59,278 bases of DNA, from NCBI GenBank assembly GCA_001603115.1, contig LVBG01000030.1, positions 1-59,278 of the forward strand. The letters run 5' to 3'. A model generated the notes under the pieces. It saw nothing but the letters and a program-made list of their open reading frames with translations, was not told where the DNA came from and did no database searches. Positions 1 to 59,278 of the stretch are shown here, piece by piece (the first letter of the stretch is position 1; each line of letters begins with the position of its first letter). This stretch comes from Spirochaetales bacterium Spiro_05 (GTDB lineage: Bacteria; Spirochaetota; Spirochaetia; Sphaerochaetales; Sphaerochaetaceae). The translations under genes and the position numbers were made by a program.

Positions 1-218
1 GCTTGCTCTTCCCAAAGCCACCATCATGTAGGGTTACCCACTCGATTCAGCGAATAACCACCTTTTTCCCTTCAATTTGCACTTCCTGCTTGATCTGTAG
101 TTCGGCACTGCATATAACTGGGTGTCCCTCCCTGCCTGACAAAGTCCAACCAGCGGTCAGCTGTAGATGATTATGGGTTTTTCTTGATTTTCGACAACAT
201 TGGGCTGATTATCCTATG
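1..218. other. Left edge without an assignable gene
   Basis: No open frame here has a convincing start, ribosome-binding site or recognisable family. On the minus strand a frame of roughly 55 codons without an ATG ends with a TGA at 47-49 and has a protein-like flavour; it could be the tail of a decayed gene, but nothing identifies it. Confidence 0.4.
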
Positions 219-249
219 CATTGTATATACATTGTATATACATTGTATT
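219..249 (+). promoter_or_regulatory. Iterated 11-bp repeat upstream of toxin-antitoxin genes (probable operator)
   Basis: The unit CATTGTATATA is present at 219-229 and 230-240 and partly at 241-249, so its period equals about one helical turn. It lies 47 bases before the antitoxin start. RelB/DinJ antitoxins bind as ribbon-helix-helix dimers to iterated sites and autorepress, which is what this layout suggests. Binding is inferred. Confidence 0.55.
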
Positions 250-295
250 GCCAAAATCATTTCCGAATGATAGAATTTCAATAGGGAGAACTTAT

Positions 296-592
296 ATGGC
301 TAGTACAACAATCAGTTTGAGAACGGATACGGAATTAAAGGCTCAGGCCGAGGAAATCCTCAATCAGCTTGGAATGACGCTGAATGGAACCTTCAACATG
401 CTTCTTCATCAGATTGTACGGGAAAAGTCAGTGCCACTGAGTTTGTCTGTGGCTTCCCAGAATTCATTGTATGCAGATTTGCTTGTTGCAGAAGATGAAC
501 GTATAAACGGTTATGTCGGCAGAAGAGGAGATGAAATACTTAAGGATCTTGACTTGATTGTGGCAGAGGCAGAAGCCAACTATGAAGTATGA
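296..592 (+). CDS. RelB/DinJ-type antitoxin
   Basis: 98-residue protein. The N-terminus MASTTISLRTDTELKAQAEE followed by an 'LGMTLNGTFNMLLHQIV' helix is typical of the RelB/DinJ ribbon-helix-helix family: a beta strand for DNA contact and two helices for dimerisation. The C-terminal part would wrap the toxin. ATG 296 is chosen because AGGGAGA precedes it; an upstream in-frame ATG at 221 lies inside the iterated repeat and has no ribosome-binding site. The stop overlaps the toxin start by 11 bases, so the pair is translationally coupled. Autoregulation by the repeat at 219-249 is inferred. Confidence 0.85.
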   Translation: MASTTISLRTDTELKAQAEEILNQLGMTLNGTFNMLLHQIVREKSVPLSLSVASQNSLYADLLVAEDERINGYVGRRGDEILKDLDLIVAEAEANYEV

Positions 593-872
593 GGTTATCG
601 TCTCCAGAAAAGCCGATGAAATGCTTGTCAGTCACGCAAGGTTCCTTGCACAAGTGAGTATCCCTGCTGCAAAAGTATTGAGACGTGAGTTCTGTTCTGT
701 TCTTATCAAGTTGAAAGATAATCCCTTCCAATTCCAACTGGAAGTGGACCTTGGATTACCGAGCGGAAAATACAGACAGGTTGTTTTCGCCAAAAGGTAC
801 AAGGCTGTCTTTTCCGTTCATGAAAACAGCGTGTTTATTGATGCCATCATTGATTGCAGACAACCAAGGTGA
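582..872 (+). CDS. RelE/ParE-family toxin
   Basis: 96 residues beginning MKYEVIVSRKADEML. The size, the early beta strand plus helix, and the '...YRQVVFAKRYKAVFSV...VFIDAIIDCRQ' strand pattern match the RelE/ParE toxin fold, whose members cleave mRNA on the ribosome or inhibit gyrase; the sequence alone does not tell which. The start overlaps the end of the antitoxin gene, the usual antitoxin-first order. An earlier in-frame ATG at 558 lies deep within the antitoxin and is not preferred. It looks intact. Confidence 0.8.
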   Translation: MKYEVIVSRKADEMLVSHARFLAQVSIPAAKVLRREFCSVLIKLKDNPFQFQLEVDLGLPSGKYRQVVFAKRYKAVFSVHENSVFIDAIIDCRQPR

Positions 873-1027
873 CCATGCATTGCAGGAGTATGCAGCTGGG
901 ATAATCATGGATGGAATCGAAAGATGTTCAGACATTTTTTCTTTGGAGAAACCTTGTTGATTCTTTATCGGTGTGCATTGGTACACAAGGAAGGAAAGCC
1001 GTCTCGAGTCCTTTCGCCCCGATCGTA

Positions 1028-1055
1028 CAGGCAACCAGTTTGGTTGCCTGTTGTA
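1028..1055 (+). terminator. Intrinsic terminator after the toxin-antitoxin operon
   Basis: Arms CAGGCAACCA (1028-1037) and TGGTTGCCTG (1041-1050) pair perfectly around GTT and are followed by TTGTATTTT. It lies about 155 bases after the toxin stop. Confidence 0.7.
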
Positions 1056-1112
1056 TTTTCTTCCCAAATCCACTTCAATTTATTCTTTACAAAATTCCAA
1101 TATAGTGTAAAC

Positions 1113-1150
1113 TATATACGTACTTGCGAACACTGTTCCTATATACGAAC
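1113..1150 (+). promoter_or_regulatory. Candidate operator before the IclR gene
   Basis: Direct repeats TATATACGTAC (1113-1123) and TATATACGAAC (1140-1150) flank the perfect palindrome GAACACTGTTC (1128-1138), ending 14 bases before the start codon. IclR regulators commonly bind just upstream of their own gene, so this is a reasonable autoregulatory site; it would then also control the whole downstream operon. Confidence 0.45.
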
Positions 1151-1164
1151 AACAAGGAGAAACG

Positions 1165-1959
1165 ATGGGGTCTTCTGATCATCGCACGACAGCCAGAATC
1201 CTGGACATCCTGGAGACAATAGCATCCGTACAGGATGGAGTCTCCCTCTCTGACCTTTCACGTTCGCTTGCCATACCCAAAAGCAGTCTCCATCCATTGC
1301 TTTGCACCCTTGCAGAACGAAGGTACCTGCACTACCTGCAACGTGAGGAACGGTATTACCTGGGAGAAAACGTCTTTGTCCTGGGGAACAAATATGTGAA
1401 CAACCATGATATCCTGGAACAGATCAAGGATGTGATGCAGCAGGTCAACCAAAGCACCGGCGAGACGCTCTATTTTGGCGTCCTTTCCAAGCGGGACGTA
1501 CTCTACCTCGCAAAAGCAGACCTGCACTCACAGTTCAGGGTGGTGTCAAACCCGGGAAACAAGCTTCCAGCCTACAGTACCGGGTATGGGAAAGCCCTGT
1601 TAAGCCAATTCATGCCTGATCAGATACACTCCCTCTACCCCGAAGGGGATCTCAAGCCGCTTACCCCCCAAACCGTCAGGAATGTGGAGCAGCTCAATGT
1701 CCAGCTTGAAGGCATCCGAGCCACAGGCTTTGCCTATGAGAAGGGAGAATCAACCACCGGCATCCAGTGTGTGGCAGTCGCCATCAAGGTGGAAGGGCAG
1801 GTACTTGCCGGCATGTCCATCGCGGTTCCCGAGTTCAGGTATACAAAGGAACGGGAAGAACAGTTCAAAACCCTGCTGGATGATGCACGAGCACAAATCC
1901 AGCGCATCATTGCCGGCAACAGAAGCCAGTGGATCTATAGTGGAGAGTATAATCGATGA
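1165..1959 (+). CDS. IclR-family transcriptional regulator (KdgR-like)
   Basis: 264 residues. Residues ~5-75 form the winged-helix DNA-binding part ('ILDILETIASVQDGVSLSDL', 'IPKSSLHPLLCTL'); residues ~80-250 form the IclR effector domain with the typical 'LPAYSTGYGKALLSQ' and 'ESTTGIQCVAVAI' segments. AAGGAG precedes ATG 1165. Its stop overlaps the KDG kinase start (ATGA), so it heads a single operon with the catabolic and transport genes. IclR proteins often sense the pathway sugar acid; by context the ligand is probably 2-keto-3-deoxygluconate or a precursor (inference). Confidence 0.9.
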   Translation: MGSSDHRTTARILDILETIASVQDGVSLSDLSRSLAIPKSSLHPLLCTLAERRYLHYLQREERYYLGENVFVLGNKYVNNHDILEQIKDVMQQVNQSTGETLYFGVLSKRDVLYLAKADLHSQFRVVSNPGNKLPAYSTGYGKALLSQFMPDQIHSLYPEGDLKPLTPQTVRNVEQLNVQLEGIRATGFAYEKGESTTGIQCVAVAIKVEGQVLAGMSIAVPEFRYTKEREEQFKTLLDDARAQIQRIIAGNRSQWIYSGEYNR

Positions 1960-2906
1960 AATCGCGTGTTGTTACCATCGGCGAAAGCCTGGTCGCCTTC
2001 ATTCCCAATGCCCATACCAAGCTGCGCTACGTACAGCAGTTCAGCAAGGTCGTCGTGGGAGCCGAGAGCAATGTCGCAGTAGGCCTTGCCAAGCTGGGAA
2101 TCGAGAGCAGTTGGGTAAGCAAGGTGGGAAACGATGAGTTCGGCCAGTTCATCATCCGTGAACTCAGGGCTGAAGGGGTGGACACATCGCAGGTGAAGCT
2201 GAGCGAGGACAACCCTACTGCCATCATGTTCAAGCAGTTCTCCGCCAACCTCGACTCCTCTGTCTTCTATTACCGCAAAGGGTCGGCAGCAAGCACCCTT
2301 ACGCTTGCAGATATCGACCTTGGGTACCTGAAGCAGGCAAAGGTGCTTCACCTTTCGGGCATCACACCTGCACTCTCCGACTCCTGCAAACAGACTTTCA
2401 TTGAGCTCATCCGCTTTGCAAAGCAAGAAGGGATACTCATCAGTTTCGACCCCAACATCAGGCGCAAGCTCTGGAGTGAGGAAGAGGCCAAGAAGACACT
2501 CAAACCACTTCTGCTTACCTCTGACATCGCCTTGCTGGGCGAGGATGAAGGTGAGCTTCTGCTCGGCACCTCCGATGCCCAGCAGATCAGCAAGCTGCTG
2601 CTTGCCTCCGGTGTTCGGGCCGTCGGGGTGAAACAGGGAAGCAGGGGCTCCTCTGTTTCCGATGCCAGCGGCTTTTACCAGATTGCTCCCTACCCGGTGA
2701 AGGTTGTCGATACCATCGGGGCAGGTGATGCATTCAACGCAGGATTTTTGACAGGGTTTCTTGAGGGGAAACCCATCAAGGAGTGCGGCCTGATGGGATC
2801 GCTGATGGGAGGCCTTGCCGTAAGCAGCTATGGGGACACAGAGGGTCTTCCCGATAGGTCCACCTTCGACCGTCTGCTTGCACAGAAAGAGGAGATTCAC
2901 CGATGA
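1956..2906 (+). CDS. kdgK: 2-keto-3-deoxygluconate kinase (PfkB family)
   Basis: 316 residues of the PfkB/ribokinase fold. The N-terminus 'MKSRVVTIGESLVAFIPNA', the motif DPNIR (165-169) and the C-terminal anion-hole motif DTIGAGDAF (252-260, catalytic Asp258) are all present. KDG kinase makes KDPG from KDG and ATP, and the very next gene encodes the aldolase that splits KDPG, which supports this specificity over other PfkB sugars. Coupled by 4-base ATGA overlaps on both sides. A 2-keto-gluconate or other sugar-acid kinase role cannot be fully excluded. Confidence 0.87.
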   Translation: MKSRVVTIGESLVAFIPNAHTKLRYVQQFSKVVVGAESNVAVGLAKLGIESSWVSKVGNDEFGQFIIRELRAEGVDTSQVKLSEDNPTAIMFKQFSANLDSSVFYYRKGSAASTLTLADIDLGYLKQAKVLHLSGITPALSDSCKQTFIELIRFAKQEGILISFDPNIRRKLWSEEEAKKTLKPLLLTSDIALLGEDEGELLLGTSDAQQISKLLLASGVRAVGVKQGSRGSSVSDASGFYQIAPYPVKVVDTIGAGDAFNAGFLTGFLEGKPIKECGLMGSLMGGLAVSSYGDTEGLPDRSTFDRLLAQKEEIHR

Positions 2907-3538
2907 ATTCGATTGAACAGGCACTGGCAGTAATTGCTGAGACGAAAGTCATCTCCATCATCAGGGGAGTTGAGGAAGAGCATGCTCCGTTTGTGATCGA
3001 TGCACTTGCCAAGGGCGGCATCCGCTGCCTTGAGATCACGATGAACACCCCAGGTGCTCTCGATATGATAGAGCAGGCTTCCCAGAACCCAGAGCTTTTG
3101 GTCGGTGCAGGGACCGTACTCGACGTGGCATCAGCCCGCGAAAGCATCAGAAGGGGCGCACGTTTTGTTCTCTCTCCCAGTCTGGATGTGAAGGTCATCA
3201 CCTACTGTCTCGACCACGGGGTTCTGCCGGTACCGGGAGTCTTCACTCCCACTGAGATGTATACAGCCCACAAGGCGGGTTCCCCGCTTATCAAGATCTT
3301 TCCCGCAGGTTCGGTAGGTCCCCAATACATCAAGGATCTGCTTGGCCCGTTCAAGGGAATGAGGTTGCTTCCGGTGGGAGGTGTTTCGGTGGAAAACACG
3401 GCCGCCTTCATACAAGCTGGTGCTTTCGCTGTAGGGGTGGGCTCCTACTTGGCGAATCCTGATCTTGCCAAGAAAAAAGCGTGGGAATCGATAACATCCC
3501 GTGCTAAGCTTTTTCTTGAGCAGGCTGCTCTACGGTAA
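2903..3538 (+). CDS. eda: KDPG aldolase (2-dehydro-3-deoxyphosphogluconate aldolase)
   Basis: 211 residues, a normal length for Eda. The GAGTV strand (68-72) and the Schiff-base lysine in 'PLIKIFPAG' (Lys131) are visible, with Glu45 in 'CLEITMNTP' as the expected general acid/base. It cleaves KDPG to pyruvate and glyceraldehyde-3-phosphate in the cytoplasm, completing the route begun by the upstream kinase. Start overlaps the kinase stop by 4 bases. The reading frame is intact. Some family members also act on KDPGal or 4-hydroxy-2-oxoglutarate. Confidence 0.92.
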   Translation: MNSIEQALAVIAETKVISIIRGVEEEHAPFVIDALAKGGIRCLEITMNTPGALDMIEQASQNPELLVGAGTVLDVASARESIRRGARFVLSPSLDVKVITYCLDHGVLPVPGVFTPTEMYTAHKAGSPLIKIFPAGSVGPQYIKDLLGPFKGMRLLPVGGVSVENTAAFIQAGAFAVGVGSYLANPDLAKKKAWESITSRAKLFLEQAALR

Positions 3539-3539
3539 A

Positions 3540-3555
3540 TTCGCATGTGTGCGAA
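3540..3555 (+). promoter_or_regulatory. Intercistronic stem-loop eda-tctC
   Basis: TTCGCA-TGTG-TGCGAA begins two bases after the eda stop. No T-run follows, so it is more likely an mRNA processing or stability element at the 5' side of the abundant binding-protein message than a terminator. Confidence 0.45.
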
Positions 3556-3584
3556 TAAATAACACAAAGGAAAGAGGTGAGAAA

Positions 3585-4556
3585 ATGAAGAAAATCCTAG
3601 TATTGGTTATGCTTCTGTCTCTGGTTCTCGGATCGGTGTTTGCTCAAGGCAGCACTGAGGCTACAGCTGATTCCTATCCAAGTGGACCGGTATCAGTCAT
3701 TGTTCCGTATTCAGCTGGTGGTGGTACCGATCTGGTCGCCCGCGCTCTGGTTGACGCTGCAAAGGCGAACTTCCCGAAGAATATTGCAGTTGAGAACAGA
3801 ACCGGCGGCGGCGGTGCTGTGGGCATGTCCTATGGTGCAAATGCCAAGGCTGATGGCTCTGTGATCACCATGATCACCGTTGAGTTGGTCACCCTGCCCC
3901 ACACCGGAACCGGTGCAGGACTGTATTATGACCAGTTCAAGCCGATCATGTTGGTCAATAGTGCATACAGTGCCATTACTGTCCAGAAAAACTCCCCCTA
4001 CAACACCCTCAATGAGTTCCTCGCCGCAGCAAAGACCAAGACGATGCGCGTCGGAAACTCCGGTGTAGGAGCCATCTGGCACCTTGCAGCAGCAGGTCTT
4101 GCAAAGACTGCAAAGGTGAATTTCAACCACATCCCGTTTGATGGTGCAGCTCCTGCAATCACCAGCCTGCTCGGCGGCCACATCGATGCGGTCACCGTCA
4201 GCTATGCTGAGGTTGCAAGCCAGGTTGATGCAGGTAACCTGAAGGTTCTTGCAGTGCTTGCTCCCGAGCGCATTGCAGCTACCCCGAACATCCCTACCGC
4301 CAAGGAACTCGGCTATGATGTAGCCATCGGTACCTGGAGAGGCTTGGGTGTTCCCAAGGCAACTCCCCAACCGATCGTTGACAAGATTGAGAAGATCTTC
4401 ACCGAGGCTTCCAAGAGCGATGCATTCGTGAAGTTCATGAACAGCAGCAACAACATCATCGACGTCATGGACAGTACCTCCTATGGAGCTAAACTGGCCA
4501 AGGACAACGACATGTTCAAGGCTCTGATCGAGGAACTCGGTCTTAAGCAGCAGTAA
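3585..4556 (+). CDS. Tripartite tricarboxylate transporter receptor (TctC/Bug family)
   Basis: 323 residues. The signal peptide MKKILVLVMLLSLVLGSVFA is followed by QGSTEA. The mature part has the Bug/TctC hallmarks: 'VSVIVPYSAGGGTDLVARAL' near the N-terminus, 'VENRTGGGGAVG' and 'KELGYDVAIGTWRGLGVP'. It is the periplasmic receptor that delivers a carboxylated ligand to the TctA/TctB channel encoded next. ATG 3585 is preferred over an upstream in-frame start because of AAAGAGGTGAG and because it begins the signal peptide. With KDG kinase and aldolase in the same operon, the ligand may be a sugar acid rather than citrate (inference). Confidence 0.9.
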   Translation: MKKILVLVMLLSLVLGSVFAQGSTEATADSYPSGPVSVIVPYSAGGGTDLVARALVDAAKANFPKNIAVENRTGGGGAVGMSYGANAKADGSVITMITVELVTLPHTGTGAGLYYDQFKPIMLVNSAYSAITVQKNSPYNTLNEFLAAAKTKTMRVGNSGVGAIWHLAAAGLAKTAKVNFNHIPFDGAAPAITSLLGGHIDAVTVSYAEVASQVDAGNLKVLAVLAPERIAATPNIPTAKELGYDVAIGTWRGLGVPKATPQPIVDKIEKIFTEASKSDAFVKFMNSSNNIIDVMDSTSYGAKLAKDNDMFKALIEELGLKQQ

Positions 4557-4571
4557 GCTCAATTTTCTGTA

Positions 4572-4595
4572 CCACAGCACCCTAGGGTGCTGTGG
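4572..4595 (+). promoter_or_regulatory. Perfect 24-bp palindrome between tctC and tctB
   Basis: CCACAGCACCCT (4572-4583) and AGGGTGCTGTGG (4584-4595) form a 12-bp arm hairpin with no T-run after it. Such hairpins directly after a binding-protein gene commonly protect the upstream mRNA or slow polymerase, giving more receptor than membrane subunit. Confidence 0.7.
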
Positions 4596-4624
4596 TCTGT
4601 CTCCTTCAGAAAGGAATCACACCC

Positions 4625-5077
4625 ATGAGAAAAGCCAATTTCATAGTGAGCGGTACGTTTACCCTCTTTGCAATCTTCATCATTGCCATCTCCGTCGGCT
4701 ATCCTCCCAGCAACCACGGGGTACCGGGACCGGGCATGTTCCCCATCATCATCGCCAGCCTGATCATTCTCAGCGCGCTCACCTTGTTCATCTTCACCTT
4801 GCGTATGCCTAAGGAGATGGACAGTGCCATTGATCTGAAAAGTAAGAACGTCTTGAATGTGTATATTACGATGGGAGGCCTGGTCCTCTACTTCGTCCTG
4901 CTCCCCTTGGTGGGTTTTGTGGTTACCACTTCCATCATGTTGATCCTCTTCATCAAGTGGTTCAGCAAGCGGGCTTGGTGGAAAACCATTCTCATCAGTG
5001 TCCTGTTTACCGTGGCCATCTACCTGCTCTTCGGTTCTGTCCTTAATGTACCGATGAACTTCGGCCTGCTCATCTAG
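4625..5077 (+). CDS. Tripartite tricarboxylate transporter small membrane subunit (TctB)
   Basis: 150 residues with about four hydrophobic membrane spans (residues ~5-25, 35-57, ~75-100, 105-145). Length and position between a TctC-type receptor and TctA fit the TctB family, which has low sequence conservation. Features such as 'GYPPSNHGVPGPGMFPIIIASL' after the first helix are common in the family. ATG 4625 begins the first membrane helix and has AGAAAGGA upstream; an in-frame start at 4592 would lie in the hairpin. It assembles with TctA as a Na+-coupled importer. Confidence 0.82.
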   Translation: MRKANFIVSGTFTLFAIFIIAISVGYPPSNHGVPGPGMFPIIIASLIILSALTLFIFTLRMPKEMDSAIDLKSKNVLNVYITMGGLVLYFVLLPLVGFVVTTSIMLILFIKWFSKRAWWKTILISVLFTVAIYLLFGSVLNVPMNFGLLI

Positions 5078-5094
5078 ACGACGGAGGTAATCCC

Positions 5095-6561
5095 ATGCTT
5101 CTTGAAGTATTGAATTCAGTGTTCAGCGTGCAGATATTCTTGTTCATCATCCTGGGTGTTTTCACCGGAATCTGCATCGGTTCCCTGCCAGGTCTTACCG
5201 CTACCATGGGCGTGGCACTTGTATTGCCCCTTACCTTCGGCATGGAAGCGACTCCCGGCATCCTCCTTCTGATCGGTGTGTATGTGGGAGCCATCTACGG
5301 AGGATCCATCTCAGCCATTCTGCTCAGGACACCAGGGACTCCCGCTGCAGCGGCAACCGTGCTTGACGGCTACGAATTCTCCAAGCGTGGGGAGAGCGGA
5401 AGGGCCATGGGCATTTCCACCGTTTCCTCATTCATAGGAGGAGTGGTCAGCGTCCTTGCTCTCTGGCTCATCAGTCCCCAGCTTGCAAAGCTTGCCCTGC
5501 GCTTCAGTGCCCCCGAGTTCTTCTTGCTTGCTGTCTTCGGACTTTCCATCATCGCCTCAATCAGCGGCAACAGCTTGGCAAAAGGAGTGCTGTGCGGTGG
5601 TCTTGGCATCAGCCTCTCTTTCATCGGCATCGATGGAATTACCGGCTATCCCCGCTTTACCTTCAATAACATCAACTTGCTCAGCGGTATGTCATTCATC
5701 CCGGTCATGATCGGTCTGTTTGCCATGAGCCAGGCTTTTTCCACCGTAGAGAATATTTTTACGCCTGACCAAGTGACACAGAAAATCTCCAAAGTGTGGC
5801 CCTCCAAGAAGGACTGGAAGATTATTCTCAAGACGGCCCCGCTCTCCGGTGCGATCGGAACCATGATCGGTATCGTTCCCGGTGCAGGTGCTGAGATTGG
5901 TGCTTTCGTCTCCTACAGCCAAGCCAAGAGAAGCAGCCGCCATCCCGAGCTCTTTGGTACCGGTATCCCTGAGGGAATCTCCGCACCGGAAGCGGGAAAC
6001 AATGGTGTCACCGGTGGGGCTTTGATTCCCATGCTCACCATGGGTGTCCCAGGCGATGCGGTTGCAGCCATTCTCATCGGAGCTTTGACAGTGCAGGGCT
6101 TGCAGCCAGGTCCTCTGTTGTTCACCGAACATACTACGCTGGTGTACTCAATTTTCTTGGGGATGTTCGTCGCAAACGTGACGATGCTTGTGCTTGGTCT
6201 TTCCAGCCTCAAGCTCTTTGTGAAGGTGCTTTCGGTTCCCAAGGCGATTCTTACTCCCATGATTTTTGTATTGTGCGTGGTCGGCAGTTATGCGATCAAC
6301 ACCAATTTCTTTGATGTTGGGGTAATGCTTTTCTTCGGTATCCTCGGCTACTTCCTGCAAAAGGCTGACGTGTCTGTCTCCCCTGCCGTACTCGGCCTCA
6401 TTCTGGGCCCGATGGCAGAGTCGAACTTCCGAAGGGCCTTGCTGATGAGTGAGGGTTCTTACTCCATCTTCGTAGCCTCCCCGATCGCTTGGGTCTTTGT
6501 CGTACTGACGTTGGTCACCTTGCTCGGGCCAGCAGTGAAAGAGCGACTGAAAAAACACTAA
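5095..6561 (+). CDS. Tripartite tricarboxylate transporter large membrane subunit (TctA)
   Basis: 488 residues, about 12 membrane segments. The family signature 'GLTATMGVALVLPLTFGME' lies near residues 35-55, 'GGSISAILLRTPGTPAAAAT' follows, and the second repeat 'GIVPGAGAEIGAFVSY' with 'GVPGDAVAAILIGALTVQG' is conserved. TctA forms the transport channel using an ion gradient. A GGAGGT site lies before ATG 5095. It is the last gene of the operon and is followed at once by a terminator. Confidence 0.93.
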   Translation: MLLEVLNSVFSVQIFLFIILGVFTGICIGSLPGLTATMGVALVLPLTFGMEATPGILLLIGVYVGAIYGGSISAILLRTPGTPAAAATVLDGYEFSKRGESGRAMGISTVSSFIGGVVSVLALWLISPQLAKLALRFSAPEFFLLAVFGLSIIASISGNSLAKGVLCGGLGISLSFIGIDGITGYPRFTFNNINLLSGMSFIPVMIGLFAMSQAFSTVENIFTPDQVTQKISKVWPSKKDWKIILKTAPLSGAIGTMIGIVPGAGAEIGAFVSYSQAKRSSRHPELFGTGIPEGISAPEAGNNGVTGGALIPMLTMGVPGDAVAAILIGALTVQGLQPGPLLFTEHTTLVYSIFLGMFVANVTMLVLGLSSLKLFVKVLSVPKAILTPMIFVLCVVGSYAINTNFFDVGVMLFFGILGYFLQKADVSVSPAVLGLILGPMAESNFRRALLMSEGSYSIFVASPIAWVFVVLTLVTLLGPAVKERLKKH

Positions 6562-6579
6562 GGTGTCTGATTAAGACTG

Positions 6580-6606
6580 AAGCCGCCAAATCTGGCGGCT
6601 TCTTCT
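6580..6606 (+). terminator. Terminator of the iclR-kdgK-eda-tctCBA operon
   Basis: AAGCCGCCA (6580-6588), loop AATC, TGGCGGCTT (6593-6601), then CTTCT. It lies 18 bases after the tctA stop. Confidence 0.75.
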
Positions 6607-6613
6607 GTAATAC

Positions 6614-6637
6614 GACAAAAGGTGGCATTGCCACCTT
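6614..6637 (-). terminator. Minus-strand terminator of the 6.7-7.1 kb gene
   Basis: AAGGTGGC (6619-6626), loop ATT, GCCACCTT (6630-6637). Read on the minus strand the stem is followed by TTTTGT, so it ends the message coming from 7086. Confidence 0.6.
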
Positions 6638-6672
6638 CTGAAGTACAAATAAACATTCACTCTCTGGAAAAC

Positions 6673-7086
6673 TTACGCTGCATGGTTGTGACTTGCCAAC
6701 TTGGCGAAAAACTTCCCGATGCCCCTGCCGTACTGGGCACTGTAATCCAGAACCGCGTAGTAGGGATTCACTTCAGTCTGTTTCTCGAGGCTCATGAAGT
6801 AGAGATGGTCGCAGAGCTCAAAGAAGAGGTCCGCTTTCCTCCTGCCGGGGAAACTCATCTGGGTCGTCCAGGTTTCCATCATCTGGCTGAGCGGTTCATA
6901 GATGTTGCTCATCCAAGAGTAGGTTGCCTGGTCCCAGGTGATCGGCATCTTCAGGTTCTTGCCCAAAAAGTACCGATGCCCCTCAATATGTGCTGCAAGT
7001 TTTGTATAGTCTACATCCAGGAACATGTCAGTGTTCTTGATGAGGAATTCAATGCTTTCTTTTTTCTGGATTTCATTCTTATCCAT
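6673..7086 (-). CDS. Unrecognised 137-residue protein
   Basis: I do not recognise the family. The protein is soluble, mostly helical, rich in aromatic residues ('ITWDQATYSWMSNIY', 'DLFFELCDHLYFMSLEKQ') and has no signal peptide or cysteine pair. AAGGAGA precedes the ATG. It has its own terminator at 6614-6637. Upstream at 7146-7155 is TTGATTAATG (minus strand), the same ten bases that form the -35 region of the neighbouring superoxide dismutase gene, so the two may be co-regulated. No function is proposed. Confidence 0.75.
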   Translation of the reverse strand: MDKNEIQKKESIEFLIKNTDMFLDVDYTKLAAHIEGHRYFLGKNLKMPITWDQATYSWMSNIYEPLSQMMETWTTQMSFPGRRKADLFFELCDHLYFMSLEKQTEVNPYYAVLDYSAQYGRGIGKFFAKLASHNHAA

Positions 7087-7270
7087 GGTGTTCTCTCCTT
7101 TTCTATCACTCTTTTTATACTGATATATTAGGAAGGAAAGACCTCATTAATCAAGCTTTCTTATCAGATTTCTTTTGCATTGTTCCGCTCAGTTTTTGGA
7201 TATTTCAGTTTTCTCTTTGCTATTATACAAGGGTTTGTATATTCCTTGCATAGTTTTGACACCTACCCAC

Positions 7271-7305
7271 AGAGAAACACCCACCTCTGTAATGGAGGTG
7301 GGTGT
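7271..7305 (-). terminator. Terminator of the superoxide dismutase gene
   Basis: The 11-bp arms at 7277-7287 and 7295-7305 (core CACCCACCTC / GAGGTGGGTG) flank a 7-base loop; on the minus strand the stem is followed by TTTCTC. It lies about 20 bases past the sod stop. Confidence 0.7.
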
Positions 7306-7323
7306 CATCCTGTCCAGTGCGGC

Positions 7324-7944
7324 TCAGTATGCTACTTTCTGGTAGTTCAGTTCTACCTGCACCCAATCAAGAGCCTTCCAGAATGCCTTGATGTAATCAC
7401 CGCGCAGATTCTTGTACTTCAGATAGTATGCATGCTCCCATACGTCAATACCTAGAATGGGAGTGCCGCCCGATTTCTCCATCAGCGGGGTGTCTTGGTT
7501 CGGGGTGTTCACTACCTTCAGGCTACCGTCCTTGAAAGCAACCAGGAAAGCCCAACCTGATCCGAAACGGCCGGCTGCCTGTTTGGCAAGCTCTTCCTGA
7601 AGGCCCTCCAAGCTCTTGTACTGCTCATTGATCTGATTGAGCAGCGCACCCTTTGGCGCAGAAGCTGGATTCGGAGAAAGCGTTGAGAAATAGAGGTTGT
7701 GGTTGGCAAAGCCTCCCCCATTGTTCCTGATGGTGGTTCTCAGTCCATCATCCTTGATGGCATCAAGATTGGAAAGAATCTCTTCAATACTCTTGCCTGC
7801 AAGTGAACGGTCTTTCTCAACTGCGGCATTGAGATTGTTCGTATAGGCTGCATGGTGCTTGGTGTAGTGCGTTTCCATGGTAAGTTGGTCAATATGGGGC
7901 TCAAGGTCTGCAAAACCGTAGGGAAGCGAATACTGGGTAAACAT
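7324..7944 (-). CDS. sodB: Superoxide dismutase (Fe/Mn family)
   Basis: 206 residues, full length. The four metal ligands are readable: the His of 'METHYTKHHAAY', the His of 'GGFANHNLYF', and the Asp and His of 'DVWEHAYYLKYKN'. The outer residue that is usually His in GGHxNH is Phe here, a small departure. The enzyme removes superoxide in the cytoplasm, consistent with an aerotolerant anaerobe. GAGGAGG precedes the ATG. Promoter and a palindromic operator lie just upstream (see 7977-8030). Fe versus Mn use cannot be decided from sequence alone; the symbol is nominal. Confidence 0.93.
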   Translation of the reverse strand: MFTQYSLPYGFADLEPHIDQLTMETHYTKHHAAYTNNLNAAVEKDRSLAGKSIEEILSNLDAIKDDGLRTTIRNNGGGFANHNLYFSTLSPNPASAPKGALLNQINEQYKSLEGLQEELAKQAAGRFGSGWAFLVAFKDGSLKVVNTPNQDTPLMEKSGGTPILGIDVWEHAYYLKYKNLRGDYIKAFWKALDWVQVELNYQKVAY

Positions 7945-7976
7945 CTCTGTACCTCCTCAGGTAAATGTGTTTATTT

Positions 7977-7993
7977 CCTAGTTATTAACTAGG
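7977..7993 (-). promoter_or_regulatory. Palindromic operator at the sod transcription start
   Basis: CCTAGTT-ATT-AACTAGG is a perfect 7+3+7 palindrome covering the expected +1 region of the sod promoter. A near copy (13 of 17 identical) sits at the same place in the cysK promoter (27388-27404). A repressor, possibly one of the Rrf2 proteins encoded beside cysK, is proposed. Confidence 0.6.
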
Positions 7994-8001
7994 TAATAAG
8001 A

Positions 8002-8030
8002 AGTATACTCAGATCAATCCCATTAATCAA
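8002..8030 (-). promoter_or_regulatory. sod promoter
   Basis: On the minus strand TTGATT (8025-8030), a 17-base spacer and TATACT (8002-8007). The start of transcription would fall near 7995, beside the palindrome. Confidence 0.7.
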
Positions 8031-8159
8031 GTATTAATATAATGGAATACTACAAAATGGCACCCAACACTATTACTCAAGCTTCTTTTCCAGCCATCTT
8101 TACCTTTTTTTCGATTTACGGTAAGGTTTCAACGTTTTCAAAGCCTCAGGGCTGAAGAT

Positions 8160-8233
<74 letters not shown>

Positions 8234-8245
8234 AGGGTATGATCA

Positions 8246-8273
8246 GGTTGTTGCTTCGGCAGCAACCTTTTTT
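8246..8273 (+). terminator. Terminator of tRNA-Arg
   Basis: GGTTGTTGC-TTCG-GCAGCAACC (8246-8267, one G-U pair) followed by six T. Confidence 0.9.
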
Positions 8274-8447
8274 CATCTTTTGCTCTTACCCTTGACGTGT
8301 GACACAGGCTATCCTACTCTTAATACATGTACAAAATGTGGGGCTTCTTAGGAATCTTGCCACATTCGCCTCATTGTTGCGATGCTTTTTCCCAGCTATT
8401 GGAAAAGCTTTGCAAAGCATCCTGTTTGTGCGAAAGGAGGCTTGGAT

Positions 8448-8639
8448 ATGCTACCTTATGATTGTCGTGTACAGGCCAACCACCAGTTTGACTACTGCAG
8501 AGTATATGATACCCCCAAAGAAACAAAGCTCTTGCGCTTCAGCCGTCTGATCTGGTTTGGATACGATGAAGAAGGCCCTGCAGTCTACCGGGAGGATCCG
8601 AACACAAACGAAGTGGTACGCATCGATTTCCTTCAGTAG
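8448..8639 (+). CDS. Small unrecognised protein (63 residues)
   Basis: A strong AAAGGAGG (8433-8440) lies 7 bases before ATG 8448; a TTG at 8442 is an alternative. The product, beginning MLPYDCRVQANHQFDYCRVY, is charged, with 'LIWFGYDEEGPAVYREDP' in the second half, and has no membrane segment. A longer in-frame start at 8382 lacks a ribosome-binding site. The family is unknown to me. The good initiation signal and the acidic, non-random composition support a real gene. Confidence 0.55.
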   Translation: MLPYDCRVQANHQFDYCRVYDTPKETKLLRFSRLIWFGYDEEGPAVYREDPNTNEVVRIDFLQ

Positions 8640-8662
8640 GATGAATTTTCCGAGGGGTAAGG

Positions 8663-8690
8663 AAATCTCCACCAAACCTAGATTTTTTCC
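8663..8690 (+). terminator. Weak terminator after the small gene
   Basis: AAATCT (8663-8668) pairs with AGATTT (8680-8685) across an 11-base loop and runs into a T-tract. The stem is short and AT-rich. Confidence 0.35.
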
Positions 8691-8793
8691 GTTTTCGTAT
8701 TCTGGAGAGGTATATCTAGATACTCGTTAATTTTATGTTTTATAAATACTTATCTGACTTAGTACGATTGTGTCTGTTTTTAGGGCAAACTGC

Positions 8794-8822
8794 TTGACAG
8801 ATACGGATAAATATTCGATATT
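8794..8822 (+). promoter_or_regulatory. Candidate pot operon promoter
   Basis: TTGACA (8794-8799), 17-base spacer, GATATT (8817-8822), about 78 bases before the potA start. Confidence 0.5.
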
Positions 8823-8900
8823 CGCATTGAATCGTGAAGGCTCCCGCAGAACATTTCCGGGAAATTCTGTGCCTGAAACGAGTGGAGGGAATGGAAAAGA

Positions 8901-10031
8901 TTGAAAGGTGTTGAAGTGAATGTTCAGCGGGTCTCCCGCTCCTATGGCGATTTCAAGGCACTCGACGATGTAAGTGTCACGATCAAGAAAGGTGAGTTCT
9001 TCTCACTCTTGGGCCCCTCTGGTTGTGGAAAGACCACCCTGTTGAGGATCATTGCCGGATTCGATTTCCCGGATTCAGGAAGCGTGGAGTTTGACAGCAA
9101 GAACATACTTCCCTTGCCTCCGGACAAACGGCAATCCAACACAGTTTTCCAGACCTATGCCCTTTTCCCCCACCTCACCGTCTATGAAAACATAGCATTT
9201 CCCCTGCGACTCAGGCATGTGGACAAAGAGACCATTGATAAGAAGGTCCTTGAATATGTCCGTCTCGTCCAGTTGGAAGACCACATTTACAAGAAACCCT
9301 CCATGCTCAGCGGTGGGCAGAAACAACGTGTAGCCATTGCCAGGGCCCTGATCAACGAGCCCAGCGTCTTGCTGCTCGACGAACCCCTTTCCGCCCTTGA
9401 CGCAAAGCTTCGACAGAACCTTCTCATCGAGCTGGACCAGATCCATGACAAGGTCGGCATCACCTTCATCTACGTCACCCATGACCAGAGCGAAGCATTG
9501 TCCGTCTCTGACCGCATCGCGGTCATGAACAAGGGCAAGGTCCTGCAAATCGGCACCCCCTATGAAATCTATGAGGCTCCTTCCACCCGCTTTGTCGCCC
9601 AGTTCATCGGGGAGACAAACAGTTTCCCGTGCACCATCCTCTCCTGTGAACCCTATGAGGAGGAGTATCTGATGCGCGTGCAGGTTCCCGCTCTCAATGG
9701 GGAAGTCTCCGTCACCGACTACAAGGCCCAGCCGGTAGGTACCCAAATGGACTTCACGGTGCGTCCAGAGAAAGTAAGAATATCGTCCAATCCACCCAGA
9801 TCTACGGTAAAGGAACTCAATACCTTCAAGGGTATTGTTGAGGAGCCTGTCTACTCAGGCTTCCAGTCGAAGTTCTATGTCAAGTTGGACAATGAGAGCT
9901 CCACCCTGGTAAAGGTTTTCAAACAACACACGGCCTTCCTTGAGGATGGCCCGGACATTGAGTGGAAGGATACCGTCTACGTCAGCTGGACTGCCTCTGA
10001 CGGATACCTGGTGAAGGATACAGCTCGATGA
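8901..10031 (+). CDS. potA: Spermidine/putrescine ABC transporter ATP-binding protein
   Basis: 376 residues. Walker A GPSGCGKTT, signature 'LSGGQKQRVAIARAL', Walker B 'VLLLDEPLSALD' and the switch histidine in 'YVTHDQSEA' are all present; residues ~240-376 form the TOBE-type regulatory domain. It powers polyamine import through PotB/PotC. The start is a TTG at 8901, with GGAGGG 11 bases upstream; a GTG at 8916 behind AAAGGTG is an alternative. The stop overlaps potB (ATGA). Iron(III) or related CUT1 substrates are excluded mainly by the PotD-type partner. Confidence 0.9.
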   Translation: MKGVEVNVQRVSRSYGDFKALDDVSVTIKKGEFFSLLGPSGCGKTTLLRIIAGFDFPDSGSVEFDSKNILPLPPDKRQSNTVFQTYALFPHLTVYENIAFPLRLRHVDKETIDKKVLEYVRLVQLEDHIYKKPSMLSGGQKQRVAIARALINEPSVLLLDEPLSALDAKLRQNLLIELDQIHDKVGITFIYVTHDQSEALSVSDRIAVMNKGKVLQIGTPYEIYEAPSTRFVAQFIGETNSFPCTILSCEPYEEEYLMRVQVPALNGEVSVTDYKAQPVGTQMDFTVRPEKVRISSNPPRSTVKELNTFKGIVEEPVYSGFQSKFYVKLDNESSTLVKVFKQHTAFLEDGPDIEWKDTVYVSWTASDGYLVKDTAR

Positions 10032-10963
10032 AGAAGACGCTCAAACCTAGGGAGCGAGAACAACTCTTGGGAACGATGTACGGCGGGCCCATGGGCCTGT
10101 GGTTCACGCTCTTCTTCACCGTACCCTTGGGAATCATCATACTCTACAGCTTCATGAAACGCGGACTGTATGGCGGCGTTGAATGGGAGTTCACCCTCGA
10201 TGCATACAGACAGATGTTCAACCCGAGCTTCGCCATGGTCGTGGTAAGAACGCTGTGGATCAGTGTGCTTTCCACCTTCCTATGCATCCTGATTGCCATC
10301 CCCTGCGGGTATGCCATGGCAAAGAGCAAACACCAGACGTTTTTGCTCTTCCTCATCATCATCCCCTTCTGGACCAACTCGCTGATCCGCATCTATGCTT
10401 GGATCTCGATACTCTCCACCGAAGGCTTCATCAATTCACTGCTGATGCGCATCGGCCTGATCGATTCTGGACTGAAACTCATTTACAACAACGGAGCTGT
10501 TGTACTGGTACTCATCTACATGTACCTTCCCTTTGCCATACTTCCGCTGTTCACCACCATCGACAAGTTCGACTTCTCCCTTCTCGATGCTGCGCGTGAC
10601 CTCGGAGCAACCAAGCTTGGAGCAATTGTGAAGGTGATGTTCCCCAATATCCGCAGCGGATTGAGCACTGCCTTCATCTTCACCTTCATTCCCATCTTTG
10701 GCGCCTATACCGTCCCCTTGCTCGTCGGCGGCAAGGACTCGACCATGATCGGAAACATCATCGTCGACCAGGTGTCCAAAACAAGGAACTGGCCATTGGC
10801 ATCTGCATTCTCCATGATCCTGACCCTCATCTCGCTGGTGGGAGTTTTCTGGATGCTCTACAACGGGAAGCGTGAGCAGATGCAGAAAGGAAGCAAGAAG
10901 ACCACACAGCAGGCACTTGAGCACAACATCAAGGCACACCACAGTTTGCGAGGTACAAAATGA
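10028..10963 (+). CDS. potB: Spermidine/putrescine ABC transporter permease PotB
   Basis: 311 residues with six membrane segments. The permease EAA loop is readable as 'LLDAARDLGATKLGAIVKVMFP'-like sequence around residues 190-210, the contact site for the ATPase. The segment 'IIPFWTNSLIRIYAWISIL' is typical of PotB. Translationally coupled to potA and potC by 4-base overlaps. The charged C-terminal tail (KREQMQKGSKKTT) is longer than in many homologues. Confidence 0.9.
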   Translation: MKKTLKPREREQLLGTMYGGPMGLWFTLFFTVPLGIIILYSFMKRGLYGGVEWEFTLDAYRQMFNPSFAMVVVRTLWISVLSTFLCILIAIPCGYAMAKSKHQTFLLFLIIIPFWTNSLIRIYAWISILSTEGFINSLLMRIGLIDSGLKLIYNNGAVVLVLIYMYLPFAILPLFTTIDKFDFSLLDAARDLGATKLGAIVKVMFPNIRSGLSTAFIFTFIPIFGAYTVPLLVGGKDSTMIGNIIVDQVSKTRNWPLASAFSMILTLISLVGVFWMLYNGKREQMQKGSKKTTQQALEHNIKAHHSLRGTK

Positions 10964-11763
10964 ATTATCACAAGTACTCAAGCAAATCCGGCTTCTCGTT
11001 CTCCTATGTCATGCTCGCGTTGGTCATCGTCTTTTTGTTCATCCCTCTCTTTGTAGTTGTGTTCTTCTCCTTCAACAGTGCAAGGGGGATGCAGTGGGAC
11101 CATGCCTCGCTCATCTGGTACAAACGGCTCATCTTTGAGAGTCCTTCCCTGTGGTCCGCCTTCCGAAACAGCCTGATCATCGCTCTCACCAGTTCGGTCA
11201 CGGCAACCGTCTTGGGTTCCCTTGCTGCCATCGGCATCAAGTGGTACAGATTCCACGGTAGAAGCTACATCACCACCGTAAGTTACTTGCCGATGGTCCT
11301 TCCTGAGGTAATCATCGGTATCTCGATGTTGATCTTCTTCTCAGCGGTCAAGGTAAGGCTGGGCATGTTCACCATCTTTGCGGCTCATACCACGTTCAAC
11401 CTGCCGTTCGTTTTCATGATGGTTTCCGCCCGGCTGGATGAATTCGACTACTCCACCGTCGAAGCTGCCAGGGACCTGGGAGCCAATGAACGGCAGACCT
11501 TGACGAAAGTAATCATACCGACCATCATACCTGCAGTGCTTTCTGGATTCTTGATGTGCATCACCATGTCTTTGGAAGACTTTGTCATTACATTCTTTGT
11601 CTCTGGACCTGGTTCAGGAACCCTTCCGTTGTATGTATACTCGATGATTCGCTACGGTGTCTCACCGGTGATCAATGCTCTCTCGTTCGTCATGATCCTT
11701 GGGACCATGGTCATTGCGTTCATCTTCAGGAAGTTTCTCAAGACAGTCGCTGCAAGCAGCTAG
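10960..11763 (+). CDS. potC: Spermidine/putrescine ABC transporter permease PotC
   Basis: 267 residues, six membrane segments, beginning with a cytoplasmic tail and 'SYVMLALVIVFLFIPLFVVV'. The EAA loop reads 'TVEAARDLGANERQTLTKV'. It pairs with PotB to form the channel. 'VSYLPMVLPEVIIGISMLIF' is characteristic of PotC. Overlaps potB by 4 bases; potD follows 29 bases downstream. Confidence 0.9.
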   Translation: MNYHKYSSKSGFSFSYVMLALVIVFLFIPLFVVVFFSFNSARGMQWDHASLIWYKRLIFESPSLWSAFRNSLIIALTSSVTATVLGSLAAIGIKWYRFHGRSYITTVSYLPMVLPEVIIGISMLIFFSAVKVRLGMFTIFAAHTTFNLPFVFMMVSARLDEFDYSTVEAARDLGANERQTLTKVIIPTIIPAVLSGFLMCITMSLEDFVITFFVSGPGSGTLPLYVYSMIRYGVSPVINALSFVMILGTMVIAFIFRKFLKTVAASS

Positions 11764-11792
11764 GAGGCACCACTACTGGTTGGAGGTGCGTC

Positions 11793-12851
11793 GTGAAGAG
11801 GTTCGTCAAGGTTTTTTGGGTTTTCCTGGTATGCATACTGGTACTGTCGAGCACAGCATGTAAGAGAAAATCCTCAGAGAACGGGAAGCTGTACCTCTAC
11901 AACTGGACGTATTACACTCCCGACAATCTGGTTGCCAAGTTTGAGGAAGAGACCGGCATAGATGTCATCATCGACAACTTTGCCTCCAACGAGGAGATGT
12001 TTGCCAAGGTCATGGCCGGCGGGAACAAGGGCTATGACATACTCTTCCCCTCATCTGATTACACCCAGATCATGATCAAGCTCGGCCTTTTGGCAGAGCT
12101 CGACCATGAGAAACTCCCCAACCTTTCCCATATTGCTCCACTGATCAGGGAAAAGGCCACTTACGACCCACATTTCTCCTACGCTGTCCCCTATTTCATG
12201 GGCTCCAGCGGCATTGCAGTCAACACAGAGCGTGTAGAGGGAGCGTATGAGCGCAGTTGGGCCATCTTCTCAGACCCTCGCTTTGCAGGCAGAATGTCGC
12301 TGCTCGATGATATGCGTGAAGTTATGGGTGCTGCACTCAAACACCTTGGGTTTGAGGGAAACACCACTGATGAAGAAGAGCTCACTATGGCAGCTGAACT
12401 CATCAACAAATCGTGGAAACCGAACATCGTGAAGTTTGACTCTGAATCCTTCGGAAAAGCTTTCAGCAGGGGTGAATTTGTGGTGGTTCATGCATACCCG
12501 GAGAATGTGTTTGCAGAGCTTCCTTCCGAAAATTGGCCTTCCATCGACTTCTTCATTCCCGCTGAAGGGGGAATGATGTACATCGACAATATGGTCATCC
12601 CCGTCGGAGCTGATAACATCGAGAATGCCCACACCTTCATCAACTTCATCCACAATCCGGAGAACTATGCACTTTTCCTGGATGCCTTCGGCTTTCCCCC
12701 GACCACCAATACGGGTGCGGCACAGTACATGAAGAATACGGATTTCTTCTTCAGCGTGGAAGATCTGGCCCATTCTGACAATATCCAGGATCTTGGACCT
12801 GACTTGGAAATCTACAACCAACTTTGGCAAACTGTGCGCTATGAACACTAA
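11793..12851 (+). CDS. potD: Polyamine-binding lipoprotein PotD-like
   Basis: 352 residues from a GTG start at 11793 behind GGAGGT (11782-11787). The N-terminus has a lipoprotein signal: hydrophobic 'VFLVCILVLSSTAC' with Cys21 as the lipidated residue, in the loose lipobox style of spirochaetes. The mature part starts 'GKLYLYNWTYYTPDNLVAKF', the classic PotD/PotF beginning, and contains 'YDILFPSSDY' and 'VPYFMGSSGIAVN'. It captures spermidine or putrescine outside the inner membrane for PotABC. Longer upstream in-frame sequence overlaps potC and is rejected. Last gene of the operon. Confidence 0.9.
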   Translation: MKRFVKVFWVFLVCILVLSSTACKRKSSENGKLYLYNWTYYTPDNLVAKFEEETGIDVIIDNFASNEEMFAKVMAGGNKGYDILFPSSDYTQIMIKLGLLAELDHEKLPNLSHIAPLIREKATYDPHFSYAVPYFMGSSGIAVNTERVEGAYERSWAIFSDPRFAGRMSLLDDMREVMGAALKHLGFEGNTTDEEELTMAAELINKSWKPNIVKFDSESFGKAFSRGEFVVVHAYPENVFAELPSENWPSIDFFIPAEGGMMYIDNMVIPVGADNIENAHTFINFIHNPENYALFLDAFGFPPTTNTGAAQYMKNTDFFFSVEDLAHSDNIQDLGPDLEIYNQLWQTVRYEH

Positions 12852-12855
12852 TTAG

Positions 12856-12877
12856 TGCATAAATATGCATTTTTTTT
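12856..12877 (+). terminator. Probable terminator of the pot operon
   Basis: TGCATA-AA-TATGCA (12856-12869) followed by eight T. The stem is AT-rich and short, so the strength is uncertain. Confidence 0.45.
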
Positions 12878-12962
12878 ACAAACTGTTCTCATTTGCTCTT
12901 GCAACCCGTTTTTTCAACAGGTATTCTGAATCAACATGCATTTGTTTGGGGGGAGCTGTTTC

Positions 12963-14459
12963 ATGAACACATACCAGGTACTCACTGCGCTTGCCTTTGC
13001 CCTGTATCTCGGCCTTATGCTGGCCATCGGGTTCTTCACCTTTCGTAAGACAAAGTCCACCAGTGACTACTTTCTTGGAGGTCGATCAATCGGACCTTGG
13101 TTTACTGCACTCAGTGCAGAAGCCTCGGACATGTCCGGCTGGCTCTTGATGGGACTTCCCGGCCTTGCCTACTTCACCGGCCTGCAGGAAGCCTTCTGGA
13201 CGGCTGTAGGTCTTCTGGTCGGAACCTACCTCAACTGGTTGCTGGTTGCCAAGCGGATGCGCAAGTACACCATCCATGCGAAAGACTCCATCACCATTCC
13301 CGAATTCCTGACCAACCGTTTCCACGACAAATCGAAGGTGCTGCAGACCATCAGCTCGCTCATCATCCTGGTCTTCTTCGTGGTCTACACAGCCAGCGGC
13401 TTCCTTGCCTGCGCTAAGCTCTTCACGGCAGTCTTCGGCATGAACTACTATGCAGCGCTCATCCTTGGCGTGGTAGTCATTCTCGGTTACACCCTGCTTG
13501 GTGGGTATCTTGCTGTAGTTGCAACCGACTTCCTGCAAGGCAGCCTGATGTTCATTGCCCTTGTCGCCACCGGCATGATCGCCCTCTTTGCCATCGGCGG
13601 CCCTGTCCATACCTTTACCGAGCTTGCCAAGTTCGGCGAGCACTTCATCAACCCCTTCATCACTCCTCCTGGAACGACGTACGGGTTCTTGCAGATACTC
13701 AGTGCCCTTGCTTGGGGCCTTGGCTATTTCGGCATGCCCCACATCCTCATCCGCTTCATGTCCATTCGCAGCAATTCCGAGGTTAAGACCAGTCGCCGTA
13801 TCGCAATGGTGTGGGTAACCATAGCCATGGCAGCCGCACTCTTGGTCGGTGTCGTGGGGAAAATCTTCCTGCTGCCTCTCGAATACGCCTCACAAAGTGC
13901 TGCTGAAGCAGTCTTCATTGCCAGTATGCAGAAGATATTCCCGACCTTCATCGCCGGCTTCTTCCTCTGCGCCATCCTGGCAGCCAGCATGAGCACCGCC
14001 GACAGCCAGCTGCTTGTCGCCTCCTCAGCGTTCAGCAAGGATGTCTACAAGGCACTTCTGAGAAAGGATGCCTCCGACAAGGAGACCCTGTTGGTCAGTC
14101 GCATCACCGTAGTGGTGATCACCATCATCGCCATCTTCCTTGCCATGGATCCAAACTCATCCATCTTTGATGTCGTCTCCTATGCATGGGCAGGATTCGG
14201 AGCTACCTTCGGACCGGTCATCCTCGCTTCGCTGTTCTGGAGAAAGGCCACCAGAAACGGGGCTGTTGCAGCCATGGTCGGCGGTTTCTTGACTGTCGTC
14301 ATCTGGAAGCAGCTCTCCGGTGGGCTCTTTGATGTGTATGAACTGCTTCCCGGCTTCATCATCGCCTCCATCATCATGATTGTCTTCAGCCTCCTGGAAA
14401 AGGAACCCGATCCAGTGATGCTTGCAGATTTCGATGCCTTTACGGCAATCGAAGACTGA
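12963..14459 (+). CDS. putP: Sodium/solute symporter, PutP (proline) type
   Basis: 498 residues, about 13 membrane segments, matching PutP in length. 'DYFLGGRSIGPWFTALSAEASDMSGWLLMG' (residues ~30-60, broken here only for quotation) carries the Na+ and proline site region, and 'FFLCAILAASMSTADSQLLV' is the SSF signature. It imports proline or a related amino acid with Na+. ATG 12963 sits behind GGGGGGAGC; an in-frame ATG at 12936 would add nine unlikely residues. Monocistronic, with a strong terminator. Confidence 0.88.
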   Translation: MNTYQVLTALAFALYLGLMLAIGFFTFRKTKSTSDYFLGGRSIGPWFTALSAEASDMSGWLLMGLPGLAYFTGLQEAFWTAVGLLVGTYLNWLLVAKRMRKYTIHAKDSITIPEFLTNRFHDKSKVLQTISSLIILVFFVVYTASGFLACAKLFTAVFGMNYYAALILGVVVILGYTLLGGYLAVVATDFLQGSLMFIALVATGMIALFAIGGPVHTFTELAKFGEHFINPFITPPGTTYGFLQILSALAWGLGYFGMPHILIRFMSIRSNSEVKTSRRIAMVWVTIAMAAALLVGVVGKIFLLPLEYASQSAAEAVFIASMQKIFPTFIAGFFLCAILAASMSTADSQLLVASSAFSKDVYKALLRKDASDKETLLVSRITVVVITIIAIFLAMDPNSSIFDVVSYAWAGFGATFGPVILASLFWRKATRNGAVAAMVGGFLTVVIWKQLSGGLFDVYELLPGFIIASIIMIVFSLLEKEPDPVMLADFDAFTAIED

Positions 14460-14465
14460 AGGTGA

Positions 14466-14493
14466 GCCGGGGTTCTTCCCCGGCATTTTTTTT
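14466..14493 (+). terminator. Terminator of putP
   Basis: GCCGGGG-TTCTT-CCCCGGC (14466-14484) followed by A and eight T. Confidence 0.92.
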
Positions 14494-14523
14494 GACTTTT
14501 TCCCCAATTGCGTAGAAAAGCGG

Positions 14524-14552
14524 TTGACGCATTGCCGTGAGGAAACTATACT
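14524..14552 (+). promoter_or_regulatory. Promoter of the methionine leader and metY-metA
   Basis: TTGACG (14524-14529), 17-base spacer, TATACT (14547-14552). Transcription would start near 14559, leaving a leader of about 250 bases before metY. Confidence 0.8.
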
Positions 14553-14585
14553 GCTTCAAAATCCAGCCTTTAGGTAGGATATTTT

Positions 14586-14681
14586 CTTGGAGGAGGCACA
14601 CTATGATGCAGATGCAAAACAGCACTGATTCCTGTGATCCTATGATGTGCCGCAACGCACTCGCCTAAGAATTCCTCCAAG
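14586..14681 (+). promoter_or_regulatory. Long-range pairing that can cover the leader-peptide ribosome-binding site
   Basis: CTTGGAGGA (14586-14594), which contains the leader peptide's Shine-Dalgarno sequence, is perfectly complementary to TCCTCCAAG (14673-14681), which begins five bases after the leader stop codon. A ribosome ending the leader peptide would sit over the second arm, so translation and this pairing should exclude each other. Function is inferred. Confidence 0.5.
14603..14668 (+). CDS. Met/Cys-rich leader peptide upstream of metY-metA
   Basis: A 21-residue reading frame that starts MMQMQNSTDSCDPMMC and ends at TAA 14666-14668. Five of 21 residues are Met and two are Cys. GGAGGAGG (14589-14596) lies 6 bases before the ATG, a near-ideal initiation site, and the promoter at 14524-14552 puts it about 44 bases from the mRNA start. 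The two downstream genes make methionine, and the sulfur they use also feeds cysteine, so a ribosome-stalling attenuator that reads Met (and perhaps Cys) supply is the natural reading. I know of no described leader of this sequence. No SAM-binding riboswitch core is visible in the same leader. Confidence 0.65.
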   Translation: MMQMQNSTDSCDPMMCRNALA

Positions 14682-14738
14682 GTACTTCCATGAAACAAGC
14701 AAAACATCCCCGCTGTGGTTCGGTAACCGACCACATGC

Positions 14739-14805
14739 GATGCACCTGGCCATATTCGCTGCCAACACAGGCTTTCGTCTGTGCACTCTTCATACCAGGA
14801 GCATC
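14739..14805 (+). promoter_or_regulatory. RNA stem that sequesters the metY ribosome-binding site
   Basis: GATGC-A-CCTGG (14739-14749) pairs with CCAGG-A-GCATC (14795-14805): ten base pairs around one A-A mismatch. The 3' arm contains the metY Shine-Dalgarno AGGA (14797-14800) and ends 2 bases before the ATG at 14808. A second bulged hairpin at 14711-14739 (TGTGGT/ACCACA with CGG/CCG) abuts it. No T-run follows, so control would act on translation. Confidence 0.55.
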
Positions 14806-14807
14806 CT

Positions 14808-16121
14808 ATGTCAACAATCAACCACACCAACCATTTTGAAACCCTCGCCCTGCATGCAGGACAGGAAACAGCCGACCCCACCACCGGTGCACGAGCGGTT
14901 CCCATCTACCAGAGCACCAGTTATGTCTTCGAATCCTGTGCGCAAGCAGAAGCCCGCTTCAACCTTTCGGAGCCGGGAAATATCTACAGCCGCCTTTCCA
15001 ACCCTACCCAGGATGTCTTTGAGGCACGCATCGCCGCCCTAGAAGGGGGGATCGGCGCATTGGCAACTGCAAGCGGATCGGCAGCCATCACCCTGACGAT
15101 CCTCAATCTTGCCAAGCAAGGCGAGCACATCGTAAGTGCCCAGACCATCTACGGAGGCACGTACAACCTCTTTGCCAACACCCTTACCGAGTGGGGCATC
15201 ACCACCACCTTCGTGGATGTTTCCGATCTTGCAAAGGTACGCAAGGCGATCAAGGCCGAAACCAAGGCCCTCTTTGTTGAGACAATCGGAAACCCGAACG
15301 CCACCTTGTGTGACTTGGAACAGCTTGCCCAGATTGCCCATGAGCACAAGATCCCGTTGGTAGTGGACAATACCTTTGCTACCCCTTACTTGGTTCGACC
15401 GATCGAGTACGGAGCAGATATCGTAGTACACTCGGCAACGAAGTTCATCGGTGGCCATGGGACTGCCCTTGGAGGGGTTATCATCGACAGCGGCAACTTC
15501 TCTTGGGAAGAAAGCGGAAAATTCCCCTCCATCACCGAGCCCAATCCCAGCTACCATGGACTGAGTTTCAGCAAAGCAGTAGGAAAGGCTGCCTGGATAG
15601 CCAAGGCCCGGGCCGTCTTGCTGCGCGATACCGGAGCCTGTCTCGCACCATGGCACTCCTTCCTCTTCCTTCAAGGATTGGAAACACTGCCCTTGCGTGT
15701 TGAGCGCCATGTACAGAACAGCCTGAAGATTGTTGAGTTCCTCAATGCCCACCCAACGGTGGATGCGGTACGCCACCCCAGTCTTCCTGACAACCCCTAT
15801 CATGCGCTGTATGAGCGATATTTCCCGAAGGGAGGGATCAGCATCTTCACCTTTGACATCAAAGGAAGCGAAGAGGATGCGAGGACGTTCATCGACTCTC
15901 TCAAGATCTTCAGTCTCTTGGCAAATGTTGCAGACCTCAAGTCTTTGGTCATCCATCCGGCAACTACCACCCACTCCCAGCTCTCCGAGGAGGAGAAGAG
16001 AAGCCAGGGCATCAGAGGCACCACCATCCGCCTCTCCATTGGCTGTGAGCACATCGACGATCTGATTGCTGATCTTGAAGGGGCTTTCTCCCAGGTACAG
16101 GGAGGCAACACATGCCAGTAA
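14808..16121 (+). CDS. metY: O-acetylhomoserine sulfhydrylase
   Basis: 437 residues, the usual length of the O-acetylhomoserine (thiol)-lyase branch of Cys/Met-metabolism PLP enzymes. The PLP lysine is Lys212 in '[18 protein letters not shown]'; '[14 protein letters not shown]' and '[14 protein letters not shown]' are family motifs. It makes homocysteine from O-acetylhomoserine and sulfide. ATG 14808 is chosen because AGGAG precedes it; an in-frame ATG at 14781 would lie in the leader RNA. The stop overlaps metA by 10 bases. Sulfide may also come from cysteine turnover. Cystathionine pathway genes are not present here. Confidence 0.92.
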
Positions 16122-17047
16122 CCATACCCAAAGACCTGCCATCAGGAGCAGTCCTGAAGGAAGAGAACATCTTCTTCATGACGAGCGAACGGGCCATCCA
16201 CCAAGATATTCGTCCTTTGCAGATTGCCATCCTCAACCTGATGCCGAACAAGAAAAAGACCGAAGAGCAGTTTTTGCGACTGCTGGGCAATACAGCCCTG
16301 CAGGTGGAGGTGACGTTTCTCACCACCGCAAGCTATGAGAGCAAGAACACCCCTCGCTCCTATCTGAAGACATTCTACAAGACATTCGACGAGATCAAGG
16401 ATGATCGCTTTGATGCCTTGATCGTTACCGGAAGTCCGGTGGAGACTCTTGCATTTGAGCACGTTGCATACTGGAATGAACTGGAAAAGATTCTTGACTG
16501 GGCAGAGCAGCATGTCTACTCCTCCCTGTTCGTCTGCTGGGCAGCCCAAGCAGCGTTGTACCACCACTACGGAATCGGCAAGCAACTGCTCCCCTCCAAG
16601 CTCTTCGGGGTGTACAGCCATACCGTCCTCGATGCCAAACACCCCTTGGTGCGAGGCTTCGATGACCGGTTCCGTGCTCCCCACTCCCGCCACACCGCCA
16701 TCGATGAGGCAAAAGTAAGAAAGAACAGCCACTTGAAGGTGCTCTGCGAATCAGAGGAGGCGGGAATCTATCTGATCACCAGCAAGGATGGAAGGAAGGT
16801 ATTCATCACCGGCCACAGTGAGTATGACAAGCAGACCCTGCATGATGAGTACCAACGAGATCTGAAAGCAGGCAAACCCATCAGCAAGCCGGTGGGCTAC
16901 TACCTTGGTGATGATGAGTCATCGCCTGTGCAGATGAGCTGGAGAGGACATGCCAACCTGCTGTTCACCAACTGGTTGAACTACCATGTCTACCAGGGAA
17001 CCCCCTATCATCTGGAAGAACTGGGAAAGAGGGCACAGCAGAGCTGA
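16112..17047 (+). CDS. metA: Homoserine O-acetyltransferase (MetA type)
   Basis: 311 residues aligned residue-for-residue with E. coli MetA numbering: catalytic Cys142 ('FVCWAAQAALYH'), His235 and Glu237 ('TGHSEYD'). Position 111 is Glu ('GSPVETLAFE'); in this family Glu111 goes with acetyl-CoA use and Gly111 with succinyl-CoA, so the enzyme should make O-acetylhomoserine, exactly the substrate of the preceding sulfhydrylase. It is annotated as succinyltransferase in many genomes by name only. Coupled to metY by a 10-base overlap; its 3' end overlaps the convergent gene by 40 bases. Confidence 0.92.
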   Translation: MPVTIPKDLPSGAVLKEENIFFMTSERAIHQDIRPLQIAILNLMPNKKKTEEQFLRLLGNTALQVEVTFLTTASYESKNTPRSYLKTFYKTFDEIKDDRFDALIVTGSPVETLAFEHVAYWNELEKILDWAEQHVYSSLFVCWAAQAALYHHYGIGKQLLPSKLFGVYSHTVLDAKHPLVRGFDDRFRAPHSRHTAIDEAKVRKNSHLKVLCESEEAGIYLITSKDGRKVFITGHSEYDKQTLHDEYQRDLKAGKPISKPVGYYLGDDESSPVQMSWRGHANLLFTNWLNYHVYQGTPYHLEELGKRAQQS

Positions 17048-17727
17048 GTCATGCGCTGTTTCAGATGAGCGATTGTTTCATCACCGATGAAGCTGAACTC
17101 ATCTGAACCAACCCCTGCTGCCCAGTTGATGCTGTAGGCAAGGCTTGCTGTGCAAATCCCTGCCTCACGGAGCAGTGTCACCTCAGTGGCCAGTGTCATG
17201 CCCACCACATCGGCTCCAAGTGTGGAGAGCATGCGAATTTCGGCACATGTTTCCAAACGGGGGCCGTTGGTGCAGGCATACACCCCTGCATCAACGAGGG
17301 ATCGATCAAGGGCGAGCAACCTTCGGTTGAGCTCCGCATCGAAGATTCGGTCCATCGGGATATGCACCACCTGCTTCTCACCACCGGTGAAGAAGGTATG
17401 CTCCCTTGTACCACCGGTAAGGTCGATGAAATCGCTGACAAGCCCCACCTGCCCCACTCCAAGCTTTTCGGATATCGAACCGACTGCATATATTCCGATT
17501 GCCTCATCAACACCGAATTGGGCCAATGCAGAAACATTGGCGCGATAGTTGATCAAATGAGGTGGCAAGGAGTGAGCGGAACCATGGCGTGGAAGGAAGA
17601 TCAGATGATCCATCTCATCTTCCCCGATGAACAGTGTCACACTCCCATACTCGGTTTGGACCAATTGTTGGCGCAAGGAGAAGAGATCAAGCGAATCGAC
17701 TCCGGTTCCCCCAATGATTGCTTTCAT
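17008..17727 (-). CDS. Methylthioadenosine phosphorylase-like purine nucleoside phosphorylase
   Basis: 239 residues of the MTAP/PNP trimeric family. Visible motifs: the N-terminal 'IIGGTGVDSL', 'FLPRHGSAHSLPPHLINYRAN' (split here: the phosphate/ribose region), 'TNGPRLETCAEIRML' and 'VVGMTLATEVTLLREAG'. The GMT triplet resembles the 6-oxopurine or inosine-type branch, so adenine versus hypoxanthine specificity is open. By context it cleaves 5'-methylthio-nucleosides to methylthioribose-1-phosphate. Start is coupled by ATGA to the MtnA-like gene. Somewhat short against ~265-290 for typical members. It converges on metA with a 40-base overlap. Confidence 0.82.
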   Translation of the reverse strand: MKAIIGGTGVDSLDLFSLRQQLVQTEYGSVTLFIGEDEMDHLIFLPRHGSAHSLPPHLINYRANVSALAQFGVDEAIGIYAVGSISEKLGVGQVGLVSDFIDLTGGTREHTFFTGGEKQVVHIPMDRIFDAELNRRLLALDRSLVDAGVYACTNGPRLETCAEIRMLSTLGADVVGMTLATEVTLLREAGICTASLAYSINWAAGVGSDEFSFIGDETIAHLKQRMTQLCCALFPSSSR

Positions 17728-18725
17728 GTGTAGCTCCTTTGGATCTGATCAGGTTGCAAAATGCCTTTCGGACAGACAATCGAAGTGACAAGAGCGGGAG
17801 GAATGATATCAAAGGCCGGATAAAGAGCCTTGATGCCTTCCATCGTGGTAGGCATATCCATGCATCGGGTAACCTCGGAGGCTGGACGCATCTCCATCTG
17901 TACATCAGAGGCACTCTTCTTGGTCGTATCCGGGGAGATGGAGAATGCATGATAGGGGACATGGTAGGCATGTGCTGCAAGCGCGTTGGCAAGCGTCCCC
18001 ACCTTGTTCACCACCGTGCCATCCATGCAAACCAAGTCAGCCGCCGTCATATACAAATCAACGTTCCCTTGGGAAATGCAGCTTGCTCCCATCCCATCGG
18101 TGATGATCGAAACATCTATGCCCATCTCTGACAAGGAGGGGGCAGTGAGCCTTGAGCCTTGCAGGTAGGGTCGTGTCTCGGGAACCAGGACACTCACCTG
18201 CTTGCCATCTCTCTGAGCATAGAGCAGGGAGAGCAGGAAGGTGTGTTCTGCAAAGCAAGTGGTCAACACCACTGAACGCTCTCCGATGAGGGTGCTGCCC
18301 AACCTTCCCAACTGCTCATAGAGCTCGGAAAAGGAGTGCAGGATCTGGGAAACCTGTACTTCAACATGTTCAGCAAGATTTCGCTTCTCTTCTGCAAGCA
18401 GGGTCAGCAGTTCACCGAGCACCCGTTTCATGGTGGTGTTGGTGGGCCGGCTCTCGATCAGGAGGCGTGCAGCGTCCTTCAGGTCATCTATGGTGAGCGA
18501 GGAGGCCTTGCTTCGGGCGACATGCACCAAGGTGGTCAGGGCGACTTCAAGGGGGCCTCCACCCTGGGTCACCATGTTCTTGAGAGCAAGCGCAACCTCT
18601 TCAACCGTTGAGCAGGTCTCAAACCGACGGGTGAAGGGGAAGACGCGTCTATCACCGATCAGGATCTTGCCACCCTCGAGACGGCAGATGTTCTCACTTC
18701 TCAACAGGTACGGAAGGTCACTCAT
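17724..18725 (-). CDS. MtnA/eIF-2B-alpha family protein (methylthioribose-1-phosphate isomerase-like)
   Basis: 333 residues. The isomerase catalytic pair appears conserved: Cys157 in 'SVVLTTCFAEHTF' and Asp210 in 'VSIITDGMGASC', with 'NKVGTLANALAAHAYHVPY' at ~240-258. The N-terminal RxG.P loop is altered to 'TQGGGPLEVA', and overall similarity looks low, so it may act on a related pentose-1-phosphate. It lies between a deaminase and an MTA phosphorylase-like gene with ATGA/TGATG overlaps, which supports nucleoside or MTA salvage. Expected product: methylthioribulose-1-phosphate. Later salvage enzymes are not in this window. Confidence 0.75.
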   Translation of the reverse strand: MSDLPYLLRSENICRLEGGKILIGDRRVFPFTRRFETCSTVEEVALALKNMVTQGGGPLEVALTTLVHVARSKASSLTIDDLKDAARLLIESRPTNTTMKRVLGELLTLLAEEKRNLAEHVEVQVSQILHSFSELYEQLGRLGSTLIGERSVVLTTCFAEHTFLLSLLYAQRDGKQVSVLVPETRPYLQGSRLTAPSLSEMGIDVSIITDGMGASCISQGNVDLYMTAADLVCMDGTVVNKVGTLANALAAHAYHVPYHAFSISPDTTKKSASDVQMEMRPASEVTRCMDMPTTMEGIKALYPAFDIIPPALVTSIVCPKGILQPDQIQRSYT

Positions 18726-19234
18726 CAGTGGTTCCAGAACTCCTTGTGGTCGGCGAAGATGGCATGCAGCAACTGTTCATCGGTGGCAGGTCCCACCACT
18801 TCCATGTCTTTCTGCCCATAGGAGAGCACCACATCACTGGGAAGATCGAAGGTAGGATTCTGCACATCGCTTCCGGTAAGTTCCAACAGCTGTTTCTCGG
18901 TGATGCCGAAGACAAGGCGGCGTACATTGGTCCAGTACAGGGCTCCGGTGCACATCACACAGGGCTCAGCGTTGGTGTAGAGCGTACAGGAAGCAAGGAA
19001 GTCGGCATCATAGCGTTTGCTCGCCTTGAAAAGCAGAAGCGTCTCTGCATGCATGGCTGACCCCCCTTCCTCATAATCGTTTTCCTGTTCCATCAGGATG
19101 GTTCCATCCTTATCAGCAAGCAAGGCTCCAAAGGGATGATTGCCTTTCTGTTTGGCCTCATGGGCAATACGAACGGTTTCATAGAGCAGATGGATATCCT
19201 GATCACTCATTTCCTTGCGACTGATGGTGGGCAT
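18725..19234 (-). CDS. Zinc-dependent nucleoside/base deaminase (CMP/dCMP-guanine deaminase family)
   Basis: 169 residues. Zinc ligands and the catalytic Glu are clear: HAE at 62-64 and PCVMC at 91-95, spaced as in the cytidine-deaminase fold (guanine deaminase, tRNA adenosine deaminase, riboflavin deaminase). It is the first gene of a three-gene salvage operon; its stop overlaps the next start (TGATG). Deamination of a purine nucleoside before phosphorolysis would match the GMT-type phosphorylase two genes on, but the substrate is not proven. AAGGAG precedes the ATG. Confidence 0.82.
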   Translation of the reverse strand: MPTISRKEMSDQDIHLLYETVRIAHEAKQKGNHPFGALLADKDGTILMEQENDYEEGGSAMHAETLLLFKASKRYDADFLASCTLYTNAEPCVMCTGALYWTNVRRLVFGITEKQLLELTGSDVQNPTFDLPSDVVLSYGQKDMEVVGPATDEQLLHAIFADHKEFWNH

Positions 19235-19388
19235 GTAACACTCCTTGAAGGTGACGTATCACTACCCTAGCATGCAAAAGCGTGCGTGACAATCCAGTGA
19301 AAAGTCCACAAAACTTCAAGAATGGACCTATCTGACGTTTGTGTAGTACAATAGCGCTAATCTTTACCCAAGCTTCAAAAATCCGGCA

Positions 19389-19417
19389 TTGACGTTTGGG
19401 AAGAGAGCACGTACAGT
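19389..19417 (+). promoter_or_regulatory. Promoter of the FKBP gene
   Basis: TTGACG (19389-19394), 17-base spacer, TACAGT (19412-19417), 46 bases before the start codon. Confidence 0.6.
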
Positions 19418-19463
19418 AAAGGGAAGCTGTCGCGAGACAAGGACCCTACAAAAAGGAATGACT

Positions 19464-20729
19464 ATGAACAAGAATACCCGAACCAAGCTGATTGTGACCA
19501 TGCTGGCCATGATCCTTATCGCAACTTCTCTCTTTGCTGCAGGAATGAAGGAGAGCAATCCCCAGGCAATAACCGTGCGCATCCTGGCATCAAGCGCTTC
19601 CGATGGCCAGTACAGCTTTGCTGCCCGTACCCTCGAAGGGGATGAGATCAGTTTCCTCGCCAACAATGTGACCAAATCCAGCTATCCTGTCGGATCGCTT
19701 GCAGTAGGCGACTATCTGGAAGTAGTCCTTGCAGGATCGCTTGCACTGGATATCCGCTACATCAACCCCTTGGTTGCCACCGGTGCACTTCCCTACTCCA
19801 TCAGCACCGAGCGCGCTACCACCCTTGAAAGCCTTACCGACCGTTTCAGCTATACCTATGGGTACCTGCTGATTCAGTCCTTCGCTTCCCAGGGGCTCTT
19901 CTTCGATGCAGGGTACTATGTGAAAGGAGCCCTCGACGGCTATCGCGATTCACAGAGTGAAGTGCAGGCAGGCTTCTACACCCTTGAAGAACTCTACGCC
20001 AATGTGAATGAGTATCAAGCAACCATCTGGAGTGCAGGGCTTGCTGCAACCGATTACGGCAAGAACTACAGCTCAGTTGACCAGGTTCGGGATCTCTCCA
20101 AACCTGAAAATCTGAGCGATGCATTCAGCTACACCTACGGCTACCTGCTCGCACTGAACATGGCAGGACAGGGAATCCAGGTGAATGGAGATCTCTACGC
20201 CGCCGGAGCCCTGGACTATGCCTGTGAGAATCCCTTGCAGATGAATGAGATGGAGATGCAAATCGCCTTCACTGAGTATCAGCAGATTCTTGAAGCAGAG
20301 TATGCCGAGTGGCTCAGTGAAATTGCTGCATCCAATCTTGCTGATGCTGAAGCATTCCTCGCAGCCAACAGGGCAAACGAAGGTGTAATCACCACTGCAA
20401 GCGGACTGCAGTATCAGGTTCTGACCCCTGCCACGGGAGCAAAGCCGACCATGGCCGACCATGTTGAGGTGAACTACCAGCTGCAGATGATCGACGGATC
20501 GATGATTGAAAGTTCCTATGATATGGGAGAGCCCGCACACTTCCCGGTAAGCGGCTTGATCGAGGGCTTTACAGAAGCTCTGCTGACCATGAACACCGGA
20601 AGCGTGATCCGTACCTGGATCCACCCTGCTCTTGGCTATGGCGAAGCAGGTACGGAAACCATTCTGCCGAACTCACTTCTGGTATTCGACATCGAATTGG
20701 TATCCATCGAAGACAACCCGAACCATTGA
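19464..20729 (+). CDS. Exported FKBP-type peptidyl-prolyl isomerase with duplicated helical module
   Basis: 421 residues. A signal peptide ends at 'LIATSLFAAG'. Residues ~35-105 form a beta-rich domain I do not recognise. Two helical repeats share the string FSYTYGYLL at 129-137 and 221-229, each resembling the dimerisation module of FkpA/FklB. Residues ~325-415 are the FKBP catalytic domain ('ADHVEVNYQLQMIDGSMIES', 'TWIHPALGYGEAG'). It should fold exported proteins in the periplasm. ATG 19464 follows AAAAGGA; an ATG two codons earlier is possible. Monocistronic with its own promoter and terminator. Confidence 0.85.
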   Translation: MNKNTRTKLIVTMLAMILIATSLFAAGMKESNPQAITVRILASSASDGQYSFAARTLEGDEISFLANNVTKSSYPVGSLAVGDYLEVVLAGSLALDIRYINPLVATGALPYSISTERATTLESLTDRFSYTYGYLLIQSFASQGLFFDAGYYVKGALDGYRDSQSEVQAGFYTLEELYANVNEYQATIWSAGLAATDYGKNYSSVDQVRDLSKPENLSDAFSYTYGYLLALNMAGQGIQVNGDLYAAGALDYACENPLQMNEMEMQIAFTEYQQILEAEYAEWLSEIAASNLADAEAFLAANRANEGVITTASGLQYQVLTPATGAKPTMADHVEVNYQLQMIDGSMIESSYDMGEPAHFPVSGLIEGFTEALLTMNTGSVIRTWIHPALGYGEAGTETILPNSLLVFDIELVSIEDNPNH

Positions 20730-20748
20730 TCACGCACATCTGATGATC

Positions 20749-20777
20749 GGGCCGCAGGCTTTGCTCTGCGGCCCTTT
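20749..20777 (+). terminator. Terminator of the FKBP gene
   Basis: GGGCCGCAG (20749-20757) pairs with CTGCGGCCC (20766-20774), then TTT. Confidence 0.8.
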
Positions 20778-20790
20778 CCATGTCCGCTCC

Positions 20791-20819
20791 TAGTCACAAG
20801 GGTGTGGTTTGGCTATACT
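20791..20819 (+). promoter_or_regulatory. Promoter of the gntR gene, start codon at +1
   Basis: TAGTCA (20791-20796), 17-base spacer, TATACT (20814-20819); the GTG start lies exactly 6 bases further on, where transcription should begin. Confidence 0.5.
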
Positions 20820-20825
20820 GCATGT

Positions 20826-21476
20826 GTGGATACGAAAAGCAATCTGATCGAGACAATCTATGAACACCTGAAAGACCAGGTACGGCAAGGCTTGCTCCAA
20901 AATGGGGCCAAGCTTTCGGAGAACAATCTTGCAAAACAGTTCTCCTGCTCCAGAACTCCTGTGCGCGAAGCATTGAAGCGTCTTGAACAGGATGGGTTTG
21001 TGGTCATCGTGCCCCATAGCGGAAGCTACATCAAGGACATTACCATGGTCGACTACCAACAGTTGACGGAGGTACGTGCATACCTCGAAGCCCTTGCCAT
21101 GCGCATTGTGTGTGAGAATGGTGCAGACCCTGCCAAGCTGGAAGCCATCCTCGATCAGATGGATGAACTGTGGAAGAGCAACAGGGCTTTTGATGTACAG
21201 AAATTCAGTGCCTTGCACTATCAGTTCCATCTCGAGCTCATCAAGCTTGCTGACAACGAGCTGCTTACCCAAACCTACAGCAGGCTGAACCTCAGCGAGG
21301 CTGCCCTGCTCTTTGCCCAAAGCATCAACGACCGCGGCATCGCCAAAACCCAAGAGGAACACCGCCACCTTGTTGAGGCCATCAGGCGCCAAGACATAAA
21401 AGAGGGAGAGCGTTTCATGCTCTCCCACCTCTGGAAAAAACGAGATCGATTCAAGAAACAGGTTCAGACAATCTGA
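20826..21476 (+). CDS. GntR-family regulator (FadR/FCD subfamily)
   Basis: 216 residues from GTG 20826. Residues ~10-72 are the winged-helix domain ('IYEHLKDQVRQGLL', 'SCSRTPVREALKRLEQDGFV', 'VPHSGSYIKDI'); residues ~80-210 are the FCD ligand domain, with candidate metal ligands in 'YQFHLELIKLADN' and 'EEHRHLVEAIRRQD'. A GTG 24 bases upstream is in frame, but the -10 box TATACT sits between them, so a leaderless start at 20826 is preferred. There is no Shine-Dalgarno sequence. The target is unknown; it converges with the YhcH gene with a 26-base overlap. Confidence 0.85.
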   Translation: MDTKSNLIETIYEHLKDQVRQGLLQNGAKLSENNLAKQFSCSRTPVREALKRLEQDGFVVIVPHSGSYIKDITMVDYQQLTEVRAYLEALAMRIVCENGADPAKLEAILDQMDELWKSNRAFDVQKFSALHYQFHLELIKLADNELLTQTYSRLNLSEAALLFAQSINDRGIAKTQEEHRHLVEAIRRQDIKEGERFMLSHLWKKRDRFKKQVQTI

Positions 21477-21840
21477 AAATCACCTTCTTGACCGCCAAGC
21501 CTTCCCCTAACGTTTGCTGGTGACGGTAGTGCTCATGCTTTTGCAGCAGCAGAAACATCCCGGTAGTGAGAGGAGAGACAACGACCGGTTCTCCCTGCCT
21601 CTGCAAGGAAAAGAGTTCCTCTCCTTCCAACACCACATGCAATTCTGTGCCTTTCGGTTCACAAAGCTGGCCTGAGGTGCTGGTCACATACCTTTGTATC
21701 TCATACTCAAGCCCATCCTGATGGTAGGTACCGATTCCCATCTCGTACGGAAGACTGCGGTCAAGGATGTCAATGACACGCTGCAACAAGGGATGCAGCT
21801 TCAGATACCACTCGAGATGATCCAGTAAGTCCATCAGCAT
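21451..21840 (-). CDS. YhcH/YjgK/YiaL-family protein
   Basis: 129 residues. 'LLDHLEWYLKLHPLLQRVIDIL', 'GTYHQDGLEYEIQRY' and the C-terminal 'LLLQKHEHYRHQQTLGEG...VKKVIFRL' (cupin strands with metal-binding His residues) match the YhcH family, linked to sialic-acid or anhydro-sugar metabolism. It is shorter than the ~150 of typical members. ATG 21840 gives a TGATG overlap with the upstream kinase-like gene, so the two form an operon. Confidence 0.75.
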   Translation of the reverse strand: MLMDLLDHLEWYLKLHPLLQRVIDILDRSLPYEMGIGTYHQDGLEYEIQRYVTSTSGQLCEPKGTELHVVLEGEELFSLQRQGEPVVVSPLTTGMFLLLQKHEHYRHQQTLGEGLAVKKVIFRLSEPVS

Positions 21841-22481
21841 CAGATCACCTGTCCCTTGTGGGCCAACCAAAGCTTTTCGTAAGCGATGATCTGGTCAGCA
21901 CACCCTTCAATTCCCAGCTTTCCGCTGTCAAGGCTCAAGTCATAGGTGGGGCACATGCCCCACTTGCGGTCGCTGTAGTAGTTGTAGAAGTTAGCTCTCT
22001 GCTTGTCAGTCTTTATGCACACATCCTCTGCCTTGTTCTCAGGCACCTCGTAGACCCGGATCGCACGCTCCTTTCGGTTTTCGATATCAGCATGGATGAA
22101 GATGTTCAGCACGTGATCCATGTCCCTGAGGATATAGTCGGCACAACGCCCGACAATGACACAGGGCCCTTCTGAAGCCAAGCGTTTGATCGTCTTGCTC
22201 TGGATGAGGAAAAGCTGATCATTGAGCGGCATCTCGGTGACACCGAGTGCTCCGCTTGCCATCGGGTAGTTTCCCATCACCAGCGAGTAGAAGATGCTGC
22301 TGGTTGCCTTTTCATCTGCATTGGTGAACAGAGCTTCACTCAATCCACTGTCCCGTGCGCTGATAGCGATCAGCTCCTTATCATAGAACGGAATCCCCAG
22401 TTTTTCTGCCAGGGTCTTGCCAACCTGTCTACCACCGCTTCCGAACTGTCTGCCAATCGTAAATACTGTTTGTGTACTCAT
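21840..22481 (-). CDS. Cytidylate kinase-like family protein
   Basis: 213 residues. The P-loop reads 'TIGRQFGSGGRQVGKTLAEKLG' (residues ~8-29), the glycine-rich form of the cytidylate-kinase-like family rather than canonical Cmk; 'FYDKELIAISARDSGLSE' and 'CVIVGRCADYILRD' are further family motifs. It probably phosphorylates a nucleotide or small molecule, but family members often have no assigned substrate. GCAG..GAGGAACC precedes the ATG. A TATACT -10 box lies about 45 bases upstream on the minus strand. Confidence 0.8.
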   Translation of the reverse strand: MSTQTVFTIGRQFGSGGRQVGKTLAEKLGIPFYDKELIAISARDSGLSEALFTNADEKATSSIFYSLVMGNYPMASGALGVTEMPLNDQLFLIQSKTIKRLASEGPCVIVGRCADYILRDMDHVLNIFIHADIENRKERAIRVYEVPENKAEDVCIKTDKQRANFYNYYSDRKWGMCPTYDLSLDSGKLGIEGCADQIIAYEKLWLAHKGQVI

Positions 22482-22586
22482 CTGCAGGTTCCTCCACTGC
22501 CTTCAGTATACCACAACTGGACAAGAGGTTGGCAAGAACTTGCATCAGAGGCTTCCAAAGCGTACGATACAGGCCAAGGAGACACG

Positions 22587-23444
22587 ATGATCACTCTACA
22601 CAATTCCCAGCTTTCTCTTTCCATCAGCGAGGTTGGAGCCGAAGTGCACAGCCTCAGACACGTGGGGACCAACACCGAATACATCTACAGCGGGGAGGCC
22701 TGGAAACGGCATACCCCTCTGCTTTTTCCGGTCACCGGACCGCTGAATGATGGATCAATCCAAGCAAAGGGCAACATAATTACCATGCCGGTCAACGGCT
22801 TTGCCCGTGATCTGGAGTTCAGCCTGCTCGAAGCGACCGAGAACAAGGCAACATACACCCTGCATAGCGATGAGAGAACCCGGGCCTTCTACCCATTTGA
22901 TTTCTCTCTTGTCGTCACCCATACCCTGCACGAGAACGGCTACACCAGCTCTGCCGAAATACATGCCAAGGAAGAGTTGTGGTGCACCTTCGGTTGGCAC
23001 CCTGCCTTCAACCTCTTCATGAATGGGGAAGATGCAGAGCTGGAAAGCTATCGCGTAGAGTTTGAACAAGAGGAAACTGCAGACCGCCTCTACCCTGTCA
23101 ACGGCATCTTCTCAAGGCAAAGCCGGTTTCTTGACAAGACGAAAACACTGCCGCTGAGCCGGGCGCTGACCGACACCGGCCCCACGGTGCTCAACACCTT
23201 GGGATCTCGTTCAGTCACCCTGAGAAGTACGGCAGGAGCACATGGCATAACCGTAGAGCGTGGGAATCTTCCCACCCTGGTCCTCTGGACAAAGGAACAT
23301 GAGGAGGCCCCCTTCATCTGCATCGAGCCGATGTACAGCTTCCAGGATGCCTCACGAACGAGTGAAATCTCGAAAATGGAAGGCATGATGCACCTGTATG
23401 CCGGACAGACGAGATCCTTCAGCAATACCTTCACGTGTTTCTAG
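22587..23444 (+). CDS. Aldose 1-epimerase family protein (LacX-like)
   Basis: 285 residues of the galactose-mutarotase-like fold: 'ISEVGAEVHSLRHVGTNTEY', 'TPLLFPVTGPLNDG', 'MPVNGFARDLEF' (catalytic His of many mutarotases is replaced by Asn-Gly in this LacX-type branch) and 'FGWHPAFNLFM' with the conserved His. It likely interconverts sugar anomers or binds a phosphosugar. AAGGAG precedes ATG 22587; in-frame sequence upstream overlaps the divergent kinase-like gene. Its stop overlaps the convergent HemA-fusion stop by 4 bases. Confidence 0.8.
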   Translation: MITLHNSQLSLSISEVGAEVHSLRHVGTNTEYIYSGEAWKRHTPLLFPVTGPLNDGSIQAKGNIITMPVNGFARDLEFSLLEATENKATYTLHSDERTRAFYPFDFSLVVTHTLHENGYTSSAEIHAKEELWCTFGWHPAFNLFMNGEDAELESYRVEFEQEETADRLYPVNGIFSRQSRFLDKTKTLPLSRALTDTGPTVLNTLGSRSVTLRSTAGAHGITVERGNLPTLVLWTKEHEEAPFICIEPMYSFQDASRTSEISKMEGMMHLYAGQTRSFSNTFTCF

Positions 23445-25168
23445 GAACGAAGGGTAGCGACCACCCGTACCGGAGACCCATCTGAATCCTTGAACAAGAG
23501 CGGCAGGCATACAAGCTCGACACACTTGCCGAGAATCGGTTCAAGGTTTGTCAGGTTCTCTATGATGAGACCATCCGCTGCAAGTATCTGGTGATGCAAG
23601 GGGAAGGCCATGTCAGCTTCCCCATCCGGATTGGGCTTATCGAAGCCGAAGATGCGCACCCCTTGCTCAAGGAGGTGGGCTACGGCATCCTCCTTGAGTA
23701 TGAAGGAGTTACTACCAGAGGCGGTGTAGAAGATGATCGCATCATATGCAAGATCTCGAGGGGGAAGAGAGGAAGTTTCAAGCACATCCAGCTTCGTGCA
23801 ATCCATCACATAGGCGGTGACAAAGAACCTCTCCGGGGGGTACGTATCAAGGCTCCTGTTGCCTTCCAGCATATGGTGGGGACTATCCATATGCGTTGAG
23901 GTGTGGGAACCAAAACTGAGCTGGGTGAGATTCCAGCCCTCCTTCTCTCGCGTATGGAACGCCGTGAGCGAGACAGGAGGATCACCGGCATACCCCTGCT
24001 GCCCATCCTCCAGGACCCTGGTCAAATCGAAACGCTTGAGAGAGGACTCCCCCTTCTTCTGCTCGTATAGCTGGTGACTGAACGCCTTTCGGGCACTCTC
24101 ATAGAGTATCTGGCGCAGCTCATCGGGGACCTTGTACTCTTTGAGCTGGTGATGGAGACGATAGAGCAGATCCAAGGCGGCCTGCTCAGCCCGCTCCTGG
24201 ATGAGGGGAACATCCTTGAGATACGACAGATATGCCATCACCTTGGCCAGATCTGCTTCGATTATTGCCATTGCAGCTGCTTTGGCCTCCTCTCTTCTTG
24301 GAAGAGGAACGCATTCAGCGTGCAAACGGACCAAGGTGATGCCCTCCTTGCCGGCCAGTTTTGGATCGATATCAGGGACTCCGGCAAGGTCAATGAGCAG
24401 AAGGGGGCCCTCAACCTGCTCATAGGTAAGCGTATACTCCATGCCCTTGGTTGCACTGACTACTGCGTCCACCTCCCCAAGCAGTGCAAAACGGTGAGCA
24501 TAGGCAATGGCTTTGACATGATCGGGAAGCAGGAGGTCAGCTTTCTCCAAGTCCCGAAAGGTCATGCTCACCTCATACCCTTTCGATACCAAATGAGCTG
24601 AAACAAGACGGGCAAGGGTGCTGCTTCCAATCACCAAGATACGGTTTTGAGCGAGGGATGAGAGTCGGGCTTCCACAAAATCTGCCACACTTTGGTCGGG
24701 AACCTGCAAGTCCACACTGCTCTGCACCCGCTTTGCGGTGGTGACAGCTTCACGAAAGAGATACTCGAGCAGAGGAGAAGCACAGCCAGCAAGACGCGAG
24801 ATGGCGACACCAGCCTGAATCTGGCTGATGATCTGGTCCTCCCCAAAGAGGGGACTGAGCAAACCACAACCAAGGCAGAAGAGATGGCTGAGGGCTTCTT
24901 GCCCATGCTTCTGGTACACCTTTTCTTTCCAGCCAAGTACAGAGAGGGAGAGCGAACGCAAGAAGGGTTCCACCACATCGGTCTTTGACCGTTCATACCA
25001 TACTTCTATGCGGTCACAGGTGCAGAGAATCACCACAGCAGTGCTTTGGGTGCGCTTTTTCACGTGTACGCACGCATCAAGCACCTGTTCCTCAGAAAAA
25101 GCAAAGGCAGCAAAATGTTCGCTGCCCAGTTGATCAAACCGGATGCCCGCCACTCCAATCTCTATCAT
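23441..25168 (-). CDS. Fusion of glutamyl-tRNA reductase-like protein and formamidase-type cyclase
   Basis: 575 residues in one uninterrupted frame. Residues 1-345 follow HemA: catalytic Cys51 in 'VVILCTCDRIEVWYE' (usual STCNR, here CTCDR), 'GLLSPLFGEDQIISQIQAG' (102-120), 'REAVTTAKRVQSSV', and a Rossmann part 'RILVIGSSTLARLVSAHL' whose GAGEMA loop is changed to GSSTLA. Residues ~375-575 match the kynurenine formamidase/cyclase family: 'DLTRVL', the metal motif HxxTHxDxPxH at 422-432, and 'DAIIFYTASGSN'. HemA normally makes glutamate-1-semialdehyde from Glu-tRNA. ATG 25168 overlaps the upstream glycosylase by 4 bases. The fusion is unusual; its reaction is not known to me. Confidence 0.82.
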   Translation of the reverse strand: MIEIGVAGIRFDQLGSEHFAAFAFSEEQVLDACVHVKKRTQSTAVVILCTCDRIEVWYERSKTDVVEPFLRSLSLSVLGWKEKVYQKHGQEALSHLFCLGCGLLSPLFGEDQIISQIQAGVAISRLAGCASPLLEYLFREAVTTAKRVQSSVDLQVPDQSVADFVEARLSSLAQNRILVIGSSTLARLVSAHLVSKGYEVSMTFRDLEKADLLLPDHVKAIAYAHRFALLGEVDAVVSATKGMEYTLTYEQVEGPLLLIDLAGVPDIDPKLAGKEGITLVRLHAECVPLPRREEAKAAAMAIIEADLAKVMAYLSYLKDVPLIQERAEQAALDLLYRLHHQLKEYKVPDELRQILYESARKAFSHQLYEQKKGESSLKRFDLTRVLEDGQQGYAGDPPVSLTAFHTREKEGWNLTQLSFGSHTSTHMDSPHHMLEGNRSLDTYPPERFFVTAYVMDCTKLDVLETSSLPPRDLAYDAIIFYTASGSNSFILKEDAVAHLLEQGVRIFGFDKPNPDGEADMAFPLHHQILAADGLIIENLTNLEPILGKCVELVCLPLLFKDSDGSPVRVVATLRS

Positions 25169-25920
25169 ACAACGCCTCCGCCTAGTCGCTCTGCGTGAAA
25201 CAAGTATTGCTGGGCAAGTGCTGCATACGGAGCAAAAAAGGAGGCATCCTTGCCTGGATACCGGCTCTTCATGACTTTCAGCATCCAGGTGTCCAAAGGA
25301 AATGCATCCATACGGTGGAAGGCAAAAACCAGGATGCACGCAGCAACTTTCGGCCCCACCCCTTTTATGGTCATCAGACGGGTGGCAGCTTTTTCTGTGG
25401 AAAGATTTGGAATCTCATCAAGCAGGGCATGGCATCTGATGGCATCGAGTAGATAAGGAGCGCGAAAGCCCATGCCAAGGGCCCTGAGTTCGACTTCGGT
25501 TGCCATTTCGAGTTGTTGCGGGGAGGGAAAGGCAAACTTCTGTGCTCCCACTTCACTGCCAAACGTCCGGCACAAGGTCTGGTACATGCTCCTGATGCGC
25601 TTGATGTTGTTGTTCTGGCTCAATAAAAAGGAGATGAGCACCTCCCAGGGATCCTGGTTGAGCAGGTGCAAGCCCTCATACCGAGTGATGCAGGAGGCAA
25701 GATAGGGGTCCAGGGAGCTCAAATACGATTGGGCCTTCTCATACTCCCAATCCATATCAAAATAGGCCGCAAGCTCAGGATCATCAGCAACAACCGAAGC
25801 AAAGCTCTGTTGGTCAAGGCGAATGCAACGACCGAACAGGACCGCTTCATACAGCGATCCCGTTTTTGTCCAAGCAAAACTCTGACCACAAAACAGGGTC
25901 TGTTCCAAATTGATGTCCAT
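25165..25920 (-). CDS. ogg: 8-oxoguanine DNA glycosylase (OGG1-like, HhH-GPD)
   Basis: 251 residues. The N-terminal 'LFCGQSFAWTKTG' matches the NGQSFRW segment of OGG1; the helix-hairpin-helix plus GPD region reads 'MTIKGVGPKVAACILVFAF' (catalytic Lys in GPK) and 'AFPLDTWMLKVM' (catalytic Asp). It removes 8-oxoguanine from DNA and nicks the strand. It heads a two-gene unit with the HemA-cyclase fusion (ATGA overlap), an odd pairing. A run of Asn ('LSQNNNIKRI') is the usual DNA-contact segment. Confidence 0.88.
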   Translation of the reverse strand: MDINLEQTLFCGQSFAWTKTGSLYEAVLFGRCIRLDQQSFASVVADDPELAAYFDMDWEYEKAQSYLSSLDPYLASCITRYEGLHLLNQDPWEVLISFLLSQNNNIKRIRSMYQTLCRTFGSEVGAQKFAFPSPQQLEMATEVELRALGMGFRAPYLLDAIRCHALLDEIPNLSTEKAATRLMTIKGVGPKVAACILVFAFHRMDAFPLDTWMLKVMKSRYPGKDASFFAPYAALAQQYLFHAERLGGGVV

Positions 25921-25961
25921 AGCGCCACTCTACCAAAGGTGGAGTTGCAATGCAAGCAAGC

Positions 25962-26384
25962 CTATGTTCTGCCGATTGGAAGGAATCCATTGAAGAGAGC
26001 GGTAAACTGTCCATTCCGACTGGGCAAACCAAGATTCTGGTTCTTGGTGTTGATGAACATGACCGGAGCATAGAACACCTTGGCATCCTCACTCTTGGCA
26101 TGAAGGAGCAGTTGGCGCGCTACATCTGAGCCAAGAGAGGGAGTCTGTGGATACATCGAACTCTCGACAATCACCCACCAAAGGCGCTCTCCCTCCCGAT
26201 AGGCCTTCAGGTGCGGATAGCGCTGCAAGGCTTCACTATGGAAGAGAATCTCAAACTGTTGTTGTTCCAAAGTGCGCTGCACATGAGCAATACCCATCGC
26301 ATGCAGAGCCTCTTGGCTCAGCAGCTGGTAGGATGCTGCCGTCCGCGCTGCCTGGACAACCGGATATTTGAACAGCTCTCTCAT
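25962..26384 (-). CDS. Unrecognised 140-residue protein
   Basis: I do not recognise the family. The sequence is soluble, with 'LWWVIVESSMYPQTPSLGSD' and 'KVFYAPVMFINTKNQNLGLP' as its most structured-looking stretches; no signal peptide or cysteine motif. There is no ribosome-binding site: TACAAT (-10) sits 5 bases before the ATG, so it is probably translated from a leaderless mRNA. Codon use and an undisturbed frame support a real gene. Confidence 0.65.
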   Translation of the reverse strand: MRELFKYPVVQAARTAASYQLLSQEALHAMGIAHVQRTLEQQQFEILFHSEALQRYPHLKAYREGERLWWVIVESSMYPQTPSLGSDVARQLLLHAKSEDAKVFYAPVMFINTKNQNLGLPSRNGQFTALFNGFLPIGRT

Positions 26385-26389
26385 ACCCT

Positions 26390-26417
26390 ATTGTACCATA
26401 GATACCGAGGTTCTCAA
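26390..26417 (-). promoter_or_regulatory. Promoter of the 140-residue protein gene, leaderless layout
   Basis: Minus strand: TTGAGA (26412-26417), 16-base spacer, TACAAT (26390-26395), then 5 bases to the ATG at 26384. Confidence 0.5.
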
Positions 26418-26425
26418 GAGCGTGT

Positions 26426-27355
26426 TCAACTCTCGCTGAAAAGCCAGGTTGAGAGATAACGCTCCCCAGTATCGGGAAGAACTGCCACGATGGTCTTCCC
26501 TGCGTTCGCTGGCATTTGGGCCAGATCAAGGGCCACACTGAGGGCGGCTCCACTGCTGATGCCGACAAGCAAGCCTTCCGTCTTGGCGGCCAGGCGGGCA
26601 ACCTCACCGGCTTTCACATCCTCAACAGTCACAATCTCGTCAATGACCGACCGATCAAGGGTTGCGGGGATGAAACCAGCACCAATTCCCTGAATCTTAT
26701 GCGGTCCGCCATGCCCTTCACTGAGGACTGGGCTGGTTGCAGGTTCCACTGCAACGACGTGAATCGTACGCTTCTGTTCCTTCAGGTAGCGACCAACGCC
26801 AGAAACGGTACCACCGGTGCCAACTCCGGCAACGAAGATATCGACTTGCTTGTCGGCATCCTCCCAGATTTCAGGACCGGTAGTCCGGTAGTGGACGTCA
26901 GGATTGTCAGGGTTTTCGAACTGGGAGGGGATGAAGGAGTTCGGTGTGTGCCGCGAGATTTCCTCGGCTTTTGCGATTGCACCCTTCATGCCCAGCGAAC
27001 CATCGGTAAGCACCAACTCAGCTCCAAGGGCAGTGAGGAGCTTGCGTCGCTCCATGCTCATGGTCTCGGGCATGGTGATGATAAGGTGATACCCTTTCAC
27101 TGCACAGATATAGGCAAGTCCCACACCGGTGTTTCCGCTGGTGGGCTCGATGATGACCGATCCTTGCTGTATGAGATTGCGCTTCTCTGCTCCCTCGATC
27201 ATGGCCAGGGCAATCCTGTCCTTGACGCTGGAAAGGGGATTGAAGCTCTCCACTTTCACCAATACAGTTGCTAGCCCCGTGTTCAAGCGATTGATCCTGA
27301 TCAAAGGGGTATGTCCGATTTTCTCGGTGATGTTCTCGTATATGCGGCCACTCAT
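26426..27355 (-). CDS. cysK: Cysteine synthase (O-acetylserine sulfhydrylase)
   Basis: 309 residues, normal CysK length. PLP lysine is Lys45 in 'NPLSSVKDRIALAM'; the substrate loop TSGNTG and the phosphate-binding 'VAGVGTGGTVSGVGRYL' are present. It makes cysteine from O-acetylserine and sulfide. ATG 27355 lies 8 bases after GGAGG. It follows two Rrf2 regulators in the same direction but also has its own promoter with a palindromic operator at the start of transcription, so it is probably controlled by one or both of them. Confidence 0.93.
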   Translation of the reverse strand: MSGRIYENITEKIGHTPLIRINRLNTGLATVLVKVESFNPLSSVKDRIALAMIEGAEKRNLIQQGSVIIEPTSGNTGVGLAYICAVKGYHLIITMPETMSMERRKLLTALGAELVLTDGSLGMKGAIAKAEEISRHTPNSFIPSQFENPDNPDVHYRTTGPEIWEDADKQVDIFVAGVGTGGTVSGVGRYLKEQKRTIHVVAVEPATSPVLSEGHGGPHKIQGIGAGFIPATLDRSVIDEIVTVEDVKAGEVARLAAKTEGLLVGISSGAALSVALDLAQMPANAGKTIVAVLPDTGERYLSTWLFSES

Positions 27356-27387
27356 CGTATCTGCCTCCAACTGCTGAATCTTTATAT

Positions 27388-27404
27388 CCTAGTATTTATG
27401 TAGG
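27388..27404 (-). promoter_or_regulatory. Operator in the cysK promoter
   Basis: CCTAGTATTTATGTAGG (plus-strand reading) overlaps the expected +1. It shares 13 of 17 bases with the perfect palindrome in the sod promoter. The outer half sites CCTA...TAGG are nine bases apart, one helical turn centre to centre, as for dimeric regulators. Confidence 0.6.
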
Positions 27405-27408
27405 TATA

Positions 27409-27437
27409 ATAGTAATTCAAGGGAGGCTGAGCGTCAA
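27409..27437 (-). promoter_or_regulatory. cysK promoter
   Basis: Minus strand: TTGACG (27432-27437), 17-base spacer, TACTAT (27409-27414); +1 near 27402. Confidence 0.65.
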
Positions 27438-27441
27438 CCCC

Positions 27442-27858
27442 CTAGATTACGTAGGTGAACCACTCTGCTTTGGTAACCTCAGCGAGGGTCAGTCCCTCGA
27501 ACACCTTTTTCACTTCCTGGTCGAGTTTCTGGTAGAAGTGAAGGCGGATGGAGCGCTCGATGGCACTCTCCTCACCCTGAGGGAGTTCCTCAAAGGAGAT
27601 ATTGCCCTCCAAGACATCCAACACATCATAGATGAGAATCTGGTCAGGACTTCGGCTGAGCAGGTAGCCTCCTCCGGAGCCTTTCACGGAGAGGAGAAAG
27701 TTATTGCGGGTCAACAGCAAGGCAACCTGCTGGAGGTACTTCTCACTGAGTTTTTGTCGCTGGGCAACAAGGGAGAGGGCGATGGGCCCTTCCACGCCAT
27801 GCTCTGCTATATCGACAAGGAGTCTCAGGCCATACCGGCCGCGGGTTGATATTTTCAA
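27442..27858 (-). CDS. Rrf2-family regulator without cysteines (CymR-like)
   Basis: 138 residues. 'MKISTRGRYGLRLLVDIAEH' and 'LSEKYLQQVALLLTRNNFLLSVKGSGGGYLLSR' (quoted in part; helix-turn-helix and wing) are classic Rrf2. It contains no Cys at all, so it cannot hold an Fe-S cluster through cysteine; that resembles CymR, which represses cysteine genes together with CysK. cysK lies directly downstream. The start overlaps the other Rrf2 gene by 4 bases. Confidence 0.88.
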   Translation of the reverse strand: MKISTRGRYGLRLLVDIAEHGVEGPIALSLVAQRQKLSEKYLQQVALLLTRNNFLLSVKGSGGGYLLSRSPDQILIYDVLDVLEGNISFEELPQGEESAIERSIRLHFYQKLDQEVKKVFEGLTLAEVTKAEWFTYVI

Positions 27859-28262
27859 ATTCCACCCCCTGCTTCACTTTCCACCAGATGAGAAGCAAGC
27901 TCAGCTATCGTGACCTGCTTGGAAAAATCGACAACGGCACTCTGAAGCAAGGCCCAGATCTGATGGGTCTTGCAGGCGTCGGAGCGTTCGCATCCTTTGC
28001 AAGGAACAGGCTCGAAGTCACCCTCACTTGCTGAAAGCACCTCTTGACAGGTGATATCAGGACGGGCAAGACGGTACCCTCCCTGCACACCGCGCTCAGC
28101 TTCCACCAGCTCAGCTTTGCGAAGAGGAATCATCAGCTGTTCAAGATAACCACTGCTGATGCCAGTTGCTTCACTGATGCTGCGAATGCTGCAATTCTCC
28201 CTGCATGTTGCCAGATACACCAAGGTTTGCAGGGAATATCTACCTTTTGTCGATAATTTCAT
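27855..28262 (-). CDS. Rrf2-family regulator with Fe-S cysteine motif (IscR-like)
   Basis: 135 residues. 'MKLSTKGRYSLQTLVYLA' and 'ISSGYLEQLMIPLRKAELV' mark the Rrf2 winged helix. The cluster motif 'PCKGCERSDACKTHQIW' offers Cys88, Cys91, Cys97 and His100, arranged like IscR/NsrR ligands, so it may sense Fe-S status, oxygen or NO. It is first in an operon with the cysteine-free paralogue. No ribosome-binding site precedes the ATG; the -10 box lies 6 bases upstream, so the mRNA is probably leaderless. Confidence 0.88.
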   Translation of the reverse strand: MKLSTKGRYSLQTLVYLATCRENCSIRSISEATGISSGYLEQLMIPLRKAELVEAERGVQGGYRLARPDITCQEVLSASEGDFEPVPCKGCERSDACKTHQIWALLQSAVVDFSKQVTIAELASHLVESEAGGGI

Positions 28263-28268
28263 ATCTAG

Positions 28269-28297
28269 AAGGTATCAGTAGCCTGAGTCCACGTCAA
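28269..28297 (-). promoter_or_regulatory. Promoter of the rrf2 pair, start codon at +1
   Basis: Minus strand: TTGACG (28292-28297), 17-base spacer, TACCTT (28269-28274), 6 bases, then ATG 28262. The -10 match is modest. Confidence 0.45.
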
Positions 28298-28416
28298 TAC
28301 CAACAAAATTGTATACAAATGATTCACCTTCACTAAATGCTGTGCTACAATGCTCCTACTTATCACAAAGGGTGAGCGGGATACGAGCCTGTTCCGCTGA
28401 GAATCAAGGAATCCTT

Positions 28417-29448
28417 ATGAATTTGCTTCTGTATCTGCTTATACTGCATTGTGTGGGAACTGCCGGAGGGCTTTTTCTACGAAAATTCCGGCTCCCGGCA
28501 GGAGCTCTTGTTGGGGCTTTGCTTGCCGCAATGTTGATCAACAGCATGTATACAACAGACCTTTTGTATCCTTATGAACTGAGATTATTCATACAAATCC
28601 TCTCCGGCTTGGTCATCGGGACACGGTTCACCCGTTCTGATATCCGCTCGCTGCGCAGCATGGCTCTTCCAGTTTTCATCCTCATGGCCGTACTGCTTGC
28701 AACAAACCTGTTGTTTGCCTTCATCATGGAGTACTCCACTGAGCTGAGCTTCATGACATCCTTCTTTGCATGTGCACCGGGGGGAGTCTCCGACCTCGCC
28801 CTCGTAGCTACTGACTTCGGTGCAGTTATGGAGCATGTTGCCCTTCTGCAGCTCTTCCGTTTGGTCACCGTAATCCTGGTCTTCCCTCCAATGATACGGA
28901 AGATGCTGGGCATCGGCTCACAGGCAAAGGAGAAAACGCTTGTGCTCACGCGCAAGGAAGGGACCATCCCCACCCACGTGCTGACCTTCCTCTGTGCCTT
29001 GTCAGGAGGCCTGGTCTTCCATGCGCTCTCCATCCCTGCGGGGGCCATCCTTGGCGCCATCCTTGCGGTGGCAGTGCTGAACCTTGGCTCGGACAGGGCG
29101 TCCTATCCACTATCACTGAAAGTGATGGTCCAGATAGCTGCCGGCACCTACATAGGAAGCAGAATCACCCTCAGCTCATTCGCTTCGATGCATATTTTGC
29201 TTGTGCCCGCACTGATTTTGGTTGTGGAGCTCTTCTTCATGGCCTTTGTTGCTGCCTTCATCCTGCACAAAGTCTGTCACCTCAGTTGGGCGACCGCCCT
29301 CTTCTCAGCAACCCCCGGAGGAATCCAGGAGATGGGACTGATCAGTGACGAGCTGGGACTGGAAACCCCCAAGATTGTCCTGATGCATACCTTTCGCATC
29401 CTGGCAGTCCTAGGGGTCCTTCCCTTCATGGCCGGCCTGTTCGGGTGA
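28417..29448 (+). CDS. AbrB-family membrane protein
   Basis: 343 residues, about ten membrane helices in two repeated halves. Each half ends with the same signature: 'FFACAPGGVSDLALVATDFG' and 'LFSATPGGIQEMGLISDELG', the hallmark of the AbrB (formerly 'ammonia monooxygenase') family of putative transporters. Substrate unknown. ATG 28417 follows CAAGGA and begins the first helix. Ends one base from the convergent DUF1846 gene. Confidence 0.85.
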   Translation: MNLLLYLLILHCVGTAGGLFLRKFRLPAGALVGALLAAMLINSMYTTDLLYPYELRLFIQILSGLVIGTRFTRSDIRSLRSMALPVFILMAVLLATNLLFAFIMEYSTELSFMTSFFACAPGGVSDLALVATDFGAVMEHVALLQLFRLVTVILVFPPMIRKMLGIGSQAKEKTLVLTRKEGTIPTHVLTFLCALSGGLVFHALSIPAGAILGAILAVAVLNLGSDRASYPLSLKVMVQIAAGTYIGSRITLSSFASMHILLVPALILVVELFFMAFVAAFILHKVCHLSWATALFSATPGGIQEMGLISDELGLETPKIVLMHTFRILAVLGVLPFMAGLFG

Positions 29449-29449
29449 A

Positions 29450-30967
29450 TCAGGCAGGATTGTAGAGATTCGAAGAGGGAAAGCGCGGGTCGCTGGTTAC
29501 GTTGAGCACCAGCTTCCGCAGTCCTGAGGAGTCTCCTGAACTGGGGATGTGAGTCATGTGCACTTCACACCCATTCAGCAGGGGAAGCTCTGCCGAAGCT
29601 CTTTTTGCATCATCGCTGATGGCACAGCTCATGGCCAGGCAGATCAGCACCTCATCCAAGTTCAGGCTCACGCCCCTACCCTTCAGTACATCCCGTTTCA
29701 TGGACGTCACCGATTTGACAATAGCGGGAGGAATCAGGTCCACCTCATGGTCGATGTGGGCAAGTACCTTCACCGCATTGAGGATCAACGCTGATGAGGC
29801 GTGCAAAAGCGGAGAATTGCACCCGGTGACAATGGTTCCATCAGGAAGCTCGATTGCCGCTGCACACACAATGCCATTGATGCCCTTCCCTCGCTCAATA
29901 CCGGATTCCAGCGCAGCTGAAGCTGCCACCACCACAGCCCTGTCCGCTGTACTGAGTTTGGCACCCTCCATGATGGAACGGCTCCGCTCCACCGTCTCCT
30001 TGCTCCCGATTCCCTGCACATACTCACAGGCGGCGCGGTAGTATCGTCGGATGATCTCCTGCTGCCCTGCTTTGCGGACCACCTGGTCGTCGATGATGCC
30101 ATAGCCGCATCGGTTGACACCCATGTCAGTCGGGCTCTTGTAGATGCACTCCACCCCGGTAATCTTTGCCAGGATCCTGTTGAGCAAGGGATATGCCTCA
30201 AGATCGCGTGAATAGTTCACGGTAATCTGGTTGTAGGCACTTGCGTGAAAGTGATCGATGAGGTTCTTGTCACCGATGTCAGCAGTGGCACTCTCATAAG
30301 CGATGTTCACCGGATGATCGATGGGAAGGTTCCAGATCGGAAAGGTTTCAAATTTCGAGTATCCGCTTCTCAGCCCGGCCTTGTAGTCGTGGTACATCTG
30401 GGAAAGACAGGTCCCCAGTTTTCCAGACCCAGGGCCAGGGGCGGTGACAATGACCACCGGCCGGTCGGTCTCAATGTAGGGATTGGCCCCATATCCCTCA
30501 TCGCTTACGATGAGATCCACATCGTTGGGATATCCCCGGGTTGCCTTATGGGTGTAGACAGTGATGCCCCGTTGCTCGAGAAGACTCTTGAACTGGATGG
30601 CCCCTGGCTCCTCATCAAAGCGGGTGATGACCACTTTGGTCACCTTCAGTCCCCACTTGGAGAAATCGTCGATCATCTTGAAGACATCGGTATCATAGGT
30701 GATGCCGAAGTCACTGCGCATCTTTCGCCGCTCAATATCTCCGCTGTGGATACAGATGATGACGTCTATCTGGTCCTTGAGTGACTGAAAGACACGCATT
30801 TTCACATTCGGGTCAAAGCCTGGCAGCACACGCGCTGCATGATAATCGAAGAGCAGCTTGCCTCCACACTCCAGATAGAGCTTGCCGTCACTCATCTTCA
30901 CCCGCTCGAGGATGTAGTGCCTCTGCTCCTCAAGATACTTCTCGTTGTCAAAACCTCTTGCTTTCAC
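29450..30967 (-). CDS. DUF1846 family protein
   Basis: 505 residues, the full length of this family. The start 'KARGFDNEKYLEEQRHYILE', 'GPGSGKLGTCLSQMYHDYK' and 'NRCGYGIIDDQVVRKA' are typical. Structures of the family exist but no activity is assigned; the GPGSGK loop hints at nucleotide binding. The start is a GTG at 30967 behind AAGGTGGG. It ends a probable operon running from 35592 down (ArsC/Spx, WalJ, acyl-CoA ligase, DAHP synthase, DJ-1). Confidence 0.85.
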   Translation of the reverse strand: MKARGFDNEKYLEEQRHYILERVKMSDGKLYLECGGKLLFDYHAARVLPGFDPNVKMRVFQSLKDQIDVIICIHSGDIERRKMRSDFGITYDTDVFKMIDDFSKWGLKVTKVVITRFDEEPGAIQFKSLLEQRGITVYTHKATRGYPNDVDLIVSDEGYGANPYIETDRPVVIVTAPGPGSGKLGTCLSQMYHDYKAGLRSGYSKFETFPIWNLPIDHPVNIAYESATADIGDKNLIDHFHASAYNQITVNYSRDLEAYPLLNRILAKITGVECIYKSPTDMGVNRCGYGIIDDQVVRKAGQQEIIRRYYRAACEYVQGIGSKETVERSRSIMEGAKLSTADRAVVVAASAALESGIERGKGINGIVCAAAIELPDGTIVTGCNSPLLHASSALILNAVKVLAHIDHEVDLIPPAIVKSVTSMKRDVLKGRGVSLNLDEVLICLAMSCAISDDAKRASAELPLLNGCEVHMTHIPSSGDSSGLRKLVLNVTSDPRFPSSNLYNPA

Positions 30968-30977
30968 ATTCCCACCT

Positions 30978-31523
30978 TCAATATTTCACTTGCTGAGCAA
31001 TTTTGTCTGCCGTCTCTTGGTTGAACAACTTGGCGATGATAGCCAAGGAAAATGCAATGGCACTGCCGGCAGCTTGGGCGGTGATGAGATTGCCATCGGT
31101 GATGACCTTCTCATCGCTCAGCTTCAGCGATGGGCAGCGAGCCTCAGTGCCCGGATAGCCGGTAACACGCTTGCCATCAAGCAGCCCGGTTTTTCCCAGT
31201 ACCACGGCAGGGGCAGCGCAGATTGCAGCCACCACACCGCTTTGGGCTGTCTTGATCACCGTCTCCAACACCTCAAAGGAGGCAGCCAGAGCCTCAGAGC
31301 CCTGTCCTCCACCGGGAAGGACGACACAGTCGAAGGGCATGTCGCTGCAATCGCCAAGCACCGTATCAGCCTTGACCACCACGGCATGAGAACCCCTGAC
31401 TTCAAGAGAGCCAAGACCGGCAACCGTCACCTTTGCACCGCTTCTGCGAAGCAGATCGATCGGGCAGATTGCCTCAATCTCTTCAAATCCATCAGCAAGA
31501 ATCACCAAAACAGAGGGGACCAT
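30978..31523 (-). CDS. DJ-1/PfpI family protein
   Basis: 181 residues. 'VLVILADGFEEIEAICPIDLL' holds the conserved Glu, and the nucleophile-elbow Cys is in 'VVAAICAAPAVVLG', with 'KVITDGNLITAQAAGSAIAF' at the C-terminal side. Bacterial DJ-1 proteins act as chaperone, glyoxalase or deglycase; which applies is unknown. GGGAGG precedes ATG 31523; DAHP synthase ends 15 bases upstream. Confidence 0.9.
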   Translation of the reverse strand: MVPSVLVILADGFEEIEAICPIDLLRRSGAKVTVAGLGSLEVRGSHAVVVKADTVLGDCSDMPFDCVVLPGGGQGSEALAASFEVLETVIKTAQSGVVAAICAAPAVVLGKTGLLDGKRVTGYPGTEARCPSLKLSDEKVITDGNLITAQAAGSAIAFSLAIIAKLFNQETADKIAQQVKY

Positions 31524-31538
31524 ATGAACCTCCCATCC

Positions 31539-32615
31539 TCAGAGTGGTTGGACAAAACCACCTTCAAGTCGAGCCTTGCGAAGCAATTCGCAAGCATGTA
31601 CCAGTATGCGCTCGGTCTCTTCCCAACCGATGCATGCATCGGTCACCGAGACCCCGTACTTGAGCTGGGAAAGGTCGGAAGGAATCTTCTGGCAACCGGG
31701 AGCCAAATTACTCTCCAGCATGAAGCCCCTGATCGCTTTCTCCCCCCAGCAGACCTGGTCTATGACGGTTCGGAGCACTCGTTTCTGTCGTTCGTAGTTC
31801 TTTCGTGAGTTTGCATGGCTGCAATCGATGATGATGGCAGGATTCATCGATTCCTTTTCCATCAAAAGCCGTGCACTCTCCACATCATCCTCGTAATAGT
31901 TCGGGCTGTCATCACCTCCGCGCAAGATCAGGTGACAGCAATCGTTTCCTGTGGTACGGAAGATGGCGCTCGCCCCGTTTCCATCCATACCGATGAATGA
32001 GGCCGGCTGGTGTGCACTCTTGATTGCGTTGATTGCGTTGACCAAATCCCCACTGGTACTGTTCTTGAATCCAACCGCCACGCTCAGGCCGCTGGCGAGG
32101 TTGCGGTGTATCTGGCTTTCGGTCGTCCTCGCGCCGATACTCGACCAACTCATCAGTTCATCGATGTATTGGGGAATGATGGGGTCGAGAACCTCACAAC
32201 CTACCGGCAACCCCTCTTTGATGATCTTCAGCAAGAGGGAGCGGGCAAGTTCGATACCCCCGGCAATGTCATACGAACCATCCATACGCGGGTCGAGGAT
32301 CAAGCCTTTCCAGCCACCTACCGTCCTTGGTTTTTCGAAATACGTCCTCATGACGATGAACATCTCATCGGAGAGGGTTTCGGAGAGCTGTCTGAGCTTT
32401 CTCGCATACTCAAGGGCTGCAACGGGGTCATGCAGAGAACAGGGACCTACGATTGCGAGCAATCGCTGGTCCCTTCCTTGAATGATATCGTTGACTGTCT
32501 GCCGCGAGCGATGGATGAATGCTGCAGTTTCCTCATCAACAGGGTACTGCTTCACCAACTCCTCAGGAGTGGCAAGACTCTCCACCGCACGAATTCTGAT
32601 ATCTACGTTTGCCAT
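31539..32615 (-). CDS. aroG: 3-deoxy-7-phosphoheptulonate (DAHP) synthase, AroG/F type
   Basis: 358 residues, class I-alpha. 'RLLAIVGPCSLHDP' , 'YFEKPRTVGGWKGLILDPRM' , 'SWSSIGARTTESQIHRNLAS' and 'IIIDCSHANSRKNY' carry the PEP, erythrose-4-phosphate and metal sites. It catalyses the first step of aromatic amino-acid synthesis. ATG 32615 starts the family-typical N-terminus; upstream in-frame sequence runs into a hairpin that contains the ribosome-binding site (32616-32640). Which aromatic amino acid inhibits it cannot be told. Confidence 0.92.
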   Translation of the reverse strand: MANVDIRIRAVESLATPEELVKQYPVDEETAAFIHRSRQTVNDIIQGRDQRLLAIVGPCSLHDPVAALEYARKLRQLSETLSDEMFIVMRTYFEKPRTVGGWKGLILDPRMDGSYDIAGGIELARSLLLKIIKEGLPVGCEVLDPIIPQYIDELMSWSSIGARTTESQIHRNLASGLSVAVGFKNSTSGDLVNAINAIKSAHQPASFIGMDGNGASAIFRTTGNDCCHLILRGGDDSPNYYEDDVESARLLMEKESMNPAIIIDCSHANSRKNYERQKRVLRTVIDQVCWGEKAIRGFMLESNLAPGCQKIPSDLSQLKYGVSVTDACIGWEETERILVHACELLRKARLEGGFVQPL

Positions 32616-32640
32616 GGTATATCCTTTCGAAAGATATACC
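32616..32640 (-). promoter_or_regulatory. Hairpin holding the DAHP synthase ribosome-binding site
   Basis: GGTATATC and GATATACC form an 8-bp stem ending directly at the ATG; the 9-base loop and first stem bases contain AAAGGA, the Shine-Dalgarno sequence. Folding would limit initiation. Confidence 0.5.
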
Positions 32641-32658
32641 ACACAAGAGGGCTTCACC

Positions 32659-34485
32659 TCAAGACGGTTCTTTGTCCTTCGGCGCTTCATCCTTGTGCCG
32701 TGAGTAAAGGAATCGCTTGATTTTCTGCGTCGGAGTGCGCTGGAACGGCTCCTCCTGCAACTCAGCAGCGCTGAGTCGGCTGAAGGCGGAGAGCTCCTTG
32801 TTCACATCCTCGCGGATCTTTGCAACGTACTTGAGCGCCTCGGACTTCGCATCGTTGACATTCAGCGCCATCTTCTGGGCAAAGAGCTCGATGTCAATCT
32901 TGACCAAGGCGATCAGGCCACCCTTCTCGGGAATGACCAACGACTCGGTGACGAAACTCTGGTTGTTGATGACCGCCTCGATCAGCTCAGGGTAGATGTT
33001 CTCCCCTCCGCTTCCGAGAATCATCGTCTTGGTCCTACCCTTGATGGAGAGCCGGCCATGCTTGTCCAGATGCCCAAGGTCTCCGGTACGGAAGTATCCG
33101 TCACTGGTAAAGCTTGCCTCGTTGAGTTTCTCGTTGTCATAGTAACCTTGCATGACATTCGGGCCCTTGACGAGAATCTCACCTACACCGGTCTGCGGAT
33201 CGGGATCTTCAAGCTTCACCTCCACATGCTCAACCAACTTGCCTATTTTCCCCACAAAGTGCTTCTTGGGAAGACCTCCTGCAATAAGGGGAGCAGTCTC
33301 GGTCAGGCCATAGCCGATGGCGTAGGGGAATTTTGCATCAGCAAGGAACTTCTCTACCTCGAGGTCGAGAGGAGCTCCGCCAATGCCAAAGAACTTGAGC
33401 CTTCCCCCGAAGGTACCCTTGAGCTTGCGCCCGATGATACGGGAGATGAACTTGCGGGTAATGGAGAAACGCAGCCACTTGGCAATGTTCTCATTGTCAC
33501 GCAACACAGGCAGCACTGAAGAGCGATACACCTTCTCCATCAACAAGGGAACAGTCATGACAATCCGCGGCCTCACTTCCTTGAGTGCCGGCAGAAGAAT
33601 GGACGGGGCAGGAGCCTTGCCCAGATACACGATCTCACAACCGCGCATCAACTCAAGGATCTGACCGGTGGTAAACTCATAGACGTGGCTGATGGGAAGG
33701 ATTGAGAGCACCTTGTCGCCAGGCTTGAGATTGACGTAGACGTCAGTGGATATGTCTGCATTCCATACTAGATTCTTGTGCGTCAGCATGACACCCTTGC
33801 TGTTTCCTGTGGTTCCGCTGGTGTAAATCAGGGAGGCAAGGTCTTCTTCACGAGCCAGGGAAGCCTGACGCAACTGCTGTGCCTTTGCATCCATCTTGCG
33901 TCGGGTGATATCGCGCCCAGGAGCAGCGCTGAACTGTACTCGATCCTCAAGCTGTGCACTGATAGGCTGGGGGATGTGGAAGAGGTCTTCCATCCTTACC
34001 AAAAACGAGGGCTGGTTCTTCACGAAGGGAATCACCTTCTCAAAGTGCTTGCTGTTGACCACAATTCCCTTGGCCTTGGAGTGTTCCAGGATCTGGCACG
34101 CTTCCTTGGAAGAGAAGTCAGGCAGGATGGGAACCGCGACACAGCCGATGCTGGTAATGCCGAAGTAAGCGACCAACCAAGTGGGACAGCTCTCCCCGAG
34201 CAGTGCAATACGATCACCGCGAACAAACCCCTGCTCGAGCAGGATCACCGAGATGGCATCCTTCATGTTCTTCAGCTGGGCATAGGTTATCGCAGTATCA
34301 GGTTCCGCATACGTACGCAGTGCAATTCGCTTCGAGTTCCTGCTGACCGTACATTCGACCACTGACTCCATGGTGAACTCAGTGACTGATTTCATCTTCA
34401 GGCCATCGTCACGCTTCAGGCCCTTGATCTTCTTGTAAGACCATACTACGGCCTTTTCTTTCTTCTTTGATTTCTTCTTACTCAT
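32659..34485 (-). CDS. Long-chain acyl-CoA ligase (AMP-binding family), copy 1
   Basis: 608 residues. AMP-binding signature 'LIYTSGTTGNSKGVMLTHKN', 'GYGLTETAPLIAGG' and 'GYFRTGDLGHLDKHGRLSIKG' (each ~20) are intact, so an active adenylate-forming enzyme is expected: fatty acid + ATP + CoA to acyl-CoA. The N-terminus is strongly basic (KKKSKKKEK), which could bind membrane or nucleic acid. ATG 34485 follows GGGAGG and overlaps the WalJ stop by 4 bases. A second ligase lies at 35698-37617. Confidence 0.88.
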   Translation of the reverse strand: MSKKKSKKKEKAVVWSYKKIKGLKRDDGLKMKSVTEFTMESVVECTVSRNSKRIALRTYAEPDTAITYAQLKNMKDAISVILLEQGFVRGDRIALLGESCPTWLVAYFGITSIGCVAVPILPDFSSKEACQILEHSKAKGIVVNSKHFEKVIPFVKNQPSFLVRMEDLFHIPQPISAQLEDRVQFSAAPGRDITRRKMDAKAQQLRQASLAREEDLASLIYTSGTTGNSKGVMLTHKNLVWNADISTDVYVNLKPGDKVLSILPISHVYEFTTGQILELMRGCEIVYLGKAPAPSILLPALKEVRPRIVMTVPLLMEKVYRSSVLPVLRDNENIAKWLRFSITRKFISRIIGRKLKGTFGGRLKFFGIGGAPLDLEVEKFLADAKFPYAIGYGLTETAPLIAGGLPKKHFVGKIGKLVEHVEVKLEDPDPQTGVGEILVKGPNVMQGYYDNEKLNEASFTSDGYFRTGDLGHLDKHGRLSIKGRTKTMILGSGGENIYPELIEAVINNQSFVTESLVIPEKGGLIALVKIDIELFAQKMALNVNDAKSEALKYVAKIREDVNKELSAFSRLSAAELQEEPFQRTPTQKIKRFLYSRHKDEAPKDKEPS

Positions 34486-35255
34486 TTCGCCTCCCGTTCT
34501 GGACCATACCATTGGTTCTTTCGGCACACGGTGAATGGGGTATTTACCTTCTTGTGTGCAGCACTCTCCAAGAGGGCGGGATCATTGTTGACATCCGACA
34601 TATGAATGAAATATACATGATTGCCAGCAAACCCACTCTCCTCGAGAAAAGAGAGGGCCTGGTGGTTGGACAGATGGCCGTACCGACCATCGATGCGCCG
34701 TTTCAGATACACCGGATACGGTCCGGTTGCAAGCATTCCAGGATCATAATTCGCCTCAAGGAAGAGCACTGTTGCACTTTTTGCAAGACTCCTGTGCTCC
34801 TCGGTGGTGACCCCTGTATCGGTGAGCACCATGAACTGTTCCTCTTGGTAGCGGACAAACCAGCCAACCGATCCACAGCTATCATGGCTGGTGGGAAAAC
34901 AGAAGAGGGAAAACGGACCGACTTCGATCAGCTCGAAAGGGGTTATGGGGTACACCAACTGCTGAGGAATCCCAAGTTTTGAAAATTGGACCGACTCCTC
35001 TTCGCACGCTTGCTTGGTAAGGTACACGCTCAGCCCTTTCTTTCGGGCCAAGGTACCAACTCCCTTTGCATGATCAGGATGCAGATGGGTGACGCACACC
35101 GCCTTGAGGGTGGAGTAATCCACACCAAACCTATCAAGACGCCTGCACAACTCCACCACACTGTATCCCTGGTCGATCAGGACGGAAGACTCTCCATCGC
35201 TGAAGACATAGCTGTTTCCACTCGAACCGCTCCCGAGCACTGCATAGGTGAGCAT
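34482..35255 (-). CDS. MBL-fold hydrolase, WalJ/YycJ type
   Basis: 257 residues. 'VLGSGSSGNSYVFSDGESSV' and the metal motif THLHPDH (in 'VCVTHLHPDHAKGVG'), with 'VLTDTGV' and a late His in 'HMSDVNNDP', match the YycJ/WalJ branch of metallo-beta-lactamase-fold nucleases/phosphodiesterases. It lies one base downstream of the ArsC/Spx gene and overlaps the ligase gene, so the three are one operon. Confidence 0.85.
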   Translation of the reverse strand: MLTYAVLGSGSSGNSYVFSDGESSVLIDQGYSVVELCRRLDRFGVDYSTLKAVCVTHLHPDHAKGVGTLARKKGLSVYLTKQACEEESVQFSKLGIPQQLVYPITPFELIEVGPFSLFCFPTSHDSCGSVGWFVRYQEEQFMVLTDTGVTTEEHRSLAKSATVLFLEANYDPGMLATGPYPVYLKRRIDGRYGHLSNHQALSFLEESGFAGNHVYFIHMSDVNNDPALLESAAHKKVNTPFTVCRKNQWYGPEREAK

Positions 35256-35256
35256 A

Positions 35257-35592
35257 TCAGACCTCGCCCCAGCTCTTCAGCACATCCAAATCAAAACTGC
35301 AATGAACCCGACCCTTGCTTCTGAGGATCGGGGTTTTCAAAAGCTCAGGATGCTCGACAAGTTCCTCTTTCGGATCGAACTGGCGATATGCATATCCTTG
35401 CTTCTTATAATAGGCGCTCTCGCTGTCAATGAGCGAGAGCGGCTCAAAATTTCTGAACAGACTATCCCACTCACCATCGGAGAGGGATCGCTGGGCCAAA
35501 TCCACAAACTGGAAGGTGAGGTTCCTCTCCTTGCAGCTTCTGATGGCTTTTGCTGTTTCCTTGCACTTCTTGGTGCCGATGATCTGAATCAT
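35257..35592 (-). CDS. ArsC/Spx-family thioredoxin-fold protein
   Basis: 111 residues. 'MIQIIGTKKCKETAKAIRSC' holds the single active-site Cys10 and the helix typical of ArsC/Spx proteins; 'PILRSKGRVHCSFD' is the cis-proline/Arg region. It could be an arsenate reductase-like oxidoreductase or a Spx-like regulator; no ars genes are nearby. ATG 35592 starts the fold; in-frame sequence upstream is leader. TATAAT lies about 30 bases upstream on the minus strand. Confidence 0.75.
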   Translation of the reverse strand: MIQIIGTKKCKETAKAIRSCKERNLTFQFVDLAQRSLSDGEWDSLFRNFEPLSLIDSESAYYKKQGYAYRQFDPKEELVEHPELLKTPILRSKGRVHCSFDLDVLKSWGEV

Positions 35593-35697
35593 GCATTCCC
35601 CTGGCTCATCGTGTATCTTTATTATACTATCTGAGACAAGGGAAAAATGCAATCTAGGAGCAAATATCGCCTATTGTGTTGATAATTCGCCAAAGAC

Positions 35698-37617
35698 TCA
35701 GCTGACAAAGAGTTCCTGAATCTCATCCTTGTAGATTCGGTTGATCTCATAACGCTTCAGCTCTTGCTTTGCGCTCAGCTCCTTGCCTACTTCAAAACTC
35801 TTGGAGAGCAGTCTGAAACGCACGATGTGCTCAAAGCTCTTGAAGCCCTGCTTGCTGCTGATGATTTCGGCGATGCTGTGCTCGATCAGGTTCTTCACTT
35901 CCTGCATACTGGCAAGCTTGTCGACCAAGTAAGGAATCTGCTTCTCCGTCAGGTACTCCTCGATCCGCTTTCGATTGAGAACAATCAAAGCCCCGAGATA
36001 CTTCTGGTCCTGGCCAAGCACAATGGCTTGCTCGATGAACTCACTTTCGCAAAGCTTCGCTTCGATGGGAACCGGTTCAAGGTTCTCCCCGCCACTGAGC
36101 ACGATGGTATCCTTTGCACGCCCACAGAGTGCAAACTCACCCTTGTGCGTCCACATCCCCAAGTCTCCGGTGTCGAGCCAACCCTCTTTGCTGAGCACCT
36201 TGTCGGTAAGGTCCTGTCTCTTGTAGTAGCCTTTCATGACCTGCGGTCCGCGAACCATCACCACTCCCTTGGAGCCAGGCTTGGCTTCGTTCCCTGCTTC
36301 ATCAACGATGCGGACCTCGGTACCGGGAAGCGGACTTACCGTCCTCTTCACCCCAGCCTTGAGCGGACGTACCGCCACCACAGGGGCACTCTCGGTAAGG
36401 CCATAGCCGTCAAGCAGCTTGACCCCGATCGAGGCAAAGAACATATCGACTCCTGCGCTGAGAGACCCACCGCCGCTGACACCGGCGATGAAACTGGTTC
36501 CAAGCTTCTGCTTGACCTTGGAGAAGACCAGATGGTCGCCAAGGCGATACAAGGGATAGAGGAGGATGGTAGGCAGCACGCCTGCAAGCACATCAAGGAG
36601 TCTGCTGCGCTTCTTGAAGGTAGCCACCTGTCCAAGCAAAAGATCGCGGCTGCGGCTGTAGAGCGCTGCAACCTTCACGAAGAAGGAGAACAACGATTTG
36701 GCCACGGCACTCTTATTCTTCATGCTTCCAAAAACTCCTGCTTTCACCGCTTCCCAGATACGGGGAACCGAGCCCATCCAGTGGGGATTCACTACTGCAA
36801 GGTCTGCCAGGAGTATTGAGCCCAACGGCTTGGAGTAGGCAACGGTGGAGGCGTTGCTGAGAATGACATACTGCAGGATGCGTTCAAAGGAGTGCCACAC
36901 AGGAAGGACGCTCAGCCATCTCTGGCCGGGAGCGAGGCCATGGATCAGGCGGGGCACCGCTTCAAGCTGGTAGGCAAAGTTGTGATGGGTGAGCATGACA
37001 CCCTTCGGATCACCGGTGGTACCACTGGTGAAGATGATGGTTGCAATCTCTTCTACGGTACCTTTCTTGCGCTCTTCCTCTATCTTGACGGCAACCTTGC
37101 GGCCGTTGAGCAAGGCTCTTCCCTCATCGATGAGGTTCTGATACAGCAATACTTCCACTCCTTCTGCAAGAGTGATGTCCTTCAGCTGTGCAGAAGAGAA
37201 CTCCCTGTCCATGACAATGAGCGTCTTCAGCTGTGGAAGCTTGTCGAGAAGATTGAGTATCTTGCGAAGTTGTACTGCATTTTCAACAAAGCAGAATCTT
37301 GCTTCGGTTGCAGAGAGGATGAAGCTGATCTCATACGGCATGGCATCCCGTCCACGGGGAACATCAGCCGCCCCAAGGGTGAGAATTGCCAGATCGCTGG
37401 CAAGCCATTCACTGCGGTTGTCACTGATCAGTCCGACCAGATCCCCGCGCTTTACACCCCGCTCGGACAAGGAGGCTGCAAGGCTGTTCACCTCACTGTA
37501 GAGTTCGGAATAAGACACCGACTTGAAGACGCCGCTGGCATCCTTGCTCATCTGTACTGCATAGGCTGGATAGCGATTCACGACATCGGCGAACATTTGG
37601 GGTATGGTTTTGTACAT
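35698..37617 (-). CDS. Long-chain acyl-CoA ligase (AMP-binding family), copy 2
   Basis: 639 residues. 'IIFTSGTTGDPKGVMLTHHN', 'LLDGYGLTESAPVVAVRP' and 'GWLDTGDLGMWTHKGEFALC' show an intact adenylating enzyme for fatty acids. ATG 37617 follows GGAGG; an ATG at 37629 has no ribosome-binding site. It has a strong promoter (37646-37674) and a palindrome just before the start, so it is separately regulated from copy 1. The two copies differ substantially in length and termini. Confidence 0.9.
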   Translation of the reverse strand: MYKTIPQMFADVVNRYPAYAVQMSKDASGVFKSVSYSELYSEVNSLAASLSERGVKRGDLVGLISDNRSEWLASDLAILTLGAADVPRGRDAMPYEISFILSATEARFCFVENAVQLRKILNLLDKLPQLKTLIVMDREFSSAQLKDITLAEGVEVLLYQNLIDEGRALLNGRKVAVKIEEERKKGTVEEIATIIFTSGTTGDPKGVMLTHHNFAYQLEAVPRLIHGLAPGQRWLSVLPVWHSFERILQYVILSNASTVAYSKPLGSILLADLAVVNPHWMGSVPRIWEAVKAGVFGSMKNKSAVAKSLFSFFVKVAALYSRSRDLLLGQVATFKKRSRLLDVLAGVLPTILLYPLYRLGDHLVFSKVKQKLGTSFIAGVSGGGSLSAGVDMFFASIGVKLLDGYGLTESAPVVAVRPLKAGVKRTVSPLPGTEVRIVDEAGNEAKPGSKGVVMVRGPQVMKGYYKRQDLTDKVLSKEGWLDTGDLGMWTHKGEFALCGRAKDTIVLSGGENLEPVPIEAKLCESEFIEQAIVLGQDQKYLGALIVLNRKRIEEYLTEKQIPYLVDKLASMQEVKNLIEHSIAEIISSKQGFKSFEHIVRFRLLSKSFEVGKELSAKQELKRYEINRIYKDEIQELFVS

Positions 37618-37630
37618 ACTGGCCTCCATG

Positions 37631-37645
37631 TAAGGTACTACCTAA
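37631..37645 (-). promoter_or_regulatory. Palindrome between promoter and start of acyl-CoA ligase copy 2
   Basis: TAAGGTACTACCTAA, with perfect core AGGTA-C-TACCT, lies just downstream of the -10 box, where a repressor would block initiation. A fatty-acid-responsive regulator is a guess. Confidence 0.5.
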
Positions 37646-37674
37646 GTTATATACATTATTTCATTATTTGTCAA
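37646..37674 (-). promoter_or_regulatory. Promoter of acyl-CoA ligase copy 2
   Basis: Minus strand: TTGACA (37669-37674), 17-base spacer, TATAAC (37646-37651). Confidence 0.75.
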
Positions 37675-37821
37675 TCTGTCAAAATAAATCCCTTTCCTCC
37701 CCTATTCCTTACAATGCTTGCACCTAAACCGAATCAACCGGAACTATAGCGCTGCCTTTGGTGCACACGCATGAATTTGACGGTGGCGCATATCAGAACG
37801 AAGCTCGCGATGTGCCAAATA

Positions 37822-37851
37822 TTGACTCTTTACAGGCAAAGGAATCATAAT
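37822..37851 (+). promoter_or_regulatory. asnS promoter
   Basis: TTGACT (37822-37827), 18-base spacer, CATAAT (37846-37851), 29 bases before the start. Confidence 0.7.
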
Positions 37852-37880
37852 GGCCCAATACCATAAGGAGTGAGAATCCC

Positions 37881-39269
37881 ATGAAAGAACGTATTTCCGC
37901 ACTACTCAAACGAAAGAGCTCCGACGAGATCGTCAGCGCAGAAGGCTGGGTCCGTACCAAGCGCGAGAGCAAGAACGTCTGCTTTCTTGAGGTGAATGAC
38001 GGATCGTGTTTGAAGGGATTGCAGGTGGTCATCGACAAGGATAAGCTTGCCGACCAAAGCCTCATCGCTTCCATCACCACCGGCTGTTCGGTCATTTGCA
38101 GGGGCCCGATCGTAGCGAGTGCCGGAGGCAACCAGGACGTGGAGATGGCAAGCACCGACATCACCTTGGTCGGTGAGTGCCCTGTGGACACCTACCCCTT
38201 GCAGAAAAAGCGCCATACCATCGAGTACCTCAGAGAGATCGCCCACCTCAGGGCGAGAACCAATATGTTTGGGGCGGTTGCCCGCGTGCGCAATACGCTG
38301 AGTTTTGCCGTGCACCAGTTCTTCCAAGACCGTGGTTTTGCCTATGTGAACACCCCAATCATCAGTGCAAGTGACTGTGAAGGGGCTGGCGAACAGTTTT
38401 TGGTTACCACGCTCGACCTGGCAAACCCTCCCAAAACGGAGGAGGGGCTGATCGATTACTCAAAAGACTTCTTCGGGCGGGAAGCCTTCCTCACCGTAAG
38501 CGGCCAGCTTGAGGGTGAGACCTATGCCATGGCCCTGAAGAACATCTACACCTTCGGGCCCACCTTCCGTGCAGAGAATTCCAACACCAAGCGCCACCTC
38601 TCGGAGTTCTGGATGGTCGAGCCTGAAATGGCATTCTGCGACCTCACCCAGAACATGGAGGTTGCCGAGGAGTTTCTCAAGTATCTTTTCAAGACAGTCC
38701 TTGAGAAGTGCAGTGAGGATATGGCCTTCTTCAGCAAGTTTGTCGAAAGTGGCATGGAAGAGACACTGCGCACAATCGTGGACACCCCGTTTGCCCACCT
38801 CACCTACACCGAAGCTGTGAAAGAGCTGGAGAAACACAACGACGAGTTCGAGTTCCCCGTAAGCTGGGGCAGCGACCTTCAGAGTGAGCACGAGAAGTAT
38901 CTTACCGAGGTGGTGTGCAAACGCCCGGTCATCGTCACCGACTACCCCAAGGAGATCAAAGCCTTCTACATGAAGGTCAACGAGGATGGGAAAACGGTGC
39001 GCGGCATGGATGTATTGGTTCCACGGCTCGGCGAGATCATCGGAGGCAGTGAGCGTGAAGCCGACCTGAAGGTGCTGACCAAGCGCATGGAAGAGCTCAA
39101 GCTGGATCCAGAAGCATACTGGTGGTACCTCGATCTGAGAAGGTTCGGTTCGGTCCCCCATGCAGGCTTCGGCCTTGGCTTTGAACGGCTTGTCCAGTAT
39201 GTTACCGGCATGGGAAACATCCGTGATGTCATCCCCTATCCCCGGGCTCCAAAGCTTGCAGATTTCTAG
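37881..39269 (+). CDS. asnS: Asparaginyl-tRNA synthetase
   Basis: 462 residues, class II. The N-terminal anticodon-binding OB domain (~15-105: 'VSAEGWVRTKRESKNVCFLE') precedes motif 2 around 'TFRAENSNTKRHLSEFWMVE' and motif 3 'GFGLGFERLVQYVTGMGNIR'. Motif 1 is 'FFQDRGFAYVNTPII'. It charges tRNA-Asn in the cytoplasm. AAGGAG precedes the ATG; monocistronic with promoter and terminator. Confidence 0.95.
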   Translation: MKERISALLKRKSSDEIVSAEGWVRTKRESKNVCFLEVNDGSCLKGLQVVIDKDKLADQSLIASITTGCSVICRGPIVASAGGNQDVEMASTDITLVGECPVDTYPLQKKRHTIEYLREIAHLRARTNMFGAVARVRNTLSFAVHQFFQDRGFAYVNTPIISASDCEGAGEQFLVTTLDLANPPKTEEGLIDYSKDFFGREAFLTVSGQLEGETYAMALKNIYTFGPTFRAENSNTKRHLSEFWMVEPEMAFCDLTQNMEVAEEFLKYLFKTVLEKCSEDMAFFSKFVESGMEETLRTIVDTPFAHLTYTEAVKELEKHNDEFEFPVSWGSDLQSEHEKYLTEVVCKRPVIVTDYPKEIKAFYMKVNEDGKTVRGMDVLVPRLGEIIGGSEREADLKVLTKRMEELKLDPEAYWWYLDLRRFGSVPHAGFGLGFERLVQYVTGMGNIRDVIPYPRAPKLADF

Positions 39270-39276
39270 GCGTTCA

Positions 39277-39299
39277 GGCGGTGCAGTGCACCGCCTTTT
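39277..39299 (+). terminator. asnS terminator
   Basis: GGCGGTGCA (39277-39285) and TGCACCGCC (39287-39295) followed by TTTT. Confidence 0.85.
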
Positions 39300-39306
39300 C
39301 TTTCCC

Positions 39307-39858
39307 TTAGCGCGGAACCTTGAGCATCGCCCACACCAGGAGCTGACTCACCGAATGGACTCCGCTTTTGAGAAAGAGATGCTTCTTGTGGGCAATTACT
39401 GTGGAACTCTGGATCCCCAAATTCTCGGCCACCTCTTTCGTATCCTTGCCGCTGAGATAGAGGTTGAGTATCTGCCGCTCCCTTCTGGTGAGATACGCAG
39501 CACATTCGTGCACATCCAAAGGCTCACTGCAAAGCGCTTGCAAGGCTTCTCCAAGCTGCTCATCAGGGCAAGCGAGGTTAAGGGTGCGGCAGTGCACATC
39601 GTCTAAGGAATGAAAGGTGGTTCCCAGCTCAGGGGGTGTGAAAAGCAGCAGATTCCTTGCGTGTGCCTGTTGCCTCAACTGGCAGGCAAACAGCAGGTCA
39701 CGGCAGTAACAGATGAGCAACGATGCTCCTGTCTTTGCTTGCCAGGCATCGGAGAGCGGGCAGCATTCAATGGCCAGAGAAGGGTGTTTGGAGAGTCGGA
39801 AAAGCACCCGCTCACGCTCGAATGCATTGCGATAAAGGAGCAGTGTTGTGTGTTTCAT
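39307..39858 (-). CDS. LuxR-type helix-turn-helix regulator
   Basis: 183 residues from ATG 39858. The C-terminal ~65 residues are a LuxR/GerE DNA-binding domain ('LTRRERQILNLYLSGKDTKE', 'IQSSTVIAHKKHLFLKSGV'). The N-terminal ~115 residues resemble a pseudo-receiver in layout but have no acceptor-Asp pattern I can identify, and are rich in Cys and Leu. It lies 13 bases downstream of yaiI, so it may be co-transcribed. Target unknown. In-frame TTG/GTG codons just upstream are alternatives. Confidence 0.75.
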   Translation of the reverse strand: MKHTTLLLYRNAFERERVLFRLSKHPSLAIECCPLSDAWQAKTGASLLICYCRDLLFACQLRQQAHARNLLLFTPPELGTTFHSLDDVHCRTLNLACPDEQLGEALQALCSEPLDVHECAAYLTRRERQILNLYLSGKDTKEVAENLGIQSSTVIAHKKHLFLKSGVHSVSQLLVWAMLKVPR

Positions 39859-39871
39859 CACCAAAGAAGAA

Positions 39872-40423
39872 TCACTCTTTGCCGTATTGCTTCAACATTG
39901 AGGTGAGCAAGGTATCGAAGGCATCACTGAACGCCTTGATCTGCTTGCCGTTCATCGGCTCGTGTTTCTCGGCAAAGATTCCCATCTCCCGGAATTCAGT
40001 CATGGCATTGCGCAAACTCAGCCGCTGGGCCATGTTCTCACCTGTCAGGGTCTTGCCCCGGTCATCGAGCACCACCATCCCCTTCTCAACCAACCGACCG
40101 GCAAGGGGGACGTCGTGGGTGATGGCAAAACAGGGCAGCTGGCTGTGTTCAACAATCCAGTCATCGGCGCTGTCCATACCCGCTTCCACCACCACCATGG
40201 AGATGGGGCTCTTGATCAGGCGAAGCGCATCCTCGTCCAAACCCTGCGCTTTTTTTGCCTCATTTCGCAACACAGCAGTATGTGCCTGATATGCTGCCTG
40301 GACATCCTTGAGTACGCGGTCGGCAACAAAGAAGGAGGGAATGCTGTGGCGCATGACCGCCTTGAGCACAATCTGACGGAGGTTCTTGGGACAGGAGTCG
40401 GCATCAACGTAAAGTTTGAACAT
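39872..40423 (-). CDS. yaiI: YaiI/YqxD family protein (UPF0178)
   Basis: 183 residues. 'MFKLYVDADSCPKNLRQIVL', 'PCFAITHDVPLAGRLVEKG' and 'VLDDRGKTLTGENMAQRLSL' are the family blocks; a PIN-like nuclease fold is suspected for the family, with Asp residues DAD and HD as possible metal ligands. Length is slightly above the usual ~150. It follows the GH2 gene by 3 bases on the same strand. Confidence 0.9.
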   Translation of the reverse strand: MFKLYVDADSCPKNLRQIVLKAVMRHSIPSFFVADRVLKDVQAAYQAHTAVLRNEAKKAQGLDEDALRLIKSPISMVVVEAGMDSADDWIVEHSQLPCFAITHDVPLAGRLVEKGMVVLDDRGKTLTGENMAQRLSLRNAMTEFREMGIFAEKHEPMNGKQIKAFSDAFDTLLTSMLKQYGKE

Positions 40424-40426
40424 GAC

Positions 40427-42766
40427 TCAGCCTACCCTGAAACGCACCTCTTTGTCACCCAAAAAACTGTGGACCTTTACCGTAGCCTCACCACCTTGGC
40501 CGATGCTACGGACATAGATTACCGAGCACCCACCCTTGGTAGTCTCCATCACAGGACTTGCAAGCCGAAGCGGGCCTTCCACCTCAACCCGGTAGGCGAT
40601 GCAGGCGTACGGCAACAACCGCTGTTCGCCTTCACGCTCTATGCGCACCTTGATCGCTGCCATATCGTACGTAGGACCTGCCAACGAAAGCTCACCCTTG
40701 CTTGCATCCAGGACCATGATCGGCTTGCTTCCCACCCGTACGGTGTGCGTGACTGCCACCTCATCGGCGATGAGTCCTTCCAAAACCCACGTACCATTCC
40801 CCTTGCCCCAGTTGCCGATATAGGTGTTGAACATATTCACTGCATCCTGGTAGGACAGCTTGTGCCGGAGCAGGACCCCTGCCATCCTGATCGTATCCAA
40901 GCCTTTCAGCTGCCCGCCTTGCCTGCCTACCTTTCCCAAAAGCCTGGCGAGGCGCTTGCGCTCAGCCTCTCCCAGATAGGCTTCATCCTTCAGCCTGTCC
41001 CCGATGAAATCATCGATGAGAACCGGGGGATGCGAAAGATGGGGGAAGCGCTTTTTGTCAGGCAAGAAGATGCCAACCTCCCTGCCGTTGTACTTCAGCC
41101 TGAGCTTGTCGCAGTTGGTGGCCACGTACATCCGGCTCAAGGCAGCTTTGGGATAGTCCCCACCGTCGAAGGATGAGAGCAGACTGAGCATCGGAACAGG
41201 AGAGGCTTGGCTTCGGTAGACCGCAGCCGCAGGTTTTTCCACGCGGTTGATATCCAACACCCCATGATAACAGATCTGGTCGCCACTGCCGAAATTCGCA
41301 TGGGTGAAATAGTCGTGCATGCACCACCCTATCACCCCTGAAAGCCCTTTCATTGCCTTTGCCCGCTCGAGCACCTGGTAGTGGCGAAGGGCATGGGAGG
41401 TATGCATGCGCGGCGGGTCTGACATCTTGGTTGGATACATATGGCCGCAGAACTCGGTTACCAGATAGGGGAATTCGGACTTGCACACCTGCTTCTTGGG
41501 TAGCAAGGACCTTCCCTTCCCCACATAGGAGAAATCGTTGAAGGTGTAGACATCCTCAAGGAAGCTGCTCTTCTTCAGGTTCCGCACCCCTGCAGTCATC
41601 CGATAGGGGTCGAGCTGATGGGCAAGGGTGTTGGTCTGCTCATACAGCTCATCATCGTCAGGCGACTCATTGACCCTCACCCCCCAGAGGATGATCGAGG
41701 GATGATTGCAGTCACGTTCTATCATCGCCTTCACATTGGCCAGGCATGCTTCACGCCAATGGCTGGCTTTGCCGACATGCTGCCAGCCGGGGATTTCCTC
41801 AAACACAAGCAGGCCCAGCTCGTCACAAGCATCCAGAAAGGATGGATCTTGGGGGTAGTGGCTGGTACGCACAAGGTTCACCCCCAGCTTTTTGAGGGTG
41901 CGTGCATCCTCAACCTGCAGGGAGGGGGGAGCGGCATACCCCAGATACGGGTAGTCCTGATGACGGTTCAGGCCCACAAGCTCTACGCTCTTGCCATTGA
42001 GAGAGAAGCCCTCAGGACCAAAATTAGCGGTACGAACGCCAAAGCGGAGGACACGCTCCTCCTCGGAACCGATGCAAACCTTCAGCGTATAGAGGTGGGG
42101 ATCTTCCACAGACCAAAGCCTAAGGTCTGTTCTTTTGAATGTGTAGGAAAAACGGTTGTTCTGTACCTCTGCACTCCCCTGTTCGAGCTGCTGGTCCTTG
42201 TCAAAAAGGTCAAGAAGAACACGCTCCTGCCCAAACCCGGTTGTCTCTCCCACAACCAAAATGGTATCCAGGCTGGGAGTGGATACCTTCACCCTGACAA
42301 CATGTTTGCTTGAGTGCACCTCCTGCTGTGCTGTGCGATAGATGCCTGCAAAACTGAGATAGTCCATGCTCCCCCCGAACGGAGGGAATGAGGCATCCTC
42401 GCGAGCATCAACCACCACGGTAAGGACGCCCTTCCCCTGATTGCCCACCTCCACGGTACAGCTCAGGTAGGAGCCTTCATGGTCGGCTATACGCTTCCCG
42501 TCCCAGTAGAATTGCGCTTTGCTTGCAATGCCTTCAAAGCGAAAGGAAAGCCTCTCATCCTCTTTCAAATCAACGCAGCAGCTCCTTCTGTACGTGAAGG
42601 TGAGGCAGTGCTCCCCTTCCTGGTGATAGGTTGGGTAAAATGGGAGAGGAGAGTGAGGCAGTTCTATCTGCTGCCAATCGTGCACATCGATCCCTGGATC
42701 GAGAAACGAAGGCTCAAAGCCCTGATGAAACAACCATCCCTCATTGCAAGGCATCGTACGATACAT
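40427..42766 (-). CDS. Glycoside hydrolase family 2 (beta-galactosidase/glucuronidase-like)
   Basis: 779 residues with no signal peptide, so cytoplasmic. Residues ~1-155 are the sugar-binding jelly roll, ~155-250 the immunoglobulin-like domain, ~255-560 the catalytic barrel with acid/base Glu367 ('WGVRVNESPDDDE') and nucleophile Glu438 ('YLVTEFCGHM'), and ~215 further C-terminal residues. It releases a beta-linked terminal sugar; galactose versus glucuronate cannot be set from this. Perfect GGAGGTGA precedes ATG 42766. Divergent from PPi-PFK, sharing a palindrome between them. Confidence 0.88.
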   Translation of the reverse strand: MYRTMPCNEGWLFHQGFEPSFLDPGIDVHDWQQIELPHSPLPFYPTYHQEGEHCLTFTYRRSCCVDLKEDERLSFRFEGIASKAQFYWDGKRIADHEGSYLSCTVEVGNQGKGVLTVVVDAREDASFPPFGGSMDYLSFAGIYRTAQQEVHSSKHVVRVKVSTPSLDTILVVGETTGFGQERVLLDLFDKDQQLEQGSAEVQNNRFSYTFKRTDLRLWSVEDPHLYTLKVCIGSEEERVLRFGVRTANFGPEGFSLNGKSVELVGLNRHQDYPYLGYAAPPSLQVEDARTLKKLGVNLVRTSHYPQDPSFLDACDELGLLVFEEIPGWQHVGKASHWREACLANVKAMIERDCNHPSIILWGVRVNESPDDDELYEQTNTLAHQLDPYRMTAGVRNLKKSSFLEDVYTFNDFSYVGKGRSLLPKKQVCKSEFPYLVTEFCGHMYPTKMSDPPRMHTSHALRHYQVLERAKAMKGLSGVIGWCMHDYFTHANFGSGDQICYHGVLDINRVEKPAAAVYRSQASPVPMLSLLSSFDGGDYPKAALSRMYVATNCDKLRLKYNGREVGIFLPDKKRFPHLSHPPVLIDDFIGDRLKDEAYLGEAERKRLARLLGKVGRQGGQLKGLDTIRMAGVLLRHKLSYQDAVNMFNTYIGNWGKGNGTWVLEGLIADEVAVTHTVRVGSKPIMVLDASKGELSLAGPTYDMAAIKVRIEREGEQRLLPYACIAYRVEVEGPLRLASPVMETTKGGCSVIYVRSIGQGGEATVKVHSFLGDKEVRFRVG

Positions 42767-42805
42767 AATCACCTCCATGTTTGGTATATCAGCAGGTTTT
42801 GCAAC

Positions 42806-42823
42806 AAGCAAGTGCACTCGCTT
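42806..42823. promoter_or_regulatory. 18-bp palindrome between divergent GH2 and PPi-PFK genes
   Basis: AAGCAAGTGCACTCGCTT equals its own reverse complement at 16 of 18 positions and sits near the middle of the 121-base divergent region, so a dimeric regulator could control both genes. Confidence 0.5.
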
Positions 42824-42887
42824 GAAATAGATGCCCTTTTTGTTCTATGGTTAGGTATCAGTACACCAAATATCACAGGAGTTCATC

Positions 42888-44546
42888 ATGGACATTTCCC
42901 CTTTGCAACGTGTTCGGTATGCATACCAGCCCAAGCTTCCGCCAATCCTGAAAGAGAATATTGCTGACGTGGTCCCCACCCTTGGGGAGAAAACCAGCTC
43001 AGCCACCGACCAGGATGCGATCAAGAGCCTTTTTCCCCATACCTATGGCCTTCCTCGCGTCTCATTCTCCAAAGGCAAGAGCGAGAAGATTGCACAAAAG
43101 CGCAATGTCGGGGTCATTCTCAGTGGTGGGCAGGCACCCGGCGGACACAACGTCATCAGTGGCCTCTTCGATGCCCTGAAGGCTGCAAATGAGCAGAACA
43201 CCCTGTATGGCTTCAAGGGAGGCCCCTCGGGAATCCTCGAAGACTCCTACAAGATCATCGACAGCGATTACCTGCAGGCATACCGCAATACCGGTGGGTT
43301 TGACATCATCGGAAGCGGCAGGACCAAGCTCGAGACCGAAGCTCAGTTCGAGGTGTGTGCCCAGGTATGCAAGAAGCATGAGATCACAGCCTTGGTCATC
43401 ATCGGTGGTGACGACTCGAATACCAACGCCGCAGTTTTGGCTGAGTACTTCCTCTCCAAGGGACACGATATCCAGGTAATCGGATGCCCGAAAACCATCG
43501 ACGGCGACCTGAAGAATGAGTTCATCGAAGTCTCCTTTGGTTTTGACACGGCTACCAAGACCTACAGTGAGCTGATCGGCAACATTGAGCGCGATGCCAA
43601 CAGTGCAAAGAAATACTGGCACTTCATCAAGCTCATGGGCCGCAGTGCCAGCCACATCGCCCTTGAGTGTGCCCTTGAAACCCAACCGAACATCTGCTTG
43701 GTGAGTGAGGAAGTCGAAGCTCGCAAACAGAGCTTGGTGAGCATTGTCGACTCCATCGCACAGGCTGTCTCCAAGCGTGCAGACAATGGCAACAACTTCG
43801 GCGTCGTCCTGATCCCCGAAGGTCTGGTTGAGTTCATTCCCGAGATCAAGGCCTTGATCGAAGAGATCAATCACCTGCTTGCCAAAGAGGAAGCAGCCTT
43901 CAATGCAATTTCCGATACCACCGGGCGCATCAGCTTCGTCGAAAGCCACCTGAGCAAGGCCTCCTCAAGTGCTTTCTCCGTCCTGCCCAATGAAATCAAG
44001 GCCCAGCTTCTGATGGATCGCGACCCGCACGGCAACGTTCAGGTCTCCCGCATCGAAACTGACAAGCTGCTTGCTGAGATGGTGGAAGTTCGCCTCAAGC
44101 AGATGAAGAAGGACGGAAGCTACAAGGGTAAGTTCAGCTGGATGACCCACTTCTTCGGCTATGAGGGCCGCTGTGCTTTCCCGACCAACTTTGACGCAGA
44201 CTACTGCTACAGCCTCGGCTACAATGCGTTCATGCTCATTGGTGCCGGCCTGAGCGGATATCTCTCCTCGGTGACCAACCTTTCCCAGAGTTCTGATGCT
44301 TGGCAGGCCGGCGGCATTCCCATCACGATGATGATGAACATGGAAGTCCGCCACGGGGAGAAAAAGCCGGTCATCAAGAAAGCCCTTGTGGAGCTGGAAG
44401 GCGAGCCGTTCAAGTATTTTGCGGCCCATCGTGACAAGTGGGCTATCGAGACGTGCTTCACGTACCCCGGAGCTGTCCAGTACTTCGGACCTGCCGAAGT
44501 GTGTGACCGAACCACGGTGACCTTGGCACTCGAACAGGCCAAATAA
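42888..44546 (+). CDS. pfp: Pyrophosphate-dependent 6-phosphofructokinase
   Basis: 552 residues, the long PFP type found in spirochaetes and plants. '[20 protein letters not shown]' is the phosphoryl-donor loop; '[19 protein letters not shown]' has the GGDDS signature that marks pyrophosphate rather than ATP use; '[11 protein letters not shown]' carries the catalytic TxDxD-like Asp residues and PKTIDGD. It reversibly phosphorylates fructose-6-phosphate in glycolysis. CAGGAG precedes the ATG. It is flanked by two GH2 enzymes. Confidence 0.95.
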
Positions 44547-44554
44547 TCCTTTTC

Positions 44555-44586
44555 AACCAGGTTGTCTCATGGCAACCTGGTTTTTT
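44555..44586 (+). terminator. PPi-PFK terminator
   Basis: AACCAGGTTG (44555-44564), 8-base loop, CAACCTGGTT (44573-44582), continuing into TTTT. Confidence 0.9.
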
Positions 44587-44661
44587 CTTCCGCTCATTGC
44601 ACAACAATTCAGGGCCGTGCCCTCTCTCCCTATGGTATACTCGCCGTGGAGGATATCACCG

Positions 44662-47163
44662 ATGGACAGACTGACCTTGCAAGGAGTGTGGCACCTTTCT
44701 CCGCTGAAACGCGAGGAGGTTGCCCCTTACTGCACCCATTTCCTTACCCATGATCATATCGATTGCACCCTTCCAGGGGACATCCACTCAGCCTTGCTCG
44801 CCCAAGGTCTCATCCCCGATCCCTATCAGGGATGCAATGAGCTGGATATCCAATGGGTGGGACAACAGGATTGGGTGCTCAATAGAACATTTTCAGTCAG
44901 CGAAGCGCAGCTTGCAATCGGCTCTGCTGTTCTCACGCTCACCATGGCTGACACATTCATCAAAGTATTGGTCAATGATACAGAGATAGGAAACTGTGAC
45001 AACCAGTTTCGCCGCTGGCGTTTTGATGCGCAAAGCGCCCTCAAGAAGGGAGAGAACACCATCTCCTTGGTGTTTGAAAGCGCAGAAAAACGCGCGGTTG
45101 AGGAAGCTGCAAAGCTTGCCTACCCCATTCCCTACTCAGTGTATCCTGTCTCTGCAAAACACAGGAATTTGGTGCGGAAAACCCAGTGTCACAGCGGATG
45201 GGACTGGGGCCCGTGCATCCTCAGCTTCGGCATCTATGACCAGATCCAGCTCGAGTTTGTTGAGGAAGGCTTGGTCGAATCGGTCAGTTGTACAACCAAG
45301 GAGTTGGAGGCAAAGAAGTGGGATCTCACGGTGGAGGTGCTGTTCAACGCCAAGACCAAGCAAACCCTTCCCTGCCGTGCAGAGATTGCGAACGCCACCC
45401 AAGAAGGAACCATCGAGACGGTGGCCGGCATGAACAAGATCACCTTCCGCCTGCTCTGCCACGACATCCAGAGGTGGTGGCCAAATGGGGAGGGCAAGGC
45501 CGTACTCTACCCGCTCACCCTCACCATCGGAGCTCAAGTGGTTACCAAGCGTATCGGGTTCAGGACCCTCACCGTCAAGACAGAGGAAGATGAGCAGGGG
45601 GGCAAGGGCATGGTCTTCTCCGTCAATGGACGGGACATCTTTGCAAAGGGTGGAAACTGGATTCCCATGGATGCACTCTTCTCCCGGATTACGAAAGACC
45701 GCTATGAAGAGCTGCTCCAAGCATGCGCCGATGCAAACATGAATATGATCCGTGTTTGGGGAGGAGGGCTCTACGAGCATGAGGCATTCTACGACCTCTG
45801 TGATGAGAAAGGCCTGCTCATCTGGCAGGACTGCATGTTCAGTTGCGCCATGTATCCCTCGAACCCGGAATTCCTCGCCTCGGTGGAGGCAGAGCTGCGT
45901 TATCAGGTTCCGCGCCTGAAGGATCATCCGTCTTTGGCATTGTGGTGCGGAAACAACGAGGACTTGGGTGCCATCACCTGGTATGAAGAGTCTCGCAGGA
46001 ACAGGGACCGATATGTCATCGACTACGACCGTCTCAATGAGGGTGTGGTGGCAAGAGTCATCGCCGAGCTCGACCCAGGAAGGACCTGGTGGCCCTCCAG
46101 CCCCTCAGCAGGGCCTGGGGACTTCTCTGACAACTGGCATAATGACAGCAGGGGCGACATGCACTTCTGGTCGGTCTGGCATGAGGGCAAGCGCTTTGAG
46201 GCATACTATGAGATCAATCCACGCTTTGTCAGTGAGTTCGGCTACCAGAGCTTCCCCTCCCTCTCCACGGTTGCAACCTATGCACCGCCCTCTTGCTGGA
46301 ACCTTACCAGCCCAATCATGGAACACCACCAGAAGAATGATCGGGGGAATTCGATCATCATCGAGAACTTCTCCCGCTACTTCCGCTTCCCTTCTTCCTT
46401 TGAGCAGATGCTCTACCTCTCCCAAGTCCAGCAAGCGATGGCCATGAAGATGGCTATCGAATACTGGAGGACCACCATGCCTCACTGCATGGGGACCCTG
46501 TATTGGCAGCTGAACGACAACTGGCCGGTCGCCTCCTGGTCTTCCATCGACTACACGGGCAAATGGAAGCTGCTGCACTATGCAGCAAAACGCTTCTATG
46601 CACCAGCGCTTCCCATTGCCTACCAGAAAGAGGACGGCAAGGTTGAGGTGTATGTAGTCAATGATGGCCCGAAGCCCGTCATGGATGCCAAGCTGTCGGT
46701 CAAGTTCTGCACCTTCGACGGACAGAAACTGGGTAAGCAGGAGTACCGACTCGACGTCAAGGAAAAGAGCAGTACCCACCTCTGTACCATCGACTTGCAA
46801 CGCAAGCCCAAGCTGGACAAAACAAAGGCGTTTCTCTACCTGAAACTCAAGAGCGATGACCTGTACATGGAGAACTGCCTCTTGTTGTCTGAAAGCAAGA
46901 GATGTGCTCTCACAGACCCTGGCATCGAGACGGTGGTGAGCAAAGCCAGCGGGGGCTTCTCCATAACGGTAAGCTGCAAGAATCCAGCATTTGAGGTTGC
47001 CCTTGATGCAGGAGAGATCAAAGGGGTGTTTTCCGACAACCTATTCGCCATCAGGCCTACGGCCCAAAAGGTGGTCTTCTTCAAGACACAGGAGAGAATC
47101 ACCGTCAAGCAGATGCGAGACAGCCTGAACGTCTTCGATCTCTATCACGCGAGCAGAGCCTGA
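44662..47163 (+). CDS. Beta-mannosidase (glycoside hydrolase family 2)
   Basis: 833 residues. The N-terminus 'LTLQGVWHLSPLKREEVAPY' with 'CTLPGDIHSALLAQGLIPDP' is the beta-mannosidase form of the GH2 sugar-binding domain. 'SGWDWGPCILSFGIYDQIQL' and 'GGNWIPMDALFSRITKDRY' are family landmarks; acid/base Glu lies in 'WCGNNEDLGAITWYEES' and the nucleophile in 'FVSEFGYQSFPS'. No signal peptide, so it trims imported beta-mannosides. ATG 44662 follows GGAGG; TATACT (44636-44641) is a possible -10 box. In-frame sequence before it lies in the PFK terminator. Confidence 0.9.
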   Translation: MDRLTLQGVWHLSPLKREEVAPYCTHFLTHDHIDCTLPGDIHSALLAQGLIPDPYQGCNELDIQWVGQQDWVLNRTFSVSEAQLAIGSAVLTLTMADTFIKVLVNDTEIGNCDNQFRRWRFDAQSALKKGENTISLVFESAEKRAVEEAAKLAYPIPYSVYPVSAKHRNLVRKTQCHSGWDWGPCILSFGIYDQIQLEFVEEGLVESVSCTTKELEAKKWDLTVEVLFNAKTKQTLPCRAEIANATQEGTIETVAGMNKITFRLLCHDIQRWWPNGEGKAVLYPLTLTIGAQVVTKRIGFRTLTVKTEEDEQGGKGMVFSVNGRDIFAKGGNWIPMDALFSRITKDRYEELLQACADANMNMIRVWGGGLYEHEAFYDLCDEKGLLIWQDCMFSCAMYPSNPEFLASVEAELRYQVPRLKDHPSLALWCGNNEDLGAITWYEESRRNRDRYVIDYDRLNEGVVARVIAELDPGRTWWPSSPSAGPGDFSDNWHNDSRGDMHFWSVWHEGKRFEAYYEINPRFVSEFGYQSFPSLSTVATYAPPSCWNLTSPIMEHHQKNDRGNSIIIENFSRYFRFPSSFEQMLYLSQVQQAMAMKMAIEYWRTTMPHCMGTLYWQLNDNWPVASWSSIDYTGKWKLLHYAAKRFYAPALPIAYQKEDGKVEVYVVNDGPKPVMDAKLSVKFCTFDGQKLGKQEYRLDVKEKSSTHLCTIDLQRKPKLDKTKAFLYLKLKSDDLYMENCLLLSESKRCALTDPGIETVVSKASGGFSITVSCKNPAFEVALDAGEIKGVFSDNLFAIRPTAQKVVFFKTQERITVKQMRDSLNVFDLYHASRA

Positions 47164-47170
47164 GAAAGCA

Positions 47171-47200
47171 ATGATCTTGCAAGAAATCTTGCAAGATCAT
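47171..47200. terminator. Bidirectional terminator between convergent genes
   Basis: ATGATCTTGCAAG (47171-47183), loop AAAT, and its perfect 13-bp complement (47188-47200). TGTATTTT follows on the plus strand and TGCTTTCTC on the minus strand. Confidence 0.8.
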
Positions 47201-47230
47201 GCTGTATTTTGCTCTCGTACTGGAGGGTTC

Positions 47231-48508
47231 CTACTTTTTTCGGCCCTGCATCAGCTTCTTCCAGGCATGCAATCCAAGGGCGACTGCAATGACACCGTAC
47301 GCAACGAAGGAGCGGAAGTACTCACCTATCTGGGCGTCGCCGAACAGGTTGCGTCCAGCCAAGGGAGAAACGATGAAGAGAGTGTGGAAGAGGATTGTTC
47401 CCAACAATGCATGGCTGATGGTGGCTTTGGAGACAGAGGCACCACCTATGAGGATGGCTGCGGCTGCAAACATTCCCACCTGCTCATGGCTTCCATAGGT
47501 ACTGAAGGCTCCGAGATTCTGCAAGAAAATGATTTGGCCCCACGCTGCGAGCAAGGTTGAGATCATGATTGCCTGAATCTTCCTCCTCGATACATTGATA
47601 CCGGAGACCTCAGCGATATGAGGATCCTGGCCGACAGTCTTCAGGTCCTGCCCCATCTTCGTCTTGAAGAAGAAGTGGGTGAATGCACACAGTGCTGCGA
47701 TGATTGCCATCGTGAGCAAGGGTACACGAACCATGTTCACAGCCGAAAGCGAAAGGCTGGTGATCAGACTCCAAACAAACAGCGCAAGTGAGACAACCAG
47801 CAATACGATGTAATGCTTCTCTCTCTCAAGCTTGCCGGTTCGTCTTGCCTTGATGAGCAGGTATGTTCCGAGCACCAACATGCCTATTGCACAATACAAG
47901 GCAAAGAGGGGGAAGGAAAGTCTCATCACGTCGTCGATTGCATAACGCAATCCACCACTGAGGTCGATGGAACTTCTGAGACCTACGCCAGAACTGAGCA
48001 CCAATACCTCGTTGTTCATGGGAATCACCGTACCGACAAGAATCAGGAAGAACAGCTGGTACACACCATTGGCGAAATACCCAAGGATCAGGCTGGTGAT
48101 CATCTCTTTTCCCCGTGCCTTGTCCAACAGCCTCCCGGTCAGATATCCCAAGAAGAGAGCCAATGGGGAGCAGATGGCCACGCTGAGCAGAATGCCGCCC
48201 ATCCCCCCAATACCCCAGTGGGTAACGAAGATGATGGCGGACTGTCCAGCCATAGCCCCCAGGACGATGGCAAAGTTGAGTCCCATGCCTGCCAATACGG
48301 GAATGAGCAGGGCCAATACCAAGAAGGTATTGCGGGCGACTCTGCTTACGATATCGTTCAGGTAAAAGGCAAGGGAGAGGCCACTGAGCCGCAATCCAAC
48401 CAAACAAAGAACCAGAAAGAGGATCGTCACCAAGTTGTTGACAAAGAAGCTCTTCAAACGCTCCTTGGAAGGCTTGCGCGGTACTCTATTGTGTAATGAT
48501 TTTTCCAT
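47231..48508 (-). CDS. ABC transporter permease 2 of the DUF3798 system
   Basis: 425 residues, 9-10 membrane helices, of the RbsC/BmpC-like permease family ('LLIPVLAGMGLNFAIVLGAM', 'GQDLKTVGQDPHIAEVSGIN', 'LGTILFHTLFIVSPLAG'). The N-terminal ~25 residues are basic and cytoplasmic. It forms the translocation channel with the gene 3 bases upstream. GGAGAG precedes ATG 48508. Last gene of the operon. Confidence 0.85.
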   Translation of the reverse strand: MEKSLHNRVPRKPSKERLKSFFVNNLVTILFLVLCLVGLRLSGLSLAFYLNDIVSRVARNTFLVLALLIPVLAGMGLNFAIVLGAMAGQSAIIFVTHWGIGGMGGILLSVAICSPLALFLGYLTGRLLDKARGKEMITSLILGYFANGVYQLFFLILVGTVIPMNNEVLVLSSGVGLRSSIDLSGGLRYAIDDVMRLSFPLFALYCAIGMLVLGTYLLIKARRTGKLEREKHYIVLLVVSLALFVWSLITSLSLSAVNMVRVPLLTMAIIAALCAFTHFFFKTKMGQDLKTVGQDPHIAEVSGINVSRRKIQAIMISTLLAAWGQIIFLQNLGAFSTYGSHEQVGMFAAAAILIGGASVSKATISHALLGTILFHTLFIVSPLAGRNLFGDAQIGEYFRSFVAYGVIAVALGLHAWKKLMQGRKK

Positions 48509-48511
48509 CGT

Positions 48512-49570
48512 TTACTCTCCACTCTTCTGGGCAAGGGCATACAGGATGACACCATTGCTGACAATGATTCGGGAAATCTCGGCAAGACTTCCCAGCGTGG
48601 CAACCTTGTTGGCCACAGGAAGGGCAACCACCAGCAAGCCTTGGAAAAGGAAAGTCCCAAGCAGAACATGGGTGATGCTGGCCTTCTTGATCGAGGCTCC
48701 CCCGATCAGGATGGAGGCAGCAGCAAGAAATCCCATGAACAAGGGTGCTGTATAGAGCTGCAGGAAGCCGAAACTCTGCGAATATACCAAGATGCCGATC
48801 GACCCAAGGATGGTTGAGAAGATGTTTCCCACGATTCGCATCTTATCGACGCTGACACCGCTGGAGGAGGAGAACCGGGGATTCTCACCACTTGCTTTCA
48901 GGGCCAAACCGGTCTTTGTGGTGAAAAAGAAACGCACCAGAAGACACATGCCGAGGAAGAAGAGCAAGAGCCCGGTAGGTATCATGACCCCAAAAACAGA
49001 GAAGGAGAGGAAGTTGTTCAGAATCTTCTCATACCTTCCTGCCAAGCTGATGGTAACACGAAGTCCCCTTCCGATCGGCCATGCCATCTCAGGACTCTTG
49101 AATGGAGCCATCGCCCAGAATATGCACATCAGCGAAACAAAGGAGAACCCGATGTATGTAGCCACGGTCATCTCTGAACCCTTGAGACGGTTCATCATCC
49201 ATCCATATCCCCACCCGGCTATTGCTGACAGGGGGAGGGAAAAAAGAATGGCCCCGAAGAAAGCTGCAAATCCTGTAAGATTCAGCTCAATGGCGAGCAG
49301 GCCGCCGATCAGACCACAGATGATGCCGACCGGAAGGCCGAAATAGAGACCTGTCCCGGCCATGATTGAGGGCATCATGGCAAGCACGAGCACGCCATTC
49401 ATGCCCCATCGAACCAGAGTGTCACTCAAGAGCTGGCCGAACGGGATCTCCAGACTCATGGAGATTCCCCACAGGGTAATCAGAAAAATCACAATGATGA
49501 TTCTCGGAAGGCCGAAGGTCTTCACCATCTCCTTCAGTGAGCGTTGGGTTGATAGGTTACGTACTGCCAT
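48512..49570 (-). CDS. ABC transporter permease 1 of the DUF3798 system
   Basis: 352 residues, again RbsC/BmpC-like: 'MMPSIMAGTGLYFGLPVGII', 'GLALKASGENPRFSSSSGVS' and 'ILIGGASIKKASITHVLLGT' match the equivalent blocks in the partner permease, so the two are diverged paralogues. ATG 49570 lies inside the end of the ATPase gene (14-base overlap). Longer in-frame sequence upstream is antisense-free coding of the ATPase in another frame and is not used. Confidence 0.85.
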   Translation of the reverse strand: MAVRNLSTQRSLKEMVKTFGLPRIIIVIFLITLWGISMSLEIPFGQLLSDTLVRWGMNGVLVLAMMPSIMAGTGLYFGLPVGIICGLIGGLLAIELNLTGFAAFFGAILFSLPLSAIAGWGYGWMMNRLKGSEMTVATYIGFSFVSLMCIFWAMAPFKSPEMAWPIGRGLRVTISLAGRYEKILNNFLSFSVFGVMIPTGLLLFFLGMCLLVRFFFTTKTGLALKASGENPRFSSSSGVSVDKMRIVGNIFSTILGSIGILVYSQSFGFLQLYTAPLFMGFLAAASILIGGASIKKASITHVLLGTFLFQGLLVVALPVANKVATLGSLAEISRIIVSNGVILYALAQKSGE

Positions 49571-51146
49571 GTTTTGCTCCTGCCATAAGCAGTCCAAATT
49601 CGACTTGGGAATCCTTGGACGAAAGAATGCCTGCAATCTTGCCTTCGGTGACGATTGCGATCCGATCACAGACGGAACGCAGCTCCGCCAGCTCACTGCT
49701 GGTCATGATGACAGTCAGGCCCAGTTCCTCACTCAGCCGAACCAGCGTTTGCAGGACCAGCTTCTTGGCACCAACATCTATGCCGCGGGTAGGCTCTGAA
49801 ACAAACAGCAGTTTCGGTTCAAGACAAAGAGCTCTTGCGATACACACTTTCTGCTGGTTTCCACCCGACAACCTGCGGGTCTGCTGCATCGGTCCAGTAC
49901 AACGGATATCAAGATCCTGTATCATATTCAGTGCCAAGGTACGAACAGCTTTCTTATCCATCTGCATCACAGGCCCGAGTTTCTTGAGAAACTTGTGCTG
50001 CCGCTGCATGGCGGTGAATGCGATATTCAGCTCGATGGAGGAGTCGAGCAAGAGCCCCACACTCCTTCTGTCCTCACTGACAAAGGCCATGCCCGTTTGG
50101 AGTGCATGGATGGTGTCATTGAGCGCAAAGGGTTTCCCTTGATAGGTCACCTCACCTTCAGAGGGATACAGGCCCATGATGCCATTGGCGATACCAAGTT
50201 TCCCCTGGCCTGCCAACCCACCGATACCGATGATTTCACCCTCATGGATATCCAGGTTCACATCCTTCACTTCCTCTCCGCTCATAGCAACCTTGAGGTT
50301 CCTGATGGAAAGAAGGACCGGCTTGGCAGCCAGGTTCTCGTTGGGATGGCGCATCAGCTCCCCTACCTGCGTACCGATCATCAGTTCAGCAAGCTCATAG
50401 ATGGAGGTTTCTTCCTGTCTTTTCTGAGCAACCAACTTGCCGTCACGAAGGATGGTGATCGAAGTACAGATGTCCATGATCTCCTGCAGACGGTGCGTGA
50501 TGAACAGAATAGCTATTCCTCGCTTGGCAATGGCTCGCATGGCTTGGAGGAGATTGACAGCCTCACTCTCAGTGAGAACCGCCGTCGGCTCATCAAATAC
50601 CAAAACCTTGAGATTGGTCTTGTCAATCTCACGTGCAATCTCAATGAACTGCATATGTCCTACAGGAAGTCCTGCAATCTTTGCCCACTGGTCAATGTCC
50701 ATATCCAAGGTATCAAGGGCTTTACGCGCATCATCTCCCATATGCTGCAAATCGAGGGTGCGCATCTCCTTTCCGAAGACCTTGCTGATGGGATTCTCTT
50801 TGGTTAGCTCACGGTTGAGCTTGATGTTCTCGGTGATGGAGAAGCCGGGGATAAGCATGAACTCCTGGTGCACCATGCCGATGCCCAGGGTCATTGCATC
50901 CAAGGGGGAACGGATGCTGACCTTCTCCCCATCAACGGAAATGGTTCCTTCATGTCCTCCGGTGGAGTGGATGACGGACATACCGAAGAGAATGTTCATC
51001 AGGGTTGATTTCCCTGCGCCATTCTCTCCCACGATTCCATGAATTTCTCCCGGTTTCAATGAAATGGTGACATCGCTGAGTACCCTGTTTCCATGGTACT
51101 CCTTGCCGATGCCATCCATATGAAGCACATACTCTGACTTTTGCAA
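49557..51146 (-). CDS. ABC transporter ATPase with two nucleotide-binding domains
   Basis: 529 residues, MglA/RbsA-type tandem ATPase. Domain 1 has Walker A 'GIVGENGAGKSTLMN' and Walker B 'VLVFDEPTAVLTESE'; its signature 'GLPVGHMQFIEIAREI' is the degenerate form usual here. Domain 2 has 'GIGGLAGQGKLGIANGI' in place of a strict Walker A and a signature 'RRLSGGNQQKVCIARAL'. It drives the two permeases. The start is TTG 51146 with GAGGTGA 5 bases before it. Confidence 0.9.
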   Translation of the reverse strand: MQKSEYVLHMDGIGKEYHGNRVLSDVTISLKPGEIHGIVGENGAGKSTLMNILFGMSVIHSTGGHEGTISVDGEKVSIRSPLDAMTLGIGMVHQEFMLIPGFSITENIKLNRELTKENPISKVFGKEMRTLDLQHMGDDARKALDTLDMDIDQWAKIAGLPVGHMQFIEIAREIDKTNLKVLVFDEPTAVLTESEAVNLLQAMRAIAKRGIAILFITHRLQEIMDICTSITILRDGKLVAQKRQEETSIYELAELMIGTQVGELMRHPNENLAAKPVLLSIRNLKVAMSGEEVKDVNLDIHEGEIIGIGGLAGQGKLGIANGIMGLYPSEGEVTYQGKPFALNDTIHALQTGMAFVSEDRRSVGLLLDSSIELNIAFTAMQRQHKFLKKLGPVMQMDKKAVRTLALNMIQDLDIRCTGPMQQTRRLSGGNQQKVCIARALCLEPKLLFVSEPTRGIDVGAKKLVLQTLVRLSEELGLTVIMTSSELAELRSVCDRIAIVTEGKIAGILSSKDSQVEFGLLMAGAKHGST

Positions 51147-51176
51147 GATTTCACCTCATACTGAATTCAAAATGTT

Positions 51177-51226
51177 CGTGTCCTTGGACACGGAAAATGC
51201 TGGGACCGGACAAGCCAGTCCCAGCA
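51177..51226 (-). promoter_or_regulatory. Two tandem hairpins between binding-protein and ATPase genes
   Basis: TGCTGGGAC/GTCCCAGCA (51198-51206 with 51218-51226) and CGTGTCC/GGACACG (51177-51183 with 51186-51192). No T-run follows either. Placed right after the binding-protein gene, they probably stabilise its mRNA or reduce read-through. Confidence 0.6.
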
Positions 51227-51243
51227 AAGCAAGCACGTGACAC

Positions 51244-52359
51244 TTAGAACACAAGGTGATCGGAAAGATAGAGGAAGTAGTGGGGATACTGCTTGTAGTT
51301 CGTAAGTTCGACCTTGCCACCTGCGACCTGCTCCATAAGAGAAATCAGAACTGGCTTGTCAACCTTACCGTTGGTTCTGCCTTCAAGATACTCGATGGCA
51401 TATTTGACACCAGCCTCAACATACATCATGTTAACCGGCACCGGCCAGGTTGCTACGCGGCCAGTCATATTGGCCTTGGCAACAGAAGTGCCGATGGCTT
51501 CCCTGATCCACTCAAGGTTGCCCTTCTTGTCTTCAGGAATGGAGATGCCGAGAGCGCCGGGAAGAGCGTGGTACGGGGAAGGACAGCACTGCACGGGGAA
51601 GATACCACCGTTGGAAACAGTCTGGCGGATCATCGGTTCCATCATCGAGCAGTTGGTGCCGAAGACAGCAGTTTCCTTTCCGAACTGTGCAATCTTGCGG
51701 GGAACATCTTCCATGATGAACTGCTGGGTTCCAGGAACGCCTGCATCACCGGTCGGATCGGGAGCATCCTCTTCCACGAAACGCAAGCCAATCTTCTGGG
51801 CTTCTGCCTTCATGAGGTCGCGGCGGGCGCTGAGCATCTCATAGGACATGTGGCGGGGGAACGAGTAGTGAACCAATGTGGTTGCACCCATGTCCTTTGC
51901 CTGCTGAGCAATCTGCGCACCGCGTGCAAGGTCATTGGTCTGCAAAATGACATCACCCTTGGAAGCGATCATATCGGGATCTTCACCAGGAACGCCAAGG
52001 ATGAAAAGGATGTCGGGGCGAACTTCGCGAACACGATCGATCGCTGCTGCAGCACCAGGAACAGCCTGAACCATGACAATCGCCTTCACCTGGGGATCGG
52101 AAGCCATAGCCATCATGTTGCTGATAGTGGTTTCTTGCTCCTGCATGAAACGATCGGGATAGGTGGTGATGACAATCTTGTCACCATAGATTTTCTTCAT
52201 GTTCTCTGCTGCACGGAACTCTTCCTCACCCTGACTGACAGTACCAGTCATGACACCAATCTTATACTGGGAAGAAGCAGCTTCCTTTGCACCTGCTGCA
52301 AACACAAGTGAGCTTGCAATCAGACAAATCAGAACGAGGGCCAATAGTTTTTTGTACAT
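51244..52359 (-). CDS. DUF3798 periplasmic binding protein
   Basis: 371 residues. Signal peptide 'MYKKLLALVLICLIASSLVF' followed by AAGAKEAA. The mature start 'YKIGVMTGTVSQGEEEFRAA' and 'TTLVHYSFPRHMSYEMLSAR' identify the DUF3798 family, a periplasmic type-1 binding-protein fold. Ligand not known; Cys pairs ('GTNCSMM', 'VQCCPSPYH') are unusual for this compartment. It opens an operon with ATPase and two permeases. AAGGAGAG precedes the ATG. Confidence 0.85.
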   Translation of the reverse strand: MYKKLLALVLICLIASSLVFAAGAKEAASSQYKIGVMTGTVSQGEEEFRAAENMKKIYGDKIVITTYPDRFMQEQETTISNMMAMASDPQVKAIVMVQAVPGAAAAIDRVREVRPDILFILGVPGEDPDMIASKGDVILQTNDLARGAQIAQQAKDMGATTLVHYSFPRHMSYEMLSARRDLMKAEAQKIGLRFVEEDAPDPTGDAGVPGTQQFIMEDVPRKIAQFGKETAVFGTNCSMMEPMIRQTVSNGGIFPVQCCPSPYHALPGALGISIPEDKKGNLEWIREAIGTSVAKANMTGRVATWPVPVNMMYVEAGVKYAIEYLEGRTNGKVDKPVLISLMEQVAGGKVELTNYKQYPHYFLYLSDHLVF

Positions 52360-52815
52360 AAACGTTCTCTCCTTATACTACGTGAACAGGTCTATAGGTA
52401 ATTAGACTACTAGGCCATTCCAAGAGTTGTCAATGAAAATTGCAATAATATGCATAATTGTGGATGCTTTTTCTATTCCCTGAGTATTTATTATGCTCTT
52501 AGCGACAATCTTTTCTTAACAAATATTGGTTTTCCTGTAATATATAAGACATTTTGTATCTCATTATAATACAAATATTACATAAATATGCAATTATTCC
52601 ATTCTTTTACTAAGTTATCCTTAGACACTTGCTCTGAAAGTAATATATATGGTTTATAAGACAAGGCTATAAGTTGGGTTTCCAACCATTTGCTGTACTG
52701 TTGGCAGAGAGATTATCATGTTTCTAATCCTAGTTGCTTGGTTCTCTCTGGTAATCCAGTAAACTGTTGGGTGTACCGATAGGTTCCTGACAAACTGAAA
52801 AAATGAGCAATAAGA

Positions 52816-52962
52816 GTGATGATTGTTGGGCTGGTAGCTGACGATGAAGGCAATCCGCCTGTCCGTTTCATTCCAATTCCGGGTCAACGCAGTTGGTGCG
52901 AATGGTTGGAATGCCTCACCTTTCCAAACAGGTCACAAACCCGATTGCACGTATTTGCATAA
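52816..52962 (+). pseudogene. Possible transposase fragment
   Basis: The 48-codon frame reads 'VMIVGLVADDEGNPPVRFIP', which resembles the catalytic-core strand 'vvvGLv.d.eG.Pv.fe.fpGN' of IS4/IS1634-type transposases; the sequence then diverges. No start signal, no inverted repeats and no further transposase blocks are visible, so at best it is a decayed remnant. Confidence 0.25.
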
Positions 52963-52986
52963 AAAAGGGGACCCGAAGGCCCCCTC
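52961..52986 (-). terminator. Terminator of the sugar-binding-protein gene
   Basis: Minus strand: GGGGGCC-TTCG-GGTCCCC (one G-U pair) followed by six T. Confidence 0.85.
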
Positions 52987-53004
52987 GCATAACAGGCATA
53001 GTGC

Positions 53005-54363
53005 TTATTGGTTTTTCTTCCAGGTTTCCCATGCCTTCTGTACTTCGCTGGCAACCTGAGAAGGAGCCTTCGAACCAAGTCCGATCTCCTGCAGGCCAGT
53101 GTTGATGACGTTGTAGACATCGCTGTGGAGCACACCGTCGATAACCGGAGTGATCGTGGTGTATGCAGCATAGTATGCAGCGCGCTTTGCGATGAACGGC
53201 TCAAGGTTCTTCTCCTTCACCACCTTCTCAACATCGACGTTGAGATTGGAGGGGAAAGAAGCACCGGTGGAGAGGCGGTAGGTCTGCACATATTCGCCCT
53301 GCAAGTACTTGATCAATCTCCAAGCAGCAGCTTCCTTGGCCGAGCCTGCGGGAATGTTGGCGCTCATGCCCCAACCAGTACCGACAACACCACTATTGGA
53401 GTTGCTGATGACCTCGCCGGGGAGATTGGGGATGACCATGAGTTCGAAATCGTTCTGCTGGGAAGCGGGGCTGACCAGAGCCTTTCCGGTGGTGATGTCA
53501 GTCTGGAACGAAGCGGTCGACCAGTCACCATCGATGTAGAATGCCGCCTTGCCTGCTGCAAAGCTACCACGGGATGAACCGTAGGGGCTGCTGAGGCTGT
53601 TGCGGTTCAACATGCCGGACTTGTACATATCATCGATGAGCTCGAGTGATTTGACAAACCAGGGGTCGGTGAACTTCAGGGTGCCGGCAGCGACCTTGTC
53701 GTGCCAGTCGGTACCACCGAAGCGGCCTACAACCATCGAGAAGAGGCAACTCTGCATGACCCAAGCGTCCATGTTGTCCATGGCGATCAGATCGATGCCC
53801 TTTGCCTTCAGAGGACCAACCATGGCCTTCATCTCAGCATAGCTCTTGGGAATGGAAAGCCCATTCTCTCTCAACACCTTGGTGTTGACATAGAGCATGT
53901 GGGTGGTGGTAAGGCCGTTGGGGAGCTCACCGAGGAACCCGGCAAACTGCGGAGCGAGGGTGGCCGGATTGTAGTCGTCAACCATACCATCCTTCTGGAG
54001 GAACGGCATCAGGTCCTTCACACTCTTGGTGGTGTGGAGGCTTGTGCTGCGGCCGCTGGGCCACATATAGAGAACATCGGGTACCTTGCCACTGGCAACA
54101 TAGGCCTCGGTCTTCTGGTGGAACGGTTCATTGAACAGGTCCTCACGCACCAGTTTGATGTCCGGGTTCTCAGCAGCGAATTTGTCCCAAACCATCGAGA
54201 TCTCGTTCGCACTGTTCGGCTCGGACATGTCGATGTAATTGAGAACGGTGAGCTCAATCTGCTTTCCAGCAGAAGCATCTTCTTTGGTTCCCTGTGCAAA
54301 CACTGATGTCACGACCATCAGCAATGCAAGAGCCACAATAAAAACTCTCTTCAGTCCAGTCAT
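53005..54363 (-). CDS. Sugar ABC transporter binding protein (family 1)
   Basis: 452 residues. Signal peptide ends 'LMVVTSVFA' with QGTKEDA after it. 'WDKFAAENPDIKLVREDLFN', 'GKVPDVLYMWPSGRSTSLHT' and 'GKAAFYIDGDWSTASFQTDI' are typical of CUT1 oligosaccharide-binding proteins. Paired with the MalF/MalG-like permeases 175 bases upstream, but with its own promoter and ROK-type operator. By the linked GH20, the ligand is probably a beta-N-acetylhexosaminide oligosaccharide (inference). No ATPase gene is present; a shared MsmK-like ATPase elsewhere is expected. Confidence 0.88.
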   Translation of the reverse strand: MTGLKRVFIVALALLMVVTSVFAQGTKEDASAGKQIELTVLNYIDMSEPNSANEISMVWDKFAAENPDIKLVREDLFNEPFHQKTEAYVASGKVPDVLYMWPSGRSTSLHTTKSVKDLMPFLQKDGMVDDYNPATLAPQFAGFLGELPNGLTTTHMLYVNTKVLRENGLSIPKSYAEMKAMVGPLKAKGIDLIAMDNMDAWVMQSCLFSMVVGRFGGTDWHDKVAAGTLKFTDPWFVKSLELIDDMYKSGMLNRNSLSSPYGSSRGSFAAGKAAFYIDGDWSTASFQTDITTGKALVSPASQQNDFELMVIPNLPGEVISNSNSGVVGTGWGMSANIPAGSAKEAAAWRLIKYLQGEYVQTYRLSTGASFPSNLNVDVEKVVKEKNLEPFIAKRAAYYAAYTTITPVIDGVLHSDVYNVINTGLQEIGLGSKAPSQVASEVQKAWETWKKNQ

Positions 54364-54472
54364 CTTTACCTCCTAATGACTTCTTCATTTTCCTGTGTGT
54401 GGGGGGCTTTGCCCCTCCACGTTTTCTGAACATCCAACACCCCCCACAGGGGAGTGAAGCAACCTCACTTAA

Positions 54473-54497
54473 TTAGTTCATACTTTGTACAAACTAA
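54473..54497 (-). promoter_or_regulatory. ROK-type operator A (binding-protein gene)
   Basis: A 25-bp site with core GTTC-N7-GTACAAAC (plus reading) and outer TTAG/CTAA arms. It matches site B (57564-57588) at 19 of 25 positions and, like it, ends on the last base of the -10 box. Confidence 0.7.
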
Positions 54498-54525
54498 TGC
54501 TACCACGACTTATGGGGGCTGTCAA
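54497..54525 (-). promoter_or_regulatory. Promoter of the sugar-binding-protein gene
   Basis: Minus strand: TTGACA (54520-54525), 17-base spacer, TAGCAT (54497-54502). Confidence 0.75.
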
Positions 54526-54537
54526 ACACATTTGGTC

Positions 54538-55389
54538 TCAGCCTTTGACAGCGCCGGCGGCAACGCCCTTGGTAATCTCCTTTCGGAAAAACAAATAGAA
54601 TACCAGCATCGGGATAAGACCGATGACCAGTGCGGCAAACTGCTTGCCGAAGTCTGATGACAGGGCGCCGGCAAACTTCTGAACCCCGACAGGAAGGCTT
54701 TTCAGTGCATCACTGCTGGTCAGAATGTTTATCAGCATGAACTCATTCCAGGTACCGGTAACCGTCAGGATGGCCACCGTCACCCCTACCGGGGCAGCCA
54801 TGGGAACAATGAGCGAAGCAAAAATCCTCAGATAGGTTGCACCATCGATCCTGGCAGACTCCACCAAGGCATCGGGGATGGCTCTGATGTACTCGGTGCC
54901 CAGATAGATGCCCATCGGCATCGCAATCCCGATATAGGGAATGAGAACCCCGAGGCGGCTGTTGTACAGCCCGACCCAGTTGATGATGAGAAAGAGCGGG
55001 ACCATGATCGATTGCAGGGTCAGCAAAAGGCCGATGACAAACGAACCATGGAGGACCTTGGTCGCCTTGTTCGGAATCTTGGCAAAGGCAAAGCCCGCCA
55101 TGAACGAGAAACAGAGGGTTGCCACGGTGGTGATGCCGGTGTAGATGAGACTGTTGAGGATCAGATTGGGGAACTTACCCCGAACCCATGAGTCACGATA
55201 GTTGATCGTCACCCACTCCTTGGGAAATCCGAGCTTGTTCATCTGGAACTCTGTGGTGGTCTTGAAGGAGTTCATCACCAGCCAAAGCAGTGGATAGATG
55301 GCCATGACGGTGAAAAAAATCATGACTGCATAGGTCAGCAGCAATCCGATTCTTGAGCGTATGCTCTTGGTATCCTTGATATCACGCAT
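54538..55389 (-). CDS. Sugar ABC transporter permease (MalG-like)
   Basis: 283 residues, six membrane segments. The EAA loop reads 'LVESARIDGATYLRIFASLI' and the C-terminus ends in the short 'TKGVAAGAVKG' tail common to CUT1 MalG-type permeases. GGGAG precedes ATG 55389; 3 bases separate it from the partner permease gene. Confidence 0.9.
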   Translation of the reverse strand: MRDIKDTKSIRSRIGLLLTYAVMIFFTVMAIYPLLWLVMNSFKTTTEFQMNKLGFPKEWVTINYRDSWVRGKFPNLILNSLIYTGITTVATLCFSFMAGFAFAKIPNKATKVLHGSFVIGLLLTLQSIMVPLFLIINWVGLYNSRLGVLIPYIGIAMPMGIYLGTEYIRAIPDALVESARIDGATYLRIFASLIVPMAAPVGVTVAILTVTGTWNEFMLINILTSSDALKSLPVGVQKFAGALSSDFGKQFAALVIGLIPMLVFYLFFRKEITKGVAAGAVKG

Positions 55390-55392
55390 CGC

Positions 55393-56301
55393 CTACTCCC
55401 TCCCCCCGAACTTTCCTTCAACCCACTTGGTCAGGCCGATGAGCGCAAAGCTGATGATGACCATGACGGTACTGATGGCATTTGCCAACGGATAGTTGGG
55501 AGCTCCCTTGAATGCCTTGTCGAACATATAGATGGAGAGCACACTGGTACGGTTGGCCGGCCCTCCTGCCGTCATGACGTAGATCAGGTCAAAACTCTTC
55601 AGCGATCCGCTGATGGCCAGGATGGCGGTGGTGACCAAGACCCCGCTGAGGGCCGGAAGGATGATGTTGCCAAGCACCTGCGTCTCGCTTGCCCCATCGA
55701 TGCGGGCAGCCTCAATGACAGCCCCATCGATCTTCTGCAGGTTGGCGATGAAAATGATCAGATACATGCCGGTGTACATCCATAGGATGACAAAGAGGAC
55801 AGGAAGCATCGGGTGGTTGGAGATGCCATACTCATAGGTAGGATTGAAAAGCCTGACCAATTCAGGAAAGGCCCCATAGGGAGCAAAGAAGGACTTCCAC
55901 AGGATACCGATGACAACCGTGGAAATAACGGTGGGAAGATAGATCATTGTCTGGAAGAAGTCAGCCTTCTTCACGATCCCACGATAGAGCACATAGGCAA
56001 GAAAGAAGCCCAAAGGGATTTGCCCGAAAACCGAAACAAGAACGATGTACAGATTGTTCTTCAATGCAAGGTAGAAGTACTCATCCACAAAAAGGCGCCC
56101 ATACCATTTCAGCCCCACGAAACTGATGGGTTTCCCTCCGAACAGTTTCCCGCCGTTGTAGTCGCTGATACTCAGAAAAATTGAGAAGATGGTGGGGAAG
56201 GCCATCACCGAAATATAGATGAGAAAGCCTGGGAGGACCAACGTCCAGTATGCCCTCTTCTGCTCCCTCTTGGCATCAAGCAGCGTATGCTCCTTAGGCA
56301 T
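55393..56301 (-). CDS. Sugar ABC transporter permease (MalF-like)
   Basis: 302 residues, six membrane segments, CUT1 family. 'YWTLVLPGFLIYISVMAFPT' is the first helix, and the EAA loop is 'VIEAARIDGASETQVLGNII'. GGAGGTGA precedes ATG 56301, inside the end of the ROK gene (8-base overlap), so it is transcribed and coupled with the regulator. Confidence 0.9.
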   Translation of the reverse strand: MPKEHTLLDAKREQKRAYWTLVLPGFLIYISVMAFPTIFSIFLSISDYNGGKLFGGKPISFVGLKWYGRLFVDEYFYLALKNNLYIVLVSVFGQIPLGFFLAYVLYRGIVKKADFFQTMIYLPTVISTVVIGILWKSFFAPYGAFPELVRLFNPTYEYGISNHPMLPVLFVILWMYTGMYLIIFIANLQKIDGAVIEAARIDGASETQVLGNIILPALSGVLVTTAILAISGSLKSFDLIYVMTAGGPANRTSVLSIYMFDKAFKGAPNYPLANAISTVMVIISFALIGLTKWVEGKFGGRE

Positions 56302-57502
56302 GCGTCACCTCCATCCTTGGCTTCTCATAGGTTTTCTTCATCGGGTAGGCCTGGGCAATGACATCCTCCCAATCAAAATGGGTCCTGCACTCAATTTCGG
56401 AGAGTTCAGGGACGGCGAACAGCTTTTGCAGGAACATCATCGCAGCTCCTTTCGCAACCACCGCCTCATCCTGCGTATCGAAAATGAGCTTGCATCCCAC
56501 CTTTTTCAGCAAATCCAGAAACTGGGGGCACTCTTCAGAGAGAAGCGTACGGATCTTCTGCTCATCATTGAACGGCTTTCCGTGAATGAAGAATACCCGG
56601 GGATCGAAGACTGAGATCACGGGAACCAGGGAGCTGAAAAGATCCACCATCCATACCTTCCAAGCATGCTCATCACTGACACTGCTGATCAGCAGGTCTT
56701 CCGCCAAGCCGGTCTGCCCGATGTTGTGCCCTCTCCAGCTGAGGGTGCAAATTTCCCCCGAGCTGTGGTGAGAGCCATGGTACACTTTGCCGCCGATGGA
56801 AAGCCCGATACCCACGCCGATGCCGGCACGATCCCCAAACTGGTAGCTTCCCTCATGGTAGTCAGCAATCATGCACATGAAATCGCCCAGATTGACATTG
56901 CGATTGATGGTCATCTCCAGCCAAGCAGTACAGTTGGCATCATTTTCCACGAAGACAAGCACATCATAGCGCTTCGCAAAGAATGCATGCAGGTCGTAGT
57001 TGCGAAGGTTGAAAGGCTCGGCGTAGACGATGATCCCGCTCTCGGTGTCGACAATGCCGGGAATACCGGCAACGACGGCAAGCAGGGGAAGACCCAGCTT
57101 GTAGACCTGCTTGAGCACAAGGTCCATCAGGAAGGTGAGAATCCCGTCGAAGTCAACCTCAGGCAGCTTTCCCTTGTCCTGGTAGAGCAACGATCCGGTG
57201 ATGTCCATGATCACTGCCCGGTAGTGGGAGGGCTGGATGTCAAATCCCACCACACACCCAAATTTGTCATTGAGCCTGAGTATGATGGGCTTACGTCCAC
57301 CTCTGCTCATCCCACTGCCCTCTTCCCCTTCATAGACAACTTCGTCATCTATGAGAGCGCTGATGATGTTGGTGACCGTTGATCGGTACAAGTTCAGTTC
57401 TCTTGCAATGTCGACTCTGCTGATCCCAGGGCTTTTCCAGATAAGTTGTGCAACCAATGAGGTATTTGCATTCTTCTGAAAATTGTTGTTGTTGATTCTC
57501 AT
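56294..57502 (-). CDS. ROK-family transcriptional regulator
   Basis: 402 residues. Residues ~10-70 are a winged helix ('SPGISRVDIARELNLYRSTV', 'RGGRKPIILRLNDKFG'); residues ~85-390 are the ROK domain ('CVVGFDIQPSHYRAVIMDIT', 'VFVENDANCTAWLEMT', 'GIGVGIGLSIGGKVYHGSHH', 'SSGEICTLSWRGHN'). The CxCGxxGC zinc motif of many ROK proteins is absent. It resembles NagC/XylR regulators that sense sugars. It heads the transporter operon and overlaps its promoter with operator B. ATG 57502 starts the conserved N-terminus; more upstream in-frame sequence lies between promoter and gene. Confidence 0.87.
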   Translation of the reverse strand: MRINNNNFQKNANTSLVAQLIWKSPGISRVDIARELNLYRSTVTNIISALIDDEVVYEGEEGSGMSRGGRKPIILRLNDKFGCVVGFDIQPSHYRAVIMDITGSLLYQDKGKLPEVDFDGILTFLMDLVLKQVYKLGLPLLAVVAGIPGIVDTESGIIVYAEPFNLRNYDLHAFFAKRYDVLVFVENDANCTAWLEMTINRNVNLGDFMCMIADYHEGSYQFGDRAGIGVGIGLSIGGKVYHGSHHSSGEICTLSWRGHNIGQTGLAEDLLISSVSDEHAWKVWMVDLFSSLVPVISVFDPRVFFIHGKPFNDEQKIRTLLSEECPQFLDLLKKVGCKLIFDTQDEAVVAKGAAMMFLQKLFAVPELSEIECRTHFDWEDVIAQAYPMKKTYEKPRMEVTHA

Positions 57503-57563
57503 AGGCCTCTCTATCCTCGGGATATTCCCACGTCGCTGAAGAAGAAGCAGAACACTATACAAG

Positions 57564-57588
57564 TTTGTTCGCTCTCTGTACAAACAAA
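57564..57588 (-). promoter_or_regulatory. ROK-type operator B (regulator/permease operon)
   Basis: 25-bp site with core GTTC-N7-GTACAAAC, outer TTTG/CAAA arms, adjoining the -10 box in the same way as site A. Confidence 0.7.
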
Positions 57589-57616
57589 GCCTACCATCCC
57601 CCTATGCACCTGTCAA
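57588..57616 (-). promoter_or_regulatory. Promoter of the ROK-permease operon
   Basis: Minus strand: TTGACA (57611-57616), 17-base spacer, TAGGCT (57588-57593). Confidence 0.72.
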
Positions 57617-57633
57617 GCAGAACTTTGTGCAGC

Positions 57634-57652
57634 ATTTGTACACTCTTTGAAC
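57634..57652 (+). promoter_or_regulatory. ROK-type operator C (GH20 gene)
   Basis: ATTTGTAC-N7-GAAC is the reverse orientation of the same core. It ends one base before TTGACG (57653-57658), a possible -35 box for the GH20 gene. The outer arms are not conserved. Confidence 0.55.
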
Positions 57653-57681
57653 TTGACGCAGCACGCCCAAGGTGATACCAA

Positions 57682-59169
57682 GTGTCCATGCGTACACACC
57701 AACACATGAAAGCAAATTCACTTCTGTTTCCCCTCCCCAAGCACCTGGATGACAAGGAAGACGTCTTTCGCCTCCATGAGACGACCAGCGTTGCAGCCGA
57801 GCCTATGCTCAATGCCATTGGAGACCAATGTGCAGCCCTGCTTGGGTGCAAGCGAGGCGGGGAAGACATCCTGTTCAAAGTCCAGAAGGAGATGGCCGAA
57901 GAAGCCTACCGGCTGACCATCACCAAGAACCAGATTGTCATTCGCTCTTCCACCCCCACCGGCTCGTTTCGGGCTCTCTCAACGCTTCGACGCCTTGCCT
58001 TGCTCACCGATAATTTACTCCCTTGCTGTCAGATAGAGGATGAGCCTTCCTACTGCTGGCGTGGGTTCATGCTGGACTGCAGCAGGCACATGTTCAGTGT
58101 CCCCTTCATCAAGAAACTCATCGATATCTCCTCGCTCTTTCACCTCAACCGCTTTCACTGGCATCTTACCGACGACCAAGGATGGCGCATTCCCCTTGAA
58201 GGCTATGAGAAGCTCGAAACGATAGCAAGCAAACGGACAGAGAGCCAGTATACCGATGGCAGGACCTACGGCCGGCTCTATACCAAGGAGGAGATCCTGG
58301 AAGTCCAGGCCTATGCCCATGAACACCATATGCTCCTCATCCCCGAACTGGAGACCCCCGGCCACGTCTCAGCCCTACTGGCAGCCTATCCTGAGCTTGG
58401 CTGTACCAAGGGCCCGTATACGGTACCTGACAGCTGGGGAATCTTCGAAGAAGTCCTGTGTGCAGGCAATGAGGAGGGCTTCACCTTCCTTGAGGATGCA
58501 ATCGACCAGATAGCTGCCCTCTTCACCGACCCTTACATCCACATCGGAGGGGATGAGTGCCCCCACAGGGCATGGGAATCTTGCCCGGCTTGCCGAAACA
58601 AGATGAAAGAGCTTGGCTTGCAGCATGCCCACCAATTGCAGGCCTATATGACCAGCCGCATCTGCAAGCTTGTGGAGAAGGCAGGGAAACGCCCCATAGG
58701 TTGGGACGAAGTGCTTGAGGGGACAGAGCTGCTTGGCCTTCCCAAAGATTTGATCGTCATGTCGTGGCGAGGCTTGGAAGGGGGAATCGATGCGAGCAAT
58801 AGGGGCCATGAGGTGATCATGAGCCCCAACACAGCCGGCTGCTATTTCGACTACAAGCATCTGGACAGCGAGGAAGAGATGGGAAACCTTGGGGTAAGCA
58901 CCCTCAGCGATGTCGCCTCATTTGTGTGCACGCCCCCCTCTCTCGACCCATCGGTGGAGCAGAACATCCTCGGAGGACAGGCAAACCTCTGGACAGAAAA
59001 AGTCACCTCGTCCAAACAGGCGGAGTATTTGCTTTTTCCCCGGCTCATGTTCATGGCAGGGCAGCTGTGGAATCCCCAACAAACAGAGACAAATCTTGCC
59101 ATGCGCGAGGTATTGCAAACGCTGTGCGACAACCTTGGTGTCCTGAGTTACCGAGGTCCGCTCTCTTAG
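57682..59169 (+). CDS. Beta-N-acetylhexosaminidase (glycoside hydrolase family 20)
   Basis: 495 residues, no signal peptide. Residues ~1-115 form the GH20 N-terminal alpha/beta domain; the barrel starts at 'CWRGFMLDCSRHMFSVPFIK'. 'FHLNRFHWHLTDDQGWRIPL' and the catalytic Asp-Glu pair in 'YIHIGGDECPHRAWESCPAC' are intact. It removes terminal GlcNAc/GalNAc by substrate-assisted catalysis, here from imported oligosaccharides. GTG 57682 has AAGGTGA 6 bases upstream; ATG 57688 is an alternative and would suit a leaderless mRNA. Divergent from the ROK operon. Confidence 0.92.
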   Translation: MSMRTHQHMKANSLLFPLPKHLDDKEDVFRLHETTSVAAEPMLNAIGDQCAALLGCKRGGEDILFKVQKEMAEEAYRLTITKNQIVIRSSTPTGSFRALSTLRRLALLTDNLLPCCQIEDEPSYCWRGFMLDCSRHMFSVPFIKKLIDISSLFHLNRFHWHLTDDQGWRIPLEGYEKLETIASKRTESQYTDGRTYGRLYTKEEILEVQAYAHEHHMLLIPELETPGHVSALLAAYPELGCTKGPYTVPDSWGIFEEVLCAGNEEGFTFLEDAIDQIAALFTDPYIHIGGDECPHRAWESCPACRNKMKELGLQHAHQLQAYMTSRICKLVEKAGKRPIGWDEVLEGTELLGLPKDLIVMSWRGLEGGIDASNRGHEVIMSPNTAGCYFDYKHLDSEEEMGNLGVSTLSDVASFVCTPPSLDPSVEQNILGGQANLWTEKVTSSKQAEYLLFPRLMFMAGQLWNPQQTETNLAMREVLQTLCDNLGVLSYRGPLS

Positions 59170-59234
59170 CATATTGATGCAACGGCGCGGACGTGGTATG
59201 AATGCAGTACACCTTCTGGTGGATTTTCTCTAGT

Positions 59235-59271
59235 GCAGGCCCTGCTTCCGTTGGAAGACGGGCCTGCTTTT
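59235..59271 (+). terminator. Terminator of the GH20 gene
   Basis: GCAGGCCC (59235-59242) and GGGCCTGC (59260-59267), with an inner CTTCC/GGAAG stem, followed by TTTTA. Confidence 0.88.
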
Positions 59272-59278
59272 ATAAAAA

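What the first reader, a model, noticed from the sequence alone, without database searches (positions are those of the whole stretch)
14559..14810. Met/Cys-rich leader peptide as a candidate new attenuator of methionine biosynthesis
Between a strong promoter (14524-14552) and metY there is a 21-codon frame, 14603-14668, with an ideal GGAGGAGG site. It encodes 5 Met and 2 Cys, including two MM pairs, and precedes the genes that make methionine from O-acetylhomoserine and sulfide. Its own ribosome-binding site is perfectly complementary (9 bp) to sequence five bases after its stop codon. No SAM riboswitch core is present. Amino-acid leader peptides are classic for Trp/His/Leu; I do not know one for Met in spirochaetes. 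What the stalled ribosome switches is not settled.
Basis: partly seen in the sequence, partly recalled or inferred. Interest (0 to 1): 0.82.

Follow-up and report, generated by a model that had tools for sequence, protein, structure and literature searches.

The report
Two-peptide switch controlling methionine synthesis
Ahead of a methionine-making gene in Sphaerochaeta-like bacteria lie two tiny conserved coding stretches and RNA folds that probably let a ribosome stalled for lack of methionine switch the gene on, and similar peptides sit before methionine genes in many gut Clostridia.

Summary
The 21-codon Met/Cys-rich frame at 14603-14668 is real. It recurs ahead of metY in 23 of 26 genus genomes and in one genome of another genus; the three exceptions have no metY match or a cut metY. 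Over 24 loci it is 16-21 codons, always in frame, with 3-6 Met.

The RNA explains the layout. uORF1's ribosome site pairs with the lead-in to uORF2, and bases directly after uORF2's key Met pair with metY's ribosome site; both helices show compensatory changes. No terminator or Rfam element was found. I read this as a two-step translational attenuator, laid out like ermA's two-leader control, with stalling at Met codons as signal (inferred).

Similar peptides carrying CGA-AUG (RxNFRxGRM, GxDRM, MCCRM) precede metY in 32 of 75 mostly clostridial loci, and one type precedes metQ in three others. No significant Pfam or NCBIfam match. Nothing is shown experimentally; the sensed molecule and homology between phyla remain open.

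The parts
14524..14552 (+). promoter, -35 TTGACG and -10 TATACT
   Evidence: L003-L008 keep TTGAC and TATACT
14561..14580 (+). P1, 5' stem-loop ATCCAGCC..GGTAGGAT
   Evidence: L021, L023 and L024 form a 6-pair stem in another register
14586..14594 (+). P2 5' arm CTTGGAGGA, overlapping the uORF1 ribosome site (14589-14596)
   Evidence: 7-9 of 9 pairs in 14 of 14 aligned leaders; one pair changed GC to AU in 5 rows
14595..14600 (+). inner P2 5' arm GGCACA
   Evidence: 6 of 6 pairs in 14 of 14, never varies, so no covariation evidence
14603..14668 (+). uORF1, MMQMQNSTDSCDPMMCRNALA*
14646..14651 (+). inner P2 3' arm TGTGCC, inside the Met-Cys codons
14673..14681 (+). P2 3' arm TCCTCCAAG, overlapping the uORF2 ribosome site AAGG (14679-14682)
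14690..14839 (+). uORF2; conserved core MKQAKHPRCGSVTDHM is 14690-14737; in this subclade the frame runs on past the metY start to a stop at 14837-14839
14742..14749 (+). P4 5' arm GCACCTGG, just downstream of the key Met codon (14735-14737)
   Evidence: 7 of 8 pairs with CCAGGAGC read; duplex -17.0, z -3.8
14795..14802 (+). P4 3' arm CCAGGAGC, the metY ribosome site
14808..16121 (+). metY, O-acetylhomoserine sulfhydrylase
   Evidence: TIGR01326, 620 bits
16112..17047 (+). metA, homoserine O-acyltransferase, overlapping the end of metY
   Evidence: NF047918, 459.3 bits against a cut-off of 460.5

Best explanation
The metY-metA mRNA of Sphaerochaeta carries a two-stage translational attenuator. 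Helix P2 pairs the uORF1 ribosome site with the lead-in to uORF2, and helix P4 hides the metY ribosome site. When methionine is short, a ribosome slows on the early Met codons of uORF1 and covers the P2 5' arm, so uORF2 can start. A ribosome held at the conserved Met of uORF2 (GSVxDHM or SVKDRM) covers the P4 5' arm, so metY is freed. When methionine is plentiful both helices re-form and metY is off. Supported by comparison: the two peptides, their positions, the pairings, and no terminator-like site. Inferred: translation, stalling, Met (or Met plus Cys) as signal, the order of events and the ON/OFF sense. uORF2 residues are conserved beyond Met, so I think the nascent peptide itself slows the ribosome and sharpens the response.
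For: Both peptides together ahead of metY in the 23 genus genomes whose metY start is readable and in G306; one strong match each per genome (the models were built from 17 of these loci). uORF1 always in frame, 2-4 Met in the first six codons in 24 of 24; synonymous fraction 0.248 against 0.136, 3 of 500 shuffles as high. uORF2 synonymous fraction 0.47 against 0.17, 0 of 500. Helices: 87% of cells paired against 37-45% when slid; 21 cells changed on both sides against 7.0, 0 of 500. Duplex energy with the metY ribosome site: -11.5 for the 22 bases after the key Met against -4.5 to -6.8 for windows starting 18-66 bases earlier. Similar clostridial peptides before metY and metQ with the same placement. 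No terminator-like site, no Rfam element.
Against: No expression or ribosome data. In 8 of 22 distinct leaders (L008, L017, L018, L019, L020, L022, L024, L113) P4 does not beat 95% of shuffles, and L017, L019 and L020 show no signal there. P2 looks imperfect or weak by eye in L019, L020, L022 and L113, which were not in the counted alignment. In 4 of 24 loci, the window included, uORF2 has no stop near the Met and runs over the metY start, so simple release after Met does not apply there. Further pair types do not exceed shuffles (228 of 500) and pairs changed on both sides do so only weakly (32 of 500). The inner P2 helix never varies. Pairwise codon counts treat related sequences as independent. 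Part of the uORF1 Met-Cys conservation may be RNA pairing.
Confidence: 0.6

Rival explanations
1. Ligand-induced arrest: free methionine or SAM acts on the ribosome carrying the uORF2 nascent chain (as tryptophan does with TnaC) and arrests it; the metabolite rather than charged tRNA is sensed.
For: uORF2 residues are conserved beyond Met. The codon after the key Met is UGA in 10 and CGA in 12 of 24 loci, both slow steps as I recall. In the clostridial peptides the codon before Met is CGA in 41 of 44 distinct hits.
Against: With P4 directly after the Met, arrest would turn metY on by its own end product, the wrong sense for biosynthesis, unless arrest on uORF1 is the repressing step.
Confidence: 0.2
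2. RNA-only element: a metabolite- or protein-binding leader whose short frames are incidental.
For: Invariant AUGUGCC and its pairing with GGCAC and a recurring 5' stem-loop.
Against: In-frame length changes of uORF1 and synonymous bias in both frames; no Rfam match; the spacer between the two frames varies from 18 to 175 bases without keeping a multiple of three.
Confidence: 0.08
3. Plain translational coupling: the uORFs load ribosomes that reinitiate at metY, with no sensing.
For: In the window uORF2 ends 29 bases past the metY start codon; 4 of 24 loci overlap metY in this way.
Against: In 20 of 24 loci uORF2 ends 45-94 bases before the metY start, and the peptides keep specific residues and Met.
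Confidence: 0.12

Closest known systems
ermA/ermB two-leader-peptide translational attenuators
   Same: Two short frames and hairpins that hide ribosome sites; one of two published ermA models has stalling on the first frame activate translation of the second (passages read, PMC8274638; PMC8615237).
   Different: Those sense macrolides and control a methylase; here a methionine gene, Met/Cys codons and unrelated peptides. The same paper says the interplay of the two ermA frames is not clearly understood.
Amino-acid ribosome-mediated attenuators (ilvB motif, cysS uORFC-8-2 motif; trp, his, leu recalled)
   Same: Leader peptide enriched in the amino acid of the pathway (ilvB in PMC11109978, cysS in PMC8632094; passages read).
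   Different: Those two work with a terminator; the Sphaerochaeta leader shows none. Type A clostridial metY leaders do look like this class.
fthC uORF candidate of Streptococcus
   Same: The authors suggest methionine could act on a uORF through initiator tRNA (PMC11109978, passage read).
   Different: One uORF, a terminator-like third hairpin, another gene, and the start codon as the sensed codon.
TnaC arrest peptide
   Same: Short leader peptide on which free tryptophan stalls ribosomes (abstract start in a listing).
   Different: No sequence relation tested; it controls a tryptophanase operon.
mgtCBR tandem attenuators of Salmonella
   Same: Two short frames in one leader (abstract start in a listing).
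   Different: Transcription of another kind of operon is controlled; no sequence relation tested.

Membership tests
Ribosome-mediated amino-acid attenuator | coding leader frame ahead of the biosynthetic operon | tested here: met
   by comparison only: frame kept in 24 of 24 loci, synonymous bias
Ribosome-mediated amino-acid attenuator | leader enriched in codons of the pathway product | tested here: met
   3-6 Met in 16-21 codons of uORF1; uORF2 has only its start and key Met in the window core
Ribosome-mediated amino-acid attenuator | terminator and antiterminator (classical transcriptional form) | tested here: not met
   no terminator-like site in 14500-14830
Translational attenuator (ermC/ermA-like layout) | main-gene ribosome site hidden by a helix whose other arm a stalled leader ribosome would cover | tested here: met
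   P4; 14 of 22 distinct leaders pass the single-sequence test, 8 do not
Translational attenuator (ermC/ermA-like layout) | ribosome stalling in the leader frame | not testable with these tools
   needs toeprinting or ribosome profiling
SAM or other known riboswitch, T-box | match to the family covariance model | tested here: not met
Clostridial CGA-AUG leader peptide group (defined here) | CGA before the key Met | tested here: not met
   2 of 24 Sphaerochaeta-type loci have CGA before Met, the others CAC, CAT or CGT
Clostridial CGA-AUG leader peptide group (defined here) | shared peptide motif | tested here: inconclusive
   the strict Sphaerochaeta motifs match none of the 78 other metY loci; looser resemblance (RCNSIKDRM with RHNYRFDRM or RSIIKGIDRM) was judged by eye

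The most novel reading that the evidence does not exclude
A cross-phylum class of methionine-responsive arrest leader peptides, fixed on a CGA-AUG (or AUG followed by UGA, CGA or UGY) decoding step, controls metY and the methionine transporter gene metQ by unmasking their ribosome sites, and Sphaerochaeta evolved a two-peptide cascade from it.
Probability: 0.4. Interest if true: 0.85.

Novelty: new variant of a known kind. Interest (0 to 1): 0.72.

Why it matters
Methionine is an awkward amino acid to sense by attenuation, because initiation itself needs it, and my paper searches (listings only, capped, open-licence library) showed no described methionine leader-peptide attenuator apart from the initiator-tRNA suggestion for fthC. 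Here is a compact, conserved candidate with two peptides and covarying helices. The clostridial peptides add a regulon-like pattern (metY and metQ) with an almost fixed codon pair, CGA-AUG, which makes codon-pair-assisted amino-acid sensing directly testable in cultivable bacteria.

Tried and rejected
Rfam searches for a riboswitch or T-box found nothing in the leader. In 19 clostridial loci with the short frames and 20 further metY loci (five of these later proved to carry a CGA-AUG frame) only tRNAs matched.

A first exact pattern for uORF2 over 392 phylum genomes was too narrow (it excluded Gly GGA and Arg AGA) and found only the window itself. A uORF1 pattern matched 15 of 139 family genomes and brought in G306.

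Models R1 and R2 over 139 family genomes found no genuine locus beyond those already known; both were built from 17 of these loci, and with this many genomes the stricter filters lose weak matches. Weak R1 hits in G461 (inside a gene on inspection) and G489 (E 0.1, near a cysE-like gene) were judged chance. Weak R2 hits from E 0.001 upward, mostly partial, were not followed.

A resemblance of the uORF2 motif to the plant CGS1 MTO1 arrest region (recalled) was dropped: one paper search, no sequence test.

In one search the reversed control pattern gave 10 hits in 291 genomes against 27 forward matches in 25 genomes. Three forward matches (L249, L252, L267) lack CGA and a met gene behind them and were set aside as chance; the other 24 have CGA-AUG and a metY or metQ gene downstream. 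In one search the control gave none in 24 genomes.

My rank for the CGAATG hexamer in the notebook (second) was wrong: it is third by score, after TTGACA and CTATTG.

Full report
What is there. Downstream are metY (14808-16121, TIGR01326, 620 bits) and metA (16112-17047, NF047918, 459.3 bits, just under its cut-off of 460.5). No Rfam family matches 13000-17000 at E up to 1.

Conservation of uORF1. A DNA search of 26 genus genomes, the window's own included, matched 23; each of the 23 has the frame ahead of metY. A pattern search of 139 family genomes added G306 of another genus. Of the three genus genomes without it, G006 and G022 have no metY match at E up to 1e-100 and G015 has metY cut at a contig start. 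Over 24 loci (18 distinct sequences) uORF1 is 16-21 codons long, always in frame, with 3-6 Met and 1-2 Cys and 2-4 Met in the first six codons. On gap-free columns the synonymous fraction of codon differences is 0.248 against 0.136 in column shuffles, 3 of 500 as high. Covariance models of the two peptide regions, built from 17 of these loci, gave one strong match each in those 24 genomes and no further genuine locus in 139.

The second peptide. A motif search free in length found a second short frame between uORF1 and metY in 22 of the 23 genus loci; L018, with a deviating motif, and L113 were added by a pattern that fixes the core at 16 codons. The core is MKQAKHPRCGSVTDHM in the window, MTRSPRIRCNSIKDRM in G007, MKQAKHPRNGASTDHM in G005. 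Over 18 distinct cores differences fall mostly on third positions (1157, against 471 and 551) and the synonymous fraction is 0.47 against a shuffled mean of 0.17, 0 of 500 as high. In 20 of 24 loci the frame ends at or within four codons of the key Met, 45-94 bases before metY; in 4 of 24, the window included, it runs past the metY start. The codon after the key Met is UGA in 10, CGA in 12 and another codon in 2 of 24 loci.

RNA structure. On an alignment of 14 of the 24 leaders (A3) I counted four helices that I named myself after single-sequence folds. 87.0% of cells pair, against 37-45% when partners are slid by 1-3 columns; 21 cells have both sides changed against 7.0 in shuffles (0 of 500); the covariation score is 0.174 against 0.113 (0 of 500). 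Weaker measures: pairs changed on both sides 6 against 3.9 (32 of 500), further pair types 16 against 15.3 (228 of 500). P2 pairs the uORF1 ribosome site with the lead-in to uORF2 (7-9 of 9 pairs in all 14; CUUGGAGG or CUUGAAGG). Its inner part, GGCACA with UGUGCC inside the Met-Cys codons, never varies. P4 pairs bases just after the key Met with the metY ribosome site (GGU/ACC, GAA/UUC, GUUG/CAAC variants); L021, L023 and L024 pair in a register shifted by one. RNAalifold on the separate regions found only the inner helix for uORF1 and nothing for uORF2. Among the five long leaders, left out of A3, L017 has a 9-base P2 by eye; P2 in L019, L020, L022 and L113 looks weak or imperfect.

P4 placement. 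Across 22 distinct leaders the mean duplex energy with the metY ribosome site is -11.5 for the 22 bases after the key Met and -12.1 for the overlapping window six bases earlier, against -4.5 to -6.8 for windows starting 18-66 bases earlier, and -7.3 and -3.8 for windows starting 6 and 12 bases later. 14 of 22 beat 95% of mononucleotide shuffles; L008, L017, L018, L019, L020, L022, L024 and L113 do not. The leader has no terminator-like site.

Similar peptides elsewhere. In other genera of the family, 22 metY loci were inspected and 19 had a readable upstream region; six show a single frame that resembles uORF2 to varying degree, best in G481 (MNRKQTTMLFRCSSVRDRMRA) and in G482 and G351 (RYGSVRSSM). 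Of the 80 best metY loci kept from 574 (mostly Clostridia by record title), 78 lie outside Sphaerochaeta and 75 of these have at least 230 bases upstream. The hexamer CGAATG occurs in 30 of 75 with 5.0 expected, third by score after TTGACA and CTATTG; 32 of 75 have it in frame in a frame with a purine-rich lead-in, for which no chance figure was computed. Two types appear: RxN[FY]RxGRM, GxDRM or LNDRM (type B), and MCCRMLISRAY (type A), with a terminator shown for L100. L111 has a Met/Cys-rich first frame followed by a terminator and a type B second frame, the same order as in Sphaerochaeta.

A type B pattern open to every Arg codon matched 14 of 24 genomes, chosen mostly because they carry the frames (so no prevalence), and 25 of 291 genomes of the class around G509, with 10 hits for the reversed control. 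Of the 45 loci so collected, 36 lie ahead of metY, 3 ahead of metQ, 2 ahead of other lipoprotein genes that look like amino-acid binders, 1 at a contig end, and 3 are chance. The metQ naming rests on NCBIfam matches of N-terminal fragments below the cut-offs (E 1e-6 to 6e-4) and on reading the full frames. The codon before Met is CGA in 41 of 44 distinct hits, against 5 of 88 at the two other Arg positions. The bases after this Met pair with the gene's ribosome site more than earlier windows (-8.0 against -3.2 to -5.3, n = 36; 14 of 36 beat 95% of shuffles).

Interpretation. The anatomy fits a two-stage translational attenuator: a slow ribosome on uORF1 keeps P2 open so uORF2 is translated, and a ribosome held at the key Met of uORF2 keeps P4 open so metY is translated. 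A model of this kind is one of two proposed for ermA (passage read in PMC8274638). Methionine as signal follows from the codons and genes and is inference. Whether the ribosome waits for Met-tRNA or is arrested through its nascent chain cannot be told here; the conserved residues favour a contribution of the chain. The clostridial peptides share position, R-M, gene and P4 placement with uORF2, but the strict Sphaerochaeta motifs match none of the 78 other loci and only 2 of 24 loci of the Sphaerochaeta type have CGA before Met, so I do not file them as one family.

Novelty. Ten of these peptides have no NCBIfam match, and Pfam gives one insignificant hit (E 0.28). Four clostridial peptide strings occur in no paper held (Sphaerochaeta strings were not searched). 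Searches for methionine leader peptides and uORFs gave no description in the rows listed (25 of 174, 2 of 2, 30 of 44 and 15 of 2,093 papers shown); the library holds open-licence papers only. The nearest statements read are the fthC uORF idea in PMC11109978 and the cysS uORF in PMC8632094 (passages).

Noticed in passing
L100 (2163-2399), also L053, L077, L086, L089: Clostridial metY leaders with a Met/Cys-rich peptide (MCCRMLISRAY or a close variant); in L100 a GCCCGGGAG/CTCCCGGGC terminator whose first arm is by eye also complementary to the coding part, a classical attenuator layout.
   Followed up: partly
L244, L268, L274: The RxNFRxGRM peptide precedes a metQ-like methionine-binding lipoprotein gene instead of metY.
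   Followed up: partly
L230-L274: The codon before the key Met is CGA in 41 of 44 distinct hits while the other Arg positions vary; the codon after it is UGY in 20 and a stop in 16 of 42. Unexplained.
   Followed up: partly
L209, L211, L214, L217, L220, L221: Single uORF2-like frames ahead of metY in other genera of the family; in L209, L211, L214 and L220 their ribosome site is by eye complementary to that of metY (GGTTCC with GGAACC).
   Followed up: partly
window 17008-19234, minus strand: Genes that look by eye like methylthioadenosine phosphorylase, a methylthioribose-phosphate isomerase relative and a deaminase lie convergent to metA, possibly methionine salvage (names recalled, not tested).
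   Followed up: no
window 8160-8233: A tRNA gene, the only Rfam match in the window at gathering scores.
   Followed up: no
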